Of a stretch of 64,000 bases of DNA, positions 1 to 64,000 are shown in pieces. Position numbers and translations under genes: made by a program. Below the pieces are notes generated by a model. It saw only the letters and a list, made by a program, of their open reading frames with translations. It made no database searches and was not told where the DNA came from. Source of the stretch: Chryseobacterium sp. c4a (GTDB taxonomy: Bacteria > Bacteroidota > Bacteroidia > Flavobacteriales > Weeksellaceae); the NCBI RefSeq assembly GCF_009900745.1, contig NZ_WXVU01000002.1, positions 310,001 through 374,000 of the forward strand, given 5' to 3'. Numbering within the stretch: the stretch's first letter is position 1; each line of letters opens with the position of its first letter.

Positions 1-62
1 GCGGGCTTTAGCCTGGCCGCTCAATAAATAAAATAAACCAATTCATTGGCTTTAGCCAAAAC
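1..62 (+). repeat. Dispersed two-hairpin repeat, copy A (cut by window edge)
   Basis: The first palindrome (GCGGGCTTTAGCC) sits at 1-13 and the second (TTGGCTTTAGCCAA) at 46-59. Order and spacing match the copies near 35816, 36020 and 53017. The left arm of the first palindrome lies outside the window. Nothing else is recognisable before the gene that ends at 128. Confidence 0.75.
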
Positions 63-127
63 CTAAAGACATCACGTGTATTTAACCAGAATATTCGGAC
101 AAAATCCAGAGGGATTGGTACTATTTG

Positions 128-967
128 TTAATAGATAGGATAATGCGCTGCCTTATCTATTTCAATAGGATTGTTGTATTTTCTGATTACTTCCTGCATG
201 TTCTTGGTCTGAGTATTTAGCTCATCTACATTATGAATTTCTTTACCGTTGATGTTAATTTTCAGTTCATTATTAGATTTGCTGAAATTGTTTCTTTCAA
301 AGGCAAAGGGATCATTATAAAACTCCAGAATCAGCTTTTGTTTTTGCTTTTCGTTGATAGGAATTGCTTTATTTCCAAAATTGGATTCTAAGAAATCTTC
401 AGTAGCGTATACTTCCGGTAGTTCATTGCTCTTTACAAGATGATAGATGAAATTTTTCTTAGTATCCGATAATTCAAAAATCAAACCGGGTAAGCCACGC
501 AATTTGAAAGGCCCTTCATAAAAGGGAATATCTTTACAAAACCATGCAGTCCAGTTTCGTCCTCCAAATTTGGTCGTTGCTTTTTGGAGGGTATAGCTTT
601 CTGTTTTTTTAGTGTCATTGGAAATTGTCCAATTGATTTTATCTGTAGTTTTAAATGAATAATATCCATTTTTGATATTGATGAAATTTTCATTCTCAAA
701 AGAATTAATCTTTCTTTTCACCACCTGACCTGTCATATCTGTATAACTAGAATTCATTCCGAACTTCTTGTTCAGAGAATCTGTAGTTGCGAGGTCTTTT
801 CCATAGAATTTCACTTCTTTCGGACTAATATCAAGAATCATATTCAGCTTTTCATGGCCAGCTTCTGTAGAATCCATCTTATACTGAAGTTCATAAATAA
901 ACCTATGAGTTTGTGACTTTAGAAAAACCATCAACAGAATGGCTGTGATTGTGAGAATATTTTTCAT
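128..967 (-). CDS. GLPGLI family secreted protein
   Basis: The protein has 279 residues from the ATG at 967. That start places a signal peptide (MKNILTITAILLMVFLKSQ) at the N-terminus. An upstream in-frame start at 1084 would add 39 residues ahead of the signal peptide and is unlikely. The family signature GLPGLI lies in the motif KLRGLPGLIFELSD, after a conserved CKDIPFYEGP stretch. GLPGLI proteins are exported proteins of unknown function that are common in Flavobacteriia. The gene is monocistronic here, and no promoter box is obvious. Confidence 0.85.
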   Translation of the reverse strand: MKNILTITAILLMVFLKSQTHRFIYELQYKMDSTEAGHEKLNMILDISPKEVKFYGKDLATTDSLNKKFGMNSSYTDMTGQVVKRKINSFENENFINIKNGYYSFKTTDKINWTISNDTKKTESYTLQKATTKFGGRNWTAWFCKDIPFYEGPFKLRGLPGLIFELSDTKKNFIYHLVKSNELPEVYATEDFLESNFGNKAIPINEKQKQKLILEFYNDPFAFERNNFSKSNNELKININGKEIHNVDELNTQTKNMQEVIRKYNNPIEIDKAAHYPIY

Positions 968-1143
968 ATTATACTTGAAATGGGTGGATACTAAATTAGA
1001 TAATCCTAATGTGTTGTACAATAAAATAATATGAAAAGTATTGTGGGGAACTTTTGGTTTTAATTTTGAAAGGAATTCCTGCAATCAATTATCATCATCC
1101 CAAAAACTAACCCCCGGCAACTCGAATCTCATACCTCCAACTT

Positions 1144-1611
1144 TTATAAAAAAGGTTTCATCTCATCTTCAATCTGTGTTCTTAGTTCCATCAAACGTTT
1201 CGCATATTGTTCCTGTTGTTTTTGTTCTTCAGTTTCAGGAATCCATTTGGGAACCGGAAGTTTTTTCCCATTTTCGTCTACAGCTACAAAAACAATGATG
1301 CAGTGCGTTTTTTTATCGAAAGTAGGTTGCTTCAGGTTTCGGGAAAAGACATTGATCGCAATATGCATACTTGAACTGCCGGTATAGATGACCTGTGCGT
1401 CTACTTTTACCACCTCACCAATTTTTATAGGTTCATAAAAGCGGATTCCTCCCACATATACGGTTACTGAATAATTTCCACTCCAGGTAGTAGCACACGC
1501 ATATCCTGCCTGATCAATCCATTTCATAACGCTTCCGCCGTGTACATTTCCACCATAATTAACATCTGAAGGTTCTGAAATAAACTGAAAAGTAATAGGT
1601 TTGTTCTGCAT
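1144..1611 (-). CDS. Hotdog-fold acyl-CoA thioesterase
   Basis: The protein has 155 residues with a single hotdog domain. The motif NYGGNVHGGSVMKWIDQAGY near the N-terminus is typical of YciA/BFIT-type cytosolic acyl-CoA thioesterases, with the Asp of WIDQ as the probable catalytic residue. These enzymes hydrolyse acyl-CoA to free acid and CoA. The C-terminal 30 residues (EEQKQQEQYAKRLMELR) form a charged helix. Chain-length preference cannot be read from the sequence. Confidence 0.88.
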   Translation of the reverse strand: MQNKPITFQFISEPSDVNYGGNVHGGSVMKWIDQAGYACATTWSGNYSVTVYVGGIRFYEPIKIGEVVKVDAQVIYTGSSSMHIAINVFSRNLKQPTFDKKTHCIIVFVAVDENGKKLPVPKWIPETEEQKQQEQYAKRLMELRTQIEDEMKPFL

Positions 1612-1731
1612 TTTTATAAAATTTTAATAAAGTTATTTAATAATTTCCAAAGTTTTAGATTAAATCCTACTTTTGAAAGATTAAATAATAATGAAGCAGA
1701 ATTTTAACCAATAAAAGACTTAAGAATAGCA

Positions 1732-2085
1732 ATGAAGAAAGTATTTTACCTGAACACCTGCGATACCTGCAGAAAAATTTTAGCACAATTCGATCTTACA
1801 GACTGGGAACTTCGTGAGATTAAAAAGCAACCTATTACTCAAGAAGAATTAGAAGAAATGCATAAACTGGCAAAGTCGTATGAAGCTTTGTTCAGCAAAA
1901 AATCTACTCAGATTAAATTGAGAGGCCTGGATGTAAAATCTTTGGGAGAAAAAGATTTCAAAGAATTGTTACTCGATCACTATACCTTCTTAAAGCGCCC
2001 TGTTTTTATAACAGATAAAGAGATCTTTATAGGGAATGATAAAAAGAATGTTGAAGAATTACAGAACTTTTTTGGAGTAAACTAA
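1732..2085 (+). CDS. ArsC/Spx/YffB family protein
   Basis: The protein has 117 residues with a thioredoxin-like ArsC fold. The active-site motif is C10-D-T-C13 in NTCDTCRKIL, followed by KRPVFI around residue 90, which is typical of the family. Spx/ArsC-type proteins act as arsenate reductases or as thiol-responsive regulators. A CxxC rather than the single Cys of classical plasmid ArsC favours an Spx/YffB-like thiol protein over a dedicated arsenate reductase. No arsenic resistance genes are adjacent. A strong terminator follows. Confidence 0.8.
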   Translation: MKKVFYLNTCDTCRKILAQFDLTDWELREIKKQPITQEELEEMHKLAKSYEALFSKKSTQIKLRGLDVKSLGEKDFKELLLDHYTFLKRPVFITDKEIFIGNDKKNVEELQNFFGVN

Positions 2086-2124
2086 TGGAGTGTACCACAT
2101 AAAGGTACAAGGTTATTATATATT

Positions 2125-2161
2125 CTGTCCGGAACCATTAATGGTTCCGGACAGTTTTTTA
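2125..2161 (+). terminator. Intrinsic terminator after the ArsC-like gene
   Basis: The arms CTGTCCGGAACCAT and ATGGTTCCGGACAG form a near-perfect palindrome at 2125-2154, followed by six T. It lies between convergent genes and may serve both. Confidence 0.9.
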
Positions 2162-2168
2162 GCAGGGG

Positions 2169-2786
2169 TTATTTTCCAACCAGAATATTGTATTCTTTAG
2201 GAATTTGAACACCTTTAAAATGATTAGTGAAACCATAGAAAATGAGAATCGTTGTCAGTATGCCTATAAGTAGAATACCTTTGGATTGTTTTGCTGGAGA
2301 AAGAGATAAAAAGGAGGTCTGCATTTTTTTGTAATGGATAGCAGCGATGTGTCCGAAAAAAGAGAGAATGGCAAGGGTGTAATAAGGAATGAAAAATAAT
2401 TGAGTCGGAAATGTATTGATTCCTGCAGCTCCAAAATAAAAATTGGTATCCAGATGCAGACAAAATCTACCGATCAAGACAGCAGATACGTGAATAATCA
2501 GAAAAAATGCTAAGTACAAACCAGACCAGATCTGAAGCTTTTCAAAATTGGAAGTTGTCGTTTTTCGCAGGGTTCTGAAAAGACTAAGCCCTGAAATGAT
2601 TTGAATGATCACTGCCAATAGTAATATACTTTCACAAACAGTATTACGGTATATTTTTCTGAATATATTCATCACTTCAATATGTTGGTTGATACCTAAA
2701 ATACTGCATAAGTGATTAAAGAGGTGAAGACCGACGAATATTGAGATTATTAATCCTGAAAAATAATGTAGGTTTTTGATTTTCAT
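2169..2786 (-). CDS. Five-helix integral membrane protein, cytochrome-b-like
   Basis: The protein has 205 residues from the ATG at 2786; a GTG at 2825 would add 13. It shows about five hydrophobic segments. The N-terminal HYFSGLIISIFVGLHLFNH resembles the haem-ligand helices of succinate dehydrogenase cytochrome b subunits, and a later histidine occurs in LIIHVSAVLIG. No dehydrogenase subunits are adjacent, so a respiratory role is only a possibility. A TATCTTTG box on the minus strand (2840-2847) lies just upstream. Confidence 0.65.
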   Translation of the reverse strand: MKIKNLHYFSGLIISIFVGLHLFNHLCSILGINQHIEVMNIFRKIYRNTVCESILLLAVIIQIISGLSLFRTLRKTTTSNFEKLQIWSGLYLAFFLIIHVSAVLIGRFCLHLDTNFYFGAAGINTFPTQLFFIPYYTLAILSFFGHIAAIHYKKMQTSFLSLSPAKQSKGILLIGILTTILIFYGFTNHFKGVQIPKEYNILVGK

Positions 2787-2839
2787 TGTAAATTTCTTTG
2801 TTTTCAAGTTGGAGTTAATTTGCACTTTTATGAGTTGAA

Positions 2840-2847
2840 CAAAGATA
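2840..2847 (-). promoter_or_regulatory. -7 box of the membrane protein gene
   Basis: TATCTTTG on the minus strand matches the Bacteroidota TAnnTTTG box. No clear -33 TTG was found. Confidence 0.5.
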
Positions 2848-3020
2848 AATAGAGACTTTCTGGGAAATCTTAAACCAGTTTAAGAAAACTTCTATATGTG
2901 AAGATCTGCTGTATATTGTGAAAATATTATCAGAATTTAATGCCTGATTTTGTCATAAATAAAAAATACACTTAGGATATGGATAGAACGATTTGCTGTA
3001 TCTGCTATTAAATAAAAAAA

Positions 3021-3050
3021 CGGCTGGAAATTTATTTCCAGCCGTTTTTT
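3021..3050 (-). terminator. gcvT: gcvT terminator
   Basis: The stem CGGCTGGAAA / TTTCCAGCCG (3021-3044) is flanked by an A run on one side and a T run on the other, so it can work in both directions. It lies 17 nt past the gcvT stop. Confidence 0.88.
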
Positions 3051-3066
3051 TATCTTGTTAAAACAA

Positions 3067-4143
3067 TTATACAAAAGGAGCTTTCACCACTTTTGCAGGA
3101 ATGTTCTTGTTTCTTACCTGAATGAAGATTTCAGAACCTAATTTGAAATGAGGTTTGTCCACATAAGCAAGACCTAAACCGATCTTTTTCATTGGAGATT
3201 GAGTTCCGGAAGTTACTTTTCCAATTACATTTCCTTCAGCATCTACAACAGGGTAGTCGTGTCTTGGAACTCCTTTATCTGTTAATTCAAAAGCAACTAA
3301 TTTTCTTGTAACACCTTCCTCTTTTTGTTTTGCGAAAGTATCTTTAGAAACGAATTCCTTATCGAATTTAGTGATCCATCCTAAACCAGCTTCAATTGGA
3401 GAAGTTGTATCATCAATATCGTTTCCGTATAGACAGAATCCTTTTTCAAGTCTTAAAGTATCTCTTGCAGCTAATCCACAAGGAATGATTCCTTCTGCCT
3501 CACCAGCTTTCATTACTTCATCCCAAAGTTTTTCTGCGTTTTCGTTTTTGAAATAGATCTCAAAACCACCGCTTCCAGTGTATCCTGTGTTGGAAATAAT
3601 GATATCATTTACTCCTGCTACACTTCCTACTGTAAAGTTATAGTAAGGAATCTCAGAAAGATTTACATCAGTAAGTTTTTGAAGAATTTCAGTAGCTTTA
3701 GGGCCTTGAACTGCTAATAATGACATATCATCAGAAGCATTGGTCATTTTCGCTCCGAAAGTATTGTATTTTGCGATATGGTTCCAGTCTTTATCAATAT
3801 TGGAAGCATTGACTACTACAAAGTATTTATCGTCCTCCATTTTGTAAACGATAAGGTCGTCCACGATTCCTCCATTTTCATTCGGAAGACATGAGTACTG
3901 AGCTTTTCCGTTTTCAAGAGTATCTACATTATTAGTTGTTACAAATTGTAAAAGATCTTTTGATCCCGGACCTTCGATAAAAAACTGACCCATGTGGGAA
4001 ACATCAAACAATCCTGCTTTTTCTCTTACTGCAAAATGCTCCTCCGTTACTCCTGAATATTGTACAGGCATTTCAAAACCTGCGAAAGGTACGATCTTAG
4101 CTCCCAAGGAAACATGTTTGTCGTACAAAGCTGTTTTCTTCAT
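3067..4143 (-). CDS. gcvT: Aminomethyltransferase, glycine cleavage T-protein
   Basis: This 358-residue protein is full length for GcvT. T-protein transfers the methylene group from the H-protein aminomethyl-lipoyl arm to tetrahydrofolate and releases ammonia. The N-terminal [12 protein letters not shown] and the folate-site segment [12 protein letters not shown] (Asp95-Asp96) are conserved, as is the C-terminal [10 protein letters not shown] region. gcvH and gcvP are not in the window, which is common for Bacteroidota. The upstream neighbour at 4153 is only 9 nt away, so the two may be co-transcribed. No glycine riboswitch is visible. Confidence 0.96.
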
Positions 4144-4152
4144 ATTTAATTT

Positions 4153-4623
4153 TTATTTCTTTATTTTAAAACTGTTAAAAGTCTCATTGAATAGGGTCAT
4201 ATAGTTTCCGTTCCAGAATTTCTGGCCACAGTTAATGGTTACCAGATACAAGTCTTTTTCCTTCTGAAAAGCTCTTGTAATCCAGAATAATTTTTCTTTT
4301 TCATCAAAATATTCGTAATAATATTCTGTGTATCCCTTTTTACTTCTGCTTTCCTTTACCTTTTTCTCATCATCTGGCGACTTATAAAGAGCCAGAATGA
4401 ATTTTTTCGTTTCGGCTTTAGGAAGATTCAGATCGTGGTACTCGGAAATGGTAATGGCACCAATTTCACTGGTCGGAAAAATATTGACGATGTCACTATC
4501 ATTAGTAGATCTCCAACCTTCCGGAACGTTGATAGAGTAGTTGGGGCTATCGTAAGCACTTGCCTTTTGTGCAAAGAACAAACCTCCTGATAACATAGTA
4601 GTAAAAAGAAGTATTTTTTTCAT
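4153..4623 (-). CDS. Secreted protein of unknown function, PsbP-like
   Basis: The protein has 156 residues with a signal peptide (MKKILLFTTMLSGGLFFAQK). The mature part starts YSINVPEGWRSTND and has alternating strands, including an ITRAFQKEKDLYLVTINC segment. This pattern resembles the PsbP/DUF1795 fold, but I cannot assign it firmly. It is packed between idi (2 nt away) and gcvT (9 nt away) on the same strand, so all three may form one transcript. No enzymatic motif is seen. Confidence 0.6.
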   Translation of the reverse strand: MKKILLFTTMLSGGLFFAQKASAYDSPNYSINVPEGWRSTNDSDIVNIFPTSEIGAITISEYHDLNLPKAETKKFILALYKSPDDEKKVKESRSKKGYTEYYYEYFDEKEKLFWITRAFQKEKDLYLVTINCGQKFWNGNYMTLFNETFNSFKIKK

Positions 4624-4625
4624 CG

Positions 4626-5135
4626 TTAAAAATGGTGTTTATATTCATTAAGGATGATTTTGAACCATTCTGTAAAATGTTCAGGATTTTCAGAAATTTC
4701 TTGATCGAGATCTTCAAGAGAAATAAATCTTACTTCCTCCACTTCCTCTTTATTCAAATTAAAGTCTGATTCATAATGTCCTACAAAAACATGATCTAGC
4801 TCGTGCTCCCAAAGATCACCCCCTACATCTGCTTTGTAAATAAAGTTGAATTTTTCTGATAGTTCAGTCTCAATTCCCAGTTCTTCTTTCAGTCTTCGCT
4901 GGGCTCCGGCCAAATAAGTTTCCCCAATTCTTGGGTGTGAACACACTGCATTGGTCCATTGATTGGGAGAATGATATTTTCCTGACGCTCTTTTCTGAAG
5001 CAGCATTTCACCTTTGCTGTTGAACAGAAATACAGAAAAAGCACGGTGTAACAGGCCATTAACGTGAGCCTGCTGTTTCTCCATCAAACCCAAAACTACA
5101 TCATCAGGATTTACTAAAACTACAAATTCTTCCAT
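4626..5135 (-). CDS. idi: Isopentenyl-diphosphate delta-isomerase, type I
   Basis: The protein has 169 residues in a Nudix fold. It interconverts IPP and DMAPP for isoprenoid synthesis. Key residues are visible: His24 and His30 near the N-terminus, Cys65 and His67 in NAVCSHPR, the Nudix-type helix RRLKEELG and Glu110/Glu112 in WEHELDHV. These match the metal and catalytic positions of bacterial type I enzymes. The -7 box lies only 5 nt before the ATG, so the transcript is probably leaderless. Confidence 0.95.
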   Translation of the reverse strand: MEEFVVLVNPDDVVLGLMEKQQAHVNGLLHRAFSVFLFNSKGEMLLQKRASGKYHSPNQWTNAVCSHPRIGETYLAGAQRRLKEELGIETELSEKFNFIYKADVGGDLWEHELDHVFVGHYESDFNLNKEEVEEVRFISLEDLDQEISENPEHFTEWFKIILNEYKHHF

Positions 5136-5140
5136 TTCTA

Positions 5141-5148
5141 CAAATGTA
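5141..5148 (-). promoter_or_regulatory. idi: -7 box of idi, leaderless arrangement
   Basis: TACATTTG on the minus strand ends 5 nt before the idi start codon, which places the start codon close to the expected transcription start. Confidence 0.6.
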
Positions 5149-5427
5149 AGTGTAATAAATGTATTTTGGAAATTTTTCGGAAAACATTCTATCTTTTGAA
5201 TGAATAGAGAAGAGAGTTAAAAAGAAAATTTGAAATTTAAAGTAAGATTCATTAAATCCTCAAATATTCTCAATTTCAAGACCTAAAACTAAAATTGTAA
5301 ATGAAAAATTTTAATCAGAATGCATAAAATAATGAATAAAATGTTTATATTATTTATCAAATAACGATTTTTATAGTAAATTTTTAACTTAAACTAAGAT
5401 TAATACACCTGGTAGGTATAAAAGCCG
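5149..5427. other. Intergenic, no gene seen
   Basis: This AT-rich spacer separates two divergent genes. It holds no open frame with protein-like composition and no clear hairpin. Confidence 0.6.
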
Positions 5428-5435
5428 TAACTTTG
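5428..5435 (+). promoter_or_regulatory. -7 box of the HAD gene
   Basis: TAACTTTG lies 17 nt before the ATG at 5453. No convincing -33 TTG is present. Confidence 0.5.
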
Positions 5436-5452
5436 TTACACAAATTTTCGTG

Positions 5453-5863
5453 ATGGAATTAGAATACATAGAGCACATTAGTCCTATTCTGAAGGATGGA
5501 GTTAAAAATTACTTAATTGATATAGACGGAACCATTACAGATGACGTTCCTAATGAAGAACCCGAAAGAATGGTTACCTGTGAACCATATCCTGATGCTT
5601 TGGAAACCATTAATAAATGGTATGATGAAGGGCACCAGATTTGTTTCTTTACTTCAAGAACGGAAAACTTAAAACAAATCACCATCGATTGGCTGGATAA
5701 AAATGGTTTCAAATACCATAGCGTACTCTGCGGAAAACCTAGAGGAGGTAATTATCACTGGATCGATAATCATTTGGTAAGAGCTACAAGATACAAGGGA
5801 AGATTTACAGACCTGGTAGAAAAGCAAGTAACCATTGAAGTATTCAAAGAAGACGAAGAATAA
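5453..5863 (+). CDS. HAD-superfamily phosphatase-like protein
   Basis: The protein has 136 residues from the ATG at 5453; a GTG one codon upstream is also possible. HAD motif I is D23-I-D-G-T in YLIDIDGTITDD, and motif II is the TSR of CFFTSRTENL. A late WIDNHLV segment supplies an acidic residue. A compact HAD of this size lacks a large cap, as in small sugar-phosphate phosphatases. Members of this group are sometimes named phosphoheptose isomerase in databases, but no SIS domain is seen. The substrate is unknown. Confidence 0.75.
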   Translation: MELEYIEHISPILKDGVKNYLIDIDGTITDDVPNEEPERMVTCEPYPDALETINKWYDEGHQICFFTSRTENLKQITIDWLDKNGFKYHSVLCGKPRGGNYHWIDNHLVRATRYKGRFTDLVEKQVTIEVFKEDEE

Positions 5864-5874
5864 AATAATATAAT

Positions 5875-5924
5875 GAAAGATTTAAAAATTAAATGGAGTA
5901 TATCCTTTAATTTTTAAATCTTTC
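5875..5924. terminator. Long perfect inverted repeat between HAD gene and serA
   Basis: The arms at 5875-5893 and 5906-5924 are exact reverse complements over 19 bp (GAAAGATTTAAAAATTAAA and its complement), with a 12-nt centre that can add two more G:C pairs. It begins 11 nt after the HAD stop and ends 24 nt before serA. A terminator or transcript-end stem is the simplest reading, although the stem is almost all A:T. Confidence 0.6.
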
Positions 5925-5948
5925 TACTTTTAAAACATAGTTGTATTT

Positions 5949-6908
5949 ATGAAAGTTTTAGCTAATGACGGCCTGGATCAATCTGGAATTGATGCATTAA
6001 CAGAAAAAGGATTCGAGGTTATTACTACAAAAGTTCCACAGGAATTTTTAGTAGATTATATTAATGAACACCAAGTGCGTACTTTATTGGTAAGAAGTGC
6101 TACGCAGGTAAGAAAAGATATTATCGACAATTGTCCTTCCCTTGAGATTATCGGAAGAGGAGGAGTAGGAATGGATAATATTGATGTAGACTACGCAAGA
6201 GAAAAAGGACTTCATGTCATCAATACACCGGCAGCATCTTCAGAGTCTGTGGCTGAACTTGTTTTTGCACATTTATTTTCCGGAGCTAGATTCCTTCAGG
6301 ATTCCAACAGAAAAATGCCTTTAGTAGGGGATACTGAATTTGCTGGACTTAAAAAAGCATACGCAGCAGGAATTGAACTAAGAGGAAAAACTATTGGAAT
6401 TATCGGAATGGGAAGAATTGGCCAGGAAGTAGCGAGAATTGCTCTTGGTCTTGGAATGAGAGTTGTTGCAGCGGATAACAATGTAGGAAGAGCAAGTATC
6501 AAAGTGAAATTCTACAACAATCAGTTCATCAACGTAGATATAGAAACAGAACCTTTACAGGAAGTTTTAAAACATTCTGACTTTATTACGCTTCATGTTC
6601 CGGCTCAGAAAGATGGATATATGATTGGTAAAAATGAGTTTGATAGCATGAAAGATGGAGTAGCAATCGTTAACTGTTCCAGAGGTGGGGTAATTGATGA
6701 ATCTGCTTTAATTGAGGCTTTGGATTCTGGAAAAGTAAGATTTGCCGGACTGGATGTTTTCATTAATGAACCAACACCTTCTAAAGAAATCCTTAATCAT
6801 TCTAAAATCTCTCTGACACCTCATACGGGTGCTTCTACTCTTGAAGCTCAGGATAGAATCGGACTTTCTCTGGCAGATCAGATTTCAAGTATTTTACAGA
6901 TTCAGTAA
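5949..6908 (+). CDS. serA: D-3-phosphoglycerate dehydrogenase, short form
   Basis: The protein has 319 residues of the D-2-hydroxyacid dehydrogenase family. The NAD-binding glycine motif is GMGRIG (153-158). The catalytic Arg lies in VNCSRGGVIDE and the His in SLTPHTGAST. There is no C-terminal ACT domain, as in the short Bacteroidota SerA, so feedback by serine is not expected through that route. It oxidises 3-phosphoglycerate for serine synthesis. serC and serB are not adjacent, so another 2-hydroxyacid substrate is not excluded. Confidence 0.85.
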   Translation: MKVLANDGLDQSGIDALTEKGFEVITTKVPQEFLVDYINEHQVRTLLVRSATQVRKDIIDNCPSLEIIGRGGVGMDNIDVDYAREKGLHVINTPAASSESVAELVFAHLFSGARFLQDSNRKMPLVGDTEFAGLKKAYAAGIELRGKTIGIIGMGRIGQEVARIALGLGMRVVAADNNVGRASIKVKFYNNQFINVDIETEPLQEVLKHSDFITLHVPAQKDGYMIGKNEFDSMKDGVAIVNCSRGGVIDESALIEALDSGKVRFAGLDVFINEPTPSKEILNHSKISLTPHTGASTLEAQDRIGLSLADQISSILQIQ

Positions 6909-6930
6909 TTGAATTCATAAGATAAAAATA

Positions 6931-6957
6931 AAAAGCACCTTCAATGAAGGTGCTTTT
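6931..6957. terminator. Bidirectional terminator between serA and mscL
   Basis: AAAAGCACCTTC and GAAGGTGCTTTT form the stem between the convergent genes, with A and T runs on the two sides. Confidence 0.88.
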
Positions 6958-6982
6958 ATATTGTAAACTGTTAAAGAACAGA

Positions 6983-7363
6983 TTATATATTGTTTTTGCT
7001 TTTCAACAAATCTCTGATCTCTGCTAATAGCTTTTGATCATCTGTAGGTCCGGCAGGAGCAGGAGCTTCTTTTTTGTTAACTTTATTAGCTCCTTTAATG
7101 ATGAAGAAAAGAACCATCGCAATACACAGAAAGCTAATTACCGCAGAAAGGAAGTTTCCATAAGCAACACCGTTCCAGGTAAGTTTCGCAATATTTTCTG
7201 CACCTGCAGCTTTAAGCGCAGGGTTTAAGATCAAAGGAGTGATAACATCTTCCACCAATGATGAAACAATTTTACCAAATGCTGCACCGATGATTACACC
7301 GACAGCAAGATCGAGAACATTTCCTTTAAAGGCAAACTCTTTAAATTCCTTAACAAATCCCAT
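6983..7363 (-). CDS. mscL: Large-conductance mechanosensitive channel
   Basis: The protein has 126 residues and is full length. The N-terminal amphipathic helix MGFVKEFKEFAFKGNVLDLA is followed by the pore helix AVGVIIGAAFGKIVSSLVED and a second membrane helix around 70-92. The C-terminal cytoplasmic bundle is KLLAEIRDLLKS. It opens under membrane tension to release solutes on hypo-osmotic shock. Confidence 0.96.
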   Translation of the reverse strand: MGFVKEFKEFAFKGNVLDLAVGVIIGAAFGKIVSSLVEDVITPLILNPALKAAGAENIAKLTWNGVAYGNFLSAVISFLCIAMVLFFIIKGANKVNKKEAPAPAGPTDDQKLLAEIRDLLKSKNNI

Positions 7364-7393
7364 AATTTATATTTTTTTTAATTAGTATATACA

Positions 7394-7401
7394 CAAAAAT
7401 A
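7394..7401 (-). promoter_or_regulatory. mscL: -7 box of mscL
   Basis: TATTTTTG on the minus strand lies 30 nt upstream of the ATG. Confidence 0.5.
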
Positions 7402-7527
7402 TAATTAAAAAATGTAAAAAACGTTCCTTTCTAGAGTTTTTTATTCAAAAAAGTTAGAAATTTAAACTAAAAGTAAGCATCACAATGGATTGCTTTTAAT
7501 CATAAATCTCAACTGTTTTGGGACTTC

Positions 7528-8433
7528 TTAAGGTTGGTTTCTGAATAAAAGTGGTGGGATACCAATATTTTTTCTGAAGGTGTAAGTAAAACGAGACGGC
7601 GTTTCGTAACCTAATAAATAAGCAATTTCAGCTATGGGCCAGTCCGTGAGTTTCAGTAGAATCTTAGCTTCTTGTAGGATTCTTTCTGTAATGATTTCGG
7701 AGCTGGTTTTGTTTCGGGTACTCTTTATGACCTTGTTTAGATGGTTAATTGAAATGAAAAGTTGTTCAGCAAAATCCTTCGGCTTCTTGAATTTAATAAA
7801 ATCTGTTTTGGTATGAATGGGAAACTGCATGGCGAGGAGTTCTTCAAAAAGAATTGCGATTCGGTGGCTGGCATCATTTTTTATAATGGTAGGAGGAATA
7901 GCTTTCATTTTTAAAGTAGCATGAATTATGCTAAAGATCAAGTTTCGGATAGCATCAAATTTAAAACTGTAATCTGATGCAAGTTCTTCATGCATTGCAT
8001 TCAAAATACGTTCAAATTCCTCATACTGAAGTTTTGTTAAACTGAAGAAGTTTTCCCGGTTATTCTGAAATACAGGGTAATTTTTTATAGATCCGAAATG
8101 GCTGAAAAATACTTCATTAAAAAGACAAAAGTGTTCATGGATAGGATTTTCGCTTTCTTCCAGTAAGAAAGGAATCATTGGATTCACAAATAATAAGGCA
8201 TACTGATCTATTTCAAGTGTTTTACCAGCATAATGACATTTGCATTTTCCCTTGATCAGCTTGATTTTATATATACTTTTACGCCAAAAAGATAATTGTG
8301 AAATGATTTCGCCCCGTTTTTGTAAGGTGTCAATTTTAATTACATCAAAATAGCCTGTATCCCAAGAAGGAAGGGATGGAGGCTCAATGTTTTTGTGTTT
8401 GTAGAATTCAGCAATAGCCTTAAAATCATTCAT
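7528..8433 (-). CDS. AraC family transcriptional regulator
   Basis: The protein has 301 residues. The C-terminal 100 residues hold the two helix-turn-helix units, the second in IAEIAYLLGYETPSRFTYTF. The N-terminal half resembles a cupin sensor domain (for example QYALLFVNPMIPFLLEE). It diverges from the aldo/keto reductase at 8568, so it may control that gene; this rests on position only. The -7 box is 4 nt before the start codon. Confidence 0.9.
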   Translation of the reverse strand: MNDFKAIAEFYKHKNIEPPSLPSWDTGYFDVIKIDTLQKRGEIISQLSFWRKSIYKIKLIKGKCKCHYAGKTLEIDQYALLFVNPMIPFLLEESENPIHEHFCLFNEVFFSHFGSIKNYPVFQNNRENFFSLTKLQYEEFERILNAMHEELASDYSFKFDAIRNLIFSIIHATLKMKAIPPTIIKNDASHRIAILFEELLAMQFPIHTKTDFIKFKKPKDFAEQLFISINHLNKVIKSTRNKTSSEIITERILQEAKILLKLTDWPIAEIAYLLGYETPSRFTYTFRKNIGIPPLLFRNQP

Positions 8434-8437
8434 ATTA

Positions 8438-8445
8438 CAAATGTA
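8438..8445 (-). promoter_or_regulatory. -7 box of the AraC gene, leaderless arrangement
   Basis: TACATTTG on the minus strand ends 4 nt before the ATG at 8433. Confidence 0.6.
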
Positions 8446-8530
8446 TTAAAATAGAAATGAATAAATTATTACGGATTGATTTTCGATAGATATGGCTTGA
8501 TTGCAGATATTTTAATGTTGAAATGTATAA

Positions 8531-8538
8531 TAATTTTG
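8531..8538 (+). promoter_or_regulatory. -7 box of the aldo/keto reductase
   Basis: TAATTTTG lies 29 nt before the ATG at 8568. It falls downstream of an alternative in-frame ATG at 8523, which argues for the later start. Confidence 0.5.
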
Positions 8539-8567
8539 GAGAAGATTTAACAGAAAAACAAATTATT

Positions 8568-9656
8568 ATGAGTGTAAAAGATTACAGAACCCTAGGGAAA
8601 TCCGGATTAAGAGTAAGTCCTCTTGCTTTAGGTACAATGACTTTTGGGGAAGATTGGGGATGGGGAACAAGTCCTTCCGATGCGTACCAGATACTGGAAT
8701 ATTATATTCATCATGGAGGAAATGTTATTGATACGGCTAATATTTATACCAAAGGGCATTCTGAAAAAATTATCGGTGATTTTTTAATGAAAAAGAAAGT
8801 CCGTCGGGATGCATTGGTTTTGTCTACAAAATTTTGGGGAAATATGTTTCCTCACGATCCTAATGGTGGCGGGACCGGAAGAAAGGCTGTCATCCAATCG
8901 GTAGAAGGTTCTTTGAAACGTTTAAAAACAGATTATATCGATCTGTATTGGATGCATGCTTTTGATCCTTATACTCCGATTGAAGAAACTATTTCGACAC
9001 TTGATCATCTGGTGAAACAAGGAAAGATACGTTATATTGCTATATCAGATACGCCTGCATGGAAGATTACGGAAGCTCAGATGATTTCAAAGTTTCGGGG
9101 ATGGGAAGCTTTTATAGGACTGCAATTGGAATATTCATTGTTGGAGCGATCCGTAGAAAATGAACTTATTCCTATGGCTTTGGAAATGGGATTAGGGGTG
9201 ATGCCATGGTCACCTTTAAAAGAAGGTATATTGAGCGGGAAATATATTAGAGGAAACAAAGGTGAAAAAATAAGCGACAGAAACGATAGAATAAACCCTG
9301 AAATTTCAGAATCTGCCTATAAAATTATTGACAGACTTTATGAGCTTGCAAAAGAGAAAGAGGTCGCTGTTTCTGCGGTTGCTATTGCTTGGGTAATGTT
9401 ACAGCGGGGAGTAACGTCAACTTTACTAGGTGCCAGAACGTTAAGTCAGTTAAAGGAAAATATGAAAGCTTCAATGTTGGAATTATCAACAGAAGAATTA
9501 GAATCGTTAAATGTATTGTCTCAACCTTCTTTACCTTTTCCCTATAATCTTCTGGAGGGAGCTAAAGATTTACTGCAGGCAGGTACAACCATTAATGGAG
9601 TAACCTCTAATGTTGCGGAAATTTTGCCACAGAACGATCAGGAAAGGTATGACTAA
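8568..9656 (+). CDS. Aldo/keto reductase
   Basis: The protein has 362 residues from the ATG at 8568 (MSVKDYRTLGKSGLRVSPL); an ATG at 8523 would add 15. It is a TIM-barrel NADPH-dependent oxidoreductase. The catalytic tetrad is visible as the Asp of VIDTANIY with its Tyr, the Lys of STKFWG and the His of YWMHAFD. The C-terminal cofactor-binding segment GARTLSQLKEN is present. The substrate cannot be told. It pairs divergently with the AraC gene, a common regulator-oxidoreductase layout. Confidence 0.92.
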   Translation: MSVKDYRTLGKSGLRVSPLALGTMTFGEDWGWGTSPSDAYQILEYYIHHGGNVIDTANIYTKGHSEKIIGDFLMKKKVRRDALVLSTKFWGNMFPHDPNGGGTGRKAVIQSVEGSLKRLKTDYIDLYWMHAFDPYTPIEETISTLDHLVKQGKIRYIAISDTPAWKITEAQMISKFRGWEAFIGLQLEYSLLERSVENELIPMALEMGLGVMPWSPLKEGILSGKYIRGNKGEKISDRNDRINPEISESAYKIIDRLYELAKEKEVAVSAVAIAWVMLQRGVTSTLLGARTLSQLKENMKASMLELSTEELESLNVLSQPSLPFPYNLLEGAKDLLQAGTTINGVTSNVAEILPQNDQERYD

Positions 9657-9788
9657 AATAGTTTGTAAAACAATAAGAACTGATGCTATGGTAGATGCAT
9701 TGTTTAAAAACCATGTTTTGTTTGATTAAAATATAGAATTGATAATGAGAAATCTTTTGTAATTTGCTTAAAAGTTAGATGTATTCTT

Positions 9789-11306
9789 ATGAAAGTTTTT
9801 ACCACACAGCAAATCAGGGATTGGGATCAGTTTACTATTTCTACTGAACCCATTTCCTCTATTCAATTAATGGAAAGAGCTTCAATGGCTGTTGCCAATT
9901 GGCTTTCTGAACATTGTAAAATCCATAGAAGAGTAGTTTTGTTTTGTGGTAACGGAAATAATGGCGGCGATGGGTTGGCTGTAGCGAGAATGCTGTATCT
10001 GAAGGGTTTTGATGTGGATGTTTTTATAAAAGACTTCAAAGGAGAGTTCTCGGAAGATGCATTGGTAAACCTTAAAAGGTTGGAAAGTATTTCCGGAGTC
10101 TCCGTTCGAACCTTCAATCAGATCGAGCATTACAAGTTTGATGATAAAACCATAATTATTGATGCCCTTTTTGGAACTGGATTATCCAGGCCTTTACATG
10201 GAGAATATAAAGATCTGGTAGATGGGATCAATAAAAAAAATCATATTAAAATAGCATTGGATATTCCTGCTGGATTACCTGTAGATGGTATTTTTGATGA
10301 CAATTTTTCTGTTTTGAAAGCTGATTATACACTCACATTCCAGTGTTGGAAAAGAAGTTTTCTCCATCCGGAAACAGGAAAATATACAGGAAAAGTAATT
10401 GTTTTGGATATTGGTTTAAGTAAAGATTATAATGAGGCGACGAAGACTGATTATTTTGTAATAGATGAGCGCTCTGTTAAAAGTTTTTTTAAATCTAGAA
10501 ACGAATTCGCACATAAAGGAAATTACGGTAAAGTTATTATTGTGGGAGGAAGTTATGGGAAGATCGGAGCGGTTGTATTGGCTACAAAATCAGCTTTGAA
10601 AGCAGGTGCCGGGCTTACTTTTACATTCGCTCCTCGATGTGGATATGAAATTGTACAAATTTCCTGTCCTGAAGCAATGTTTATAGAGGGCGGAGAACAA
10701 TGGATAAAGGGTTTTAATATCGATAAAGGAACCACCATAGGAATTGGGCCTGGTTTGGGAACCCATGAAGATACCCAAAAAGGGCTCTTGGCTTTTTTGG
10801 AAGATTATCATACTCCATTAGTATTGGATGCGGATGCGTTGAATAGTATTTCTGAAGACCATAAAAACCTTCAGCTGATTCCGAAAAAATCAATTATTAC
10901 TCCTCATCCTAAAGAGTTTGAAAGGCTGTTTGGGAAAACTGAAAACTCTTTTAAGCGGTTAGAATTAGCCAGAGAAAAGGCTAAAGAATTCAGTCTTTAT
11001 ATTGTCTTAAAAGATCATCATACGCAAGTGGTTACTCCTGAAGGAGATGTTTACTATAACCTGACCGGAAATGCCGGACTTGCCAAAGGAGGTAGTGGAG
11101 ATATTCTGACCGGAATTCTGACTTCTCTTTTAGCACAAGGATATTCAGAACAAGAAACCTGTATCTTAGGCGTTTGGTTACATGGAAAAGCTGCTGATTT
11201 TGCAGCAAAAAAACACTCAAAAGAATCTATGCTTCCAACAGATGTAATGGATGAATTGGGAAGTGTTTTTACCGAATTAAATAAAAAAACAGAGCAGAAT
11301 TTATAA
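9789..11306 (+). CDS. nnr: Bifunctional NAD(P)H-hydrate epimerase / dehydratase
   Basis: The protein has 505 residues and two domains. Residues 1-215 are the YjeF_N epimerase (GNGNNGGDGLAVARM). Residues 230-500 are the ribokinase-like ADP-dependent dehydratase, with VLDADALN and GNAGLAKGGSGDILTG. Together they repair hydrated NADH and NADPH. The fused form is the usual bacterial arrangement. Confidence 0.95.
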   Translation: MKVFTTQQIRDWDQFTISTEPISSIQLMERASMAVANWLSEHCKIHRRVVLFCGNGNNGGDGLAVARMLYLKGFDVDVFIKDFKGEFSEDALVNLKRLESISGVSVRTFNQIEHYKFDDKTIIIDALFGTGLSRPLHGEYKDLVDGINKKNHIKIALDIPAGLPVDGIFDDNFSVLKADYTLTFQCWKRSFLHPETGKYTGKVIVLDIGLSKDYNEATKTDYFVIDERSVKSFFKSRNEFAHKGNYGKVIIVGGSYGKIGAVVLATKSALKAGAGLTFTFAPRCGYEIVQISCPEAMFIEGGEQWIKGFNIDKGTTIGIGPGLGTHEDTQKGLLAFLEDYHTPLVLDADALNSISEDHKNLQLIPKKSIITPHPKEFERLFGKTENSFKRLELAREKAKEFSLYIVLKDHHTQVVTPEGDVYYNLTGNAGLAKGGSGDILTGILTSLLAQGYSEQETCILGVWLHGKAADFAAKKHSKESMLPTDVMDELGSVFTELNKKTEQNL

Positions 11307-11342
11307 GATAGCCGACTGGACTTCCTCAAAGTTTAAGCCTAA

Positions 11343-11378
11343 AAAAGGCAAACCTGTAATGAAACAAATTTGCCTTTT
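11343..11378. terminator. Terminator between nnr and lgt
   Basis: The arms AAAAGGCAAA and TTTGCCTTTT enclose a 16-nt loop, between convergent genes. Confidence 0.65.
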
Positions 11379-11409
11379 ATATTGTTATGCTAAGATCTGA
11401 ATGTTTTGA

Positions 11410-12678
11410 TTATTCAGGTTTTGCATTTTCAGACTCAGTAATTTTAAATTTCTTAGACACGATCATGATGATTACTCCGGCAATCATAAATGGAATAGAT
11501 AGAACTTGTCCGGTATTTAAACCTCCAATCTGGATAAATTCATCACCTTGCGGCTCTTTCAAGAATTCTACAAAGAATCTAATCGCCCAAAGGATGATAA
11601 AGAATAGACCAAATAACCATCCTTGCTGGTATTTTTTATCAGTTTTTCTATAAAGAATCCATAATAGAACAAAGAGTGCAACATAGCCTACCGCTTCAAA
11701 TAACTGACTTGGGTAGCGTGGAACTGTAAGTCCGTATTCACTGCTTTGTTGAGGGAAAAGTAAAGCAAACGGAGAATTAGGATCTGCCGGTTTTCCTACG
11801 ATCTCTGAATTGAAGAAGTTCCCCATTCTTACAAATGCACCTCCTAAAGCCACTACAATACCTAATCTGTCATATACCCAGAAAGGGTTTTTCTTGATGA
11901 TCTTAAAGGAGTAATAAAGAGTGGTAAGAATCAATGCAATGGTTGCTCCATGGCTTGCTAATCCTGAAAATCCGGTGAATTTAATTCCGTTTTTGGTGCT
12001 GATAGGAAGAAATACACTCCAGAAATCTTCTTTAAATAATTCCGGCTGATAGAAAATAACATGTCCTAATCTTGCACCAAGAATAGTTCCAATTAAAGTC
12101 CATGTGAAAAGAGGTTCCAGGTATTTTTGATTAACATGGTCAATTTTAAAGATTCTGGTCATTAAAACATATCCAAAACCAAATGCAAAGACAAACATTA
12201 AGCTGTAAAAATGTAAGGTAAACACTCCAAGATGAATTCCCTTAGAAGGATCCCATATTTTAAAGGATGTTTTAAGAGCAACTTTATCAGATTCAGCAAT
12301 AGGTTTTGCAGATTTTACCGCATATTTAAATGTTGTAATATTATCTTTGGTAACCGCAGCGTTGATCAGTTTGAAGTTTTTATCGAAAAACTGGTATTGC
12401 GATTCCTTGAATCTTGCCAGTGTTGAAGAACTGTAAGTGTAATAAGCAGGCTCAAAATTGGATTCATTAAGGATAACCAGAACATTGTCTTTAATTCCTC
12501 TATCCGGAAAAGCACTAAGGTCTCCCAATTCTGTCGTAGAATAGATTTTTACAGGAACATTGTTGCCGTTGATATCTAAAGTTCCGTCAGATAAGCCTCC
12601 AGGGTATTCCTGTGCAAAAAGGCACTGAGTAACCAATGCAAATATGACAAGGTAAATTCTGAAAAAAATATTACTCAT
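11410..12678 (-). CDS. lgt: Prolipoprotein diacylglyceryl transferase with N-terminal exported extension
   Basis: The protein has 422 residues. Residues from about 150 on form the Lgt core, which moves diacylglycerol from phosphatidylglycerol to the lipobox Cys. It carries GARLGHVIFYQPELF, SHGATIA, the Lgt signature RMGNFFNSEIVG (Arg284) and PRYPSQLFEA. Typical Lgt proteins are 260-300 residues. Here about 145 residues precede the core: a signal-peptide-like segment (LVIFALVTQCLFAQ), then a soluble stretch with no motif I recognise. yidD lies 26 nt upstream on the same strand. Confidence 0.93.
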   Translation of the reverse strand: MSNIFFRIYLVIFALVTQCLFAQEYPGGLSDGTLDINGNNVPVKIYSTTELGDLSAFPDRGIKDNVLVILNESNFEPAYYTYSSSTLARFKESQYQFFDKNFKLINAAVTKDNITTFKYAVKSAKPIAESDKVALKTSFKIWDPSKGIHLGVFTLHFYSLMFVFAFGFGYVLMTRIFKIDHVNQKYLEPLFTWTLIGTILGARLGHVIFYQPELFKEDFWSVFLPISTKNGIKFTGFSGLASHGATIALILTTLYYSFKIIKKNPFWVYDRLGIVVALGGAFVRMGNFFNSEIVGKPADPNSPFALLFPQQSSEYGLTVPRYPSQLFEAVGYVALFVLLWILYRKTDKKYQQGWLFGLFFIILWAIRFFVEFLKEPQGDEFIQIGGLNTGQVLSIPFMIAGVIIMIVSKKFKITESENAKPE

Positions 12679-12704
12679 TTTTCTATTGATTTAATAGTTT
12701 GTTT

Positions 12705-12956
12705 TTATTTATGGTTGTGTTTTGGGGGAACAGGGTCATAGCCACTTCCTCCCCAAGGATGACATCGTAAAATCCTCTTAAATCCCAGCCAAAATCCTTT
12801 AAATACACCATGAACCTGTAAAGACTCTATCATATAATGAGAGCAGGTAGGTTCGTAACGGCAATTTTTAGGAAGTAGGGGCGAGATGAACCATTGGTAA
12901 AATTTTATCAAAATTACCAAAGGAAATGTAATGATTTTATTGAATGTAAGTTTCAA
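12705..12956 (-). CDS. yidD: Membrane protein insertion efficiency factor
   Basis: The protein has 83 residues from a TTG at 12956, the normal YidD size. A longer reading from 13067 would add 37 hydrophobic residues, overlap rarA and pass through the -7 box at 12964. The core motifs are [31 protein letters not shown] and the end GGSGYDPVP. YidD assists membrane insertion with YidC. It precedes lgt in a probable two-gene operon. Confidence 0.88.
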
Positions 12957-12963
12957 AACAATG

Positions 12964-12971
12964 CAAAAATA
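12964..12971 (-). promoter_or_regulatory. -7 box of yidD-lgt
   Basis: TATTTTTG on the minus strand ends 7 nt before the TTG start. It supports the short yidD start and a near-leaderless transcript. Confidence 0.55.
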
Positions 12972-13058
12972 GGGTAAAAAAATGAAAATTAGTTTAATTT
13001 TGTTATAAGTTTCAGAGCGTAGAAATCTGAAATATTGATCTAAAAAAATAAAAGTACT

Positions 13059-14336
13059 TTGAATCAAAATATTCCATTAGCAGAGAAATTAAGACCTAAA
13101 ACACTGGAGGATGTATTGGGACAGGAGCATCTTACTGGTGAAAAAGGGACGATCAGGAAGATGATCGAAAATAATACTCTGAATTCCCTTGTCTTTTGGG
13201 GGCCTCCGGGAACAGGAAAGACTACATTGGCAGAAATTATTTCTGAAAGCTCAGGACGAAAATTTTATAAGCTATCAGCCGTTTCTTCGGGAGTGAAAGA
13301 TGTTCGTGATGTGATTGATGATGCTAAAAAACAGAATTTGTTTTCAGGAAAATCACCAATTTTATTTATCGATGAGATTCACCGCTTCAACAAATCCCAG
13401 CAGGATTCTCTATTGCATGCTGTAGAGAAAGGCTGGATTGTCTTGATTGGAGCTACTACAGAAAACCCAAGTTTTGAGGTGGTGTCTGCCTTACTTTCCA
13501 GGAGTCAGGTGTATGTACTGAAAGCTTTAAGCTATGAAAAACTTGAAGAGCTCATTGATATTGCTTCTGAAAGATATAATAAAGACGAAGGAACGGATTT
13601 TAAAATTCTGGAAAAGGAAGCCTTCATTCAGTATTCGGGCGGTGACGCAAGGAAATTGATCAACTCTGTAGAATTGGTTTTAAATCAGTATAAAAATTCA
13701 GAAACCAAAGAGATCATCAATTCAGATGTATTGGAAGTACTTCAGGAGACGATGGCCTTGTATGATAAAAATGGTGAACAGCATTATGATATCATTTCAG
13801 CGTTTATCAAATCTATGCGTGGAAGTGATCCCAATGGAGCAGTCTATTGGTTGGCAAGAATGATTGCCGGAGGTGAAGATATTAAGTTTATTGCAAGAAG
13901 AATGCTCATTTTAGCTGCTGAAGATATTGGACTGGCAAATCCTAATGCATTGGTGATTGCCAATAACTGTTTTCAGGCTGTAAATGTTATTGGAAATCCT
14001 GAAGCAAGAATTATTCTCAGTGAGACTGCTGTATATCTGGCTGTTTCTCCTAAAAGTAATTCCGCATATATGGCGATTAATGAAGCGCTAGCATTGGTAA
14101 AACAAACGGGGAATTTACCTGTGCCACTTCATTTAAGAAATGCGCCTACTAAGTTGATGAAAGATATGGATTATGGAAAAGAATATAAATACGCCCATTC
14201 TTACGAAGGTAATTTTGTAGAACAGGATTTTCTTCCGCAGGAGATCAAAGATGTGAAATTATATGAGCCTGGAAATAATGCTACAGAGAAAAAAATCTAT
14301 GAAGAGCTTAAGAAAAAATGGGGAAAGAAATATTAA
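13059..14336 (+). CDS. rarA: Replication-associated recombination protein A, AAA+ ATPase
   Basis: The protein has 425 residues. The Walker A motif is GPPGTGKTT (48-56) and the Walker B motif is LFIDEIHRF. The C-terminal MgsA region has [17 protein letters not shown] and [10 protein letters not shown]. RarA (MgsA) acts at stalled replication forks. The start is a TTG: the essential N-terminal [10 protein letters not shown] begins at once and no ATG is available. The TTG overlaps a degenerate -7 box (TACTTTG), so the mRNA start is uncertain. Confidence 0.94.
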
Positions 14337-14342
14337 ATAAAG

Positions 14343-14370
14343 AAGGATAGCAATGAATGCTATCCTTTTT
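14343..14370. terminator. rarA terminator
   Basis: The stem AAGGATAGCA / TGCTATCCTT is followed by T-rich DNA, between convergent genes. Confidence 0.82.
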
Positions 14371-14382
14371 GTATGGTTAAAA

Positions 14383-14805
14383 TTACTTTGTCGTATAAAT
14401 ATAGAACGCAGACTTACCGTTATTGTTTTTGATCTCGGTTTTGGCTACCATTCCTGAGTATATCTTAGTAGATGAATCGGCAAATTCATGATCATCAATA
14501 AAAACAGGGTTGTTGCTAGGAATACCATTTTGTTCATTCAGGACAGCTAGTGTGATTACATCAAGCAAGCCGGAGCCTTTGGTGAATTTGTACTCAGTAA
14601 TTCCATTTGTAAAAACAGAGCTGTATTTTTTCAAATTGGCAGGAAGACTGGCTGAATTCGAATATGTTCTCACAACCTGCATAAGGCTGCCTTTTGACTT
14701 GAACAGGTCTTCTGTTCCAATCGTATTATTGGCAACTGCAAGCTTTTTTTGTGCAAATAAGGTTGCAGATGACAGTATTAAAAAAGAATAGAGTAATTTT
14801 TTCAT
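14383..14805 (-). CDS. Secreted protein of unknown function
   Basis: The protein has 140 residues with a signal peptide (MKKLLYSFLILSSATLFAQK). The mature part is short, with no Cys and no known motif; it contains TEYKFTKGSGLLDVITLAVL and ends in a beta-rich KSAFYIYTTK. I do not recognise the family. It is probably periplasmic. It stands alone between rarA and the DUF2339 gene. Confidence 0.65.
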   Translation of the reverse strand: MKKLLYSFLILSSATLFAQKKLAVANNTIGTEDLFKSKGSLMQVVRTYSNSASLPANLKKYSSVFTNGITEYKFTKGSGLLDVITLAVLNEQNGIPSNNPVFIDDHEFADSSTKIYSGMVAKTEIKNNNGKSAFYIYTTK

Positions 14806-14918
14806 AATCAGAATATGTAACTGTTAAAAACGTGATAAATATAGTTGTTTTTTGTAAAATGTGAATTAAATATTGAGATGTTTTACATTTTATTTAGAAA
14901 TAAAACCATTTAATCTAA

Positions 14919-17150
14919 TTATAAATCCTGATTTCCTTGGTTTTTTTCTTTTTTGTCAACCATGTTTTTGATGATGTTTTTAAGACGCTGAAATGTAAAT
15001 GAGCTCAATAGCAGAATAATTCCAAGAGCAATAAACGCACTGATCCTTGAGATGTTATCCATTTGCCAAACATCATATCCGTATAGTTTTAAAACCATTA
15101 AGCCAATCAGGGCAAATCCAACTTTGTTGTATTCCTGAATGTTCCTTTTTAATCCGATGTAGATAAATAGGCTGGCCAGAATTGTCCAAATAATAGGCAG
15201 ATAAAGAATGTTAAAATGATTGGTTGCGGAATAGGAATCTGTTAGATTATGAGAAACAGTCACTACATATAAATGGCGTAGTTCGCAACTGACTGAAACA
15301 ATAAAGGCAAGCGAGATGATCCAGTATGATATTTTCGATTGATGAAATTTTGTGTCAGGGATGATTTTTAGAGATACATATATAAAAGGTATCCATTGAA
15401 ATAAATGGAAGAGGTAAAAGCTACTCTGAATCTTTTTTGATAAGATATCGGTCACGATTGATGAGGTTGAAACAGAAATATTAATCATAATAAGGATCAT
15501 GAAAAGATAGATCAATCCAGTTTCGAGATCCTTGGCAATATTCAACTTTTTTCTGAAAAGCAATAAGATGAAAATATAGAATATGCTGTAAAGTAATCCT
15601 ACACTAGTTATTACAGCCCAAGGCATATCACTAATATGGTAGGTGATTTCTAAAAGGATAGCTGTATAGATCACTCCATAGCTTGCTATAGTAATAAGGT
15701 CTTCGAAAAAAGAATTACTTTCTGCATCTGTTTCTTTAGGAGTGTTTTTTAATAGATACAAATTGATTCCGGTTGATACAATTGTGACAAGACTTGTTAA
15801 AAATACAGGGTTAAATATGATACTAAGATCCTTTGCATTAAAATATTCACACCAGGTAATGAGTTGTGCAATAATGACCAGTGGAAAAAGTATATGGAAA
15901 CATGTTTTGAAGATTTTATGCCCCGTCTTTTTCCATATGAAAAGAAGTAAGGAAGCTTCTATTGCCCAAACACTGGTGATAAGATGTGTTTTAAACTGTA
16001 AAGCAGCAGCTATGGTGATCAGGCTGACTGTAATTCCGGAAAATACAGAAAAAGAAGTTCCAAAATTTCGCTTTCTATATTCTCTGAATAAAAGAATGAC
16101 GTTTACCAATGCAAAAATTAGAGGAAAGATAATGACGGGCTCATACTGTAATTCGTTAAAAGTATAAGTTAATCCCAGGATGCTCGAACAATTAATTAAA
16201 GCCAGCATTAAAATATCCGAAACAGAAAGTTCTTTTTTTCTGAAATAATCGAGTAGGGCAAAAATGTAAAAAATAATATAACTGATAAGATAGAAAGTAA
16301 TACTTAAAAGCTCGGGAACATCTACAGTCCAATAAAAAAGATAGATGCTGGTAAAGATATAGGCAGTCCAGCCCACACTTTTCCAATGTTGAAGAAAGGC
16401 AACTGCCAGCATTCCAATATTGAGTAGAGTGAGATATGTGAATAGGAATAAGTAGTTGCTTTCTCCTGTACTGATCATCAGTGGGGCAGTGAAACCTCCT
16501 ATTAATGAAAAAATAATCAAGACTTCACTTCTGTAATAGTAAGATAGGATGATCGAAATGGCAGTGATCACTGAGGTAATCACAAAAGCTGTATTTTGAG
16601 TAAAAATGTGGTATTCTCGAAAGGCGATGGTGGTTGTGAAATATAAAACGGCAATTCCGCCTCCGGTGATGATAGAGGCAAATGTCTTATAGTTCTTTCT
16701 CAGGAAATGCCCGGTAAGTATAATGACTGTTCCGGTACAGAGTCCAATGCCTGCTCTTGCAGTTTCTCCGATCCAGTTTTTATCAATCGCGTATTTCACA
16801 AAGTAGCCAATTCCAAGTACTAAGGTAAAAATACCAATAACGGTAAGAATATTTTGTTTTAAAAATTCAAAAACAGGATTTAGCCAGTCTTTTTGAATAG
16901 GTGGGAGGGGGTTGGTATTCTCTTCAGAGCTTCGAGTTTCTCCGTTGGGCTCATGAATTGGGATTTGAGATGGAATGACAGATTCTTTTGCAGGGGTTGC
17001 TTCTTGAGGTATCTCAGTTGGTAATATGTTTTTATTGATTTTAGAATTGAGCTCAGATATCTCTTTTTCAAGCTTCCGAATCTTCGTGCTCAGGTTGTTG
17101 AAAATAATAGCAATGACTATAATTAGGATAACTGCGAGATACTCATTCAT
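14919..17150 (-). CDS. DUF2339 multi-spanning membrane protein
   Basis: The protein has 743 residues. An N-terminal membrane helix is followed by a coiled coil (STKIRKLEKEISELNSKINK) and a Pro/Glu-rich linker to about residue 85. About 20 hydrophobic segments then fill the rest. The order of helix, coiled coil and many helices, with GIGYFVKYAIDKNWIGETAR, matches DUF2339 proteins of unknown function. A TATATTTG box (17165-17172) lies 14 nt upstream. Confidence 0.85.
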   Translation of the reverse strand: MNEYLAVILIIVIAIIFNNLSTKIRKLEKEISELNSKINKNILPTEIPQEATPAKESVIPSQIPIHEPNGETRSSEENTNPLPPIQKDWLNPVFEFLKQNILTVIGIFTLVLGIGYFVKYAIDKNWIGETARAGIGLCTGTVIILTGHFLRKNYKTFASIITGGGIAVLYFTTTIAFREYHIFTQNTAFVITSVITAISIILSYYYRSEVLIIFSLIGGFTAPLMISTGESNYLFLFTYLTLLNIGMLAVAFLQHWKSVGWTAYIFTSIYLFYWTVDVPELLSITFYLISYIIFYIFALLDYFRKKELSVSDILMLALINCSSILGLTYTFNELQYEPVIIFPLIFALVNVILLFREYRKRNFGTSFSVFSGITVSLITIAAALQFKTHLITSVWAIEASLLLFIWKKTGHKIFKTCFHILFPLVIIAQLITWCEYFNAKDLSIIFNPVFLTSLVTIVSTGINLYLLKNTPKETDAESNSFFEDLITIASYGVIYTAILLEITYHISDMPWAVITSVGLLYSIFYIFILLLFRKKLNIAKDLETGLIYLFMILIMINISVSTSSIVTDILSKKIQSSFYLFHLFQWIPFIYVSLKIIPDTKFHQSKISYWIISLAFIVSVSCELRHLYVVTVSHNLTDSYSATNHFNILYLPIIWTILASLFIYIGLKRNIQEYNKVGFALIGLMVLKLYGYDVWQMDNISRISAFIALGIILLLSSFTFQRLKNIIKNMVDKKEKNQGNQDL

Positions 17151-17164
17151 TATATAGTTTTTAT

Positions 17165-17172
17165 CAAATATA
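17165..17172 (-). promoter_or_regulatory. -7 box of the DUF2339 gene
   Basis: TATATTTG on the minus strand lies 14 nt upstream of the ATG at 17150. Confidence 0.5.
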
Positions 17173-17257
17173 AAGAATTTTAAAATGGCATTAAAAAATT
17201 AACCCATCACAATTCAGTGATGGGCTAACGATATAGATAACTAACAATATGTTCTTA

Positions 17258-17965
17258 TTAATTAGATACTTTATAGATGTAGAATGAAGCAATAGTGGAT
17301 GATAAAATTGATAAATTCAGAAGATTGCTTCCTGTAAGGCCAAAACTTACTTTATCTCCGGTCTGGAAAGAGTAAAGTGAGTTTATAGTTGATTCAGATA
17401 TTGTTAAACTTACTAGTCCTAAATCAAGACCAGTAAATGGACGGCTGTCAATAACTGCACCTACACCATTTCTTGTTCTTGCTATTCCAATACCGTATCC
17501 GTTGACAAGAAGGTTTGCCTGCAATCCCATTCCATATCGGAAGTTGTATCCTATCATGTAAACCCCGGTAGATGGAATAATAAAAGAGCCGTCTGAATCA
17601 GAAAACATTGCTGCCGATCCTATTGTTCTTTCACTGGCTAAGAAATTAACAGGTCTGAAACTTGCTGGAAACAATGTAATGTCTACAAGGCTGATTCCTG
17701 CTGTTTTTTTTGCAGCAAACATGCCGGAATTAACATTAGCAGAGCCTATTATTAATTGAGGATCCATTGCAAATACTTCTGTGGTTCCTGTATCTTGAGC
17801 TAAAAGCTGATATCCTGTTACTGTGGTTGCAGGAGGAGTTACTCTCACTCTCATCGTCCCATTCACATCCAAGGTTGCTGTTGGGGCGGAAGTATTAATT
17901 CCTACTTGGGAAAACAATGGCAATGTTGCACACGCTAATATTAGACTGTAAAGTTTAGTTTTCAT
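17258..17965 (-). CDS. Secreted C1q/TNF-like surface protein
   Basis: The protein has 235 residues from the ATG at 17965; an ATG two codons earlier is equivalent. The signal peptide is followed by VGINTSAPTATLDVNG, the segment found at the start of many flavobacterial tail-fibre-like or adhesin-like proteins. Residues 95-235 are beta-rich with GSFIIPSTGVYMIGYNFRYG and end in ASFYIYKV, the pattern of a C1q-like jelly-roll. It is likely a secreted or surface oligomer of unknown ligand. Possible -7 boxes lie at 17992-18007. Confidence 0.7.
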   Translation of the reverse strand: MKTKLYSLILACATLPLFSQVGINTSAPTATLDVNGTMRVRVTPPATTVTGYQLLAQDTGTTEVFAMDPQLIIGSANVNSGMFAAKKTAGISLVDITLFPASFRPVNFLASERTIGSAAMFSDSDGSFIIPSTGVYMIGYNFRYGMGLQANLLVNGYGIGIARTRNGVGAVIDSRPFTGLDLGLVSLTISESTINSLYSFQTGDKVSFGLTGSNLLNLSILSSTIASFYIYKVSN

Positions 17966-17991
17966 GATCAAGATTTTTATTTAGTTGCTAA

Positions 17992-18007
17992 CAAATATAC
18001 AAAAATA
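17992..18007 (-). promoter_or_regulatory. Two candidate -7 boxes of the C1q-like gene
   Basis: TATATTTG (17992-17999) and TATTTTTG (18000-18007) lie side by side on the minus strand, 27-34 nt before the start. Confidence 0.45.
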
Positions 18008-18265
18008 TTACACTTCGTATTGTGAAATTTTCACTTTTAATATTAATATGATGTAATATTTTTAAATGTATATTTATATTTTAATATATATTATTACATA
18101 TTTTAATTACGAGTTATTTTTATCCTGTTTTAAATAAACTTTTGTATATGAGGGTTTTGGAAAAAATAAAAATCCCTTTTATGTGGGTTATTATTTATAG
18201 TTATTGATTTTTATAGATCAGATATTACTGGGTTATATAATGTTGTTTTTCTTGTATATCACATA
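18008..18265. other. Very AT-rich spacer
   Basis: No open frame is seen. Short TAATAT/ATATTA repeats dominate 18040-18110. Confidence 0.6.
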
Positions 18266-18295
18266 AAAAAGCACTGTTATTTAACAGTGCTTTTT
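18266..18295 (-). terminator. pheA terminator
   Basis: The stem AAAAAGCACTGTTA / TAACAGTGCTTTTT lies 20 nt past the pheA stop. Confidence 0.88.
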
Positions 18296-18314
18296 AAATT
18301 TATATGTATTTTTT

Positions 18315-19163
18315 TTAGCTTTCTAAAAGAAATTCTTTATAATTTCCTAGAAAATCAACATCTGCTTTGATAGATTCCAGTTCCTTTAAAGCATTTCCGT
18401 GAAGTACATCTTCCCATGGGCCTTCTACATTGATAAAGAAGAAATAATTGCCCAATCCGGTTTTTAATGTTCTCGATTCAATTTTACTAAGGTTCATTTT
18501 TCTCCAGGCAAAAACAGATAAAACCTGATGTAACCCTCCAGGATGATCTTCAGGAAGGGTAACCAGCATTCCGGATTTTTCACCTAATGTTTCCAGTTGG
18601 CTGTTATCATATTTGTTTTGTTGCTTAGAAATAATGATAAATCGGGTGTGATTTTGTTCAAAATCCTGAATATTACGGTTGATGATGTTTAAACCGTATA
18701 GGTTAGCTGCAAATTGATTCGCTACTGCAGCTACTTTAGAATCTTTATTTTCTGAAACAAATTTAGCTGCCGCTGCTGTAGAAGAAATATCCTGTTTAGG
18801 AATTCCTTTGTAATGAGTATCTAAAAAATGAAAGCTCTGAGCAAGAGCCTGCGGATGCGAATAAATCCTTTCGATTTCCTCAATGGAATTTTCAGGATGA
18901 ATCATCAGGTGGTGGGCAATGGGCATTACAGCTTCTGCTTCAATTTTAATAGACGGTGTCTTATACAAATAATCCAGCGTCATTGATACGGTGCCTTCTA
19001 TGGAGTTTTCCAAAGGGACAACAGCCTTGAGGGCTTCTCCGCTTTCTACTGCACCAAAACAATCCAGAATGCTGGCTTGTGGTAAAAGCTCATCATCAGG
19101 AAAAAGCTGTGCAGCGGCAAGTTGAGTAAAGCTGGCATGAGGCCCCAAAAATGCAATCTTCAT
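18315..19163 (-). CDS. pheA: Prephenate dehydratase
   Basis: The protein has 282 residues: a PDT domain followed by an ACT domain. The start MKIAFLGPHASFTQLAA and the substrate motif NHTRFIII (preceded by Asp-Phe-Glu-Gln) are conserved. The ACT domain has DHPGGLHQVLSVFAW and KIESRTLK, the ESRP-like phenylalanine-binding site. It converts prephenate to phenylpyruvate and is likely feedback-inhibited by phenylalanine. No chorismate mutase is fused. Confidence 0.94.
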   Translation of the reverse strand: MKIAFLGPHASFTQLAAAQLFPDDELLPQASILDCFGAVESGEALKAVVPLENSIEGTVSMTLDYLYKTPSIKIEAEAVMPIAHHLMIHPENSIEEIERIYSHPQALAQSFHFLDTHYKGIPKQDISSTAAAAKFVSENKDSKVAAVANQFAANLYGLNIINRNIQDFEQNHTRFIIISKQQNKYDNSQLETLGEKSGMLVTLPEDHPGGLHQVLSVFAWRKMNLSKIESRTLKTGLGNYFFFINVEGPWEDVLHGNALKELESIKADVDFLGNYKEFLLES

Positions 19164-19295
19164 AATATTGTTATAAGGTATAGGTTAATACAAGGTGCAA
19201 AGGTGCGAATTAATTAGTAAATAGATGAGGTTATGAAGGAATAGTTGGTGATGATCATTTCTATTTTCTCACTCTATGTCTCCTGTCTCAATTTT

Positions 19296-19724
19296 TTATA
19301 ATGCATCTTTTGGAGTGCTCTTCCAGTTGGCTTCAATAATTTTCATCAGAAAATCCGGACACTTCATGATTTTATTGGTTTGGGCATCTAAAAAGAAAAG
19401 GGTAGTGGAGGCTTCGGTAATTTTAGTATGCTCTTCATTGTAAATTTCATATTCAAATTCAATTTTTACTCCGGGGATTTTTTTAATATAAGTGTGAATT
19501 TCTAGATTTTGATCATACAAAGCTGGGCGAATATACTTAATTTTGTACTCCGAAACAGGAAGCCAAATTCCTTGGTTTTCAATTTCATCGTATGAAATTC
19601 CTATACTTCTGAAGAGCTCAACGCGGGCAACTTCAAGGTACTCAGCATAGTTACCGTAGTATACATATTTCATGGGGTCTGTTTCTGCGTAACGTACTCG
19701 TATTGAGTGTGTTGTGTGTATCAT
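19296..19724 (-). CDS. YbgC/FadM-like acyl-CoA thioesterase
   Basis: The protein has 142 residues from the ATG at 19724; one at 19745 would add 7. It is a 4HBT hotdog protein with the signature RVRYAETDPMKYVYYGNYAEY, where the Asp of ETDPM is the expected catalytic residue. It hydrolyses short or aromatic acyl-CoA. A TATATTTG box at 19747-19754 fits the later start. Confidence 0.88.
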   Translation of the reverse strand: MIHTTHSIRVRYAETDPMKYVYYGNYAEYLEVARVELFRSIGISYDEIENQGIWLPVSEYKIKYIRPALYDQNLEIHTYIKKIPGVKIEFEYEIYNEEHTKITEASTTLFFLDAQTNKIMKCPDFLMKIIEANWKSTPKDAL

Positions 19725-19746
19725 TTTAGGTCTTAAATTATACATA

Positions 19747-19754
19747 CAAATATA
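19747..19754 (-). promoter_or_regulatory. -7 box of the 4HBT thioesterase
   Basis: TATATTTG on the minus strand lies 22 nt before the ATG at 19724. Confidence 0.5.
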
Positions 19755-19860
19755 TTTTTAAATAATCAATACCCGCAATATTTTTTTTTAAAAAGAAAAA
19801 ATTCGACCTTTGTCTCCCTTCTAAAAACAGTACAAACAAAAGAATAATCAGGGCATAAAA

Positions 19861-21315
19861 ATGGATGACAATTTAATGATGATATGGCAGAAATGCCTTC
19901 AGTTTATGCGCGATAACCTGAACGCAGCTGAAGATAATTCTGACCTGAAAAAACTTGAAAAATCTTTCGATATGTTATTTGATAAGGTACAGCCACTTTC
20001 ATTAGTAGCTAATAACCTTACACTTATCGTACCGAGCGATTTTTACAAGGAATATATAGAGGATAATTACTTGTCCTTACTTTCTGCTGCCCTGAAGAAA
20101 AATGTAGGAAAAGGAGTTAAATTATGGTATTCCGTAATGGAAAACAGACCTAAAGGTGAAGAAAAACCGGTTACCATGAACATGAAGGGACAAAGCGTTC
20201 CTACTCCAAAAACACAGGAAACAATGCCACAAGGATTCTCAGCTAATATTGTAAACCCTTTTGTGGTACCTGGAATCAGAAAAGTAAATATCGATTCTAA
20301 CCTGAAACCAGACTATTCTTTTGATAGCTATGTAGAAGGAGAAAGCAATAAATTTGCTGCTACTGTAGCAAGATCTATTGCTAAAAGACCAGGAGCTACA
20401 GCATTCAACCCTTTATTCTTATATGGTGGGTATGGAGTTGGAAAAACCCACTTAGGTCAGGCCGTTGGTCTTGAAGTAAAGAATCAGTTTCCAGACAAAG
20501 TAGTTCTTTACTTATCTTCAGAAAAATTCATTCAGCAGTTTATTTCTGCTGCAAAAGCACATAAGCAAACAGAGTTTGCCAACTTCTATCAAATGGTAGA
20601 TGTTCTGATTATTGATGATATTCAATTTTTATCAGGAAAATCAGCGACTCAGGATAGTTTCTTCCACATTTTTGATCACTTGCATCAAAACGGAAAACAG
20701 ATCATTCTTACTTCAGATAAAGCACCAGCAGACATTATGGATATTCAGGACAGAATTGTTTCTCGTTTCAAATGGGGACTTTCTGCAGAAATCAAATCTC
20801 CGGATTTATCTACAAGAAGACAGATCATTGAAGATAAATTAAGCCGAGACGGAATCGTTCTTCCGGGAGATATGCTTGATTTCCTTGCGGTTGAAACTAA
20901 GACAAACGTAAGAGAATTAATTGGAGTTATCAACTCAGTAATTGCATATTCTACAGTATATAAGAGAGATTTAAGCCTTGAGTTATTAAAGGAAACGATC
21001 AACAGAATTGCAGCCAACCAAAAGAAGGTTATCAATATTCCTTATATTCAGGAAGTGGTATGCGACTATTTTGGAATCAAAAAAGAGCAGCTTCTATCCA
21101 AAACAAGAAAAAGAGAGATCGCATTACCAAGACAATTGGCCATGTATTTCTCAAAAGAGTTTACCAATTCCACATTCACTAAGATTGGTGAAGAAATGGG
21201 CGGAAAAGACCACTCTACGGTAATGTATGCTTGTGATACGATCAAAGATGTTTCTAAGATTGATAAAGAAATCAAGAAATACGTTAAAGATCTTACCGAA
21301 AGAATTAAGCAGTAA
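19861..21315 (+). CDS. dnaA: Chromosomal replication initiator protein
   Basis: The protein has 484 residues. It has the N-terminal DnaB/DiaA interaction domain, a linker (about 95-140), an AAA+ core with Walker A GGYGVGKT (189-196) and Walker B VLIIDDIQFL, and a C-terminal DnaA-box domain ending with GGKDHSTVMYACDTI. It opens oriC in its ATP form. Neither flanking spacer contains TTATNCACA boxes, so the origin is not evident beside the gene. dnaN is not adjacent. Confidence 0.97.
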   Translation: MDDNLMMIWQKCLQFMRDNLNAAEDNSDLKKLEKSFDMLFDKVQPLSLVANNLTLIVPSDFYKEYIEDNYLSLLSAALKKNVGKGVKLWYSVMENRPKGEEKPVTMNMKGQSVPTPKTQETMPQGFSANIVNPFVVPGIRKVNIDSNLKPDYSFDSYVEGESNKFAATVARSIAKRPGATAFNPLFLYGGYGVGKTHLGQAVGLEVKNQFPDKVVLYLSSEKFIQQFISAAKAHKQTEFANFYQMVDVLIIDDIQFLSGKSATQDSFFHIFDHLHQNGKQIILTSDKAPADIMDIQDRIVSRFKWGLSAEIKSPDLSTRRQIIEDKLSRDGIVLPGDMLDFLAVETKTNVRELIGVINSVIAYSTVYKRDLSLELLKETINRIAANQKKVINIPYIQEVVCDYFGIKKEQLLSKTRKREIALPRQLAMYFSKEFTNSTFTKIGEEMGGKDHSTVMYACDTIKDVSKIDKEIKKYVKDLTERIKQ

Positions 21316-21340
21316 GGAGATCTTAATCTAAAATATTTAA

Positions 21341-21370
21341 AAATGAAGAATAGTTGTATTCTTCATTTTT
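21341..21370 (+). terminator. dnaA terminator
   Basis: The arms AAATGAAGAAT and ATTCTTCATTT are followed by T residues. Confidence 0.8.
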
Positions 21371-21374
21371 TATT

Positions 21375-21382
21375 TAGTTTTG
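21375..21382 (+). promoter_or_regulatory. -7 box of the phosphatase operon
   Basis: TAGTTTTG lies 48 nt before the ATG, directly after the dnaA terminator. Confidence 0.45.
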
Positions 21383-21430
21383 TTACAGCAATCCATTTTG
21401 ATTGCCGATTAATTTATTAAATATCAGACT

Positions 21431-21883
21431 ATGAAAATCCTGATGGTTTGCCTTGGAAATATTTGCAGAAGTCCTTTAGCAGAAGGAATTATGAAAACAA
21501 AAGTGCCGGAAAATTTTGTGGTAGACTCTGCCGGAACGATTTCTATGCATGAAGGTGAACATCCGGATAAGAGAGCCATTACAACAGCAGCTAATCATAG
21601 TGTTGATATTTCCAGACAAAGATCCAGGCCTATCACAAGAGCAGATTATGAAACTTTTGATAAAATCTACTGTATGGATACAGGTGTGCTTGAAGATGTT
21701 GTTTCCAAAGCTAAAAATGAAGAAGAACGTCAGAAAATATCATTGTTTCTGGAGGTATTGGGAGATCGCGAAAATGCTGAGGTTCCGGATCCCTATTGGG
21801 GAGATATGAAAGATTTTGAAAATGTTTTCCAGCTTTTGGAGAAGGGATGTGATGCCATTAGAAAGCAAATCCTAATAACATAA
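21431..21883 (+). CDS. Low-molecular-weight protein-tyrosine phosphatase
   Basis: The protein has 150 residues. The P-loop is C7-L-G-N-I-C-R13-S and the general-acid Asp is in VPDPYWG. It removes phosphate from phosphotyrosine. No tyrosine kinase or polysaccharide export genes lie nearby, so a role in exopolysaccharide control is not indicated by context. It starts a four- or five-gene rightward group (to 24401) with gaps of 2-9 nt. Confidence 0.93.
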   Translation: MKILMVCLGNICRSPLAEGIMKTKVPENFVVDSAGTISMHEGEHPDKRAITTAANHSVDISRQRSRPITRADYETFDKIYCMDTGVLEDVVSKAKNEEERQKISLFLEVLGDRENAEVPDPYWGDMKDFENVFQLLEKGCDAIRKQILIT

Positions 21884-21885
21884 TC

Positions 21886-22386
21886 ATGAAAAAACTATTA
21901 TTATTGCTTGTACTTGGCTTTAATTTCTTTTTCGCTCAAACGAAAGATGAAAAAGAAATACTTAAAGTAATGGATGACTTTATGGAAAGTATTAAAACAA
22001 GAAATGAAGCTCAATACCTGTCGTTATTTCAGGAACCTGTACTTTGGACTGGAATCTATAAAGACAGGACACAGGCGAAACGTCTGGAGAAAAATCCTAA
22101 AGCAGAATATTATTTTGCTGATGATTATAAAGCTTTCATCAAAGGCTTTAAAGATGACAAGTCTGAAGAAAAATTTGACAATATTAAAATCGTTGAAGAT
22201 GGAGCGGTAGCTTCTGCCAATTTCGATTACAGTTTTTGGTATGACGGAAAAATGGAAAACTGGGGAAAAGAAATCTGGATGCTGATGAAGATTAACGGAA
22301 TTTGGAAAATAACCTCTGTAACCTTCTCCATGGATCTTGCAAAATACTTCCCACAACCATCATTAAACGAAAGAACTAAAAAATAA
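21886..22386 (+). CDS. Secreted NTF2/SnoaL-like protein
   Basis: The protein has 166 residues with a signal peptide (MKKLLLLLVLGFNFFFAQ). The mature part reads EILKVMDDFMESIKTRNEAQ, then a beta-sheet ending in MLMKINGIWKITSVTFSM, which fits the DUF4440/SnoaL cone fold. It has no recognised catalytic residues. It lies 2 nt after the phosphatase. A similar fold recurs at 51043. Confidence 0.7.
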   Translation: MKKLLLLLVLGFNFFFAQTKDEKEILKVMDDFMESIKTRNEAQYLSLFQEPVLWTGIYKDRTQAKRLEKNPKAEYYFADDYKAFIKGFKDDKSEEKFDNIKIVEDGAVASANFDYSFWYDGKMENWGKEIWMLMKINGIWKITSVTFSMDLAKYFPQPSLNERTKK

Positions 22387-22390
22387 AACA

Positions 22391-23089
22391 ATGCTTTTTT
22401 TACTCCCTGCCTACTTATCAGAAAATACCTCTATCACTCATTTTGCACCTGTTATTAAGGAATATATTATGCAAACTGATTACTTCTTCGTGGAAAATGA
22501 GAAAACCGCTAGAAAGGTCGTTAAATTCTTTGCTCCTGAAAAGAAACAGGCTGATCTGAAACTATTTTTATTGGATAAGTATACGGAAAATGCTGATATT
22601 AAAGAAGCCCAGCAACTTATGCTGAAAGGACAGGACTTCGGATTGCTTTCAGAAGCAGGGCTGCCGTGTATTGCAGATCCGGGAAATCTGATGGTAAAAT
22701 GGTGTCACGAGAAAAATATCCGTGTTATTCCTATCTCAGGGCCATCATCTATTATTCTGGCTTTAATATCCAGTGGGTTTAATGGACAGGAATTTACCTT
22801 CCACGGATACCTTCCCATTGATAAAGGAGAGAAAAAGAAGCAAATGATGAATCTTGAAGGACTGGTTCAAAAAAAAGGGTATTCGCAGATTTTTATGGAA
22901 ACACCATATAGAAATAATCAGCTTATTGAAGACCTATTGAAGTTTTTATCTCCCAATACGAAGCTTTGTATTGCGGCCAATATTAATGATCCGGAACATG
23001 AATTTATCAAAACGAAAACAATAAAAGACTGGCAGAAACAAAAGCCTGAGCTTCATAAAGTTCCTGCTGTCTTTGTATTAGGAAAATAA
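22391..23089 (+). CDS. Tetrapyrrole methylase family (RsmI-like) methyltransferase
   Basis: The protein has 232 residues. It resembles RsmI, the 16S rRNA C1402 2'-O-methyltransferase, with SEAGLPCIADPG, a SAM-binding VIPISGPSSIILALISSGF and ETPYRNN. The N-terminus lacks the usual RsmI start with LYVVATPIGN: it begins LFLLPAYLSENT. It is therefore probably a Bacteroidota RsmI paralogue, and the exact methyl acceptor is unknown. Confidence 0.8.
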   Translation: MLFLLPAYLSENTSITHFAPVIKEYIMQTDYFFVENEKTARKVVKFFAPEKKQADLKLFLLDKYTENADIKEAQQLMLKGQDFGLLSEAGLPCIADPGNLMVKWCHEKNIRVIPISGPSSIILALISSGFNGQEFTFHGYLPIDKGEKKKQMMNLEGLVQKKGYSQIFMETPYRNNQLIEDLLKFLSPNTKLCIAANINDPEHEFIKTKTIKDWQKQKPELHKVPAVFVLGK

Positions 23090-23095
23090 AAAACA

Positions 23096-23386
23096 ATGAT
23101 GAAAAATAACCCATTTCTTACCGTTTTTCTATTAGTTTGTATTGAGGTATTGCTTATTAAATACCTTGATTATATAGATTTTAGGATGAGAATGGGGGAA
23201 GGTTTGCCTTTAGCTATTGCTTGTTTTTCCATTCCGGGAATTTCGCTTTTTCTTACTTTGTTTATCGGAGAGTCTAAGTATAAAAAAGGATTTAAATATT
23301 TTACTTTTTTCATAATAGGTATTTCCATTTTGGCCTTTATTGCACTAAGTTATTTAGCAGCATTGGGAAGGGCGTATCAACATTAA
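23096..23386 (+). CDS. Small membrane protein of unknown function
   Basis: The protein has 96 residues with three hydrophobic segments (8-25, 36-62, 70-90). I recognise no family. It is linked to the neighbours by gaps of 6 and 4 nt, so it is probably part of the operon. The start could be the next codon, also ATG. Confidence 0.55.
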   Translation: MMKNNPFLTVFLLVCIEVLLIKYLDYIDFRMRMGEGLPLAIACFSIPGISLFLTLFIGESKYKKGFKYFTFFIIGISILAFIALSYLAALGRAYQH

Positions 23387-23390
23387 GAAT

Positions 23391-24401
23391 ATGAAAAAAA
23401 CGGTCATAGATTATCTGAATTTTTGTCTGGCAGGCGTTTTTGTAGTGCTGGTTATTTTGTATGGAATCACTTTAGTGAATAAGAAGGAATTTAATAAACT
23501 AAGCTGGTCGGTAAAAATCATAAGTGTAGAACCAAATTCAACAGATGAGAAATCCGGGATGCTAAAGATTCTTGATGCTGTTTTTATCAATACCTTTAAT
23601 CAATCTGAAAATAGATTAGATTTTAATTCTCCTAAATTAATTATTTCAAAAAAAGGTTCCGATTCCGCCTATTCCTGGTCACAGGATGATTTACTGCCTG
23701 ATTCTTTATCTATTAAATATTATTCTGTTGAAGAGAAAAAGTTCTATCAGCTACATACAAAACTTCCCTTAGAAAAAATGGAAAGTTCGTTGAAGAATAA
23801 AACGTTGGGAGCTAATTTACGAGTGGAGATTCTACCGAAAGGAAAAATCTCTTTGAAGATTGAACCTTCGGGTAGTAAGAATGTTGAATCAGCAGTAATA
23901 GGAAATTTCCAGGCAAAAGAATTTCCTGGAACGTTGAAAATGTTGGTCTATAGAAAGTATTCAGGTGATGAATATAATGATTTTCCTTCTCTAAAAGGAG
24001 TCTCAGAGTATTCGGATCTTCTTACTCAAAAATATTCATGGCTAGCAAAAATTGAAACGGAGAACGCTGAGAAAATTTCTGAAATTTCAGCTTATGCATT
24101 TGACGATAAATCAATGAAAACTGATGATGAAACATTTGAAGAAGTAAAGCTAAGAAATCTTCCCAATAGATTTTTAATAGACTGGGGAAATACACAGAAA
24201 TATGGAAGCAACTATTCTTTTGACAGTCAGGAAATTTTGGATGCATTTAAAGATCTGAATCAAGTAAAAGGAAATGAACCCATCGTTATTACTTTTAAAG
24301 TCTTTAAAAATGCTTTTCCAAAAGCAGAAATTTCGAAAGCGGGGATAACAATTCCTTTAAAAGATGTTTACCCGGATCTTCCCACGAAATATGCAAATTA
24401 A
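23391..24401 (+). CDS. Membrane-anchored protein of unknown function
   Basis: The protein has 336 residues with one N-terminal membrane helix (about 8-29, LAGVFVVLVILYGITL) and a large non-cytoplasmic domain. No domain is recognised. It starts 4 nt after the small membrane gene and probably works with it. A terminator follows. Confidence 0.6.
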   Translation: MKKTVIDYLNFCLAGVFVVLVILYGITLVNKKEFNKLSWSVKIISVEPNSTDEKSGMLKILDAVFINTFNQSENRLDFNSPKLIISKKGSDSAYSWSQDDLLPDSLSIKYYSVEEKKFYQLHTKLPLEKMESSLKNKTLGANLRVEILPKGKISLKIEPSGSKNVESAVIGNFQAKEFPGTLKMLVYRKYSGDEYNDFPSLKGVSEYSDLLTQKYSWLAKIETENAEKISEISAYAFDDKSMKTDDETFEEVKLRNLPNRFLIDWGNTQKYGSNYSFDSQEILDAFKDLNQVKGNEPIVITFKVFKNAFPKAEISKAGITIPLKDVYPDLPTKYAN

Positions 24402-24405
24402 AATA

Positions 24406-24436
24406 AAAGCCGAAATTCAGTAAAGTTTCGGCTTTG
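24406..24436. terminator. Terminator between convergent genes
   Basis: The stem AAAGCCGAAA / TTTCGGCTTT lies at 24406-24435. Confidence 0.82.
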
Positions 24437-24456
24437 TTAATTGATAAGAAAATTTA

Positions 24457-25299
24457 TTACTTTTTCTTTTTCCATTTTCTCCAAAGAGCGATGATAACGG
24501 GGATGAGTAGTAAGAAAGGCCAAAAAGAAATCATTCCTAATAAAAAGGCCACAAAACTGTTCCAGCCTTCTGTAAGAGAATCTACAAAACGACTTCCGAA
24601 GCCGATTTTTGAAGTGGCAGAACTTCTTACTTTTTCTTTATATAAAGTTAACTCTAAAGTACTATAATTTACACGGTCATCTATAAAGCGTAGTCTTCCC
24701 TCTGCAATATCAATCTCATCTTCCAACGCACGAATCTTTTCCTGGATCTCCAACATATCTTTTGTAGTGGCAGCACTTTTAAGCATATCCCTGTATTTTT
24801 CAAGATAAATTTTCTTGTTGGCTAATTTGATGGATACATCAGTATATTCTTCAGTAACATCATCTGAGGAAATATTTTTTGATAGAACAGAACCTACACC
24901 ATCAGAGAATGAGTTTACAAGTGCATCAAATTTCTTATGAGGAACCCGGATGCTTAGACTCATTGTTTCATTCATATCTGTATTTTGGAATTCTTCTTTC
25001 TGGATATAAGCATTGTTCTTTTTTAAAATTTCATTGACTTGGTTTTGAGTTTTCTTGATATCTCCCACTTGGATTCTCATATTCCCGTTTTTAATGATTT
25101 TTCTGGAGATACTATCCTTTAAAGGGTTTGTTGTATTGGGTATTTCTGCAGCAGAAGGTGGCGGTGGAATATTGCCTGCTATTTTATCCTCATCAATGAT
25201 TTCTACTAAATCTGCATTTACAGATAGCGGTTTATCAGCTTTTTGTTTACTGCAGTTAATAAGAGTAAGGCATAATAAAGTGAATAGTATCGTTCTCAT
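24457..25299 (-). CDS. DUF4349 lipoprotein
   Basis: The protein has 280 residues. The lipobox is LINC at about residue 16. The central region IKNGNMRIQVGDIKKTQNQV and a coiled-coil stretch (MLEIQEKIRALEDEIDIAEG) precede a C-terminal membrane helix (AFLLGMISFWPFLLLIPVII) and a KWKKKK tail. This is the DUF4349 layout; function is unknown. Both a lipid anchor and a C-terminal helix are present. Confidence 0.82.
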   Translation of the reverse strand: MRTILFTLLCLTLINCSKQKADKPLSVNADLVEIIDEDKIAGNIPPPPSAAEIPNTTNPLKDSISRKIIKNGNMRIQVGDIKKTQNQVNEILKKNNAYIQKEEFQNTDMNETMSLSIRVPHKKFDALVNSFSDGVGSVLSKNISSDDVTEEYTDVSIKLANKKIYLEKYRDMLKSAATTKDMLEIQEKIRALEDEIDIAEGRLRFIDDRVNYSTLELTLYKEKVRSSATSKIGFGSRFVDSLTEGWNSFVAFLLGMISFWPFLLLIPVIIALWRKWKKKK

Positions 25300-25386
25300 G
25301 GAAAGTTAATTTTTCATGAATACTATCAAAAACTATGCTTAGAAAGTCAAGGGGGCAGAATTATTTAAAAGTACAGGTCAAACACT

Positions 25387-25860
25387 CTAATATCTTATTC
25401 CGGTCTTTTTGAGAATAAAGCTTAAAAGCCAGATCGGACCAATCAATAGGAATTGGATATCTTTAAGGAAAGACGGTTTCTTACCTTCTATTTTATGTCC
25501 GATAAACTGGAAAACCCATGTAATGACGAAAACACCGAGATAAAGAATCCAGGAGTGCTTTTCGAGGCTGATATTAGTAAGGTAGATAAAATGTTCTGCT
25601 AAAAACATTATTAAAATCATGGTGATTCCTATGAGTAAAGACAGTCTTAGATAATATAAACTGATCAGAATAACTGCAATAAAACTTACTATACTAATGC
25701 ATCCAAAGTAAGAAATACAAAAATGGGGGGAAGGTATCAGGGAAATAAATCCTAGAATAGAACAAAAAATTAAAGGAACACAAAACCAATGAATGAACTT
25801 GTTAGTCGCATTTCTATGGCTTTTACTATACTCTGCAAATAATAAATCAACCTTTCTCAT
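25387..25860 (-). CDS. Mpo1-like (DUF962) membrane protein
   Basis: The protein has 157 residues with about four hydrophobic segments. The N-terminal AEYSKSHRNATNKFIHWFCVP and the later FIGHKIEGKKPSF carry the conserved histidines of the Mpo1 family, which holds iron-dependent 2-hydroxy fatty acid alpha-oxidases in yeast. The C-terminal ending IGPIWLLSF is also typical. Activity in bacteria is an inference from the family. Confidence 0.85.
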   Translation of the reverse strand: MRKVDLLFAEYSKSHRNATNKFIHWFCVPLIFCSILGFISLIPSPHFCISYFGCISIVSFIAVILISLYYLRLSLLIGITMILIMFLAEHFIYLTNISLEKHSWILYLGVFVITWVFQFIGHKIEGKKPSFLKDIQFLLIGPIWLLSFILKKTGIRY

Positions 25861-25898
25861 ACTGACAGGAATTGGATTAGTGCTAAAATAATAAAATT

Positions 25899-25929
25899 TT
25901 GTAATCAGTGATAAGTTTGCTTACATTTG
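25899..25929 (+). promoter_or_regulatory. Promoter of the efflux AraC gene
   Basis: TTG (25899-25901) is separated by 20 nt from TACATTTG (25922-25929). The box ends 4 nt before the ATG, so the transcript is probably leaderless. Confidence 0.6.
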
Positions 25930-25933
25930 TCTT

Positions 25934-26779
25934 ATGTCTGCCTTAGAAAAATTCGGAGTTGAAATTTTTACGCAAAAAAATATTTTCGAGAGAATCGCTG
26001 TTGATAAACCTTTCCGTCCCGAAAATCCCGCATTTATTTTTATTAAATCCGGAACGATAAAACTTCGCCAGCACTTCAGTGATCTGGAGGTTTCTGCCAA
26101 TATGTTTATGGTGACCGATCCCCAAACTATTTATGAAGTAGTAGCTGTAAGTGACGATTTTCAATCCAGAATGGTTTCCTATAAAAGAGAATTTATTTCT
26201 GCTTTGTCTTTGAAATTCAACAGGCTGATTACCTATCGATATTTCAGACAACAGATGAACAAAGGAGTTCCTTTCCCTGAAAATGAAATGGAGGTGGTAT
26301 GGAAAAGCGTAAACTTCCTCAAATACATCCTTGATTCTGAAACTGAAATGTTGTATAAAAAAGAAATGGTAGAACATCTTTTTTCTGTATTTTGCTATCA
26401 AATGGCTGGGATTATTTCCAAAGAAGACAATAATTCTATGAATCAGATGTCCAGACAGGAAGAGATTGTTTTTGTTTTTCTCACAGATCTTTCAGAACAT
26501 CACCTCACTGAAAGAACAGTTGAGTTCTATGCCGAAAGACAATCCATTACAACCAGACATCTATCATCGGTAGTGAAGGAAGTGACAGGGAAGACCGCCA
26601 GTCATGTCATTGCTCTAATTGTGATTAATGAAGCAAAAGTCCTTTTAAACTCTTCCAGCAAACCGGTATCTGAGATTTCTTCTATCCTTGGTTTTAGTGA
26701 TCAATATGCATTTTCTCACTTTTTTAAAAAGCATCTGAAAGTAAGCCCAAGACAATACAGACATCAGTTCGAAAATTAG
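25934..26779 (+). CDS. AraC family transcriptional regulator
   Basis: The protein has 281 residues. It has an N-terminal cupin-like sensor half (about 1-170) and a C-terminal AraC HTH pair with PVSEISSILGFSDQYAFSHF and KHLKVSPRQYR. It lies 89 nt upstream of the TolC/HlyD/MFS operon in the same direction and is the obvious candidate regulator of it. The operon has its own promoter at 26818. Confidence 0.9.
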   Translation: MSALEKFGVEIFTQKNIFERIAVDKPFRPENPAFIFIKSGTIKLRQHFSDLEVSANMFMVTDPQTIYEVVAVSDDFQSRMVSYKREFISALSLKFNRLITYRYFRQQMNKGVPFPENEMEVVWKSVNFLKYILDSETEMLYKKEMVEHLFSVFCYQMAGIISKEDNNSMNQMSRQEEIVFVFLTDLSEHHLTERTVEFYAERQSITTRHLSSVVKEVTGKTASHVIALIVINEAKVLLNSSSKPVSEISSILGFSDQYAFSHFFKKHLKVSPRQYRHQFEN

Positions 26780-26817
26780 AATCCTACATTTGAACATCTT
26801 TTTCCAGAAATCAAACA

Positions 26818-26848
26818 TTTGATTGATTTTGTTGTTGCCCTAACTTTG
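26818..26848 (+). promoter_or_regulatory. Promoter of the efflux operon
   Basis: TTTG (26818-26821) is separated by 19 nt from TAACTTTG (26841-26848), which lies 20 nt before the ATG. This is one of the best promoters in the window. Confidence 0.65.
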
Positions 26849-26868
26849 CATCTGTAAAACAAGGTAAA

Positions 26869-28179
26869 ATGACAAAGAAAATAAAAACAGCACTATCAGT
26901 TCTGATAGCAGCTTTTCCTGCGCTGTTTTTTTCACAACAGGTAAAACAGATGACCGCAGGTGAGGTGGCCGACTTGGCCATCCAGAATCATCAGCAGTTG
27001 AAGGTTTCTGCTCAGAATATTGATATTGCCAAACAAAATATCAATGTTGCCAAGCTTCAGAAACTTCCAACTATCACGGCTTCTACAAGCCAATTCTATT
27101 TAGGCGATGCAGTAGTTATTGATAAAGATTTTTCAAATTCTACAAAAGTTCCAATGCCTCATTATGGAAGTTCGTATGCCGTTCAGGCAACACAGTTGAT
27201 CTTCAAAGGAGGATTGGTAAACAAATCTATTGAGATGGCCGGTCTTCGTGAGCAGCTTTCTGAGCTGGATTTTGAGAAGAACAAACAGGATGTGAGATTT
27301 TTAGTAATTTCAAACTATCTGGATGTCTACAAGATCATCAACCAGGAAGAGGTCTTTCAGAACAACAAAAAACTAGCTCAGGAACGTCTTAAAAATATCC
27401 AGAAGTTCTATCAGCAGGGTATGGTGACCAGAAATGAGGTCATTCGTGGTGAGCTGGCTCTTAAAAATCTGGATCAAGGAATTTTGACCCTTTCAAACAA
27501 TAGAAAAATCCTTAATTATAATTTAAATATTGCATTAGGTCTATCATCTGACACAGAAATCGTTCCTACTGAGAATCTTGAAAATAAAGATGCCGGAATC
27601 GGAATGGATTATTATATGAGTCTTGCTCATGATAGCAATCCAATGTTGAAATCAGCACAGAAAAATATTGCAGTTGCCGATAAAAATATTGAAATTATAA
27701 AAACCGATAATATGCCTACGCTGGCCGGATTCGGTGGCTATACTTTACAGAGACCAATTACTACGAGAAACCCTGTCTTGGATATGTATTCAGGAGGTTG
27801 GCAGACAGGAGTTTCTCTTAGTTACAATATCGATACCCTGTATAAAACAAAAGAAAAAGTAAAATTAGGTGAACTGCAGAAGAACCAGGCCAATGATGCA
27901 ATGACTTTGGTACAGCAGAATGTAGATATGGGAGTAAATGCTGCATATACCAAATATCAGGAAGCCATTCAGCAGGCAGACATCCTTAATGATTCCAAAA
28001 GACTGGCAGAGGAAAACTATAAAATTACCGAAGCTAAATATCTGAATCAACTGGCTGTGCAGGCTGAAATGATTGATGCACAAAACCAGAAACTACAATC
28101 AGAGCTGGATTATGCCAATGCAGAGATCAATGTTTTGTATCAATATTATAACCTTTTGAAATCTACAGGAACTCTTTAA
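26869..28179 (+). CDS. TolC family outer membrane efflux protein
   Basis: The protein has 436 residues with a signal peptide ending FFSQ. It has two long alpha-helical repeats (SAQNIDIAKQNINVAKLQKLP and the later AVADKNIEIIK) and the OEP pattern. It forms the outer-membrane channel of a three-part pump. The HlyD-type adaptor follows 22 nt downstream. Confidence 0.92.
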   Translation: MTKKIKTALSVLIAAFPALFFSQQVKQMTAGEVADLAIQNHQQLKVSAQNIDIAKQNINVAKLQKLPTITASTSQFYLGDAVVIDKDFSNSTKVPMPHYGSSYAVQATQLIFKGGLVNKSIEMAGLREQLSELDFEKNKQDVRFLVISNYLDVYKIINQEEVFQNNKKLAQERLKNIQKFYQQGMVTRNEVIRGELALKNLDQGILTLSNNRKILNYNLNIALGLSSDTEIVPTENLENKDAGIGMDYYMSLAHDSNPMLKSAQKNIAVADKNIEIIKTDNMPTLAGFGGYTLQRPITTRNPVLDMYSGGWQTGVSLSYNIDTLYKTKEKVKLGELQKNQANDAMTLVQQNVDMGVNAAYTKYQEAIQQADILNDSKRLAEENYKITEAKYLNQLAVQAEMIDAQNQKLQSELDYANAEINVLYQYYNLLKSTGTL

Positions 28180-28201
28180 TTTTTAAACTGAAATCAACAC
28201 A

Positions 28202-29320
28202 ATGGAAAACAAGGAACAAACTACTCAAAATACAACACCAACTCCAGCAAGACCAAGCGGAGAAGGCAAAAAAAAGCAGAACAAGAAAAATAAAATCAGA
28301 GCGATCATTTCCAATATTATCGTTTTTCTGGTAATCGGTTTTGGATTATTCTGGTTAATTCGTGAATACTTTCATATTGGAAATAAAACCTATACAGAAG
28401 CAGCTCAGGTAGAAGAATTCATCAACCCAATCAATACCAGAGTTTCTGCTTATATCAAAGAAATTAAATTTATTGAGCACCAAAGAGTAAAAAAAGGAGA
28501 TACGTTGGTTATTTTGGATGAACGTGAGATCCTTACTCAATTAGGACAAGCTGAAGCAGCTTACCAAAATGCAATGGCTCAAAAAACAGCAACAAGCTCT
28601 TCGGTAAATACAGTTTCCAATAATGTAAATGTAATGGAATCCAATATTGCAGGAGCAAAAGCAAGACTTTGGAATGCTGAACAAAACCTAAACAGATACA
28701 AAAATCTTCTATCTGCGGAAGCTGTGACAAGACAGCAATATGATCAGGTGAAAACAGAATATGACGCTCAAAAGGCTGCTTATGAAACTTTAGTCAATCA
28801 AAAGCAATCAGCAAACCTTTCTACAACAGAAGTGAAAAGCAAACTAGGAATCAATGATGCAGAGATTAAAAGAACAAAATCTGCGTTGGATATGGCTAGA
28901 ATTAATCTTTCTTATACTGTTATCACTGCTCCTTATGATGGAGTGATGGGGAGAAGAACGATTTCTGAAGGACAATTAATTCAACCTGGTCAGCAAGTGG
29001 CAACGATCGTGTTAAACGGTCAGAAATGGGTAACAGCTAACTTCCTTGAAAGTCAGATGCCTAATGTTAAAGTAGGGGAGAAGATGATAATGACGGCTGA
29101 TGCTTTAGGCGGACAGAAGTTTGAAGGAGTAGTAACTGCTGTTTCTGCAGCGACCGGATCAAGATACTCAAATGTACCAACAGATAACTCTACAGGAAAC
29201 TTCATCAAGGTACAACAGAGAATTCCTGTAAGAATAGAGTTTACTGCTTCTAATAAAAAAGAAGATCTTGAGAAGCTGAGTGCAGGGATGAATATGAATG
29301 TGAATATTAATAAAGACTAA
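28202..29320 (+). CDS. HlyD/EmrA-type membrane fusion protein
   Basis: The protein has 372 residues. A Lys-rich N-terminus precedes one membrane helix (about 35-55, IISNIIVFLVIGFGLFWLI). A split biotinyl-lipoyl domain (INTRVSAYIKEIKFIEHQRV ... INLSYTVITAPYDG) flanks a coiled-coil hairpin. It links the inner-membrane MFS pump to the TolC channel. Confidence 0.92.
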   Translation: MENKEQTTQNTTPTPARPSGEGKKKQNKKNKIRAIISNIIVFLVIGFGLFWLIREYFHIGNKTYTEAAQVEEFINPINTRVSAYIKEIKFIEHQRVKKGDTLVILDEREILTQLGQAEAAYQNAMAQKTATSSSVNTVSNNVNVMESNIAGAKARLWNAEQNLNRYKNLLSAEAVTRQQYDQVKTEYDAQKAAYETLVNQKQSANLSTTEVKSKLGINDAEIKRTKSALDMARINLSYTVITAPYDGVMGRRTISEGQLIQPGQQVATIVLNGQKWVTANFLESQMPNVKVGEKMIMTADALGGQKFEGVVTAVSAATGSRYSNVPTDNSTGNFIKVQQRIPVRIEFTASNKKEDLEKLSAGMNMNVNINKD

Positions 29321-29331
29321 AAGATATCAGA

Positions 29332-29403
29332 GGTCAGATTTCAGACTTGATATGGTGAATAAAGATTGAAGGCTGAATTGGTAAAGTCTGCTATCTGATA
29401 TCT
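29332..29403. repeat. Palindromic TCAGATATCTGA-type repeat inside the efflux operon
   Basis: AGATATCAGA (29332-29341) and TCTGATATCT (29394-29403) are exact inverse copies across 52 nt. Related words recur at 56831-56867 and 60541-60606. Confidence 0.6.
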
Positions 29404-29422
29404 GTACTCTAGTATCTAAAAT

Positions 29423-31015
29423 ATGTACAACAAAGGATTATATAGCGATTGGGTACCGAAACCCGTACAGCTCCTGCTGATTGTATTGCTGCTTGCCGTA
29501 GTGATGCCGATAGGTGGGGTGTATACAGGGAACATAAGTTCTCTGGTAAGTGGTACCGGATCTATGACAGAATATTTTATGTGGGCGAATTATGCGACCA
29601 CGATAGGAATGGGAGCCTGTATGCCTGTTGTCCTCAGAATTAAAATGAGGTTCAAGGTAAGAGATAAAATGGTACTGCTGTTGATTCTTTTGGGATTGCT
29701 AAGCTATATCAATGCGACTACTTTACAACCCATGATTTTTGTTTTTTCCGCTTTATTGATCGGATTTATGAAGATGATGGTTACCATAGAACTCTTCCTG
29801 CCATTAATGGTAATGATTGGAAATCGTGGAATGTTTTATGGCGTATTCTATACATTTGTCCTGATGATGAATCAGATAGCGGTTTATTATTCAGCGGAAT
29901 TTGCACTTCTTTATAACTGGCAGCATTTTTATGTTTTTACAGCAGTTCTGTGCTTTACATTGGCATTGATACACTGGATTTTTATGCATGATAAATACTT
30001 TGCGCTGAAAGTTCCATTGCATTATATCGACTGGCTGAGTATCCTGCTGTTTATTTCAACCTTTATGTTTTCGGCTTATGTATATGCCTTTGGAAGACAA
30101 CAGGATTGGTGGAATTCACAAAATATAATTAATGCAAGTATTGCTGCTTTTGTAAGTTTTGCATTGCTTTCAATTCGCCAACTAACCTTAAAGAGACCTT
30201 ATCTTTCATTTAAAATTTTCACCAAAAATAATGTACAGCATGGCCTGTTTATGTTATTCTGGTTAGGAATGTTCTTAGGAACTGCTTCACTTCAGAATAC
30301 TTTTGCTGTAGGAGTTTTAGGCTATGACCAATTGACGAATGCAAAGCTAAGTATGTTAATGATTCCCGGAATTATTGTAGCCGGAATCATCGCAGTCTTT
30401 TGGTTTAAAAAAGAAAAACCATTAAAAATGTATATTTTTTCAGGATTTTCAGCGATGATGGGCTATGCTATTATTATGTACTTTTCGATGGTACTGGAAT
30501 TCAGTTATGATAACTGGTATTTACCTATGTTCCTGAAAGGGTACGGAATGTGTTCATTATTTATTTCTGTATGGTTTTATACACTGGATAAACTTGAAAT
30601 GGATGAAATGCTTGCTGCCATTGGTTTGGTCTTGGTTTGGAGAACCTTTCTTGCGGTAGGTATTTTCTCAACCTTATACGCATGGTTCCAATATCGTTTT
30701 CAGGTTACAGCAATAGGAGATCTGGCTGTTTATATGGATGGAATGACTATAAGTCCGCAGAATGTAATGGCCAATATGAAAACCATTCAATTGAATGCTA
30801 TTATTATAGCGACCAAAAAGATATTCGGATATATTATTTTGGTTGGTTCCGGAGTTCTATTGTATGTGGCAACGCACCATTTTGGGGCAAAACGATTCCA
30901 GTATTTCAGATTTGTCAGAGTACTTGGAGGTAAATCTGTTATTGCAAGAAGAAGACTTCGTGAACGCAAAAGATTATTAGAAGAAATAAAAGACGCAGCT
31001 GGGCCTGCGATGTAA
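29423..31015 (+). CDS. MFS (DHA2/EmrB-like) multidrug transporter
   Basis: The protein has 530 residues with about 14 membrane helices. It starts VPKPVQLLLIVLLLAVVMP and ends in a basic cytoplasmic tail (RRRLRERKRLLEEI). Together with TolC and HlyD it forms an EmrAB-TolC-type proton-driven drug exporter. The classical DHA2 motifs are poorly kept, as in other Bacteroidota members of this group. The substrate is unknown. Confidence 0.85.
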   Translation: MYNKGLYSDWVPKPVQLLLIVLLLAVVMPIGGVYTGNISSLVSGTGSMTEYFMWANYATTIGMGACMPVVLRIKMRFKVRDKMVLLLILLGLLSYINATTLQPMIFVFSALLIGFMKMMVTIELFLPLMVMIGNRGMFYGVFYTFVLMMNQIAVYYSAEFALLYNWQHFYVFTAVLCFTLALIHWIFMHDKYFALKVPLHYIDWLSILLFISTFMFSAYVYAFGRQQDWWNSQNIINASIAAFVSFALLSIRQLTLKRPYLSFKIFTKNNVQHGLFMLFWLGMFLGTASLQNTFAVGVLGYDQLTNAKLSMLMIPGIIVAGIIAVFWFKKEKPLKMYIFSGFSAMMGYAIIMYFSMVLEFSYDNWYLPMFLKGYGMCSLFISVWFYTLDKLEMDEMLAAIGLVLVWRTFLAVGIFSTLYAWFQYRFQVTAIGDLAVYMDGMTISPQNVMANMKTIQLNAIIIATKKIFGYIILVGSGVLLYVATHHFGAKRFQYFRFVRVLGGKSVIARRRLRERKRLLEEIKDAAGPAM

Positions 31016-31036
31016 AAGATACCTTGTTTTTCACAG

Positions 31037-31078
31037 TAAGATCCTGGTCCTTAGGTGGGCTGGGATCTTATGATTTTT
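31037..31078 (+). terminator. Efflux operon terminator
   Basis: The outer stem TAAGATCC / GGATCTTA (31037-31070) encloses GC-rich inner pairs and is followed by TGATTTTTA. Confidence 0.6.
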
Positions 31079-31433
31079 AGGAGGGAAGCGGGAGGCTGGA
31101 AGAGGGGAGTTATGATAGACGGTTAACGATTATATCTCAATTTTTATAGATGGATGATTTCATATTGAATTTAAGTTTATAAGGAGGAAGCGGGAGGCTG
31201 GAAGAGGGGAGTTATGATAGACGGTTAACGATTATATTTCATTTTTTATGGATGATGATTTCATATTGAATTTAAGTTTATAAGGAGGAAGCTGGAGGCT
31301 GGAAGAGGGAAGTTCTGATAGACATTTAGCGGCTATATCTCAATTTTTATAGATGGATCATTTCATATAGAGGCTAAGTTTTATAAGGAGGGAAGCAGGA
31401 GGTTATGACAGACGGTTAACTGCTATTGCTCAA
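31079..31433 (+). repeat. Tandem repeat, about 100-bp unit, 3.5 copies
   Basis: Units start at 31079, 31182, 31283 and 31386 (lengths 103, 101 and 103, last one partial). Each opens with a purine-rich GGAGG(G)AAGCxGGAGGCTGGAAG word, then TTATGATAGACGGTTAACG and an AT-rich end. Units 1 and 2 are nearly identical; unit 3 is more diverged. The spacer from 31016 to 31622 holds no gene. Confidence 0.9.
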
Positions 31434-31493
31434 CGTAAGAGAATTCCCACAAAGAAGTTTTGATAACTTTTAGTTGTACTCAGGTCATAGATA

Positions 31494-31525
31494 ACTTCCT
31501 GCTCCCAGCCTCCATCTTCCAGCCT
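31494..31525 (-). repeat. Inverted copy of the tandem-repeat head
   Basis: CTTCCTGCTCCCAGCCTCC followed by ATCTTCCAGCC is the reverse complement of the opening word of the tandem repeat. The region can fold on the array. Confidence 0.75.
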
Positions 31526-31586
31526 TTACACCAAAAAAAGTGAAAAATTTCACCTTTTATTATTTTTATTAGTTCTAAATAAGATT

Positions 31587-31594
31587 TATCTTTG
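31587..31594 (+). promoter_or_regulatory. -7 box of the siderophore receptor
   Basis: TATCTTTG lies 28 nt before the ATG. TTATTT...AAATAA arms just upstream (31560-31582) could be a Fur-type operator, which is uncertain. Confidence 0.5.
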
Positions 31595-31622
31595 CCGGAT
31601 TATAAAACTTTGATTTGAAGGA

Positions 31623-33832
31623 ATGAAAAAGCAGTATGCATTCATAGGTCTATTAGCATCGGGATTACTATTTTCCCAGACAGTTAAAGATTCTGTAACC
31701 TCTAAAGGTATAGAAGATGTTGTTATCGTAGCATCAAGGAAACCAACCAAAATATCTGAAATTCCCGGTACCGTTTGGGTAGTTCAGAAAGAAAAAATTC
31801 AGGAGCAGGCCAAAAGTGGAGTTCCTATTAAGGAAATGTTATCCATTTTAATTCCAAGTATGGATATTGGCCCACAAGGGAGAACAAACTATGGCCAGAA
31901 CATGAGGGGACGTTCTGCCTTGGTGATGATAGACGGAGTTTCTTTAAATAGTATCCGTGCGATCAGCCGTCAGCTGGATGCTATTGATCCATTTAATATT
32001 GAAAGAATTGAAGTGCTTTCCGGAGCAAGCTCAATTTATGGAGGAAATGCTACCGGTGGGATCATTAATATCATTACCAAAACACCTTCCAAAAAAGGAA
32101 TCAGCGGAGAAACTGAATTGGGAATACGTACAGGATTTATGGGTAAAGATGACCATGATTTCCGTGCGGCTCAAGCTATTTCAGCCAAAGGAGAGAAGTT
32201 CTTCGGGAGATTGGGAGTTGCTTATCAGCAAAATGGCGGAGTATATGGAGCCAATCAGAAACAGCTGTTTACAGATATTACCCAAACCGATCTTCAGTAC
32301 AACCAATCTATTGACATCCTTGCAACCGGAGGATATCAGTTTAATAATAAGCATAAAATAACTGCTTCCCTTCAATATTATAATTCCAAATTCAATGGAG
32401 ACAGAAGTTTGTATTTAGGGGAAAACCTAGGCGCTTTTATTAAAAGAGATGGAAGTTTACTGGAAATGAGAGATGGTTTTTCTTCCGATAAAAATGTAGG
32501 TACAGAACGTTATATGGGAACAGTAGCTTATACAGGGAATAATATTCTTGGAGGACAGGATCTGTATGTTCAGTTTGCTACCCGTGCTGAAAAACTTGGA
32601 TTCTATCCGTTTCCGGGAAATTTAAAACTACAAACAAAAACAATTCCTTATATGTCTTCTTCACAACAGGATACCTATTACTCAGGATTAAAGGCTTTGT
32701 TGTCTAAATCATGGAGAGGACTCAATGTAACCTATGGAGTAGATGTAGATTTTGAAAAATTTGAAGGAACACAATCCATTTATGATGTTGCTAAAACAAT
32801 GTCAAGCGGAGGACTTATTAATGAAACGATGTTTACTCTGGGCAGATATCCTACCAACCGTTCACAAAGTTACGCAGGATATGTTCAGGCAAAATATAAT
32901 ATTATTCCAAAATTACAGATTAACGGAGGCGTTCGTTATCAGAATATTAAAGTAAAAGTAGATGATTTTGTTGGGTCAGAACAGCAGACTCAGATTACAG
33001 CAGGATATGGACAGTCAGCGTCTGCCATTCCTGGTGGGGAAAGCTCATATAATGTAACATTGGCGAATGCAGGGCTGCTATACAAGTTTAATGAACATCA
33101 TCAGGTTTGGGGACATTCTCACAAGGAGTAAGTTTGGCAGATCCGGCAAAATATTATGGAATAGGAACCTATAAACTGAACGGAACCCATTGGGATGTAG
33201 TTTCCAGTATCAATGTCAAAGAACAGCCTTTACAGGCCATCAAAACCAATCAGTTTGAAGTAGGATACCGTATCAATAAAGGCGGTTTGAGAGCACAGGT
33301 TGCCGGATTCTTAAGCAATTCAGACAAAACTGTAGCGGTAGATAAAAAAACATTCCAGATTCTTGTTAATGACCTGAAATTAAGAAATATGGGAATCGAA
33401 GCTGAGATTTCTTATTCCATGAACAACGGAGTGTATTTCGGAGCAAGCGGATTATTGATTAAATCTGAGGTTGACAATAAAGGAGAATGGCAGAAACAGG
33501 AAATTTACAATGCTTCACCATCGAAATTGGTGACGTATATTGGATATAATATAAAAAACTGGTCATTCAGATTCCAGTCTTTACAGAATTTCAAGCAGAA
33601 AGATGAACTTAAAAATGTAGTGGAAGGGTACAATACCTCAGACCTTATGATAGGATATAGATTCCAGTTTGGAAAATTCAATCTTGGAATTCAGAACCTG
33701 TTCAATACAGATTATCAAACCATCTGGAGCAAGCGTTCGCAAGTGCTATATTCAAGCTATGGAATACCAGATCTATTCAATTATAAAGGAAGAGGCAGAA
33801 CATTTAACCTGTCTTATACCTTTGAATTTTAA
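31623..33832 (+). pseudogene. TonB-dependent siderophore receptor, frameshifted
   Basis: Two overlapping frames (31623-33131 and from about 33107 to 33832) make one receptor of about 735 residues. The first has a signal peptide, a plug domain (GIEDVVIVASRKPTKISEIP, IERIEVLSGASSIYGGNATGG) and half the barrel. The second has the remaining strands and ends in the usual Phe (SYTFEF). The break is in a run of four G at 33109-33112: adding one G restores QVWGTFSQGVSLAD. It resembles hydroxamate/IutA-FhuE-type receptors and is followed by a siderophore-interacting protein. The gene may be inactive, phase-variable or mis-sequenced. Confidence 0.88.
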
Positions 33833-33941
33833 AAAAATAAGATTAGGGTAATAATGCTTTAATCTGAATTAAATACTTTCTACAAATCCGGTTTCTGATA
33901 TTGATCGGAAGCTGGATTTTAATTTTAAAAACATTTCAGTT

Positions 33942-34751
33942 ATGGCTCAAATTTCAACAGGGCAGTTCATTGCCGAAGTAACCAGAAAAGAATACATTAC
34001 CGATCATTTTATCAGAGTGTATCTGTATTCTCCTGAAGTTCATTTGTTTAAAAATACGACAATAGGAGATAATAATAAAATTGCTATTCCTCCGGTTGGG
34101 GTAGACGAAGTTTATTTTCCGACAATAGAAAATGATGAATGGGTGTATCCGCCCAAAGAAGTGGCTCCGTCTATCAGAACGTATACCCATAGAGGAATTG
34201 ATTTGGAAAAGAATGAAGTGTTCATTGATTTTGCAGATCACGGAGATGGTGGGCCAGCTTCGAAATGGGCAAGAGAAGCAGAAGCTGGGAAAAAACTTGG
34301 AGTAATGATGCGCCTGGATGGAAAAGAGTTATATCCTGAAGCAGAATGGTATTTATTAGCGGGTGATGCTACTGCAATTCCTGTTTTGAGCGCCATTTTA
34401 GAAACCCTTCCGGAAACAGCAAAAGGAATCTGTATTATCGAAGTTCATGGAAAAGAAGATGAGCAGATCCTGGAAACCAAAGCGGATATTGAGTTTAAAT
34501 GGCTTCACAATTCTCAGCCTCAAATCAGCAGTGAAATTGCAGAGATGATAAAGAGTATTGATATTCCTGAAATTTCAAAATTCGGATATGTAGCATGTGA
34601 ATTTTCCAGCGTTAAAGAAATCCGTACTTACCTTCGAAAAGAAAAAAACTGGACATCCAAAGAACTTTATGCATTTTCTTATTGGAAAGCAGGTAAAGCA
34701 GAAAACGAGTCACAGGCAGACCGACACGAAGAAAAAGATTCAATAGCATAG
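33942..34751 (+). CDS. Siderophore-interacting protein, FAD-dependent ferric reductase
   Basis: The protein has 269 residues of the SIP family (ViuB/YqjH type). The FAD motif is in SIRTYTHRGID, followed by DHGDGGPASKWAREA and the NAD(P)-side segment YLLAGDATAIPVLSAILE. It reduces ferric siderophore in the cytoplasm to release iron. It sits 109 nt downstream of the receptor, fitting an iron-uptake pair. Confidence 0.92.
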   Translation: MAQISTGQFIAEVTRKEYITDHFIRVYLYSPEVHLFKNTTIGDNNKIAIPPVGVDEVYFPTIENDEWVYPPKEVAPSIRTYTHRGIDLEKNEVFIDFADHGDGGPASKWAREAEAGKKLGVMMRLDGKELYPEAEWYLLAGDATAIPVLSAILETLPETAKGICIIEVHGKEDEQILETKADIEFKWLHNSQPQISSEIAEMIKSIDIPEISKFGYVACEFSSVKEIRTYLRKEKNWTSKELYAFSYWKAGKAENESQADRHEEKDSIA

Positions 34752-34794
34752 CATAACCTCAGTTGAGATAAAAGAACTATTTAATATTTTTAAC

Positions 34795-35050
34795 ACTGAG
34801 AACGCAACGGTTTTTATCAAACTTGAAAATAATTTTGTTCACAGAGGCATTTCATTCAGCGAGGACATTTACTGTTTCATTGCTGAGTGAAACGTCTTTT
34901 GCGATCTTATAAAAAGTATGAACATCCTAAAAACCTTGCGATCTATTGCGTTATCATATTGCATATAATGAAGATCTCAGCAAAGTTAATGTAATAACAA
35001 ACCTCGTAACTCGTAACCCGTAACTCGAACCCAATAACTCAAAACTCGCC
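34795..35050. repeat. Repeat-rich spacer before the methyltransferase
   Basis: No gene is seen from 34752 to 35095. TTTCATTCAGC (34849-34859) and GCTGAGTGAAA (34882-34892) pair as inverted copies. A run of variants of CGTAACTCG/CGTAACCCG (35003-35048) forms a short degenerate tandem repeat. Confidence 0.6.
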
Positions 35051-35059
35051 ATTCCAACT

Positions 35060-35090
35060 TTGAACTTTACCGCTTGAAGCCGTATCTTTG
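35060..35090 (+). promoter_or_regulatory. Promoter of the SAM methyltransferase
   Basis: TTG (35060-35062) is separated by 20 nt from TATCTTTG (35083-35090). The box ends 5 nt before the ATG at 35096. Confidence 0.6.
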
Positions 35091-35095
35091 CCACT

Positions 35096-35800
35096 ATGAA
35101 AGATTTAATGGGCCAAGCCATCTGGGATTTTTATCATGACGAGAATCCTGAAGATCTGCAGACTGAAACTTCAATTTCTGAATTGGATGAACTTCCTGTA
35201 GACTATTTGTTCAGAGATTTTGAAGAAATGAATGACATTGAGCAAAAAGCATTGCAGCTCTCCAAAGGGAAAACTTTGGATATTGGTGCAGGAGCTGGTT
35301 CACATGCTTTGTATCTTCAGAATGAAATGAAACTTGATGTAACGGCATTGGATATTTCTCCAAAATCCATTGAAGTTTGTCAATTGAGAGGTGTAAAGAA
35401 GGCGGTTTGTACAAATATTCTTGATTTTTCGGGAGAAATGTTTGATACTATTTTGCTATTAATGAATGGTACCGGAATTTTTGAAGGATTATCTAAAATT
35501 GATACTTACCTTCAAAAATTAAGAACATTACTGAATGAAGACGGGCAGATCTTGATTGATAGTACAGATATTCTCTATATGTTTGACCGCGATAAAGATG
35601 GTGGAGTATATATTCCTGCCGGCGGATATTACGGAGAACTAGAATATATTGTTCATTATAAAGGAGAATCTGAAAAACCGATCACATGGCTCTATTTAGA
35701 CTTCAATACATTGAAAAATGCTGCTGAGAACAATGGATTTAAGATAGAAAAGGTTTTGAAGGATGAAGATTCTTACTTAGCAAAACTGACTAAAAAATAA
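35096..35800 (+). CDS. Class I SAM-dependent methyltransferase
   Basis: The protein has 234 residues. The SAM motif I is LDIGAGAGSHALYLQ and motif II is VTALDISPKSIEVCQLRG. Motif III-like FDTILLLMNGTGIFEGL follows. The substrate is not apparent and no biosynthetic neighbours point to one. It stands alone between two repeat-rich spacers. Confidence 0.88.
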   Translation: MKDLMGQAIWDFYHDENPEDLQTETSISELDELPVDYLFRDFEEMNDIEQKALQLSKGKTLDIGAGAGSHALYLQNEMKLDVTALDISPKSIEVCQLRGVKKAVCTNILDFSGEMFDTILLLMNGTGIFEGLSKIDTYLQKLRTLLNEDGQILIDSTDILYMFDRDKDGGVYIPAGGYYGELEYIVHYKGESEKPITWLYLDFNTLKNAAENNGFKIEKVLKDEDSYLAKLTKK

Positions 35801-35815
35801 AATATATTTAACGAT

Positions 35816-35883
35816 ATTCAATGGAAACGGGCTTTAGCCCGTTTTATTTTTTTAGATTCCTTCCATTGGCTTTAGCCAAAACT
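35816..35883 (+). repeat. Dispersed two-hairpin repeat, copy B
   Basis: Hairpin 1 AAACGGGCT/AGCCCGTTT (35825-35844) is followed by a T run and may terminate the methyltransferase transcript. Hairpin 2 TTGGCTTTAGCCAA is at 35866-35879. Confidence 0.85.
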
Positions 35884-36019
35884 TATTTTAAAATGATCTG
35901 AGAAATCTGAGAGAAATAAAACTAAATCGCATCATTTCAATTCGCATTATCAATACAATCCATGAGCAAGACAAAAGGTTTCAGTTAGTCATTAGATATC
36001 TATGGACTAATTTATTATT
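35884..36019. other. Spacer between inverted repeat copies
   Basis: This 136-bp segment is flanked by copies B and C in opposite orientation. It has no open frame or recognised feature. Confidence 0.5.
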
Positions 36020-36088
36020 AGGTTTTGGCTAAAGCCATTGGAACGTTTGTATAAATGAAGAACGGGCTAAACCCGTTCCTATTGAATT
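36020..36088 (-). repeat. Dispersed two-hairpin repeat, copy C (inverted)
   Basis: Read on the minus strand, AACGGGTTTAGCCCGTT is followed by TGGCTTTAGCCAAAACC, the same order as copies A, B and D. Confidence 0.85.
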
Positions 36089-36140
36089 TGATATCTGTAT
36101 ATTGGTGATTCCTGTAAATAGAATTATCACATTCCAAAGT

Positions 36141-36175
36141 TAAGGATCTGCGAAATCTGTGTGATCTGCGAGAAA
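36141..36175. repeat. ATCTGCGA-type short repeat
   Basis: GATCTGCGAAATCTGTG followed by TGATCTGCGAG is an internally repeated word. A related word (CGCAGATTCTGCAGATGTCG) occurs at 53119-53138. Confidence 0.5.
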
Positions 36176-36210
36176 ATATAATCCATAACCACCAAGTATT
36201 CTAAAATAAG

Positions 36211-36239
36211 AAAGGCTGCTTCTTATAGAAACAGCCTTT
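36211..36239 (-). terminator. metG terminator
   Basis: The stem AAAGGCTG / CAGCCTTT lies 22 nt past the metG stop. Confidence 0.7.
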
Positions 36240-36260
36240 AATCTTTATAATAAGAGATAA

Positions 36261-38297
36261 TTATCCAATCTCAATACCGTTTTCAACATTGCTGTCGTCA
36301 GGTGTTACAAAAGATAATTTACCATCCGGTTTAGTCGTTAATAATAACATTCCCTGAGATTCAATACCTCTGATCTTTCTTGGAGCAAGGTTTAACAAGA
36401 TCATTACTTGTTTACCTACTACCTCTTCAGGAGTGAAGCTTTCTGCAATTCCCGAAACCACAGTTCTTACGTCTACTCCTGTGTCTACCGTAAGTTTAAG
36501 TAATTTATCGGCTTTTTCTACTTTTTCAGCTTCTAAAATGGTAGCTGTTCTAAGATCTATTTTAGTAAAATCATCAAAAGAGATTTCTTCTTTCATTGGA
36601 TTAGCGTTAGGGTTTGTTTTCTTATTGTTTTGTTTGGTGTCTTCCAGCTTCTGAATCTGAGCTTCGATTACGTTATCTTCAATTTTTGAGAATAGAAGTG
36701 AAGCTTCGTTGATTTTGTGACCTGTTTCGATTAAAACAGATTGAGTTTCAACATCACTCCAGTTTTTCTTTTCAACATTGAACATATTCAATAACTTTTC
36801 AGAGCTGAAAGGCATGAATGGCTCACATAGCTGAGCTAAAGCAACCGCGATCTGAGCACCTACAAATAAAGATTGAGCTGCTTTTTCCGGGTTATCTTTA
36901 ATCGTTTTCCAAGGCTCTTCAGTCTGAAGGTATTGGTTCCCGAATCTTGCAAGGTTCATTAATGCAGTTAAAGAGTTTCTAAACTCATAATTGTCAAGGT
37001 ATCCTGAAATTTCTTTGGCTGCCTTATTGATTTCTTTTAATTCCGGGCTATTAACATCTCCCTGCGGAATAACTCCATCATAATATTTGTGAATAAGGAC
37101 TGCAACTCTGTTGATAAAGTTTCCGAAGATCCCTACCAACTCAGAATTGTTCTTCGTCTGGAAATCTTTCCATGTAAAGTTATTATCCTTAGTTTCAGGA
37201 GCTGAAGAAAGAAGAGCATATCTTAAAACGTCCTGTTGACCTGGGAAATCTTCCACATATTCATGTGCCCAAACTGCCCAGTTTCTAGATGTTGAGATTT
37301 TATCATTCTCAAGATTCAGGAATTCAAAAGCAGGTACATTTTTAGGCATGATATAATCTCCATGTGCCTTCATCATCGCTGGGAAGATAATACAGTGGAA
37401 TACGATATTATCCTTTCCAATGAAGTGTACAAGGTCACTGTTTTCACTTTGCCAGTAATCTTTCCAGTCTTTTCCGTTCTTTTCTGCCCATTCTTTAGTA
37501 AATGAAATATACCCGATTGGAGCATCAAACCAAACGTAAAGAACTTTTCCTTCTGCATTTGGAAGTGGAACCGGAACTCCCCAGTTTAGATCTCTGGTCA
37601 TAGCACGTGGCTTCAAACCATCATTTAACCATGATTTAACCTGGCCGTATACGTTAGGTTTCCAATCATCTTTATGACCTTCAATGATCCATTCGTTTAA
37701 GAAATCCTCGTATTCATTAAGAGGCAGATACCAGTTCTTTGTATCTTTAAGAATAGGAACATTTCCGCTAAGCATTGATTTTGGATTGATCAGTTCAGAT
37801 GGAGAAAGGGTAGAACCACACTTCTCACACTGGTCACCATAAGCATTCTCATTGCCACAATTTGGACAAGTTCCTACAATATAACGGTCTGCAAGGAATT
37901 CTCCTGCCTGCTCATCAAAATATTGCTCAGAAACTTCTTCAGTAAATTTTCCTTTTTCATAAAGAACTTTGAAGAAATCCTGGCTGGTTTCATAATGTTT
38001 TGGAGACGTTGTTCTAGAATACTCATCAAATGAAATTCCCAGATCAGCAAAAGATTTCTTAATAATCTCGTGATACTTGTCCACAATATCCTGAGGCGTA
38101 ACGCCCTCTTTTTTAGCTCTTATGGTAATAGGGATTCCGTGCTCATCTGAACCACAGATAAATGCTACATCTTTTCCTAATCTTCTCTGAAATCTTGCGT
38201 AAACATCCGCAGGAATATAAACACCTGCCAAATGTCCTATATGAACCGGGCCGTTTGCATAAGGCAAAGCTGCCGTAATCATCTTTCTGTTTGACAT
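36261..38297 (-). CDS. metG: Methionyl-tRNA synthetase
   Basis: The protein has 678 residues and is full length. The class I HIGH-type motif is in [16 protein letters not shown], and the KMSKS-type loop is represented by [10 protein letters not shown]. The zinc knuckle is [17 protein letters not shown]. The C-terminal Trbp111-like tRNA-binding domain begins around residue 570 ([14 protein letters not shown]). It charges tRNA-Met. The promoter is divergent from susC. Confidence 0.97.
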
Positions 38298-38317
38298 TTA
38301 TAGTAAAGTTTTGACTG

Positions 38318-38325
38318 CAAAGATA
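38318..38325 (-). promoter_or_regulatory. metG: -7 box of metG
   Basis: TATCTTTG on the minus strand lies 20 nt before the ATG. Confidence 0.55.
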
Positions 38326-38403
38326 AGGATTATCTCTTGAATACCGCTCTTTGTGGAGTTATTATGATGAATGTTGTCGTTTTTCAAGGTTGAATATGAA
38401 ATT

Positions 38404-38448
38404 AAGTTAAACAATTGTTTAACTTTTTGTTAATGTAAAACAATTGTT
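38404..38448. promoter_or_regulatory. Candidate operator upstream of the glucan locus
   Basis: A perfect 22-bp palindrome (38404-38425) has the core AACAATTGTT. A second AACAATTGTT occurs at 38439-38448, with centres 29 bp apart, close to three helical turns. This fits a dimeric regulator bound at two sites. It lies 184 nt before the susC start. No regulator gene is in the locus, so the binder is unknown. Confidence 0.5.
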
Positions 38449-38631
38449 ATGCATTGCATACTATCGTGTAAAATATTGAGGTGTATATTTTTAACTAAAA
38501 ACGGTTTCGTAATATACATAATTTTATCATAATTTATATTAAAATTATAATAATTCTAATTTTTTTTTAAATTGCAAGACTGGCTAAGGGCCGGATTTAA
38601 GACTGAAAAACGAAACTATAAAAATAAAATT

Positions 38632-41475
38632 GTGAAGAATTTTACAACGGTATTAAAAATAGCGCCTGCTTTTTTACTGGCAAGTACAGTAATGCACGCG
38701 CAGACTAAGGATTCTACCACTAAGGAAAAGAAGATTGATGAAGTAGTATTAATTGGGTATGGCGCTAAAAAGAAGTCGGATTTAACAGGTTCTGTAACTG
38801 CTGTTTCTGAAAAAGACTTTAATAAAGGAGCAATTGTATCTGCAGATCAATTAATTAACGGTAAAGCACCAGGGGTGAGAATTACCAGTGATGGTGGAGC
38901 TCCCGATTCAAAACCCAATATAAGGATTAGAGGAGGTGCGTCTTTAACGGCGAATAACAATCCGCTAATCGTAATTGATGGAGTTCCTTTAGATTCTGGT
39001 AATCCTGCGGGGGTTTCCAATCCGCTATCTTTAGTAAATCCAAATGATATTGAATCATTTTCGATCTTAAAAGATGCTTCTGCTACTGCCATTTATGGTT
39101 CAAGAGCTTCCAATGGGGTTATTATTATTACCACGAAGAAAGGGTCTTCAGGAAGAATGAGAATCAATTATAGTGGAAATATTTCGATAGGAAAGGTTAC
39201 CAAAACTATCGACGTGATGGACGGGCCTACTTTTGAGAAATTTATAAATGAATATAATCCAACTTATGCTAGTATGCTAGGGGTTACAGAAAATGGAAAG
39301 CAAACCATGTACAATACCAATTGGCAGGATGCGATTTTCAGAACTTCTGTTTCTACGGATCATAATCTAAGTATAAGATCTAATTTGTTTAAATCAATTC
39401 CTGCAAGATTTTCATTTGGATATAATAATACACAAGGGATTGTAAAGACAAATGATTATGATCGATACACAGCGTCAATGAAGCTGACTCCAACTTTATT
39501 TGATAATCATTTAAAAGTTGATATTAATATAAAGAATATTTTCTCCAACAAAAATACAATCGATGCAGATGGAGCAATTGGATCAGCAATAACAGCAGAT
39601 CCTACGAAGCCTATATATAATCAGGATGGAAGTTATTATCAGACTTTTAACGGATATGTTATGGCAGGAGCAAGAAATCCTGTTGCGATCTTGATGCAAC
39701 GTACAAGGCCTGAAAAAGTACAAAAGTTCCTTGGAAATGTTGAATTAGATTATAAAATGCATTTTTTGCCGGATTTAAGGGCTGTTGTTAACTTGGGAGC
39801 AGAGTCTTCTTATGCAAAAATTCGTGAAGTGTATGGAGATAATGCTTTACAGTCTTACAGAACTGTTTACCAGAATAATGTTGCTGTAGGTGGAGTTTAT
39901 AATCCAGGACTGAATTACGGTGAAGAGCAGAATATTTTCAACAAACTATTGGATGCTTATTTGGTGTACAGTAAAAAGTACGATGACAAGTTTATTTCAA
40001 AGTTTGATGTTCAGGGAGGATATTCTTATCAAAACTTTGATAATAAAGGGTCGAAACAATTATTTAATATGGATGATCCGTCAGGTGTTCGTCAGGAATC
40101 TCCGTATAATAAATATATTAACAATTACAGAAATGTATTAAATATCCAGTCATTCTTTGGAAGAGCAAATATAGATATCCAGAATAAATATTTATTCACA
40201 TTGAGTTATCGTGCTGATGGCTCCTCCCTTTTCCCTTCAAATAAAAGATGGGGGCACTTCCCGGCAGCAGCTTTTGCATGGAAACTGAATGATGAGAAGT
40301 GGATGGAAAACTCAGGATTCTCAGAATTGAAATTAAGATTAGGATGGGGGAAAACAGGACAGCAGGACATTACTGGATCTGCAGGATTCTATCCTTATAA
40401 TCCTTTATATGAAATCGGAGATACCAGATATTTCTATTTCCCAAGAACTATTTTGCCGAATGGAGCTATTATTCCTGAATTATTTACAGCCCTTCCATAT
40501 AACCCATACTTAACCTGGGAAAAAACAACTACTTATAATGCCGGAGTGGATTTTGGAACTAAAAACCGAAGAATATCCGGATCCATAGAGTATTATTATA
40601 GAAAAACAACAGATTTATTGGCCAGAGTACCTTTCCCATCAGGTCAGATGCTTTCAAATGAGTTTATTGATAATGTAGGAAGTCTTACAAATAAAGGTTT
40701 TGAAGCCTCTTTTAATGTTAATCCTATAAAAACACAGAATCTAAATTGGGATCTGAACGGAAACATCGCTTATAACATAGGAACAGTAGATGATTTGAAA
40801 GGAAGAGACAAAGTAGGGGCTAATGAATCTTCTCTTGCATTTGCAGGAACAGGGGTTCTTTTAGCTTATCATGCCGTGGGGCAACAGCCTTACTCTGCAT
40901 GGGTATACCAGCAGGCTTACGACAGCAATGGAAGAGTGATTCCTGGTGCTTTTGTAGATAAAAATGGAGATGGGATCATCAACGATGCAGACAAATCTTT
41001 TGTGCCTCTGAGACCTAAATGGACGTTTGGATTCGGAACATCTTTAAATTATAAAAATTTTGATTTATCAGCTAGTTTTAGAGGGCAGATAGGAGGAAAG
41101 GTTTATTATGCTGCGAGAGTAAACAGAGGATATACAGAAGCTTCTAACCCAGTAAACAGTAATAGTTTGTTCAATGTTCTTAATTTTTATGATGGAGCAG
41201 CAGATCCGAGATTCAAAACAAAAGGAGATGCAGAAGGGTTATCCGATTACAACTTGCATGATGCAACTTTCTTACGTTGTGAGAACATTACATTAGGATA
41301 TAAGTTTGATAAGTTGTTTAAAGGTACAAGTCTAAGAGTTTATGGTGCTGTTAATAACGCATTTGTTATTACAAATAAATATGTGGGTCAGGATCCTGAG
41401 AACTTCAACGCGATAGATGCCAACTTCTATCCTAGACCTAGAATATACACTTTTGGAGTAAATCTTGATTTTTAA
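38632..41475 (+). CDS. susC: SusC/RagA family TonB-linked outer membrane transporter
   Basis: The protein has 947 residues from the GTG at 38632, which begins a signal peptide (KNFTTVLKIAPAFLLASTVM). A TTG at 38572 would add 20 hydrophilic residues. The SusC box IDEVVLIGYGAKKKSDLTGS opens the plug, followed by LIVIDGVPLDSGNPAG and ATAIYGSRASNGVIIITTKKG. The barrel ends YTFGVNLDF. There is no N-terminal carboxypeptidase-like domain. It imports glucan oligosaccharides with SusD, 12 nt downstream. Confidence 0.95.
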   Translation: MKNFTTVLKIAPAFLLASTVMHAQTKDSTTKEKKIDEVVLIGYGAKKKSDLTGSVTAVSEKDFNKGAIVSADQLINGKAPGVRITSDGGAPDSKPNIRIRGGASLTANNNPLIVIDGVPLDSGNPAGVSNPLSLVNPNDIESFSILKDASATAIYGSRASNGVIIITTKKGSSGRMRINYSGNISIGKVTKTIDVMDGPTFEKFINEYNPTYASMLGVTENGKQTMYNTNWQDAIFRTSVSTDHNLSIRSNLFKSIPARFSFGYNNTQGIVKTNDYDRYTASMKLTPTLFDNHLKVDINIKNIFSNKNTIDADGAIGSAITADPTKPIYNQDGSYYQTFNGYVMAGARNPVAILMQRTRPEKVQKFLGNVELDYKMHFLPDLRAVVNLGAESSYAKIREVYGDNALQSYRTVYQNNVAVGGVYNPGLNYGEEQNIFNKLLDAYLVYSKKYDDKFISKFDVQGGYSYQNFDNKGSKQLFNMDDPSGVRQESPYNKYINNYRNVLNIQSFFGRANIDIQNKYLFTLSYRADGSSLFPSNKRWGHFPAAAFAWKLNDEKWMENSGFSELKLRLGWGKTGQQDITGSAGFYPYNPLYEIGDTRYFYFPRTILPNGAIIPELFTALPYNPYLTWEKTTTYNAGVDFGTKNRRISGSIEYYYRKTTDLLARVPFPSGQMLSNEFIDNVGSLTNKGFEASFNVNPIKTQNLNWDLNGNIAYNIGTVDDLKGRDKVGANESSLAFAGTGVLLAYHAVGQQPYSAWVYQQAYDSNGRVIPGAFVDKNGDGIINDADKSFVPLRPKWTFGFGTSLNYKNFDLSASFRGQIGGKVYYAARVNRGYTEASNPVNSNSLFNVLNFYDGAADPRFKTKGDAEGLSDYNLHDATFLRCENITLGYKFDKLFKGTSLRVYGAVNNAFVITNKYVGQDPENFNAIDANFYPRPRIYTFGVNLDF

Positions 41476-41487
41476 AATTTGACACAC

Positions 41488-43080
41488 ATGAAACTTAATA
41501 AATTTAAAATAATACTATTATCATTCGCTTTAGTTTCTACAACTTCATGTCTGAATGAATTGAATACAGAGCCTGAATACCTTTTAACTTTAGAGCAGCT
41601 CCTTGAATCACAGCCTAACGCTGCCAATGGTCTTTTAGCAAAAGTGTATGCGTCACTATCAATGTCAAGTGCAAAAGGGCCCGGTGAAGCAGATATTACA
41701 GGAGATGACAAAGGAGAAACTGTTTTTCTGAGAGGGATTATTAATCTTGAAGACTTTACTGCTGATGGAATGAAGAACAGATGGGGTGATAACGGGCTGG
41801 ATCAGTTAACAACTACCACGAAATGGACTTCTGATAATAAGTTTTTCAGATATCTTTTTGATAGAGTATACTATACTGTGCCTCAAGCAAATGCATTAAT
41901 TGATGCTTTTGGGAAAGCTAATATTAGTAATAAAGAACAATACATTGGTGAACTAAGATTTATCAGAGCTTTTGCATATTTTTATATGATTGATTGTTTT
42001 GGAAAAGGGGTAATTGTTACAGAAAAAGACCTTGCCAATCCAACGCCTAAAGAACAGGCATCAAGAATAGAACTATTCAAGTATGTAGAAAGTGAATTGT
42101 TGGCTATAGAACCTACTATCGCCAGTAAAACAGAATATGGTCATGTAAACAAAGCAACAGTACAGATGCTGTTATCCAGACTGTATCTTAATGCTCAGGT
42201 ATATACGGGTACAGCAAGATGGAATGATGCTGCTACATATGCCAAAAAAGTAATTGATGAAGGAGGGTATACTTTAGATACCAATTTTGTAAGAATGTTT
42301 TCCGCAGACAATAATACTTCTCCTGAGATTATTTTCCCATTAATTGCCGACCCGATCGGGACACAAAGTTATGGTAACTCTACTTATATCATCAATGGAA
42401 GTACCGGAGGATCTCCTTCTACTTTAAATCCTGCTCTTCTTGGTATTAAAGGAGATGGATGGGGAGGTCATAGAGCTTCAAAAGCTTGGTATGGCCTTTT
42501 TGGAAACAGTCTTACTGATTACAACGGTGGTAGTGCTAATGCTGTAGCTACTACTCTAGATCAAAGAGGAAAATTATTCTGGCAGACAGGTCATGAATAT
42601 GAAATGACGGATTACAAAACATGGACAGATGGTTATCCTTCAACAAAGTTCAGAAATTTAAGAACATCAGGGCCGTCAGAAACAACTGATTTCTCAGGAG
42701 CAGATTTTCCTGTATTCAGATTGTCAGAAGCATATCTTACCTATGCAGAATGTGCAATCAGAGGAGCTTCTACAGCAAACTTAGGACAGGCTTTAACTTA
42801 TATGAATGAGCTGAGAGGGAAAAGAACAGCTTCTGCAATCAACGCAGGTAATCTTACCTTGGATTTCATTTTAGCGGAAAGAGCAAGAGAATTCAACTTG
42901 GAAGGACAGAGAAGAACTGATTTAATTAGATTTGATAAGTTTACAGGAGGTTCATACCTATGGCCTTGGAAAGGAGGGGTGAAAGATGGAACTGCAATTT
43001 CGTCTAATTATAATGTGTTTCCTATTCCGAATACAGCCTTGTCTTCTAATCCAAATTTAACACAAAATCCTGGGTATTAA
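41488..43080 (+). CDS. susD: SusD/RagB family nutrient-binding lipoprotein
   Basis: The protein has 530 residues from the ATG at 41488; a TTG three codons earlier is less likely. The lipobox is TTSC around residue 18. TPR-like helices include NKEQYIGELRFIRAFAYFYM, and the C-terminus has FILAERAREFNLEGQRRTDLIRFDK, a RagB/SusD hallmark. It caps the SusC barrel on the cell surface and binds the glycan. Confidence 0.95.
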   Translation: MKLNKFKIILLSFALVSTTSCLNELNTEPEYLLTLEQLLESQPNAANGLLAKVYASLSMSSAKGPGEADITGDDKGETVFLRGIINLEDFTADGMKNRWGDNGLDQLTTTTKWTSDNKFFRYLFDRVYYTVPQANALIDAFGKANISNKEQYIGELRFIRAFAYFYMIDCFGKGVIVTEKDLANPTPKEQASRIELFKYVESELLAIEPTIASKTEYGHVNKATVQMLLSRLYLNAQVYTGTARWNDAATYAKKVIDEGGYTLDTNFVRMFSADNNTSPEIIFPLIADPIGTQSYGNSTYIINGSTGGSPSTLNPALLGIKGDGWGGHRASKAWYGLFGNSLTDYNGGSANAVATTLDQRGKLFWQTGHEYEMTDYKTWTDGYPSTKFRNLRTSGPSETTDFSGADFPVFRLSEAYLTYAECAIRGASTANLGQALTYMNELRGKRTASAINAGNLTLDFILAERAREFNLEGQRRTDLIRFDKFTGGSYLWPWKGGVKDGTAISSNYNVFPIPNTALSSNPNLTQNPGY

Positions 43081-43101
43081 TTTTTAAAACTGAAACTGAA
43101 A

Positions 43102-44172
43102 ATGAAACATTTTTTTAAAATATTCACAATAGCCGTTCTTGGGATTTTGGTTGCTTCGTGTAAAGATGAAGATCAGGCAATGCTTAATGAAACGGCTCAG
43201 AGTAAAATTTCATCAGATAAAACGACCATAGTTTTAGATAAAACTCATTTAGATGATACAGCAGTTAATTTTACATGGGCAAAATCAACTTTCGATTTGG
43301 CTGTAGTTTCTGCTCCAAAAATTGAAATAGGACTTAAAGGAAATAATTTTAAAGACGGTAAGTCTTTAGATGTTGTAACGTCTCCTTATTCAATGACCAA
43401 TAAACAATTAAACACATTGTTATTGAGTTTAGGAGCTGCTCCTAATGAAGTTAACCAGATAGAAGTAAGGGTAAGGACAGTGGTAGGAACAGCATCATTT
43501 TATTCGAATGTAATTACATTAGCTGTAACACCTTATATTTTAGGACCTATATATAATTATACAGATCTTTATCTTATTGGTGATGCTACTGCTGCAGTTT
43601 GGGATAATTCAGCAACCAATGCAAAATTATATCCTTTACAAAAAACGGCTACCGCTGGAGTGTACTCTTATACAGGATATTTTGCAGCAGGAGGATTTAA
43701 ACTTATTCAAACGCCAGGATCCTGGGATACTCAATATGGATTAGGGGCATCTGCCGGAGCACTGCTTGCAGGAGGAGGTTCTTCAAATATTCCAGTAGCT
43801 ACAGCAGGATATTATAAATTGACCATTGATACTAATGCATTAAGCTATACATTAATCGCTATACCTGCTCCAACTAAAGTGTATACTACTATTTCTATGA
43901 TTGGATCAGCTTCAGGAGATTGGAGTACTGATGTAGATATGGAAAAATCAACTTTTGATCCTCATATCTGGGTGAAGAAAAAAGTAAGCTTAAGTTCAGG
44001 AGAATTTAAGTTCAGAGCTGATCATGATTGGGGAACAAATTGGGGAGTTTCTAAAGAGTTTTTTGGAGTAGCAGACCTAGGGGGCGGAAATATTCCTGTA
44101 AGTGAAGCTTTCAAATATGATGTGTATTTCAATGATGTCACAGGAGAATATTCAGTGATCCCAGTATTCTAA
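43102..44172 (+). CDS. SusE/SusF-like outer membrane starch-binding lipoprotein
   Basis: The protein has 356 residues. The lipobox is VASC around residue 20. The N-terminal SusE domain (KISSDKTTIVLDKTHLDD, NFTWAKSTFD) is followed by two carbohydrate-binding-like repeats, each with GDATAAVWDNS or GSASGDWSTDVDM and a FKLIQTPGSWDTQYG / FKFRADHDWGTNWG pair. It binds alpha-glucan at the surface. The position after susCD supports this. Confidence 0.9.
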   Translation: MKHFFKIFTIAVLGILVASCKDEDQAMLNETAQSKISSDKTTIVLDKTHLDDTAVNFTWAKSTFDLAVVSAPKIEIGLKGNNFKDGKSLDVVTSPYSMTNKQLNTLLLSLGAAPNEVNQIEVRVRTVVGTASFYSNVITLAVTPYILGPIYNYTDLYLIGDATAAVWDNSATNAKLYPLQKTATAGVYSYTGYFAAGGFKLIQTPGSWDTQYGLGASAGALLAGGGSSNIPVATAGYYKLTIDTNALSYTLIAIPAPTKVYTTISMIGSASGDWSTDVDMEKSTFDPHIWVKKKVSLSSGEFKFRADHDWGTNWGVSKEFFGVADLGGGNIPVSEAFKYDVYFNDVTGEYSVIPVF

Positions 44173-44200
44173 ATTAATAAAAATCAAATTAAAATAAAGC

Positions 44201-44233
44201 AAAGTGCTGCTTTGGGCAGCACTTTATTTTTTT
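44201..44233 (+). terminator. Terminator after the SusE-like gene
   Basis: The stem AAAGTGCTGC / GCAGCACTTT is followed by a T run. It may reduce read-through to the GH97 gene. Confidence 0.85.
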
Positions 44234-44252
44234 AAGTTAATAAATAGTCATT

Positions 44253-46409
44253 ATGAAGAAAATTACAGTTGGAGCGCTCTTGCTCTCAATGATGTTTGTA
44301 GGTGTGAAAGCACAATCTTTAAAATCACCGGACGGTAAATTTGAAATGAATTTCCAATTGAAAGATGGAGTTCCTTTCTATAACCTGAAATACAATGGTG
44401 CGGTAGTAGTAGAAGATTCTAAATTGGGATTGAGATTATTTAAAGACACAGCCATTAAATTTGCTTCTGAAATTGCCAAACCAGAAGACGCAAAGTACGA
44501 CCTTAATAACGGTTTTGCGAAGGTAGATGAAAAAAGAGACTCCAAAAATGAAACCTGGCAGCCGGTTCTTGGAGAAAAGAAAAATTATATCAATAACTAC
44601 AATGAATTAGCGGTAACGCTAAATCAGGCTTCTACAGATAGAAGTATTGTTGTGAAATTCAGATTATTCAACGATGGACTTGGATTCAGATATGAATTCC
44701 CACAACAAAAAAATCTTAATTATTTCGTTATTAGAGAAGAAGACTCTGAAATCGATTTTCCTACAGATATGAAAGCTTGGTGGATCGTAGCAGATTACGA
44801 CTCTCAGGAATATCAGTATCAGGAAACAAAAGTTTCTGAAATTCCGGCAAAATGGGATAAAGCATATGACGCTAATGCTTCACAAAGTTTAGTAAAAAAT
44901 GCAGTTCAGTCTCCATTAATGCTTAAAAAAGAAGGAAAATCACCTTTATACATCAATGTTGCTGAAGCAGCAGTATTGGATTATCCGGCTTCACATCTGG
45001 AAGTAGATGCACAGAACTTTAAGTTCAAAACACATTTAACGGCTGATAGACAAGGAGCAAAAGGATATATCCAAACTCCGTCAGTAACGCCTTGGAGAAC
45101 AATTATCGTAGCTCCAAAAGCTGAAGAGGTAATGGATTCTAAAATGATCTTTAACCTGAATGAGCCTACGAAATATACAGATACTTCTTACATTCACCCT
45201 ACAAAATACATGGGAGTTTGGTGGGAAATGATCATTGGAAAATCTCAATGGGCGTATTCTACAGCTGAAAATGTACACTTAGGTAAAACTGATTTTACAA
45301 AATTGACTCCAAACGGAAAACATGCTGCAAACAATACAAAAGTTAAAGAATATATCGACTTTGCTGCTGAAAACGGATTCCAGGGATTATTGATCGAAGG
45401 TTGGAACATCGGTTGGGAAGACTGGTTCGGTCACTCTAAAGAATTTGTTTTTGATTTCGTAACTCCTTACCCGGATTTTGATATCAAAATGTTGAATGAC
45501 TATGCTCATTCAAAAGGAATTAAACTAATTATGCACCATGAAACTTCAGGTTCTGCAACGAATTATGAAAGATGGGCAGATAAAGCATTCCAAACGATGA
45601 ACAAATATGGGTATGATGCTGTAAAAACAGGATATGTAGGAGATATTATCCCAAGAGGGGAACACCACTATTCCCAATGGACGATCAACCATTATTATAG
45701 AATTGCTGAAAAAGCAAACGACTATAAAATCATGGTAAATTCTCACGAATCTGTACGTCCTACAGGAGAAAGCCGTACCTACCCAAATTATATTTCTGCA
45801 GAAGCAGCTCGTGGAACAGAGTATGAAGCATTTGGAGGAAACAAGCCTGATCACCAAACAGTACTTCCATTTACAAGATGGATGGGAGGTTCTATGGATT
45901 ACACGCCGGGAATTTTCCAAACGAAGTTAGATTATTATTTCCCTGGAGATCAGCGTTTCGTGAAAACGACATTAGCTAAGCAGCTTGCCTTGTATGTAAC
46001 GATGTATATGCCGCTTCAAATGGCTGCCGACCTTCCTGAAAACTATAAAAAGCATATGGATGCATTCCAGTTTATCAAGGACGTAGCCGCAGATTGGGAT
46101 GATACGAAAATCTTATCTGCAGAACCGGGAGATTATGTAATCACTGCCAGAAAAGCAAAAGGTACAGAAAACTGGTTTGTAGGAGGTATTACCGATGAAA
46201 ACAAACGTGAGTACACTGTAGACTTCTCATTCCTGGATAAAGGGAAAAAATATGAAGCAACAATCTATGAAGATGGAAAAGATGCTGATTATATAGATAA
46301 TCCTCAAAGCTATAATATCTACAAGAAAGAGATTACAAGCAAATCGAAAATTAATTTTAAAATGGTACGAAGCGGTGGTTTTGCCATCTCAATCAAACCG
46401 GTAAAATAA
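44253..46409 (+). CDS. susB: GH97 alpha-glucosidase, SusB-like
   Basis: The protein has 718 residues with a signal peptide. GH97 acidic residues are visible at Glu430 (IMHHETSG), Glu499 (VNSHESVRP), Glu517 and Glu523 (SAEAARGTEYEAF). Their spacing equals that of Glu439, Glu508, Glu526 and Glu532 in Bacteroides SusB, with a constant offset of 9, which indicates an inverting alpha-glucosidase. It probably trims imported maltooligosaccharides in the periplasm. A strong terminator precedes it, so it may have its own promoter. Confidence 0.95.
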   Translation: MKKITVGALLLSMMFVGVKAQSLKSPDGKFEMNFQLKDGVPFYNLKYNGAVVVEDSKLGLRLFKDTAIKFASEIAKPEDAKYDLNNGFAKVDEKRDSKNETWQPVLGEKKNYINNYNELAVTLNQASTDRSIVVKFRLFNDGLGFRYEFPQQKNLNYFVIREEDSEIDFPTDMKAWWIVADYDSQEYQYQETKVSEIPAKWDKAYDANASQSLVKNAVQSPLMLKKEGKSPLYINVAEAAVLDYPASHLEVDAQNFKFKTHLTADRQGAKGYIQTPSVTPWRTIIVAPKAEEVMDSKMIFNLNEPTKYTDTSYIHPTKYMGVWWEMIIGKSQWAYSTAENVHLGKTDFTKLTPNGKHAANNTKVKEYIDFAAENGFQGLLIEGWNIGWEDWFGHSKEFVFDFVTPYPDFDIKMLNDYAHSKGIKLIMHHETSGSATNYERWADKAFQTMNKYGYDAVKTGYVGDIIPRGEHHYSQWTINHYYRIAEKANDYKIMVNSHESVRPTGESRTYPNYISAEAARGTEYEAFGGNKPDHQTVLPFTRWMGGSMDYTPGIFQTKLDYYFPGDQRFVKTTLAKQLALYVTMYMPLQMAADLPENYKKHMDAFQFIKDVAADWDDTKILSAEPGDYVITARKAKGTENWFVGGITDENKREYTVDFSFLDKGKKYEATIYEDGKDADYIDNPQSYNIYKKEITSKSKINFKMVRSGGFAISIKPVK

Positions 46410-46426
46410 AAATTTCTTAATTTTAT

Positions 46427-46460
46427 AATCCTTAAAGGTCTTGCCTTTAAGGATTTTTTT
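46427..46460 (+). terminator. GH97 terminator
   Basis: AATCCTTAAAGG / CCTTTAAGGATT is followed by seven T in a row. Confidence 0.9.
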
Positions 46461-46483
46461 ATTGGTAAAAGACTCTATTTTTA

Positions 46484-47506
46484 ATGTTGATGGCTAAAAT
46501 TTTTAATAAACAAAACGTATTTCTTCTTCTGTTGATCGGAATGGTCTTAATGGCAAAACTGATCCCTTTTGATCAATCCTATAATCAATATTTCAACCTT
46601 TCAGCCTTTATAGACTGGGGCATTGCAGCAATATTTTTACTGTATGGGCTTAAATTGAATTTAAAAGAGGTTGTAAAAGACATCTCCAACTGGAAACTGC
46701 ATGTACTGATTCAAACTGGGACATTTATTCTTTTCCCTTTGTTGGTGTTGATCTTTTATCCCTTGGTAAAAGGCTCAGAGTATTATGATATATGGATTTC
46801 TATATTTTTCCTTGCTGCTTTACCCTCTACCGTTTCATCATCTGTAGTAATGGTATCTATTGCAAAAGGAAATGTGACTTCAGCTATTTTTAATGCTTCC
46901 ATTTCTGGATTAATAGGTATTGTCATGACCCCTCTTTTAATGAGCTTTTTCTTAACTTCTGGATCAGGTTCAGGAGATCATGGAGAAGTATTGCAACAGC
47001 TTTTAATGAAAGTCCTTTTACCAATTATTCTGGGGGGTTTATTGAATCCGGTTTTCAAAAAATGGGTGACAAAATATGCCAGTATTATTTCAGAATTCGA
47101 CAGGCTTATTATTTTATTAATTGTTTACGAAAGTTTCTCAACAGCCTTTATAGAAAATGTTTTCAGCTCAGTTCCGCCGGTTATATTTTTGATCCTGGCT
47201 TTCAGTGTTGTTTTCCTGTTTTTTGCGGTGTATAATATTCTCAAATTCATTTCTAAGAAAATGGGATTTAATGCTCAGGATACCATTACGGTAACTTTCT
47301 GTGGTTCAAAAAAATCATTGGTTCACGGAAGTCTTTTTCTGTTGGTTTTGAATATTCCTGAAGATCAGAAAGTATTATTTTTATTGCCTGTTATGGTGTA
47401 TCACAGTTTTCAGTTGTTCTATGTAAGCTGGCTGGCAAGCAGAATCGCCCAAAGATCAGAGGGTGAGAAGAGCGTCGTAAGCTTGGATGAAAATCAGATA
47501 AATTGA
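46484..47506 (+). CDS. Bile acid:sodium symporter (BASS/YfeH) family transporter
   Basis: The protein has 340 residues with nine or ten membrane helices. The motif AIFLLYGLKLNLKEVVKDI and the later TITVTFCGSKKSLVHGS match the SBF-like group (PF13593). The substrate is not predictable from the sequence. The start may be the ATG two codons downstream. A link to glucan use is not evident. Confidence 0.85.
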   Translation: MLMAKIFNKQNVFLLLLIGMVLMAKLIPFDQSYNQYFNLSAFIDWGIAAIFLLYGLKLNLKEVVKDISNWKLHVLIQTGTFILFPLLVLIFYPLVKGSEYYDIWISIFFLAALPSTVSSSVVMVSIAKGNVTSAIFNASISGLIGIVMTPLLMSFFLTSGSGSGDHGEVLQQLLMKVLLPIILGGLLNPVFKKWVTKYASIISEFDRLIILLIVYESFSTAFIENVFSSVPPVIFLILAFSVVFLFFAVYNILKFISKKMGFNAQDTITVTFCGSKKSLVHGSLFLLVLNIPEDQKVLFLLPVMVYHSFQLFYVSWLASRIAQRSEGEKSVVSLDENQIN

Positions 47507-47576
47507 TTTCATCCCTGCGCCCATGAGAATATAACATAAGGTTCTTACCCTTTGTGGGATAGATAAAGAAAAAAAA

Positions 47577-47712
47577 TAAACCATTAAGAACAGTGAAGAT
47601 TGTAAGAACAGTTAAGTTTCATTGAAGATGAATGAAGCAGATTGCTTTATCAATAATAGCTTTAGCTATATTCTTAACTTTTCTTAGACCCTTAAAGACC
47701 TTAATGGTTCAA
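47577..47712. repeat. Imperfect inverted repeat, about 40-bp arms
   Basis: TAAACCATTAAG ... TAAGAACAGTTAAG (47577-47617) pairs with CTTAACTTTTCTTA ... CCTTAATGGTTCA (47673-47712). The second block matches at 13 of 14 positions. It is between convergent genes with no open frame. Confidence 0.65.
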
Positions 47713-47784
47713 AAATTTTTAAACTGAAAAATAAATAGAATAGTCGTATTTTATGACTAACACCCATGTTCCATCTATCTGCTT

Positions 47785-48795
47785 TTAATTTGCAGTATAT
47801 TCCGCTTCTGTCGTTGACTCTGCTTCTACTTCTGTTTGTTCGGGCTTAGCTTGCGGTGGTTTGTTTTTAATCTTCTCTTTATATTCTTTCTGAAACTGTC
47901 TTACTGTTTTTCCGGTTCCATCATGTCTCCATCCCGGTGAATAGAATAGATATTTTAGACGATCTTTGATCGAAAGCCCGGGTTGTCTCAGGTCTTTTCC
48001 GATTCTTCTCCATTCGTAAAACAGAACAGTGGCCGGATCCTTAGACTTCATTTTAGGATAGATACCATATTTTACAGGCACATTTGGGTCTTCCTTTTCA
48101 AAAGTACCGAAGATTTTGTCCCAGATAATCAGTCCCATTCCCATATTACGGTCTAAGTATTTAATATTACAGGCATGATGAACACGATGGTGAGAAGGGG
48201 TTACCAAAATATGTTCAAGGAAGCCCATACTTTTGATGGATTGTGTATGGACGAAAGTTCCATAGATCTGAATAGCAGAATAAGCTACCATAACATGCAG
48301 AGGGTGGAATCCTATGAATGCCAGAGGGGAAAAAAATAAATATCTGTACAATGGCTGAAACACAGGGCTTCTGAATCCTGTAGTAATATTAAAATAATCA
48401 GAATTATGATGGGTAATATGTACTGCCCAGAATACACGGGAATGATGATCTACATAATGGTGGACGTAGTAGGCAAAATCCTGAGCCAGAAATACTGCAA
48501 TCCAATACCATACTCCAACTTCCCAATCAAAAATGCGATGATAGTAAAAGAACATCATGACAAGCATAGAGAATCCTTTCATGATGATATCCAAGCTATA
48601 ATTTAAAAGGGCTAAAAGTACATTGGTAGCCACATCTTTGGTTTCATAAAGCTTTTCTTTATTGAAATGACTATAGGCCATCTCTATAAAGATAATACCT
48701 GCAAACATAGGAATAGCCCAAGGATAAACAATATCCGGCCCATCACTTTCAAACATTTTACTAAAATCAAACATTTTTTCTGTAAAACTAAGCAT
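47785..48795 (-). CDS. Sterol desaturase / fatty acid hydroxylase family protein
   Basis: The protein has 336 residues with four hydrophobic segments in the N-terminal two-thirds. The di-iron histidine motifs are HHYVDHHSRVFWAVHITHH and HRVHH. The last 50 residues are Lys/Glu/Thr rich. It acts on a lipid chain, but the substrate (hydroxylation or desaturation) cannot be assigned. An ATG at 48774 is an alternative start. Confidence 0.9.
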   Translation of the reverse strand: MLSFTEKMFDFSKMFESDGPDIVYPWAIPMFAGIIFIEMAYSHFNKEKLYETKDVATNVLLALLNYSLDIIMKGFSMLVMMFFYYHRIFDWEVGVWYWIAVFLAQDFAYYVHHYVDHHSRVFWAVHITHHNSDYFNITTGFRSPVFQPLYRYLFFSPLAFIGFHPLHVMVAYSAIQIYGTFVHTQSIKSMGFLEHILVTPSHHRVHHACNIKYLDRNMGMGLIIWDKIFGTFEKEDPNVPVKYGIYPKMKSKDPATVLFYEWRRIGKDLRQPGLSIKDRLKYLFYSPGWRHDGTGKTVRQFQKEYKEKIKNKPPQAKPEQTEVEAESTTEAEYTAN

Positions 48796-49170
48796 TAAAT
48801 AGATAAAATGGGAATTTTTTAGATTTAATATTGGTTTTTGCCTGTGTTTTAATGAAAATTTAATAAATGGCTGGGTGCCGAATCGTGAATTATCTTTTTT
48901 TTGTTATAAAAATAAACCGCTTATATTGATGTTTAGCCTGTTTATATTCTCATAAAATCAAACCCTCTGAAATATTGATGAATAAAAGATAATTCTGCTT
49001 ATTATTTTGTAATAACTCTAAAATTTTTTCGTAATTTGCTGCTAAGTTGTTCATACTTAAATTGTTGTGTTTTTTAATGTAACTTGCTGGTTTTTAAAAT
49101 AATGAGCAGTGTTCTTAATGACGTTTTATAATGCACAGCTGATGGTTAAATAGAAGACTAAGACTAAGTT
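48796..49170. other. Divergent intergenic region, no gene seen
   Basis: This AT-rich segment holds promoters for the desaturase and amylase genes that I cannot place. No TAnnTTTG box is convincing, and no operator like that upstream of susC is seen. Confidence 0.5.
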
Positions 49171-51033
49171 ATGAGAAAAATATATACATTTTTTGCCCTA
49201 TCCGCTGCTTCAATAGCTTTTTCCCAATCAAAAATATTGGAAAAAGTAGAACCTTCTTTCTGGTGGAAGGGGATGAAAAATCCTGAACTTCAGATCCTTG
49301 TTTACGGAAAAGGAATTGCCAATAATGAGATCTCCCTTTCAGACGCTGTACAGATTAAAGACATCCAAAAAGTAGAAAATCCGAACTACGTTTTTATTAC
49401 GGTTAATACGAATGAGATTAACGTACCGAAGTTTACCATCAATATCAAAAAGAATAAAAAAAATCTGGGTTCTTATACTTATGAGCTCAAGCAGAGGAAT
49501 TACGGGTCTGCGGATCGGGAATCCTATACTTCAAAGGATGTTATGTACCTGATTATGCCCGATCGTTTTGCTAATGGAGATGAAAAAAATGACTCTGTAC
49601 CAGGCTTAACTGAAAAAGCAGATCGTAGTTTGCCTAACGGGAGACACGGTGGAGACCTAAAAGGAATCATGAATAATCTGGATTATATTCAAAATCTGGG
49701 AGCAACAGCTGTTTGGCTTACACCAGTGAATGAAGACAATGAAAAAGTGTATTCCTATCATGGATATGCCCAGACTGATTTGTATAAGATTGATGCTCGC
49801 TATGGAAGCAATGAAGATTATAAAAAGCTTTCTCAGGAACTCAATAAAAGAAAGATGAAGCTCGTGATGGATTATGTTACCAATCACTGGGGTATTTCGC
49901 ATTGGATGATTAAAGATCTTCCTACAAAAGACTGGATTCATTGGTTCAAAGAAGGAGAGGATGGCTTCAAAAGATCCAATTACAAAACATCCACACAATT
50001 TGATCCCAATTCTTCAGATATTGATAAAAAATATGCATTGGACGGATGGTTCGATAAAACAATGCCAGATCTCAATCAGAAAAACCCTTTGGTTTTAAAA
50101 TATTTGACCCAAAATGCCATCTGGTGGATTGAATATGCAGAATTAGGAGGATTCCGGGTAGATACTCATCCTTATAACGATAAGGAAGCTATGGCCAAAT
50201 GGGCAAAAGCAATTACCGATGAATATCCGAAATTTAATATTGTAGGAGAATCTTGGTTGTATACTGCAGGACAGATTTCAGCCTGGCAAAAGAATTCTAA
50301 AACAGGAGAAGCAGCCGGATATAACTCCAATCTGCCGTCTGTAATGGATTTTATGTTATTTGGGGATATGCCGAAAGCGTTTAAAGAAAAAGAAGGCTGG
50401 AATGCTGGAATGATCAAAATTTATGACTCCTTTAGCAGCGATTTTCTTTATCCGGATATCAATAATGTAATGGTTTTCTTTGAAAATCACGATACCGAAA
50501 GATGGAATGAAATCTTCAATGCAGATCCCAATGTTTACAAAATGGGATTAGCTCTCATTTCAACCGTTCGAGGGATTCCACAAATCTACTATGGATCGGA
50601 AGTGGGAATGAGAGGAGATAAAGAAAAGGGTGGTGATGCCGATATTCGTAGAGATTTTCCGGGAGGTTGGAAATCTGATCAACAAAATGCCTTCAATCCG
50701 GCAACACAAACGTCTGAACAAAAAGAATTCTATCAGTTTACGCAGAAATTACTGAACTGGAGAAAAGGAAAAGAGGTTATTCATACAGGAAAAACGAAAA
50801 ATTTTGTTCCAAAGGATGGGGTGTTTACCTATTTCAGATATAACGATAAAGAAAGTGTAATGGTCATCATCAACAATAATAAAAAAGATCAGACGTTAGA
50901 CTTAAAATATTTTGAAGAATCATTAAAAGGATTTTCCAAAGGGAAAGATATTATTTCAGGAAAGGAATTTCCGTTACAGAATACATTGACGATACCCGCT
51001 CAAACACCATTGATTATTGAACTTGAAAAATAA
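49171..51033 (+). CDS. GH13 alpha-amylase / neopullulanase-like enzyme
   Basis: The protein has 620 residues with a signal peptide and no lipobox, so it is probably periplasmic like SusA. An N-terminal beta domain (about 20-115) precedes the TIM barrel. The catalytic triad is Asp331 (GGFRVDTHPYN), Glu360 (IVGESWLY) and Asp441 (FFENHDTERW). The C-terminal beta domain ends IIELEK. It hydrolyses maltodextrins, cyclodextrins or pullulan fragments. Confidence 0.94.
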   Translation: MRKIYTFFALSAASIAFSQSKILEKVEPSFWWKGMKNPELQILVYGKGIANNEISLSDAVQIKDIQKVENPNYVFITVNTNEINVPKFTINIKKNKKNLGSYTYELKQRNYGSADRESYTSKDVMYLIMPDRFANGDEKNDSVPGLTEKADRSLPNGRHGGDLKGIMNNLDYIQNLGATAVWLTPVNEDNEKVYSYHGYAQTDLYKIDARYGSNEDYKKLSQELNKRKMKLVMDYVTNHWGISHWMIKDLPTKDWIHWFKEGEDGFKRSNYKTSTQFDPNSSDIDKKYALDGWFDKTMPDLNQKNPLVLKYLTQNAIWWIEYAELGGFRVDTHPYNDKEAMAKWAKAITDEYPKFNIVGESWLYTAGQISAWQKNSKTGEAAGYNSNLPSVMDFMLFGDMPKAFKEKEGWNAGMIKIYDSFSSDFLYPDINNVMVFFENHDTERWNEIFNADPNVYKMGLALISTVRGIPQIYYGSEVGMRGDKEKGGDADIRRDFPGGWKSDQQNAFNPATQTSEQKEFYQFTQKLLNWRKGKEVIHTGKTKNFVPKDGVFTYFRYNDKESVMVIINNNKKDQTLDLKYFEESLKGFSKGKDIISGKEFPLQNTLTIPAQTPLIIELEK

Positions 51034-51042
51034 ATAATACCT

Positions 51043-51564
51043 ATGAAAAAATTAATAGCTGTTCATACATTAATCCTGTTTTTATTTGGATTTACAATCG
51101 TTTCAGCACAATCAAATAAAGCATTTGAAAAAGAAAAATCAGAGATCGGTTCCATGCTTGATGCTTTTAATGTAGCTGCTGCAAAAGTAGATTATACAGG
51201 ATATTTCAATTTTTTTGCTGACGAGTCCACGTTTATCGGAACAGATGCTACAGAAGTTTGGAATAAAAAAGAGTTCATGGTTTGGGCGAAACCTCATTTT
51301 GATAAAAAGAAAACTTGGAATTTTACAGCATTGAAAAGAAATATTCATTTCAGTAAAGATGGAAAACTGGCATGGTTTGACGAACTATTGGATACTCAGA
51401 TGAAAATTTGCCGCGGTTCAGGGGTGGTAGAAAAAATCAATGGACAATGGAAAGTCAAACAATATGTTCTTTCTATGACCATTCCTAATGATGTTGTCGA
51501 TAAAGTAGTAGCTGAAAAAACAGCTCTTGAAGATGTTTTGATTAAAGAACTAAAAACAAAATAA
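51043..51564 (+). CDS. Secreted NTF2-like protein in the glucan locus
   Basis: The protein has 173 residues with a signal peptide ending TIVSAQS. The fold pattern FEKEKSEIGSMLDAFNVAAA, then WFDELLDTQM and GQWKVKQYVLSMTIPND, matches SnoaL/DUF4440 proteins. It is 9 nt after the amylase and 14 nt before the MFS gene. The function is unknown; the location suggests a link to glucan use. Confidence 0.75.
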   Translation: MKKLIAVHTLILFLFGFTIVSAQSNKAFEKEKSEIGSMLDAFNVAAAKVDYTGYFNFFADESTFIGTDATEVWNKKEFMVWAKPHFDKKKTWNFTALKRNIHFSKDGKLAWFDELLDTQMKICRGSGVVEKINGQWKVKQYVLSMTIPNDVVDKVVAEKTALEDVLIKELKTK

Positions 51565-51578
51565 GCATAAAGATAACT

Positions 51579-52961
51579 ATGGCTGGAAAAATGAAACCGG
51601 AACTTTCACTTACTCAGATCATCAATATGAGTATGGGATTCCTTGGGATCCAAATGGCGTTCGGATTACAAAATGGAAATGCAAGCCGTATTCTTGCCAA
51701 TTTAGGAGCAGATGTTCATGAACTGTCGTGGTTCTGGCTGGTAGCTCCGATTACGGGACTTATTGTTCAGCCAATTATTGGCCACATGGGAGATAACACC
51801 TGGAGTCCTTTAGGAAGAAGAAAACCTTATTTTCTGATTGGAGCTGTTTTGTGTGCGATAGGACTAGTATTGCTTCCGAATGCAGCTTCTGTTACGCAGA
51901 TGTTTGCAGCCAATGCACTTTTACTGGCAGTGATTTTCCTGGCAATGATGGATGCTTCAGTGAACGTTGCAATGGAACCTTTTCGTGCATTAGTGGGAGA
52001 TATGCTTCCAAAACATCAGGGTACAATAGGATTTTCAGTACAAACCATTCTAATCGGTTTTGGAGCAGTACTAGGTTCTTATTTGCCAGATTGGTTAACG
52101 AAACTAGGCGTTTCTAACGTAGCACCAAAAGGTTTTGTGGCAGACAACGTAATTTATTCCTTTTACGTAGGAGCAGTATTACTGATTATCTCTATTCTAT
52201 ACACCATCATTACTACTAAAGAATACTCACCGGAAGAATTTGCAGCATTTGAAGATGGAAAAGAAATAGAACATGAAAAGTCTAAATTCTCAGATATTTT
52301 CAAGGATTTTGCCACTATTCCTGCGCAGATGAAAAAGCTGGGAATTGTTCAGTTCTTCTCTTGGTTTGCGTTGTTTACCATGTGGGTATTTACAACGAGT
52401 GCTCTGGCAACCCATCATTTGGGTCTTTCTCCGGAAGATACCCATTCAAAAGCCTTTAATGATGCAGGGGATTTAACCGGTAAGCTCTTTGGAATGTATA
52501 ACCTTTGGGCAATTCCGTTTGCTTTTTTGCTAACGCCTATTGCCAAATGGATTGGTAAAAAACAAACCCATGCCTTAGCTTTGTTATGTGGAGGATTAGG
52601 ATTGATCTCTATGTATTTCATCAAAAATGTAGATAATTTATGGATCTCAATGATCGGATTAGGATTTGCTTGGGCAAGTATCCTGGCAATGCCGTATGCC
52701 ATGCTGATTGAAGTGATTCCTCAAAGAAAAATGGGCGTTTATATGGGAATATTCAATTTCTTTATTGTAATCCCGCAGATTATTAACGGGTTATTTGGAG
52801 GGCCTATCGTAAGTGGTCTTTTTGGAAAACAGGCGATGGATTACGTTGTAGTAGGTGGTGTCTGTATGCTGATTGGAGCTTTGGTAACAATGATTTTCGT
52901 TAAATCTGAAAATGAAACTCCCAAAGAAATCGAAGAAGAAATTAAGCAGGTGCATTTTTAA
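51579..52961 (+). CDS. SLC45-like MFS sugar transporter
   Basis: The protein has 460 residues and 12 membrane helices. The motif GHMGDNTWSPLGRRKPYFLI corresponds to the SLC45/GPH-type MFS signature. It probably carries maltose or maltodextrin across the inner membrane, which completes the route from SusCD and SusE-like binding to the cytoplasm. Confidence 0.92.
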   Translation: MAGKMKPELSLTQIINMSMGFLGIQMAFGLQNGNASRILANLGADVHELSWFWLVAPITGLIVQPIIGHMGDNTWSPLGRRKPYFLIGAVLCAIGLVLLPNAASVTQMFAANALLLAVIFLAMMDASVNVAMEPFRALVGDMLPKHQGTIGFSVQTILIGFGAVLGSYLPDWLTKLGVSNVAPKGFVADNVIYSFYVGAVLLIISILYTIITTKEYSPEEFAAFEDGKEIEHEKSKFSDIFKDFATIPAQMKKLGIVQFFSWFALFTMWVFTTSALATHHLGLSPEDTHSKAFNDAGDLTGKLFGMYNLWAIPFAFLLTPIAKWIGKKQTHALALLCGGLGLISMYFIKNVDNLWISMIGLGFAWASILAMPYAMLIEVIPQRKMGVYMGIFNFFIVIPQIINGLFGGPIVSGLFGKQAMDYVVVGGVCMLIGALVTMIFVKSENETPKEIEEEIKQVHF

Positions 52962-53016
52962 TCAGAAGTAAATAAGCTTGAAATACATGATAATGCAATA
53001 ATCATGATCGTATTAA

Positions 53017-53087
53017 AATTCAATAGAAGCGGGCTTTAGCCCGCTTTCACATTTAAAATATCTTCCATTTGGCTTTAGCCAAAATTT
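53017..53087 (+). repeat. Dispersed two-hairpin repeat, copy D
   Basis: Hairpin 1 AAGCGGGCT/AGCCCGCTT is at 53027-53046 and hairpin 2 TTTGGCT/AGCCAAA at 53068-53083. It is close to copy B in sequence and spacing. Confidence 0.85.
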
Positions 53088-53164
53088 ATATACTTCCAGG
53101 CTCTTATAAGATTAGACTCGCAGATTCTGCAGATGTCGCAGATTGTTTTGAAGACAGAAATATA

Positions 53165-53189
53165 AAAGCCACCTGACTCAGGTGGCTTT
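53165..53189 (-). terminator. Terminator of the lipoprotein gene
   Basis: The stem AAAGCCACCTGA / TCAGGTGGCTTT has a one-base centre. It ends 6 nt before the stop. Confidence 0.85.
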
Positions 53190-53194
53190 CTCAA

Positions 53195-53662
53195 TTATAA
53201 TCTTTTGTAGATGGCCGTTATTTCATCTTTTATTCCGTCTCCATTCACATCTGTGAGTTCTTGAATAGCTTCTAATTCAGTAGCACTCAATTTTTTTAAA
53301 GAATTAACCTCTACGGTTCCATCAGTATGTTTCACCTGAACTTTTTTAGTAGCAGTATCATAGGTATAATCTGAGGTAGCCTCGAAATCAATTTTGCATT
53401 GTGCTTCTGCATTTCCAGAATAGGCAATTTGATGCAGTTTTCCATTAGCAGCAAAGTCTAGAGATCCCTTTTTATCACATACATTGGCATCAGATGATTG
53501 GCTTGTAATGATACTGCCGTTTTTTCCGGAATAAGCCATATACCTAGAAGGTTGCCATTTACCAACAATACTTGCTTCTGGGGCATTGTTGTTCTCGTCG
53601 TTATTACTGCATGCTAATAGACTTATCACTGCAATACTTAGAAATAGAGTTTTCTTGATCAT
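53195..53662 (-). CDS. Lipocalin-like lipoprotein of unknown function
   Basis: The protein has 155 residues from the ATG at 53662, which begins MIKKTLFLSIAVISLLACSN with lipobox LLAC. The longer start at 53689 falls inside the -7 box at 53687-53694. The domain starts EASIVGKWQPSRYMAYS, as in flavobacterial lipocalin-like proteins, and a C-terminal DVNGDGIKDE resembles a calcium loop. It is a surface or periplasmic lipoprotein. Confidence 0.78.
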   Translation of the reverse strand: MIKKTLFLSIAVISLLACSNNDENNNAPEASIVGKWQPSRYMAYSGKNGSIITSQSSDANVCDKKGSLDFAANGKLHQIAYSGNAEAQCKIDFEATSDYTYDTATKKVQVKHTDGTVEVNSLKKLSATELEAIQELTDVNGDGIKDEITAIYKRL

Positions 53663-53686
53663 TTTTTTATTATTTGTGTTGACGGA

Positions 53687-53694
53687 CAAATATA
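53687..53694 (-). promoter_or_regulatory. -7 box of the lipocalin-like gene
   Basis: TATATTTG on the minus strand lies 24 nt before the ATG at 53662. Confidence 0.55.
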
Positions 53695-53797
53695 ATAAGT
53701 TTTATAATACCCTTTGTGGTGAAATATATAGATTTAATTCGATACATAAATAGTATTTAATAGAGTATTTGTTAAATTTCAATCTGTCAGATAGCAT

Positions 53798-54130
53798 TTG
53801 AAGTTTTTGGAAAGAGAAGAGAATACTAATAAACTTTGGAAAGATATAAGGCTTATGGCTAGAGAGCTTTTAACCAAAATGAATATAGAAAGCAGAGCCT
53901 ATAATACAAAGTATATTACAATAATTCCCCAAAGCAATAAAGTGCAGGGTGAGCTATTTCTTGATCAGGTAATCCATAAATATCTACGAAAATCTTTAGT
54001 CTATGGAGAAAATAAAAAAATCATTGTTCAATCTTTAGTTTTTACAGCCTTCATTGTTCTTAGATTTCCTTTCTTATCTTACATCAACTTTTTTTTACCT
54101 TCTCATCCCGTACATTTGTACCATAAATAA
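53798..54130 (+). CDS. Doubtful small ORF
   Basis: A 110-codon frame starts at a TTG right after an in-frame stop. Residues 10-75 have plausible protein composition (DIRLMARELLTKMNIES, YITIIPQSNKVQGELFLD), but the end becomes hydrophobic and runs into the pirin promoter. No family is recognised. It could be a gene remnant or chance. Confidence 0.3.
   Translation: MKFLEREENTNKLWKDIRLMARELLTKMNIESRAYNTKYITIIPQSNKVQGELFLDQVIHKYLRKSLVYGENKKIIVQSLVFTAFIVLRFPFLSYINFFLPSHPVHLYHK
54111..54118 (+). promoter_or_regulatory. -7 box of the pirin gene
   Basis: TACATTTG lies 20 nt before the ATG at 54139. It sits within an inverted repeat GTACA/TGTAC (54110-54121). Confidence 0.5.
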
Positions 54131-54138
54131 TCACAGAA

Positions 54139-54867
54139 ATGAAAACAGTATATCATAAAGCAGATTCAAGAGGCCACGCCAATCATGGTTGGTTAAATTC
54201 TTACCATACATTCAGTTTTGCCAACTATCAAAACAATGACAGAACAAACTTTGGAGTGTTAAGAGTATTGAACGATGACACCGTTTCTCAGGGAATGGGA
54301 TTCGGGACGCATCCACACAGAGATATGGAAATTATTTCAATTCCTTTAGAAGGAGATCTGGAACACAAAGATTCAATGGGAACTACTGCAGTGATCAGAA
54401 AAGGAGAGATTCAGGTAATGAGTGCCGGAACTGGAGTGAAACACAGTGAATACAATAAAAATAAGGACGAAGAAGTAAAATTTTTACAAATTTGGGTTTT
54501 TCCTAGAGAGTTGGATCTTGAACCAAGATATGATCAGAAAAGCATTAAAGAAGGAGAAAAAATCAATGGATTCCAACAGATCTTATCTCCTAATAAGAAT
54601 GATGACGGAGTTTGGATTCATCAGGATGCATGGTTTAATATCGCCAACTTCAAAAAAGGAAATGGTAAAAACTATATGCTGAACAAAAAAGGCAATGGAG
54701 TGTATGCATTTGTTTTAAAAGGAAGTGCAAAAGTAGGAGACCGAGTACTGAATGAGAGAGACGGATTAGGAATCTGGGATACCCAAAGCTTTAATATCGA
54801 AGCGGTAGAAGATGCTGAAATATTATTGATGGAAGTCCCAATGGAATTACCTTCTTATCTTAAATAA
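54139..54867 (+). CDS. Pirin family protein
   Basis: The protein has 242 residues in a bicupin. The N-terminal metal site is HPHRDMEIISIPLEGDLEHKDS followed by GVKHSEYN. It resembles YhhW-type quercetin 2,3-dioxygenases. The C-terminal cupin is reduced, as usual. It is followed by an FMN reductase, and both may act in redox stress handling. Confidence 0.93.
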   Translation: MKTVYHKADSRGHANHGWLNSYHTFSFANYQNNDRTNFGVLRVLNDDTVSQGMGFGTHPHRDMEIISIPLEGDLEHKDSMGTTAVIRKGEIQVMSAGTGVKHSEYNKNKDEEVKFLQIWVFPRELDLEPRYDQKSIKEGEKINGFQQILSPNKNDDGVWIHQDAWFNIANFKKGNGKNYMLNKKGNGVYAFVLKGSAKVGDRVLNERDGLGIWDTQSFNIEAVEDAEILLMEVPMELPSYLK

Positions 54868-54970
54868 AAAACTAAATTTGTATCCTCAAAATTAAAATAG
54901 TAGAGAATCATCATGTAAGATCTTTAGAAATGGTGGCTCTTTAACGTATAACAAAAATATAAAACGATAT

Positions 54971-55522
54971 ATGAAAATCTTAGCAATAGCAGGAAGTAAC
55001 TCAGAAGTTTCAATGAACAAACAGTTGGTAGCTTATGCATCAACATTATTTGAAAATGCAGAAGTAGAAGTGATTGACTTGAACCCTTTCGAAATGCCAA
55101 TCTATAAACACGAAAGAGAATTAGCAGGCGGAGTTCCTCAGGAAGCACATGACTTTGCTGCTAAAATTGATGGGGCAGATGTATTATTGGTTGCTTTAGG
55201 AGAGCATAACGGAACGTATTCTACCGCATTCAAAAATGTATTCGACTGGGTATCCAGAATCAAAGACAGAACAGTATGGAACGAAGTACCAATGTTATTG
55301 ATGTCTACATCACCTGGAGGTAGAGGTGGAGCAGGTGTTTTAGATGCAGCATCTAAGCGTTTCCCTTTCCACGGTGGAAATGTAGTAGAAATTTTCTCAC
55401 TTCCTTTCTTCAATGATAACTTTGATAAGGCAGAACAAAAAATTTCTAACACTGAGAAAGACAGTGAATTAAAGGAAAAAGTAAAGAAGATTGCAGCCAT
55501 TGAAACAATCCTTGAAAAATAG
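54971..55522 (+). CDS. NADPH-dependent FMN reductase family protein
   Basis: The protein has 183 residues in a flavodoxin-like fold. The phosphate loop is AGSNSEVSMNKQL and the flavin segments are EHNGTYSTAFKNVFDW and STSPGGRGGAGVLDA. It reduces FMN or quinone-like substrates with NADPH. It follows the pirin gene by 103 nt. Confidence 0.9.
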   Translation: MKILAIAGSNSEVSMNKQLVAYASTLFENAEVEVIDLNPFEMPIYKHERELAGGVPQEAHDFAAKIDGADVLLVALGEHNGTYSTAFKNVFDWVSRIKDRTVWNEVPMLLMSTSPGGRGGAGVLDAASKRFPFHGGNVVEIFSLPFFNDNFDKAEQKISNTEKDSELKEKVKKIAAIETILEK

Positions 55523-55525
55523 AAT

Positions 55526-55690
55526 TTGAATATTCATTTAAAATTACTATTTTTGCAAAAAGAAAAGAGATGAAAATTCAGACCTCCTATAAACAATGTT
55601 TTTCTCATAAAGGGAAAATTGTGGGCTCTGAAATTCTGAGATAAAATAACGGCCGATAATCTGAAAAGATTGTCGGCTTTTTTGTTTTCT
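55526..55690 (+). ncRNA. Candidate small RNA or micro-ORF unit upstream of purM
   Basis: A full promoter (TTG at 55526-55528, 19 nt, TATTTTTG at 55548-55555) is followed after about 96 nt by a strong terminator (stem 55652-55662 / 55667-55677, GAAA loop, T run). The transcript would be about 120 nt. An internal stem CAAT/ATTG-type (55593-55620) is possible. A 24-codon frame starting at 55570 (MKIQTSYKQCFSHKG...) also lies inside, so a small peptide is an alternative. Confidence 0.4.
55652..55690 (+). terminator. Terminator of the small transcript
   Basis: GCCGATAATCT / AGATTGTCGGC with a GAAA tetraloop and a downstream T run; 10 Watson-Crick pairs and one G:U pair. Confidence 0.85.
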
Positions 55691-55780
55691 AAATCGAGTA
55701 TAAAAAGTAAAAATATAAAAGTGAAATGCATCAGTATGCCGGTGATAATAAACCAATTTTCTGTTTTTTTTAATTAGATT

Positions 55781-55822
55781 ATTGTTACATTGTTAAACTG
55801 ATATACTGTTACATTAAATAAA
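55781..55822 (+). repeat. ATTGTTACATTG repeat before purM
   Basis: A 42-nt unit ends 9 nt before the purM start and matches 57495-57536 at most positions. Confidence 0.75.
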
Positions 55823-55831
55823 TTATTAAGC

Positions 55832-56824
55832 ATGAGCAACACTTACAAATCAGCAGGAGTAGACAAAGAAGAAGGATACAAAACGGTTGACAAGATCAAA
55901 AAAGCAGTGGGTGAAACCCATAATTCCAATGTATTGAACCATTTGGGAAGCTTTGGAGCTTTCTACGAAATCGGCGGATACAAAAATCCGGTTCTTGTTT
56001 CAGGAACAGATGGAGTAGGAACTAAGCTGAAAGTAGCTTTGGATACCAAAAAATATGACTCTATTGGAGTAGACTGTTTTGCAATGTGTGCCAACGATAT
56101 TCTTTGCCACGGTGCTAAACCTCTATTCTTCTTAGATTATTTAGCTTGTGGAAAGCTTGATTCTGAAATCGCAGCTGAAATCGTTCTTGGAATGGTAAAT
56201 GCTTGTAAGGATAATAACTGTGCATTAATCGGTGGGGAAACTGCTGAAATGCCGGGAATGTACCAGCCAGGAGATTATGATGTTGCCGGATTCTGTGTTG
56301 GAATCGTAGAAAAAGACCAGATTATTGATGGGTCTAACATTAAAGCAGGTAATAAAATTATCGCATTGCCAAGCTCAGGATTCCATTCAAACGGATTCTC
56401 TTTAGTAAGAAAAGTATTCCCTAACTTCGAAGAAGAGTTTGAAGGAAAACCTTTATATGAAACACTTTTAGTTCCAACAAGACTATACTTCAAAGACATC
56501 CATAAAGTACTGGAAGAAGTAAAAGTAGGCGGAATTGCTCACATTACAGGTGGTGGTTTATACGAAAATGTTCCAAGAATTATTCCTGAAGGACTTTGTG
56601 CTTCTATTGACGGTTCTAAAATCAGAATTCCAAATGTAATGCTTGAACTGGAGAAGAGAGGCGGAATCGCTCGTGAAGAAATGTACGGTACTTTCAATAT
56701 GGGGGTAGGTATGATCATCGTAGTAGATGCTGAACACGCTGAAAAAGTATTACACCTTTTAGATGATGCATACGAAATCGGTGAAATCACTGAGGGAGCA
56801 GAAAAAATCAATTTATCACTATAA
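55832..56824 (+). CDS. purM: Phosphoribosylformylglycinamidine cyclo-ligase (AIR synthase)
   Basis: The protein has 330 residues. It has the PurM N-terminal ATP-site patterns VSGTDGVGTKLKVALD and IGVDCFAMCANDILCHGAKP, and a later ALIGGETAEMPGMY. It forms AIR from FGAM. It opens the rightward purine run, in which purN follows after 60 nt. Confidence 0.96.
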   Translation: MSNTYKSAGVDKEEGYKTVDKIKKAVGETHNSNVLNHLGSFGAFYEIGGYKNPVLVSGTDGVGTKLKVALDTKKYDSIGVDCFAMCANDILCHGAKPLFFLDYLACGKLDSEIAAEIVLGMVNACKDNNCALIGGETAEMPGMYQPGDYDVAGFCVGIVEKDQIIDGSNIKAGNKIIALPSSGFHSNGFSLVRKVFPNFEEEFEGKPLYETLLVPTRLYFKDIHKVLEEVKVGGIAHITGGGLYENVPRIIPEGLCASIDGSKIRIPNVMLELEKRGGIAREEMYGTFNMGVGMIIVVDAEHAEKVLHLLDDAYEIGEITEGAEKINLSL

Positions 56825-56830
56825 ATGACA

Positions 56831-56867
56831 TCAGATTCAGACACCAGACTTTAGGTCTGATATCTGA
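56831..56867. repeat. TCAGAT/ATCTGA palindromic repeat between purM and purN
   Basis: TCAGATTCAGAC is nearly inverse to GTCTGATATCTGA. It is related to 29332-29403 and 60541-60606. Confidence 0.6.
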
Positions 56868-56884
56868 CATCTAACATCGGAATA

Positions 56885-57448
56885 ATGAAGAACATTGTTG
56901 TACTTGTATCCGGTTCAGGAACTAACCTGCAGAGAATCATAGATACTATTGAAGCTGGAGAAATCCAGAATGCAAAAGTAAGTCTGGTGGTTGCTGACAG
57001 AGAATGTTTTGGATTAGAAAGAGCAGAAAATCATAATATTAAAAATATACTGATTCCAAGAGGAAAGAATTTCAGCAGCGAATTGGCTAACGTAATTCCA
57101 CAAGATACAGATCTTATTGTATTGGCAGGATTCCTATCCATTTTAAAACCTGAGTTCTGTGAAAAATGGAATGGTAAAATAATCAATATTCATCCGGCGT
57201 TGCTTCCAAAATTTGGAGGAAAAGGAATGTGGGGAATGAACGTTCATAATGCAGTTATTGAAGCTAAAGAAACAGAGAGTGGTGCAACTGTACATTTTGT
57301 AACTCCTGGGATTGATGAAGGAGAACCCATTCTTCAGAAATCTTTTGAAGTAACAGCGGATGATACTCCTGAAACATTAGCCCAGAAAGTTCACCATATT
57401 GAATATGAAATATTTCCTTTAGCGATTAATAAAGTTCTGGGAAACTAA
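56885..57448 (+). CDS. purN: Phosphoribosylglycinamide formyltransferase
   Basis: The protein has 187 residues. The ribose-phosphate loop is SGSGTNLQ, and the formyl-transfer motif is INIHPALLPKFGG followed by ESGATVHFVTPGIDEG, with catalytic His and Asp. It uses 10-formyl-THF to formylate GAR. Confidence 0.95.
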   Translation: MKNIVVLVSGSGTNLQRIIDTIEAGEIQNAKVSLVVADRECFGLERAENHNIKNILIPRGKNFSSELANVIPQDTDLIVLAGFLSILKPEFCEKWNGKIINIHPALLPKFGGKGMWGMNVHNAVIEAKETESGATVHFVTPGIDEGEPILQKSFEVTADDTPETLAQKVHHIEYEIFPLAINKVLGN

Positions 57449-57458
57449 TAAATATAAC

Positions 57459-57537
57459 AATGTATCAGTGTAACAGTTTACCAATATTAAAGGTATTGTT
57501 ACATTGCTAGATTGATACATTGTTACATTAAATAAAA
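57459..57537 (+). repeat. ATTGTTACATTG repeat pair between purN and purH
   Basis: A unit at 57495-57536 is like the copy before purM. The preceding 57459-57480 is close to its reverse complement, so the pair can fold. Confidence 0.7.
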
Positions 57538-57561
57538 AAAATCTAAGTAAAATAAAAAGTA

Positions 57562-57602
57562 ATCCGGAGGTGAAAGAACCGGATACAGTTTGAAATAACT
57601 GT
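57562..57602 (+). promoter_or_regulatory. Two adjacent hairpins before purH
   Basis: ATCCGG/CCGGAT (57562-57584) is followed at once by ACAGTT/AACTGT (57585-57602). They end 21 nt before the ATG. A regulatory leader is possible, but the sequence does not match a riboswitch I know. Confidence 0.35.
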
Positions 57603-57623
57603 GAAAAGTAAAAATTGAAAGTA

Positions 57624-59141
57624 ATGAGTAAAAAGAGAGTTTTAATCAGTGTTTCTGACAAAAGTGGATTAATTGAATTTGCACAGTTTTTGGAAGCTCA
57701 GAATTATGAGTTGATCTCCACAGGAGGAACATTCAAACATTTGAAAGACGCTGGTTTAAATCCAATTCAGATTGATGAGGTAACCAATTTCCCTGAAATG
57801 TTGGACGGTAGAGTGAAAACTTTACACCCAAAAGTTCACGGTGGATTGTTAGCGGTTCGTAACAACGAAGAGCACATGAAAACTGTACAGGAGCACGGAA
57901 TTGGTCTGATAGACATGGTGATCGTAAACCTTTATCCTTTCTTTGAAAACGTGAATAAAGACATTTCTTTACACGAGAAAGTAGAGTTTATTGATATCGG
58001 TGGACCATCAATGCTTCGTTCTGCTGCGAAAAACTTTGATTCTGTTACCGTAATTACTGACGTAGAAGATTATACAACAGTAAAAATAGAAATGGAACAA
58101 AACGGGGATACTTATATCGAGACCCGTAAAAAGCTGGCAGGAAAAGTATTCAACCTTACATCAGCTTATGATGCTGCTATTTCAAGAATGCTTTTAGATG
58201 AGGAATACCCAACGTATTTAAATGCATCTTACAAAAAGGTTTCAGATTTGAGATATGGCGAAAACCCTCACCAGTCAGCAGCCTATTACGTTTCTACTTT
58301 CGAGAACGGAGCGATGAAAGACTTCGAACAGCTTGGAGGGAAAGAACTTTCTTTCAATAATCTACGTGATATGGATCTTTGCTGGAAAGTAGTTACTGAG
58401 TTCAAAGAAGAAATGGCTTGTTGTGCTGTAAAACACTCTACACCATGTGGCGTAGCCATCGGAACTTCAGCATTGGAAACATACCAAAAAACTTTCGAAT
58501 GTGATCCGGTTTCCATCTTTGGCGGAATTGTTGCAATGAACTACAAGATCGATGCTGCAACGGCTGAAGAGCTAAACAAAACATTCCTTGAGATTGTAAT
58601 GGCTCCGGACTTTGACGAAGAAGCTCTTGAAGTGTTAAGAAAAAAGAAAAACCTTAGAATCATCAAAATCGTAAACCCTGTTTCTGATAAGAAAACTTGG
58701 GTAAAAGTAGATGGTGGTATCTTGGTTCAGGATAATGATTTACATTTCTCTGATGATATCAAAGTAGTTACTGAAACTCAGCCTACAGAAGAACAGAAAA
58801 AAGCATTGCTTTTCTCTCAGAGAGTGGTAAAATATGTGAAGTCTAATGCTATTGTGGTTTCCAACGGAATCCAGGCTTTCGGAATCGGAGGCGGACAGGT
58901 AAACAGAATCTGGGCTACACAGCAGGCAATCGAAAGAGCAAAAGAAAAATTCACAGGAGATTTAGTATTGGCTTCTGACGCATTTTTCCCTTTCCGTGAT
59001 GTCGTAGATTTCTGCGCTCAGGAAGGTATCAAAGCAATCATCCAGCCAGGAGGAAGTGTAAAAGATCAGGACAGTATTGAAGCTGCTAATGAGCATAAAA
59101 TCCCAATGATGTTTACTGGGGTTAGACACTTTTTCCACTAA
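57624..59141 (+). CDS. purH: Bifunctional AICAR transformylase / IMP cyclohydrolase
   Basis: The protein has 505 residues from the ATG at 57624; a TTG three codons upstream is less likely. The N-terminal MGS-like domain ([27 protein letters not shown]) is the IMP cyclohydrolase. The C-terminal transformylase has [11 protein letters not shown] and IGGGQVNRI. It makes IMP, the last shared step. Confidence 0.96.
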
Positions 59142-59160
59142 TTAAAATAGAGTTAAAAAA

Positions 59161-59194
59161 TAATTTTGGATGGTAATTTTAACATCCAAAATTA
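59161..59194. terminator. Hairpin between purH and purD
   Basis: TAATTTTGGATG / CATCCAAAATTA is a perfect 12-bp stem. It lacks a clear T run and is followed by a promoter box. Confidence 0.5.
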
Positions 59195-59202
59195 TATATT
59201 TG
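59195..59202 (+). promoter_or_regulatory. purD: -7 box of purD
   Basis: TATATTTG lies 28 nt before the ATG. Confidence 0.5.
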
Positions 59203-59230
59203 TAGAATAAGACTAGATAATAAATAAAGT

Positions 59231-60469
59231 ATGAGAATATTAATCATAGGTGAAGGCGGTAGAGAATCTGCTTTAGCAGCAAAGCTTCAGAATGACCCAA
59301 GAATTTCTAAAATGTTTTTTGCCAACGGGAATGCTACTACCGATGTAATAGGGAAAAATGTTCATTTATCAGAAATCAAAGAACTTAGAGATTTCGCTAT
59401 TAAAGAAAAGGTCGATTTAACGATCGTAGGACCTGAAGCTCCATTGGTAGCAGGTCTAAAGGATGAGTTCAAAAAACATGATCTTAAAGTTTTCGGACCG
59501 ACTCAGAAAGTGGCAAGCCTGGAAGGAAGTAAGGCTTTCTCTAAGAAATTTATGCAGACCTATGATATCAAAACAGCTAAAGCTGTAGTATTTGATTCAT
59601 ATAATGAAGCAAAAGAATATATCCAGACTCAGCAATATCCTCTAGTGATTAAAGCGAGTGGTTTAGCGGGTGGTAAAGGTGTTGTTATCTGTGATAACCT
59701 GGAAGAAGCTGAAGCTACCATTCACGACTTCATGATCAGAAGAATTTATGGTGATGCCGGTATCCGTTTAGTAATCGAAGAATATTTACAAGGATTTGAA
59801 GCATCTATCATCGCTTTCTCAAACGGTGAAAAATTATTCCCTTGTATTGCAGCAAAAGATTATAAGAAAGCCGGAAATGGAGATTCAGGGCCAAATACAG
59901 GAGGTATGGGTTCTGTGGCACCAAGCCCGGAATTCACTCAGGAGCACTATGCTGATTTTGAACAAAATATTTTAGAGCCTACTATTAAAGGTCTTAAAGC
60001 AGAAGGATTCAGTTTCAAAGGAATCATTTTCTTTGGATTAATGGTCACTAAAAACGGTGCTTACCTTCTAGAGTACAACATGAGATTCGGAGATCCTGAA
60101 ACTCAGGTATTGATGGCTCTTATGGAAAACAATCTTCTTGATGTAATCCAGGACTGTATGGAAGGAAAAGATATCGAACTTAAATTTAAAGACGAAAAAG
60201 CAATTTGTCTTGTAATGTGTTCGGGAGGATATCCAAGAAACATTGAAACAGGTTTCGAAATTACAGGAGAAGACAAACTGAAACACAGTAAACTATTATA
60301 CGCAGGAGCTATCAGAAAAGGAGATAAAGTGGTTTCCAATGGTGGTAGAGTACTGAACATTGTAGCTACAGGTGCTACTTTCGACGATGCCCGCAAGAAA
60401 GTTTACGAAGATGCAGGTCATGTACATTTCGATTACGGCTTCTATAGAGAAGACATCGGAAAGTTTTAA
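59231..60469 (+). CDS. purD: Phosphoribosylamine-glycine ligase (GAR synthetase)
   Basis: The protein has 412 residues in an ATP-grasp fold. It has IGEGGRESALAAKL, IVGPEAPLVAGL, the ATP site LVIKASGLAGGKGVVI and EYNMRFGDPETQ. It joins glycine to phosphoribosylamine. The gene follows purH by 89 nt with its own promoter box. Confidence 0.96.
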   Translation: MRILIIGEGGRESALAAKLQNDPRISKMFFANGNATTDVIGKNVHLSEIKELRDFAIKEKVDLTIVGPEAPLVAGLKDEFKKHDLKVFGPTQKVASLEGSKAFSKKFMQTYDIKTAKAVVFDSYNEAKEYIQTQQYPLVIKASGLAGGKGVVICDNLEEAEATIHDFMIRRIYGDAGIRLVIEEYLQGFEASIIAFSNGEKLFPCIAAKDYKKAGNGDSGPNTGGMGSVAPSPEFTQEHYADFEQNILEPTIKGLKAEGFSFKGIIFFGLMVTKNGAYLLEYNMRFGDPETQVLMALMENNLLDVIQDCMEGKDIELKFKDEKAICLVMCSGGYPRNIETGFEITGEDKLKHSKLLYAGAIRKGDKVVSNGGRVLNIVATGATFDDARKKVYEDAGHVHFDYGFYREDIGKF

Positions 60470-60540
60470 TAAAATCATGAAAAAAGATTTGGAGTCATTC
60501 CAGGTCTTTTTTTGTAAAACAGTTAATATTAGAAAAAAGA

Positions 60541-60606
60541 GTTCAGATGTAAGATAAAAGCGTTCAGATCAAAAATCTGATGTCTAATGTCTGAAATCTG
60601 AAATTT
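60541..60606. repeat. TCAGAT/ATCTGA palindromic repeat between purD and guaA
   Basis: TCAGAT-CAAAA-ATCTGA (60564-60580) is flanked by further TCTGA words. It belongs to the family at 29332 and 56831. Confidence 0.6.
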
Positions 60607-60629
60607 TTCAAACAAATCAATTATCAAAA

Positions 60630-62159
60630 ATGAACAACGGTATTATTATTTTAGATTTCGGATCCCAGTACAACCAGCTTATCGGAAGAAGAATCCGTGA
60701 GATGGGTGTGTATTCTGAAATCTTACCTTTCAATACACCTTTACAAGATATTTTAGCAAAACAGCCAAAAGGAATTATTCTTTCAGGAGGGCCAAGTTCT
60801 GTAAACGCAGAAAATGCTCACCTGGTTGAAAAAGAACTGTACGAGCAGGGAGTGCCTGTTTTGGGGATTTGCTATGGAATGCAGATGACCGCTCACCTTT
60901 TAGGAGGAAAAGTAAACAAGGGAGAAAAAGGAGAATACGGAAAGGCTAATCTTGAAATCGTTAAAGAAAGTTCTTTATTAAAAGGAGTAACTCAGAACTC
61001 TGTAGTTTGGATGAGTCACTTTGATGAAGTAGGAGAGTTGCCTACAGGTTTTGAATTAAATGCAAAATCTGGAGTAATTGCTTCTATTTCCAACGAAGAT
61101 AAAAAAATCTTCTGTGTTCAGTTCCACCCTGAAGTTTCTCATACGGAAGAAGGAGGAAAAATGCTTGAAAACTTTGTATTTGGAATCTGTAATTCAGAGA
61201 AAAACTGGAAACTGACCAACTATATTGAAAAAACAGTTGAAGAAATCCGTGAAAAAGTAGGAGACAACAAAGTAATTCTTGGTCTTTCCGGAGGAGTAGA
61301 CTCTTCTGTAGCAGCAGTTTTGATTCATAAAGCAATCGGTGATCAGTTGACTTGTATCTTCGTAGATACTGGATTATTAAGAAAGGATGAGGGCAAAAAA
61401 GTAATGGATCAATATGGAGAGCATTTCCATATGAACATTAAAATGGTAGATGCTAAAGAAAGATTCCTTTCAAAATTAGCAGGAGTAGATGATCCTGAAG
61501 CGAAGAGAAAAATTATCGGAAACGAGTTTATTCACGTATTTGATGAAGAATCTCACAAAATTGAAGGCGCTAAGTTCTTAGCACAAGGTACAATTTACCC
61601 TGACGTAATCGAAAGCCAGTCCGTAAACGGGCCATCTGCAGTAATTAAGTCTCACCACAATGTTGGAGGACTTCCTGAAGATATGGAATTCGAACTATTA
61701 GAGCCATTAAGAGAGCTTTTCAAGGATGAAGTAAGAAGAGTAGGAGAAGAATTAGGCATTCCTCACCACTTGGTATACAGACACCCTTTCCCTGGGCCTG
61801 GATTAGGAATCAGAGTATTGGGAGCTGTAGATGCTGAAAAAGTAAGAATCCTTCAGGAAGCTGACGATATTTTCATTGAAGAATTATATAAAAATGATCT
61901 TTATGAAAAAGTATCTCAGGCTTTCGTGGTACTTCTTCCGGTAAAATCTGTAGGGGTTATGGGAGACGAAAGAACTTACGAATATACAGCTGTAGTTCGC
62001 TCTGCCAACACGATCGATTTCATGACGGCAACTTGGAGCAGACTTCCTTACGAGTTCTTAGATACTGTTTCCAGCAGAATCATCAATGAAGTAAGAGGAA
62101 TCAATAGAGTAGCTTACGATATTTCAAGCAAACCACCTGCAACCATTGAGTGGGAATAA
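60630..62159 (+). CDS. guaA: GMP synthase (glutamine-hydrolysing)
   Basis: The protein has 509 residues. The glutamine amidotransferase nucleophile is Cys81 in LGICYGMQ, with His-Glu in FHPEVSHTE. The ATP pyrophosphatase loop is GLSGGVDSSVAA. The dimerisation end NRVAYDISSKPPATIEWE is complete. It converts XMP to GMP. guaB is not in the window. Confidence 0.97.
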   Translation: MNNGIIILDFGSQYNQLIGRRIREMGVYSEILPFNTPLQDILAKQPKGIILSGGPSSVNAENAHLVEKELYEQGVPVLGICYGMQMTAHLLGGKVNKGEKGEYGKANLEIVKESSLLKGVTQNSVVWMSHFDEVGELPTGFELNAKSGVIASISNEDKKIFCVQFHPEVSHTEEGGKMLENFVFGICNSEKNWKLTNYIEKTVEEIREKVGDNKVILGLSGGVDSSVAAVLIHKAIGDQLTCIFVDTGLLRKDEGKKVMDQYGEHFHMNIKMVDAKERFLSKLAGVDDPEAKRKIIGNEFIHVFDEESHKIEGAKFLAQGTIYPDVIESQSVNGPSAVIKSHHNVGGLPEDMEFELLEPLRELFKDEVRRVGEELGIPHHLVYRHPFPGPGLGIRVLGAVDAEKVRILQEADDIFIEELYKNDLYEKVSQAFVVLLPVKSVGVMGDERTYEYTAVVRSANTIDFMTATWSRLPYEFLDTVSSRIINEVRGINRVAYDISSKPPATIEWE

Positions 62160-62214
62160 TTTTTGACTTGAATTTAAATACAAATCCTATCCGTTCATTC
62201 GGGTAGGATTTTTT
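62145..62214 (+). repeat. guaA 3'-end/terminator duplication, left copy
   Basis: This covers the last four codons of guaA, the stop, a GACTTGAATTTAAA spacer and the terminator. The copy at 63416-63481 matches it over most positions. Confidence 0.85.
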
Positions 62215-62216
62215 TG
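62183..62216 (+). terminator. guaA: guaA terminator
   Basis: The stem AATCCTATCCG / CGGGTAGGATT is followed by T residues. Confidence 0.88.
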
Positions 62217-62332
62217 TTAAATATTTTTATTATTTCTGAAAAAAGCACTTATTTAGCATAAAATAACCATGAATACTAATTGATATGGATTTTCGTTACT
62301 AGAAAAATAAAAATCCATTGGAATATAAATAT

Positions 62333-63409
62333 ATGAGAAATACACTTATCCTTTTATTGTCCTTGACGGTAACTTCACTTTTTGCACAATCTAAAAAGTT
62401 TATTATTGAAGAATTGAACTTACCGGATCCGGCACAAACAATTCCCAACTCCAACTATAATAAAATTAAGCTTCAGGATATTCGAACAGATCCGGAAGAT
62501 TATGGGATCGTGATGAAAGGAGTTTCAGACAGAAAAGCAAAAGTTAAGTTTAATCCAAGCTTTGAAGAGCAGCTAAATAAGATGTTTGATAAAGGAATTG
62601 ATAAAACTTCTGCAAATGATCAAGAATTACTGGTACAACTAAGAAGTTTGAATTACAAGGAAGTAACTATCGATATGGTGCAGTATGGATACTTTAATTT
62701 AAGAGCTTTGATTTTTGGAGGCAAAGAGAATCAATATCAATTGCTTAAAAAAATTGATACTACGATGGTTTTGTTTAAGATGGATGTAACCAAAAAGTTG
62801 GAAGAACAATCTTTGGATTATCTTCATAAAACTGTTTTTGAAACTGTTTCTGCTGCTCCTATTGATAATAGAACATATACACAGGAAGATATCAGTAATT
62901 ATGATAAAATAGCAAAATCACAATTACCCTTATATACCCAGTCTAAATTAAAAGATGGGGTTTATATGAATTATAGATCTTTCAGTGCACAGGTTCCTGA
63001 TAAGCCTATTGATGAAATATTGGTGAATCTGGGGATGATTACTAAAGTAACTTATATTGATGATAAAGGTAAAAAGAGAAATGCCAAAACAGATTCTTAC
63101 GCTGTGATTAATCAAGGAAAAGCATATATAATGTATGAAGGCGAATTATATCCTATGAGAAAAGACTCCGAAGATTTTTATTTTATTTCAAAAATATACG
63201 ACAGGCCAACTGGGGAAAGACAGCTTATATCCGGAACTACAGGCGCAATGATTGGTGGCCCAATTGGTGGTGTTATAGGAGTTTTAATTGCCAGTGGAAA
63301 ATCCAAAAAATATGAATGTCAATTAGACTATTTTAATGGAAAGTATGAGATTGTAAGGGAAATTAAGCCTCAAAAACAGAAAGAAGTATATCATTTAAAA
63401 GAAGAATAA
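62333..63409 (+). CDS. Secreted protein of unknown function with glycine zipper
   Basis: The protein has 358 residues from the ATG at 62333 (MRNTLILLLSLTVTSLFAQS), which begins a signal peptide; a TTG five codons upstream is unlikely. A glycine-zipper-like stretch ISGTTGAMIGGPIGGVIG lies near residue 312. No domain is recognised. It is bracketed by two copies of the guaA 3' end, a sign of a later insertion. Confidence 0.7.
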   Translation: MRNTLILLLSLTVTSLFAQSKKFIIEELNLPDPAQTIPNSNYNKIKLQDIRTDPEDYGIVMKGVSDRKAKVKFNPSFEEQLNKMFDKGIDKTSANDQELLVQLRSLNYKEVTIDMVQYGYFNLRALIFGGKENQYQLLKKIDTTMVLFKMDVTKKLEEQSLDYLHKTVFETVSAAPIDNRTYTQEDISNYDKIAKSQLPLYTQSKLKDGVYMNYRSFSAQVPDKPIDEILVNLGMITKVTYIDDKGKKRNAKTDSYAVINQGKAYIMYEGELYPMRKDSEDFYFISKIYDRPTGERQLISGTTGAMIGGPIGGVIGVLIASGKSKKYECQLDYFNGKYEIVREIKPQKQKEVYHLKEE

Positions 63410-63415
63410 GTGATT

Positions 63416-63481
63416 ATTAAGTGGGAATAATTTTCAGCTTGAATTTAAAATATGAATCCTGCCCGTTTGGGTAGGATTTTT
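63416..63481 (+). repeat. guaA 3'-end/terminator duplication, right copy
   Basis: It begins ATTAAGTGGGAATAA, against ATTGAGTGGGAATAA at the true guaA end, then the spacer and a terminator hairpin shortened by 3 nt. Confidence 0.85.
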
Positions 63482-63483
63482 AT
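63455..63483 (+). terminator. Terminator after the inserted gene
   Basis: AATCCTGCCC / GGGTAGGATT with a GTTT loop and following T residues. Confidence 0.8.
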
Positions 63484-63488
63484 TTATA

Positions 63489-63661
63489 TTATAATGTTTC
63501 TAAAAACTTTAATGCTTCTTTTCCAAGTTCTGTTTTCTGTAGGCAAGAACGATGAACTCCTTCATCATTAAATAAATAGAATTGATGATTCTTATCTGAA
63601 GTGAAAGGCGGGAATAAACAATATCCTGTCCTTCATTTAAAGTTTTCCTACAAATAGGCAT
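63489..63661 (-). pseudogene. Small protein gene with a Cys/His zinc-site-like pattern, frameshifted
   Basis: Starting at the ATG at 63661 the frame reads MPICRKTLNEGQDIV. After one missing T in the run at 63616-63618 a second frame continues LFPPFTSDKNHQFYLFNDEG, then VHRSCLQKTELGKEALKFLETL to the stop at 63489. Joined, it gives about 57 residues with Cys and His-x-x-Cys positions as in small zinc-binding proteins. The codon-level continuity across the break supports a real gene. The family is unknown. Confidence 0.5.
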
Positions 63662-63774
63662 TCGCTTTGATTCAGAAAAACTATAGCCATCTCTAATTGA
63701 TATTTTTGTTAATGTTTTGTTTAGTAATAACCTGTTAAAACAATTTTCCCTAAATTTAAGTAAAATTACATCAA

Positions 63775-64000
63775 ATGCAAATAGAAACAAGACCCCTGAC
63801 TGTTCAGGATTATGAAGAGTTGGCTGCAACAATGAAAAGAGCGTATCCACAGATGTCAGAATCCATATGGTCTAAAAAAAGTATAGAAAAACTAACAAGA
63901 ATGTTTCCCGACGGGCAAATCTGTATTACGGTAGATGGAAAACTGGCTGCTGTGGCGCTTTCTATTATTGTGAATTATGATGAATTTGGCGATGACCACA
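63775..64000 (+). CDS. GNAT acetyltransferase / carbon-nitrogen hydrolase, 5' part
   Basis: 75 codons are visible before the window ends. The start MQIETRPLTVQDYEELAATM, then KRAYPQMSESIWSKKSIEKL and GQICITVDGKLAAVALSIIV, is the beginning of a GNAT domain. In flavobacteria this start belongs to a fusion with a nitrilase-type amidohydrolase; the fusion part is not visible here. The substrate is unknown. Confidence 0.8.
   Translation, partial: MQIETRPLTVQDYEELAATMKRAYPQMSESIWSKKSIEKLTRMFPDGQICITVDGKLAAVALSIIVNYDEFGDDH

Follow-up and report, generated by a model that had tools for sequence, protein, structure and literature searches.

An apparently exported N-terminal domain on Lgt in one family of Bacteroidota, and residues of the Lgt head that track it

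Introduction

Lgt carries out the first step of lipoprotein making. It is essential in most Gram-negative bacteria and a target for antibiotics, and the usual view is of a bare membrane enzyme. The Bacteroidota as a whole are rich in lipoproteins. The closest described system is the Lgt of E. coli, for which the available portion of PMC4728403 sets out the roles of the key residues. As described there, the periplasmic head (E151-P197) contains a sheet to which the N-terminal strand of the enzyme contributes, and the enzyme is inactive once nine N-terminal residues have been removed.

A second described system bears on the part of the protein that precedes the Lgt core. In Bacteroidetes, substrates of signal peptidase I (SPI) have an N-terminal glutamine, a regularity known as the Q-rule (PMC5837995 and PMC10653852, in the portions available). 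The common feature of these proteins is a signal-peptide-like segment followed by A/S-Q. The accessible part of PMC5837995 states that pyroglutamate has not yet been tested for inner-membrane proteins.

We analysed a window, by which we mean the whole stretch of 64,000 nucleotides from Chryseobacterium sp. c4a (GCF_009900745.1, contig NZ_WXVU01000002.1, positions 310,001 to 374,000), in which lgt encodes 141 residues without counterpart in the E. coli chain ahead of the Lgt core. The reading that we favour, and hold to be probable, is that of a working Lgt carrying an exported periplasmic domain that docks on, and is co-adapted with, the head of the enzyme.

Results and discussion

The lgt gene of the window and its Lgt core

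The features of the locus, all on the minus strand, are as follows.

11410..12678, minus strand: lgt, a 422-residue Lgt with an apparently exported N-terminal domain (open reading frame; PF01790; TIGR00544)
12613..12678, minus strand: signal-peptide-like segment, residues 1-22, with an A-Q end that puts the Q-rule site at residue 23 (sequence; conservation of Q23)
12256..12612, minus strand: alpha/beta domain of no known family, residues 23-141, presumably periplasmic (AlphaFold2 model; no meaningful Pfam, NCBIfam or PDB match; dN/dS)
11413..12255, minus strand: Lgt core, residues 142-422, from the segment matching the N-terminal strand of E. coli Lgt (phmmer; key residues)
11710..11805, minus strand: periplasmic head domain, residues 292-323 (E. 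coli E151-P197; limits from the available portion of PMC4728403, mapped by alignment)
11725..11727, minus strand: codon of T318, the best tracker of the extension among core positions (co-variation)
11779..11787, minus strand: codons 298-300, for residues of the head that follow the extension more loosely, the A298 of the window being the unextended state (co-variation)
12705..13067, minus strand: yidD, directly upstream of lgt (PF01809, E 1.5e-31), which may in fact begin downstream of the TTG listed for it

The reading frame opens with ATG and encodes 422 residues. The preliminary description had placed the start of the Lgt core near residue 150, behind a 145-residue N-terminal part, and the latter figure holds to within a few residues: the match to PF01790 (Pfam LGT) is restricted to residues 148-407 (181.5 bits, cut-off 24.9), that to TIGR00544 spans residues 142-412 (147.1 bits, cut-off 118.9), and the mature domain would comprise residues 23-141. 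Residues 1-147 match no NCBIfam family and no meaningful Pfam family (best E 0.052, below the cut-off).

The core aligns with E. coli Lgt (5azb) over the same residues 148-407 by phmmer (E 2.9e-23), and the full-length model finds the E. coli structure (5azb/5azc) by Foldseek with E 1.7e-9. Window residues Y158, H243, R284, N287, N290, E292, E328, R367 and E371 correspond to E. coli Y26, H103, R143, N146, N149, E151, E202, R239 and E243. These nine key residues are kept in 28 of 28 or, with one gap, 27 of 28 extended representatives, and in all 26 unextended ones, i.e. those whose Lgt lacks the N-terminal domain. Two further residues of the E. coli network, Y235 and R246, are replaced by L363 and K374 in the window, a pair of positions that we do not treat as defining Lgt. 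The same L/K pair occurs in 27 of 28 extended representatives (one gap) and in 26 of 26 unextended ones, so it is a variant of the lineage rather than a mark of the extension. Nine of the 21 extended genomes checked have no PF01790 protein besides the extended one, within a set of 24 genomes mostly picked because an earlier search had given a single match. With both curated cut-offs exceeded and the nine key residues present, the sequence argues that the extended protein is a working Lgt.

The genome of the window encodes three PF01790 proteins. Besides the extended lgt, there are a 278-residue paralogue that has no extension (L001, 1462-2298) and a divergent protein of 250 residues (L003, 1459-2211).

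The upstream part is translated and maintained

A trivial account of the extension would be that translation truly starts near residue 150 and that the upstream part belongs to another frame or gene. The unextended relatives do begin at the core; in sister genera the core of the unextended Lgt starts near the start codon. In the window, however, no ATG, GTG or TTG occurs in frame between residues 51 and 152, a scan that rules out an internal start near residue 150 for these three codons. Furthermore, the upstream ATG at residue 1 opens the frame in 80 of 80 named relatives. An ATG lies within -40 to +15 of the core start in only four of the 80 (at -40, -37, -37 and -1), and when GTG and TTG are also admitted, such codons are found there in 48 of the 80, at places that differ.

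The upstream part is also under selection. Across 170 pairs of moderately diverged relatives, residues 23-141 have a median dN/dS of 0.115 (from the 156 pairs in which dS exceeds 0), residues 1-22 one of 0.120 (155 pairs) and the Lgt core one of 0.017 (170 pairs). Residues 23-141 are thus under purifying selection. Together with the start codons, these values argue that the extension is coding and is maintained, more loosely than the core. A start near residue 150, which the preliminary description itself had named as the finding that would undo it, was therefore not borne out, and we give that account hardly any credence.

Export and the Q-rule

Residues 1-22 form a short hydrophobic segment with a final alanine, and residue 23 is glutamine. 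All 81 of the 81 proteins aligned have this glutamine, in keeping with the segment having been described from the outset as signal-peptide-like. A wider set of 153 extended sequences was also inspected. Among the 138 that were scanned with a pattern (the first A/S/G-Q pair, which may fall a few residues early), 136 have A-Q or S-Q near the expected place; the remaining two are one A-E and one that the pattern missed, where A/S-Q is visible by eye. The 15 sequences beyond the pattern scan show A/S-Q by eye, and one C-S-Q is found among the extended sequences checked in this manner.

The extended Lgt thus has the sequence that marks Q-rule substrates: a hydrophobic N-terminal segment, a small residue and a glutamine. 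It is a polytopic inner-membrane enzyme, unlike the Q-rule proteins treated in the available portions of PMC5837995 and PMC10653852. We infer from these sequences that the extension is exported and cleaved before Q23. The N-terminal segment would take the added N-terminus across the membrane by way of Sec. Cleavage ahead of Q23, probably by signal peptidase I, would then leave a folded domain of about 120 residues at the periplasmic face of the inner membrane. The extended Lgt may thereby serve as a test case for the Q-rule on inner-membrane proteins.

A predicted separate domain with a fold not recognized in the PDB

Over the 119 residues of the domain, the window protein is 30-44% identical to 13 sequences from other genera and 38-80% identical to seven of the same genus, in an alignment of 21 rows from which L066, L072, L081, L082 and L053 were left out. 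Several polar residues are conserved in this alignment. AlphaFold2 predicts residues 23-144 (81 sequences) with a mean pLDDT of 91.3 and a pTM of 0.86, and with secondary-structure elements in the order E-E-H-E-H-E-E-E. In the full-length model, block means of pLDDT are 68-93 over residues 31-140, and the Lgt head is poorly predicted (pLDDT below 50 over residues 290-323). The models indicate that residues 23-141 would form a separate, confidently predicted domain.

Comparison of this predicted domain with known structures gave no match at E < 0.001, either in the PDB by Foldseek (best E 0.063) or in a viral structure library, and nothing at E < 1 in the PDB by sequence; Pfam again contained nothing meaningful. 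The best Foldseek match is an AAC(2') acetyltransferase of the AAC(2')/GNAT fold (E 0.063). By VIA-align, in which Z below 8 may mean a common arrangement only, this protein gives Z 5.7 (99 residues aligned, rmsd 3.9) and a SepF-like protein gives Z 5.3 (74 aligned, rmsd 2.5). What the domain may have in common with AAC(2') acetyltransferases and with SepF is a general alpha/beta layout. A thioredoxin-like fold had been guessed from the strand order, and none was found among the matches listed by Foldseek and VIA-align. We found no published report of the domain in the openly accessible literature, a scope that leaves most subscription journals aside. The initial suggestion of a soluble domain without a known motif, acting as an accessory to Lgt, agrees with the present data. 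The domain is predicted as a separate unit, it is conserved and selected, and the key residues of the core behind it are kept.

Distribution and gene neighbourhood

The family sample comprised 246 genomes, 245 of which gave a match. These fall into 32 genera (a further one, g6, has no match), and representatives were read for each genus. The domain is present in 16 of the 32 genera (g1, g3, g4, g9, g14, g15, g16, g18, g20, g22, g23, g27, g30, g31, g32 and g33) and absent from the other 16 (g2, g5, g7, g8, g10, g11, g12, g13, g17, g19, g21, g24, g25, g26, g28 and g29). In Chryseobacterium (g1), the genus of the window, the match begins at query residue 1 in 99 of 99 genomes, and in a single one it is cut at its far end by the end of the contig. 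In g14 the domain is only partly visible, at the end of a contig.

Two loci stand apart. In g15 the extension (L053, genome G014) is strongly diverged but of similar size, scores 9.0 bits by the domain profile and precedes a fast-evolving Lgt. The Lgt L250 comes from a genome coded as Elizabethkingia (G093, g23) and has no extension; in RpoB/RpoC trees this genome lies apart from two other genomes coded Elizabethkingia, and the case is either a misplacement or a further loss of the domain.

With a profile of the domain, no believable copy came up beyond the family or apart from Lgt in samples of 395 genomes from the order, 295 from the class and 395 from the phylum; these samples overlap, and the best first-look candidates of each genome were scored. 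Several weak hits were judged to be chance matches. They are proteins that we take to be Ku-like, which share a short (N)IPVK(I/L)(Y/F)S stretch; a long dehydrogenase-like frame with a short match; a protein with a short YTLLNKNF stretch; a protein of g26 with a short match; and a protein presumably of the PpiC/SurA kind (E 3.6e-4), again matching over a short stretch. One further hit of the domain profile contains internal stops (G687, L105). The extension had been proposed as a lineage feature, perhaps linked to heavy lipoprotein traffic. The first part fits what we see, as the domain is confined to one family in the samples searched and, within it, to half of the genera. The link with traffic gains no support from this distribution.

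The neighbourhood of the gene is nearly constant. The yidD gene is the same-strand upstream neighbour of lgt in 79 of 82 rows, extended and unextended alike; the misses are L001 (the paralogue), L064 and L083 (contig end), and two of the rows (L002 and L004) are one place. This arrangement bears on the possibility that the domain docks or recruits some other envelope protein (LspA, Sec/YidC or a chaperone), and that the changes in the Lgt head described below are a side effect of a bulky neighbour. A domain that folds on its own and bears several conserved polar residues, its presumed location on the periplasmic side and yidD as a near-constant neighbour would all suit such a role. However, yidD also stands beside unextended lgt and is thus not specific to the extension, and no partner was found, and we regard recruitment as rather unlikely.

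The unextended Lgt proteins of g26, g24, g25, g12 and others share the order of yidD and lgt with the extended ones, and their nearest cores are about 80% identical. Since relatives with such similar cores lack the domain, the basic reaction as such does not depend on it. At 24 of the 26 unextended loci, no more than 70 bases separate yidD from the first Met in the lgt frame, and no recognizable remnant of the domain was found upstream of lgt in any of the 26 (best profile score 4.4 bits). Among the controls for this search, eight of nine extended loci scored at least 58 bits; the ninth, from g15, scored 9.0. In an earlier search, three unextended loci gave read-through matches with stops.

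These data also touch on whether the domain is a nearly neutral add-on, harmless and often lost, with head changes that accommodate its loss. A dN/dS some five to seven times that of the core, the absence from half of the genera and the lack of recognizable remnants at the unextended loci are what such an add-on would leave. Its dN/dS of 0.115 and its retention in every one of the 99 Chryseobacterium genomes instead speak of upkeep, and of the accounts that accept the domain as real we hold this one to be the least probable.

Residues of the Lgt head track the extension

We return to the reading of a domain that docks on the Lgt head. The columns of the core were compared between 27 extended, 13 unextended and three nested unextended representatives, with g15 and more distant genera left out. 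Seven core columns show low overlap between the states, and five of them are in the head (298, 299, 300, 317 and 318). The head of an unextended Lgt mostly has A298, P299 and I/V318, whereas that of an extended Lgt mostly has V or A, D and T at these positions. The clearest column is 318, with threonine in 26 of 27 extended and none of 16 unextended representatives. Among the extended rows of the 29-genome RpoB/RpoC set described below, g33 has isoleucine and g15 has valine at this position.

Further sequences, which are mostly from close Chryseobacterium with some species represented twice, agree with this division (126 extended and 30 unextended). At position 318 the extended ones have 124 T and 2 S, and the unextended ones 27 I, 2 V and 1 T. 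Position 299 is D in 119 of 126 extended and P in 26 of 30 unextended sequences. At position 298 the extended sequences are divided between V (66) and A (60), and 26 of the 30 unextended ones have A. The window itself has A298 and Q311, unlike the V and M commonest among extended proteins in a 29-genome set.

The association was also examined with phylogenetically independent pairs on the best RpoB/RpoC tree (29 genomes, nine pairs). Residue 318 changes with the extension in a mean of 8.2 of the nine pairs and never against it, and it ranks first of the 189 variable core columns, a position first chosen on sequences that overlap the set used for the pairs. It is also first on 60 of the 60 bootstrap trees tried. 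The second and third ranks are held by 298 (6.7 of nine) and 311 (5.4 of nine), both in the head; residue 299 scores 3.5 of nine. The link of residue 298 is weaker than its rank suggests. As a group, the 22 head columns outscore the 167 others (p 0.013), also when only columns with entropy of at least 1 are compared (nine in the head against 71 in the rest, p 0.0065), although neighbouring head columns are not independent of one another. With matched entropy, 14 of 21 head columns lie above the rest. Columns 142-290, which lie between the extension and the head in the gene, score at most 4.1 of nine. These low values argue that linkage within the gene, or simple replacement of it, is not an easy explanation.

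History of the domain and possible exchange of alleles

The history of the domain was compared with trees of RpoB and RpoC, built from 30 genomes and then from 29 after a long outlier row (G012) had been dropped. Presence of the domain requires 11 switches on the tree of 30 genomes and nine on that of 29 (9-11 and 7-9, respectively, on bootstrap trees). Well-supported branches force four and two of these. Shuffled labels gave values as low as the observed one in 439 of 500 cases (30 genomes) and in 239 of 500 (29 genomes). Presence of the domain is thus patchy on the RpoB/RpoC tree and no more clustered than shuffled labels, and its history is not readable from that tree. The tree is weakly resolved, and its well-supported branches alone leave two independent pairs, which are too few for a sign test.

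The tree of the Lgt core gives fewer switches, three with 54 rows and six with 76 rows when the head columns are removed. The latter tree rejects the extended rows as a single clade (p-AU 0.01). One locus of g26 (L050, genome G182) groups with g11 by Lgt (support 100/99) and with g26 by RpoB/RpoC (100/100), and is likely to be a horizontal transfer of an unextended lgt.

The two sets of trees raise the possibility that long and short lgt alleles have been exchanged horizontally between genera, and that the differences in the head were passengers of whole-gene exchange with no meaning for contacts. The lower number of switches on the Lgt core trees than on those of RpoB/RpoC (9-11 switches, 29-30 rows), the lack of clustering on the latter and the probable transfer of L050 all lend themselves to this account. 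Against it, the association is concentrated in the head, and the 149 codons between the extension and the head show little of it. In addition, a species-like placement of the unextended g24 and g25 is not rejected by the core without the head (p-AU 0.44 and 0.32), and in g11 the Lgt core agrees with RpoB/RpoC, both placing it near g20 and g33. That allele exchange explains part of the pattern is a serious rival to our reading; that the head differences are nothing but passengers we think improbable.

A domain probably tethered beside the Lgt head

The co-variation of head residues, above all of residue 318, points to docking of the domain on the head. We consider it most likely, on the evidence of these sequences, that the domain docks there and that domain and head have become adapted to each other. 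The extension runs up to the part of the core that corresponds to the N-terminal strand in E. coli Lgt, and by homology this would tether the domain beside the head. The end of the domain would lead directly into the segment matching this short strand, which would place the domain on the head or next to it, over the active-site cavity. Its part would be non-catalytic, tuning or steadying the head and the way in which the prolipoprotein enters or leaves. The domain may thus affect substrate entry, product release or stability.

A bolder version, which we put forward tentatively and think unlikely to hold in full, is that the domain is a regulator built into an essential and otherwise highly conserved lipoprotein enzyme, acquired or dropped several times over. 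This periplasmic regulator, with a fold unrecognized in the PDB, would clamp or gate the head over the active-site cavity. Residue 318 would then be a molecular switch, required to be T with the clamp and I or V without it. Genera with and without the domain, together with the head residues that track it, offer a direct route to asking what the Lgt head does.

Other long PF01790 proteins and a further locus of the window

Many Bacteroidota of other families have a further, long type of PF01790 protein (L188-L214), with frames of about 385-458 residues from stop to stop. In the 27 sequences read (L215 left out), the extra length lies inside the membrane part. By eye it looks like a tandem duplication of the TM2-arm2-TM3 module of E. 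coli Lgt, and hhalign between the repeats (27 sequences) gives a probability of 97 and E 1e-10 over 58 columns. Its signature is approximately GR(I/L/V/M)GC...GDGDWG instead of GRxGNFxNxE. Of eight further Bacteroidota Lgt with long frames, seven have a Met at the start of the core (the eighth, L224, was left out). The class survey of long Lgt covered the matches listed, and N-terminal domains of other kinds may exist elsewhere.

Elsewhere in the window, at 38572-46409, genes for a SusC-like receptor, a SusD-like protein and a GH97 glycoside hydrolase are clustered, and by Pfam they form a polysaccharide-use locus.
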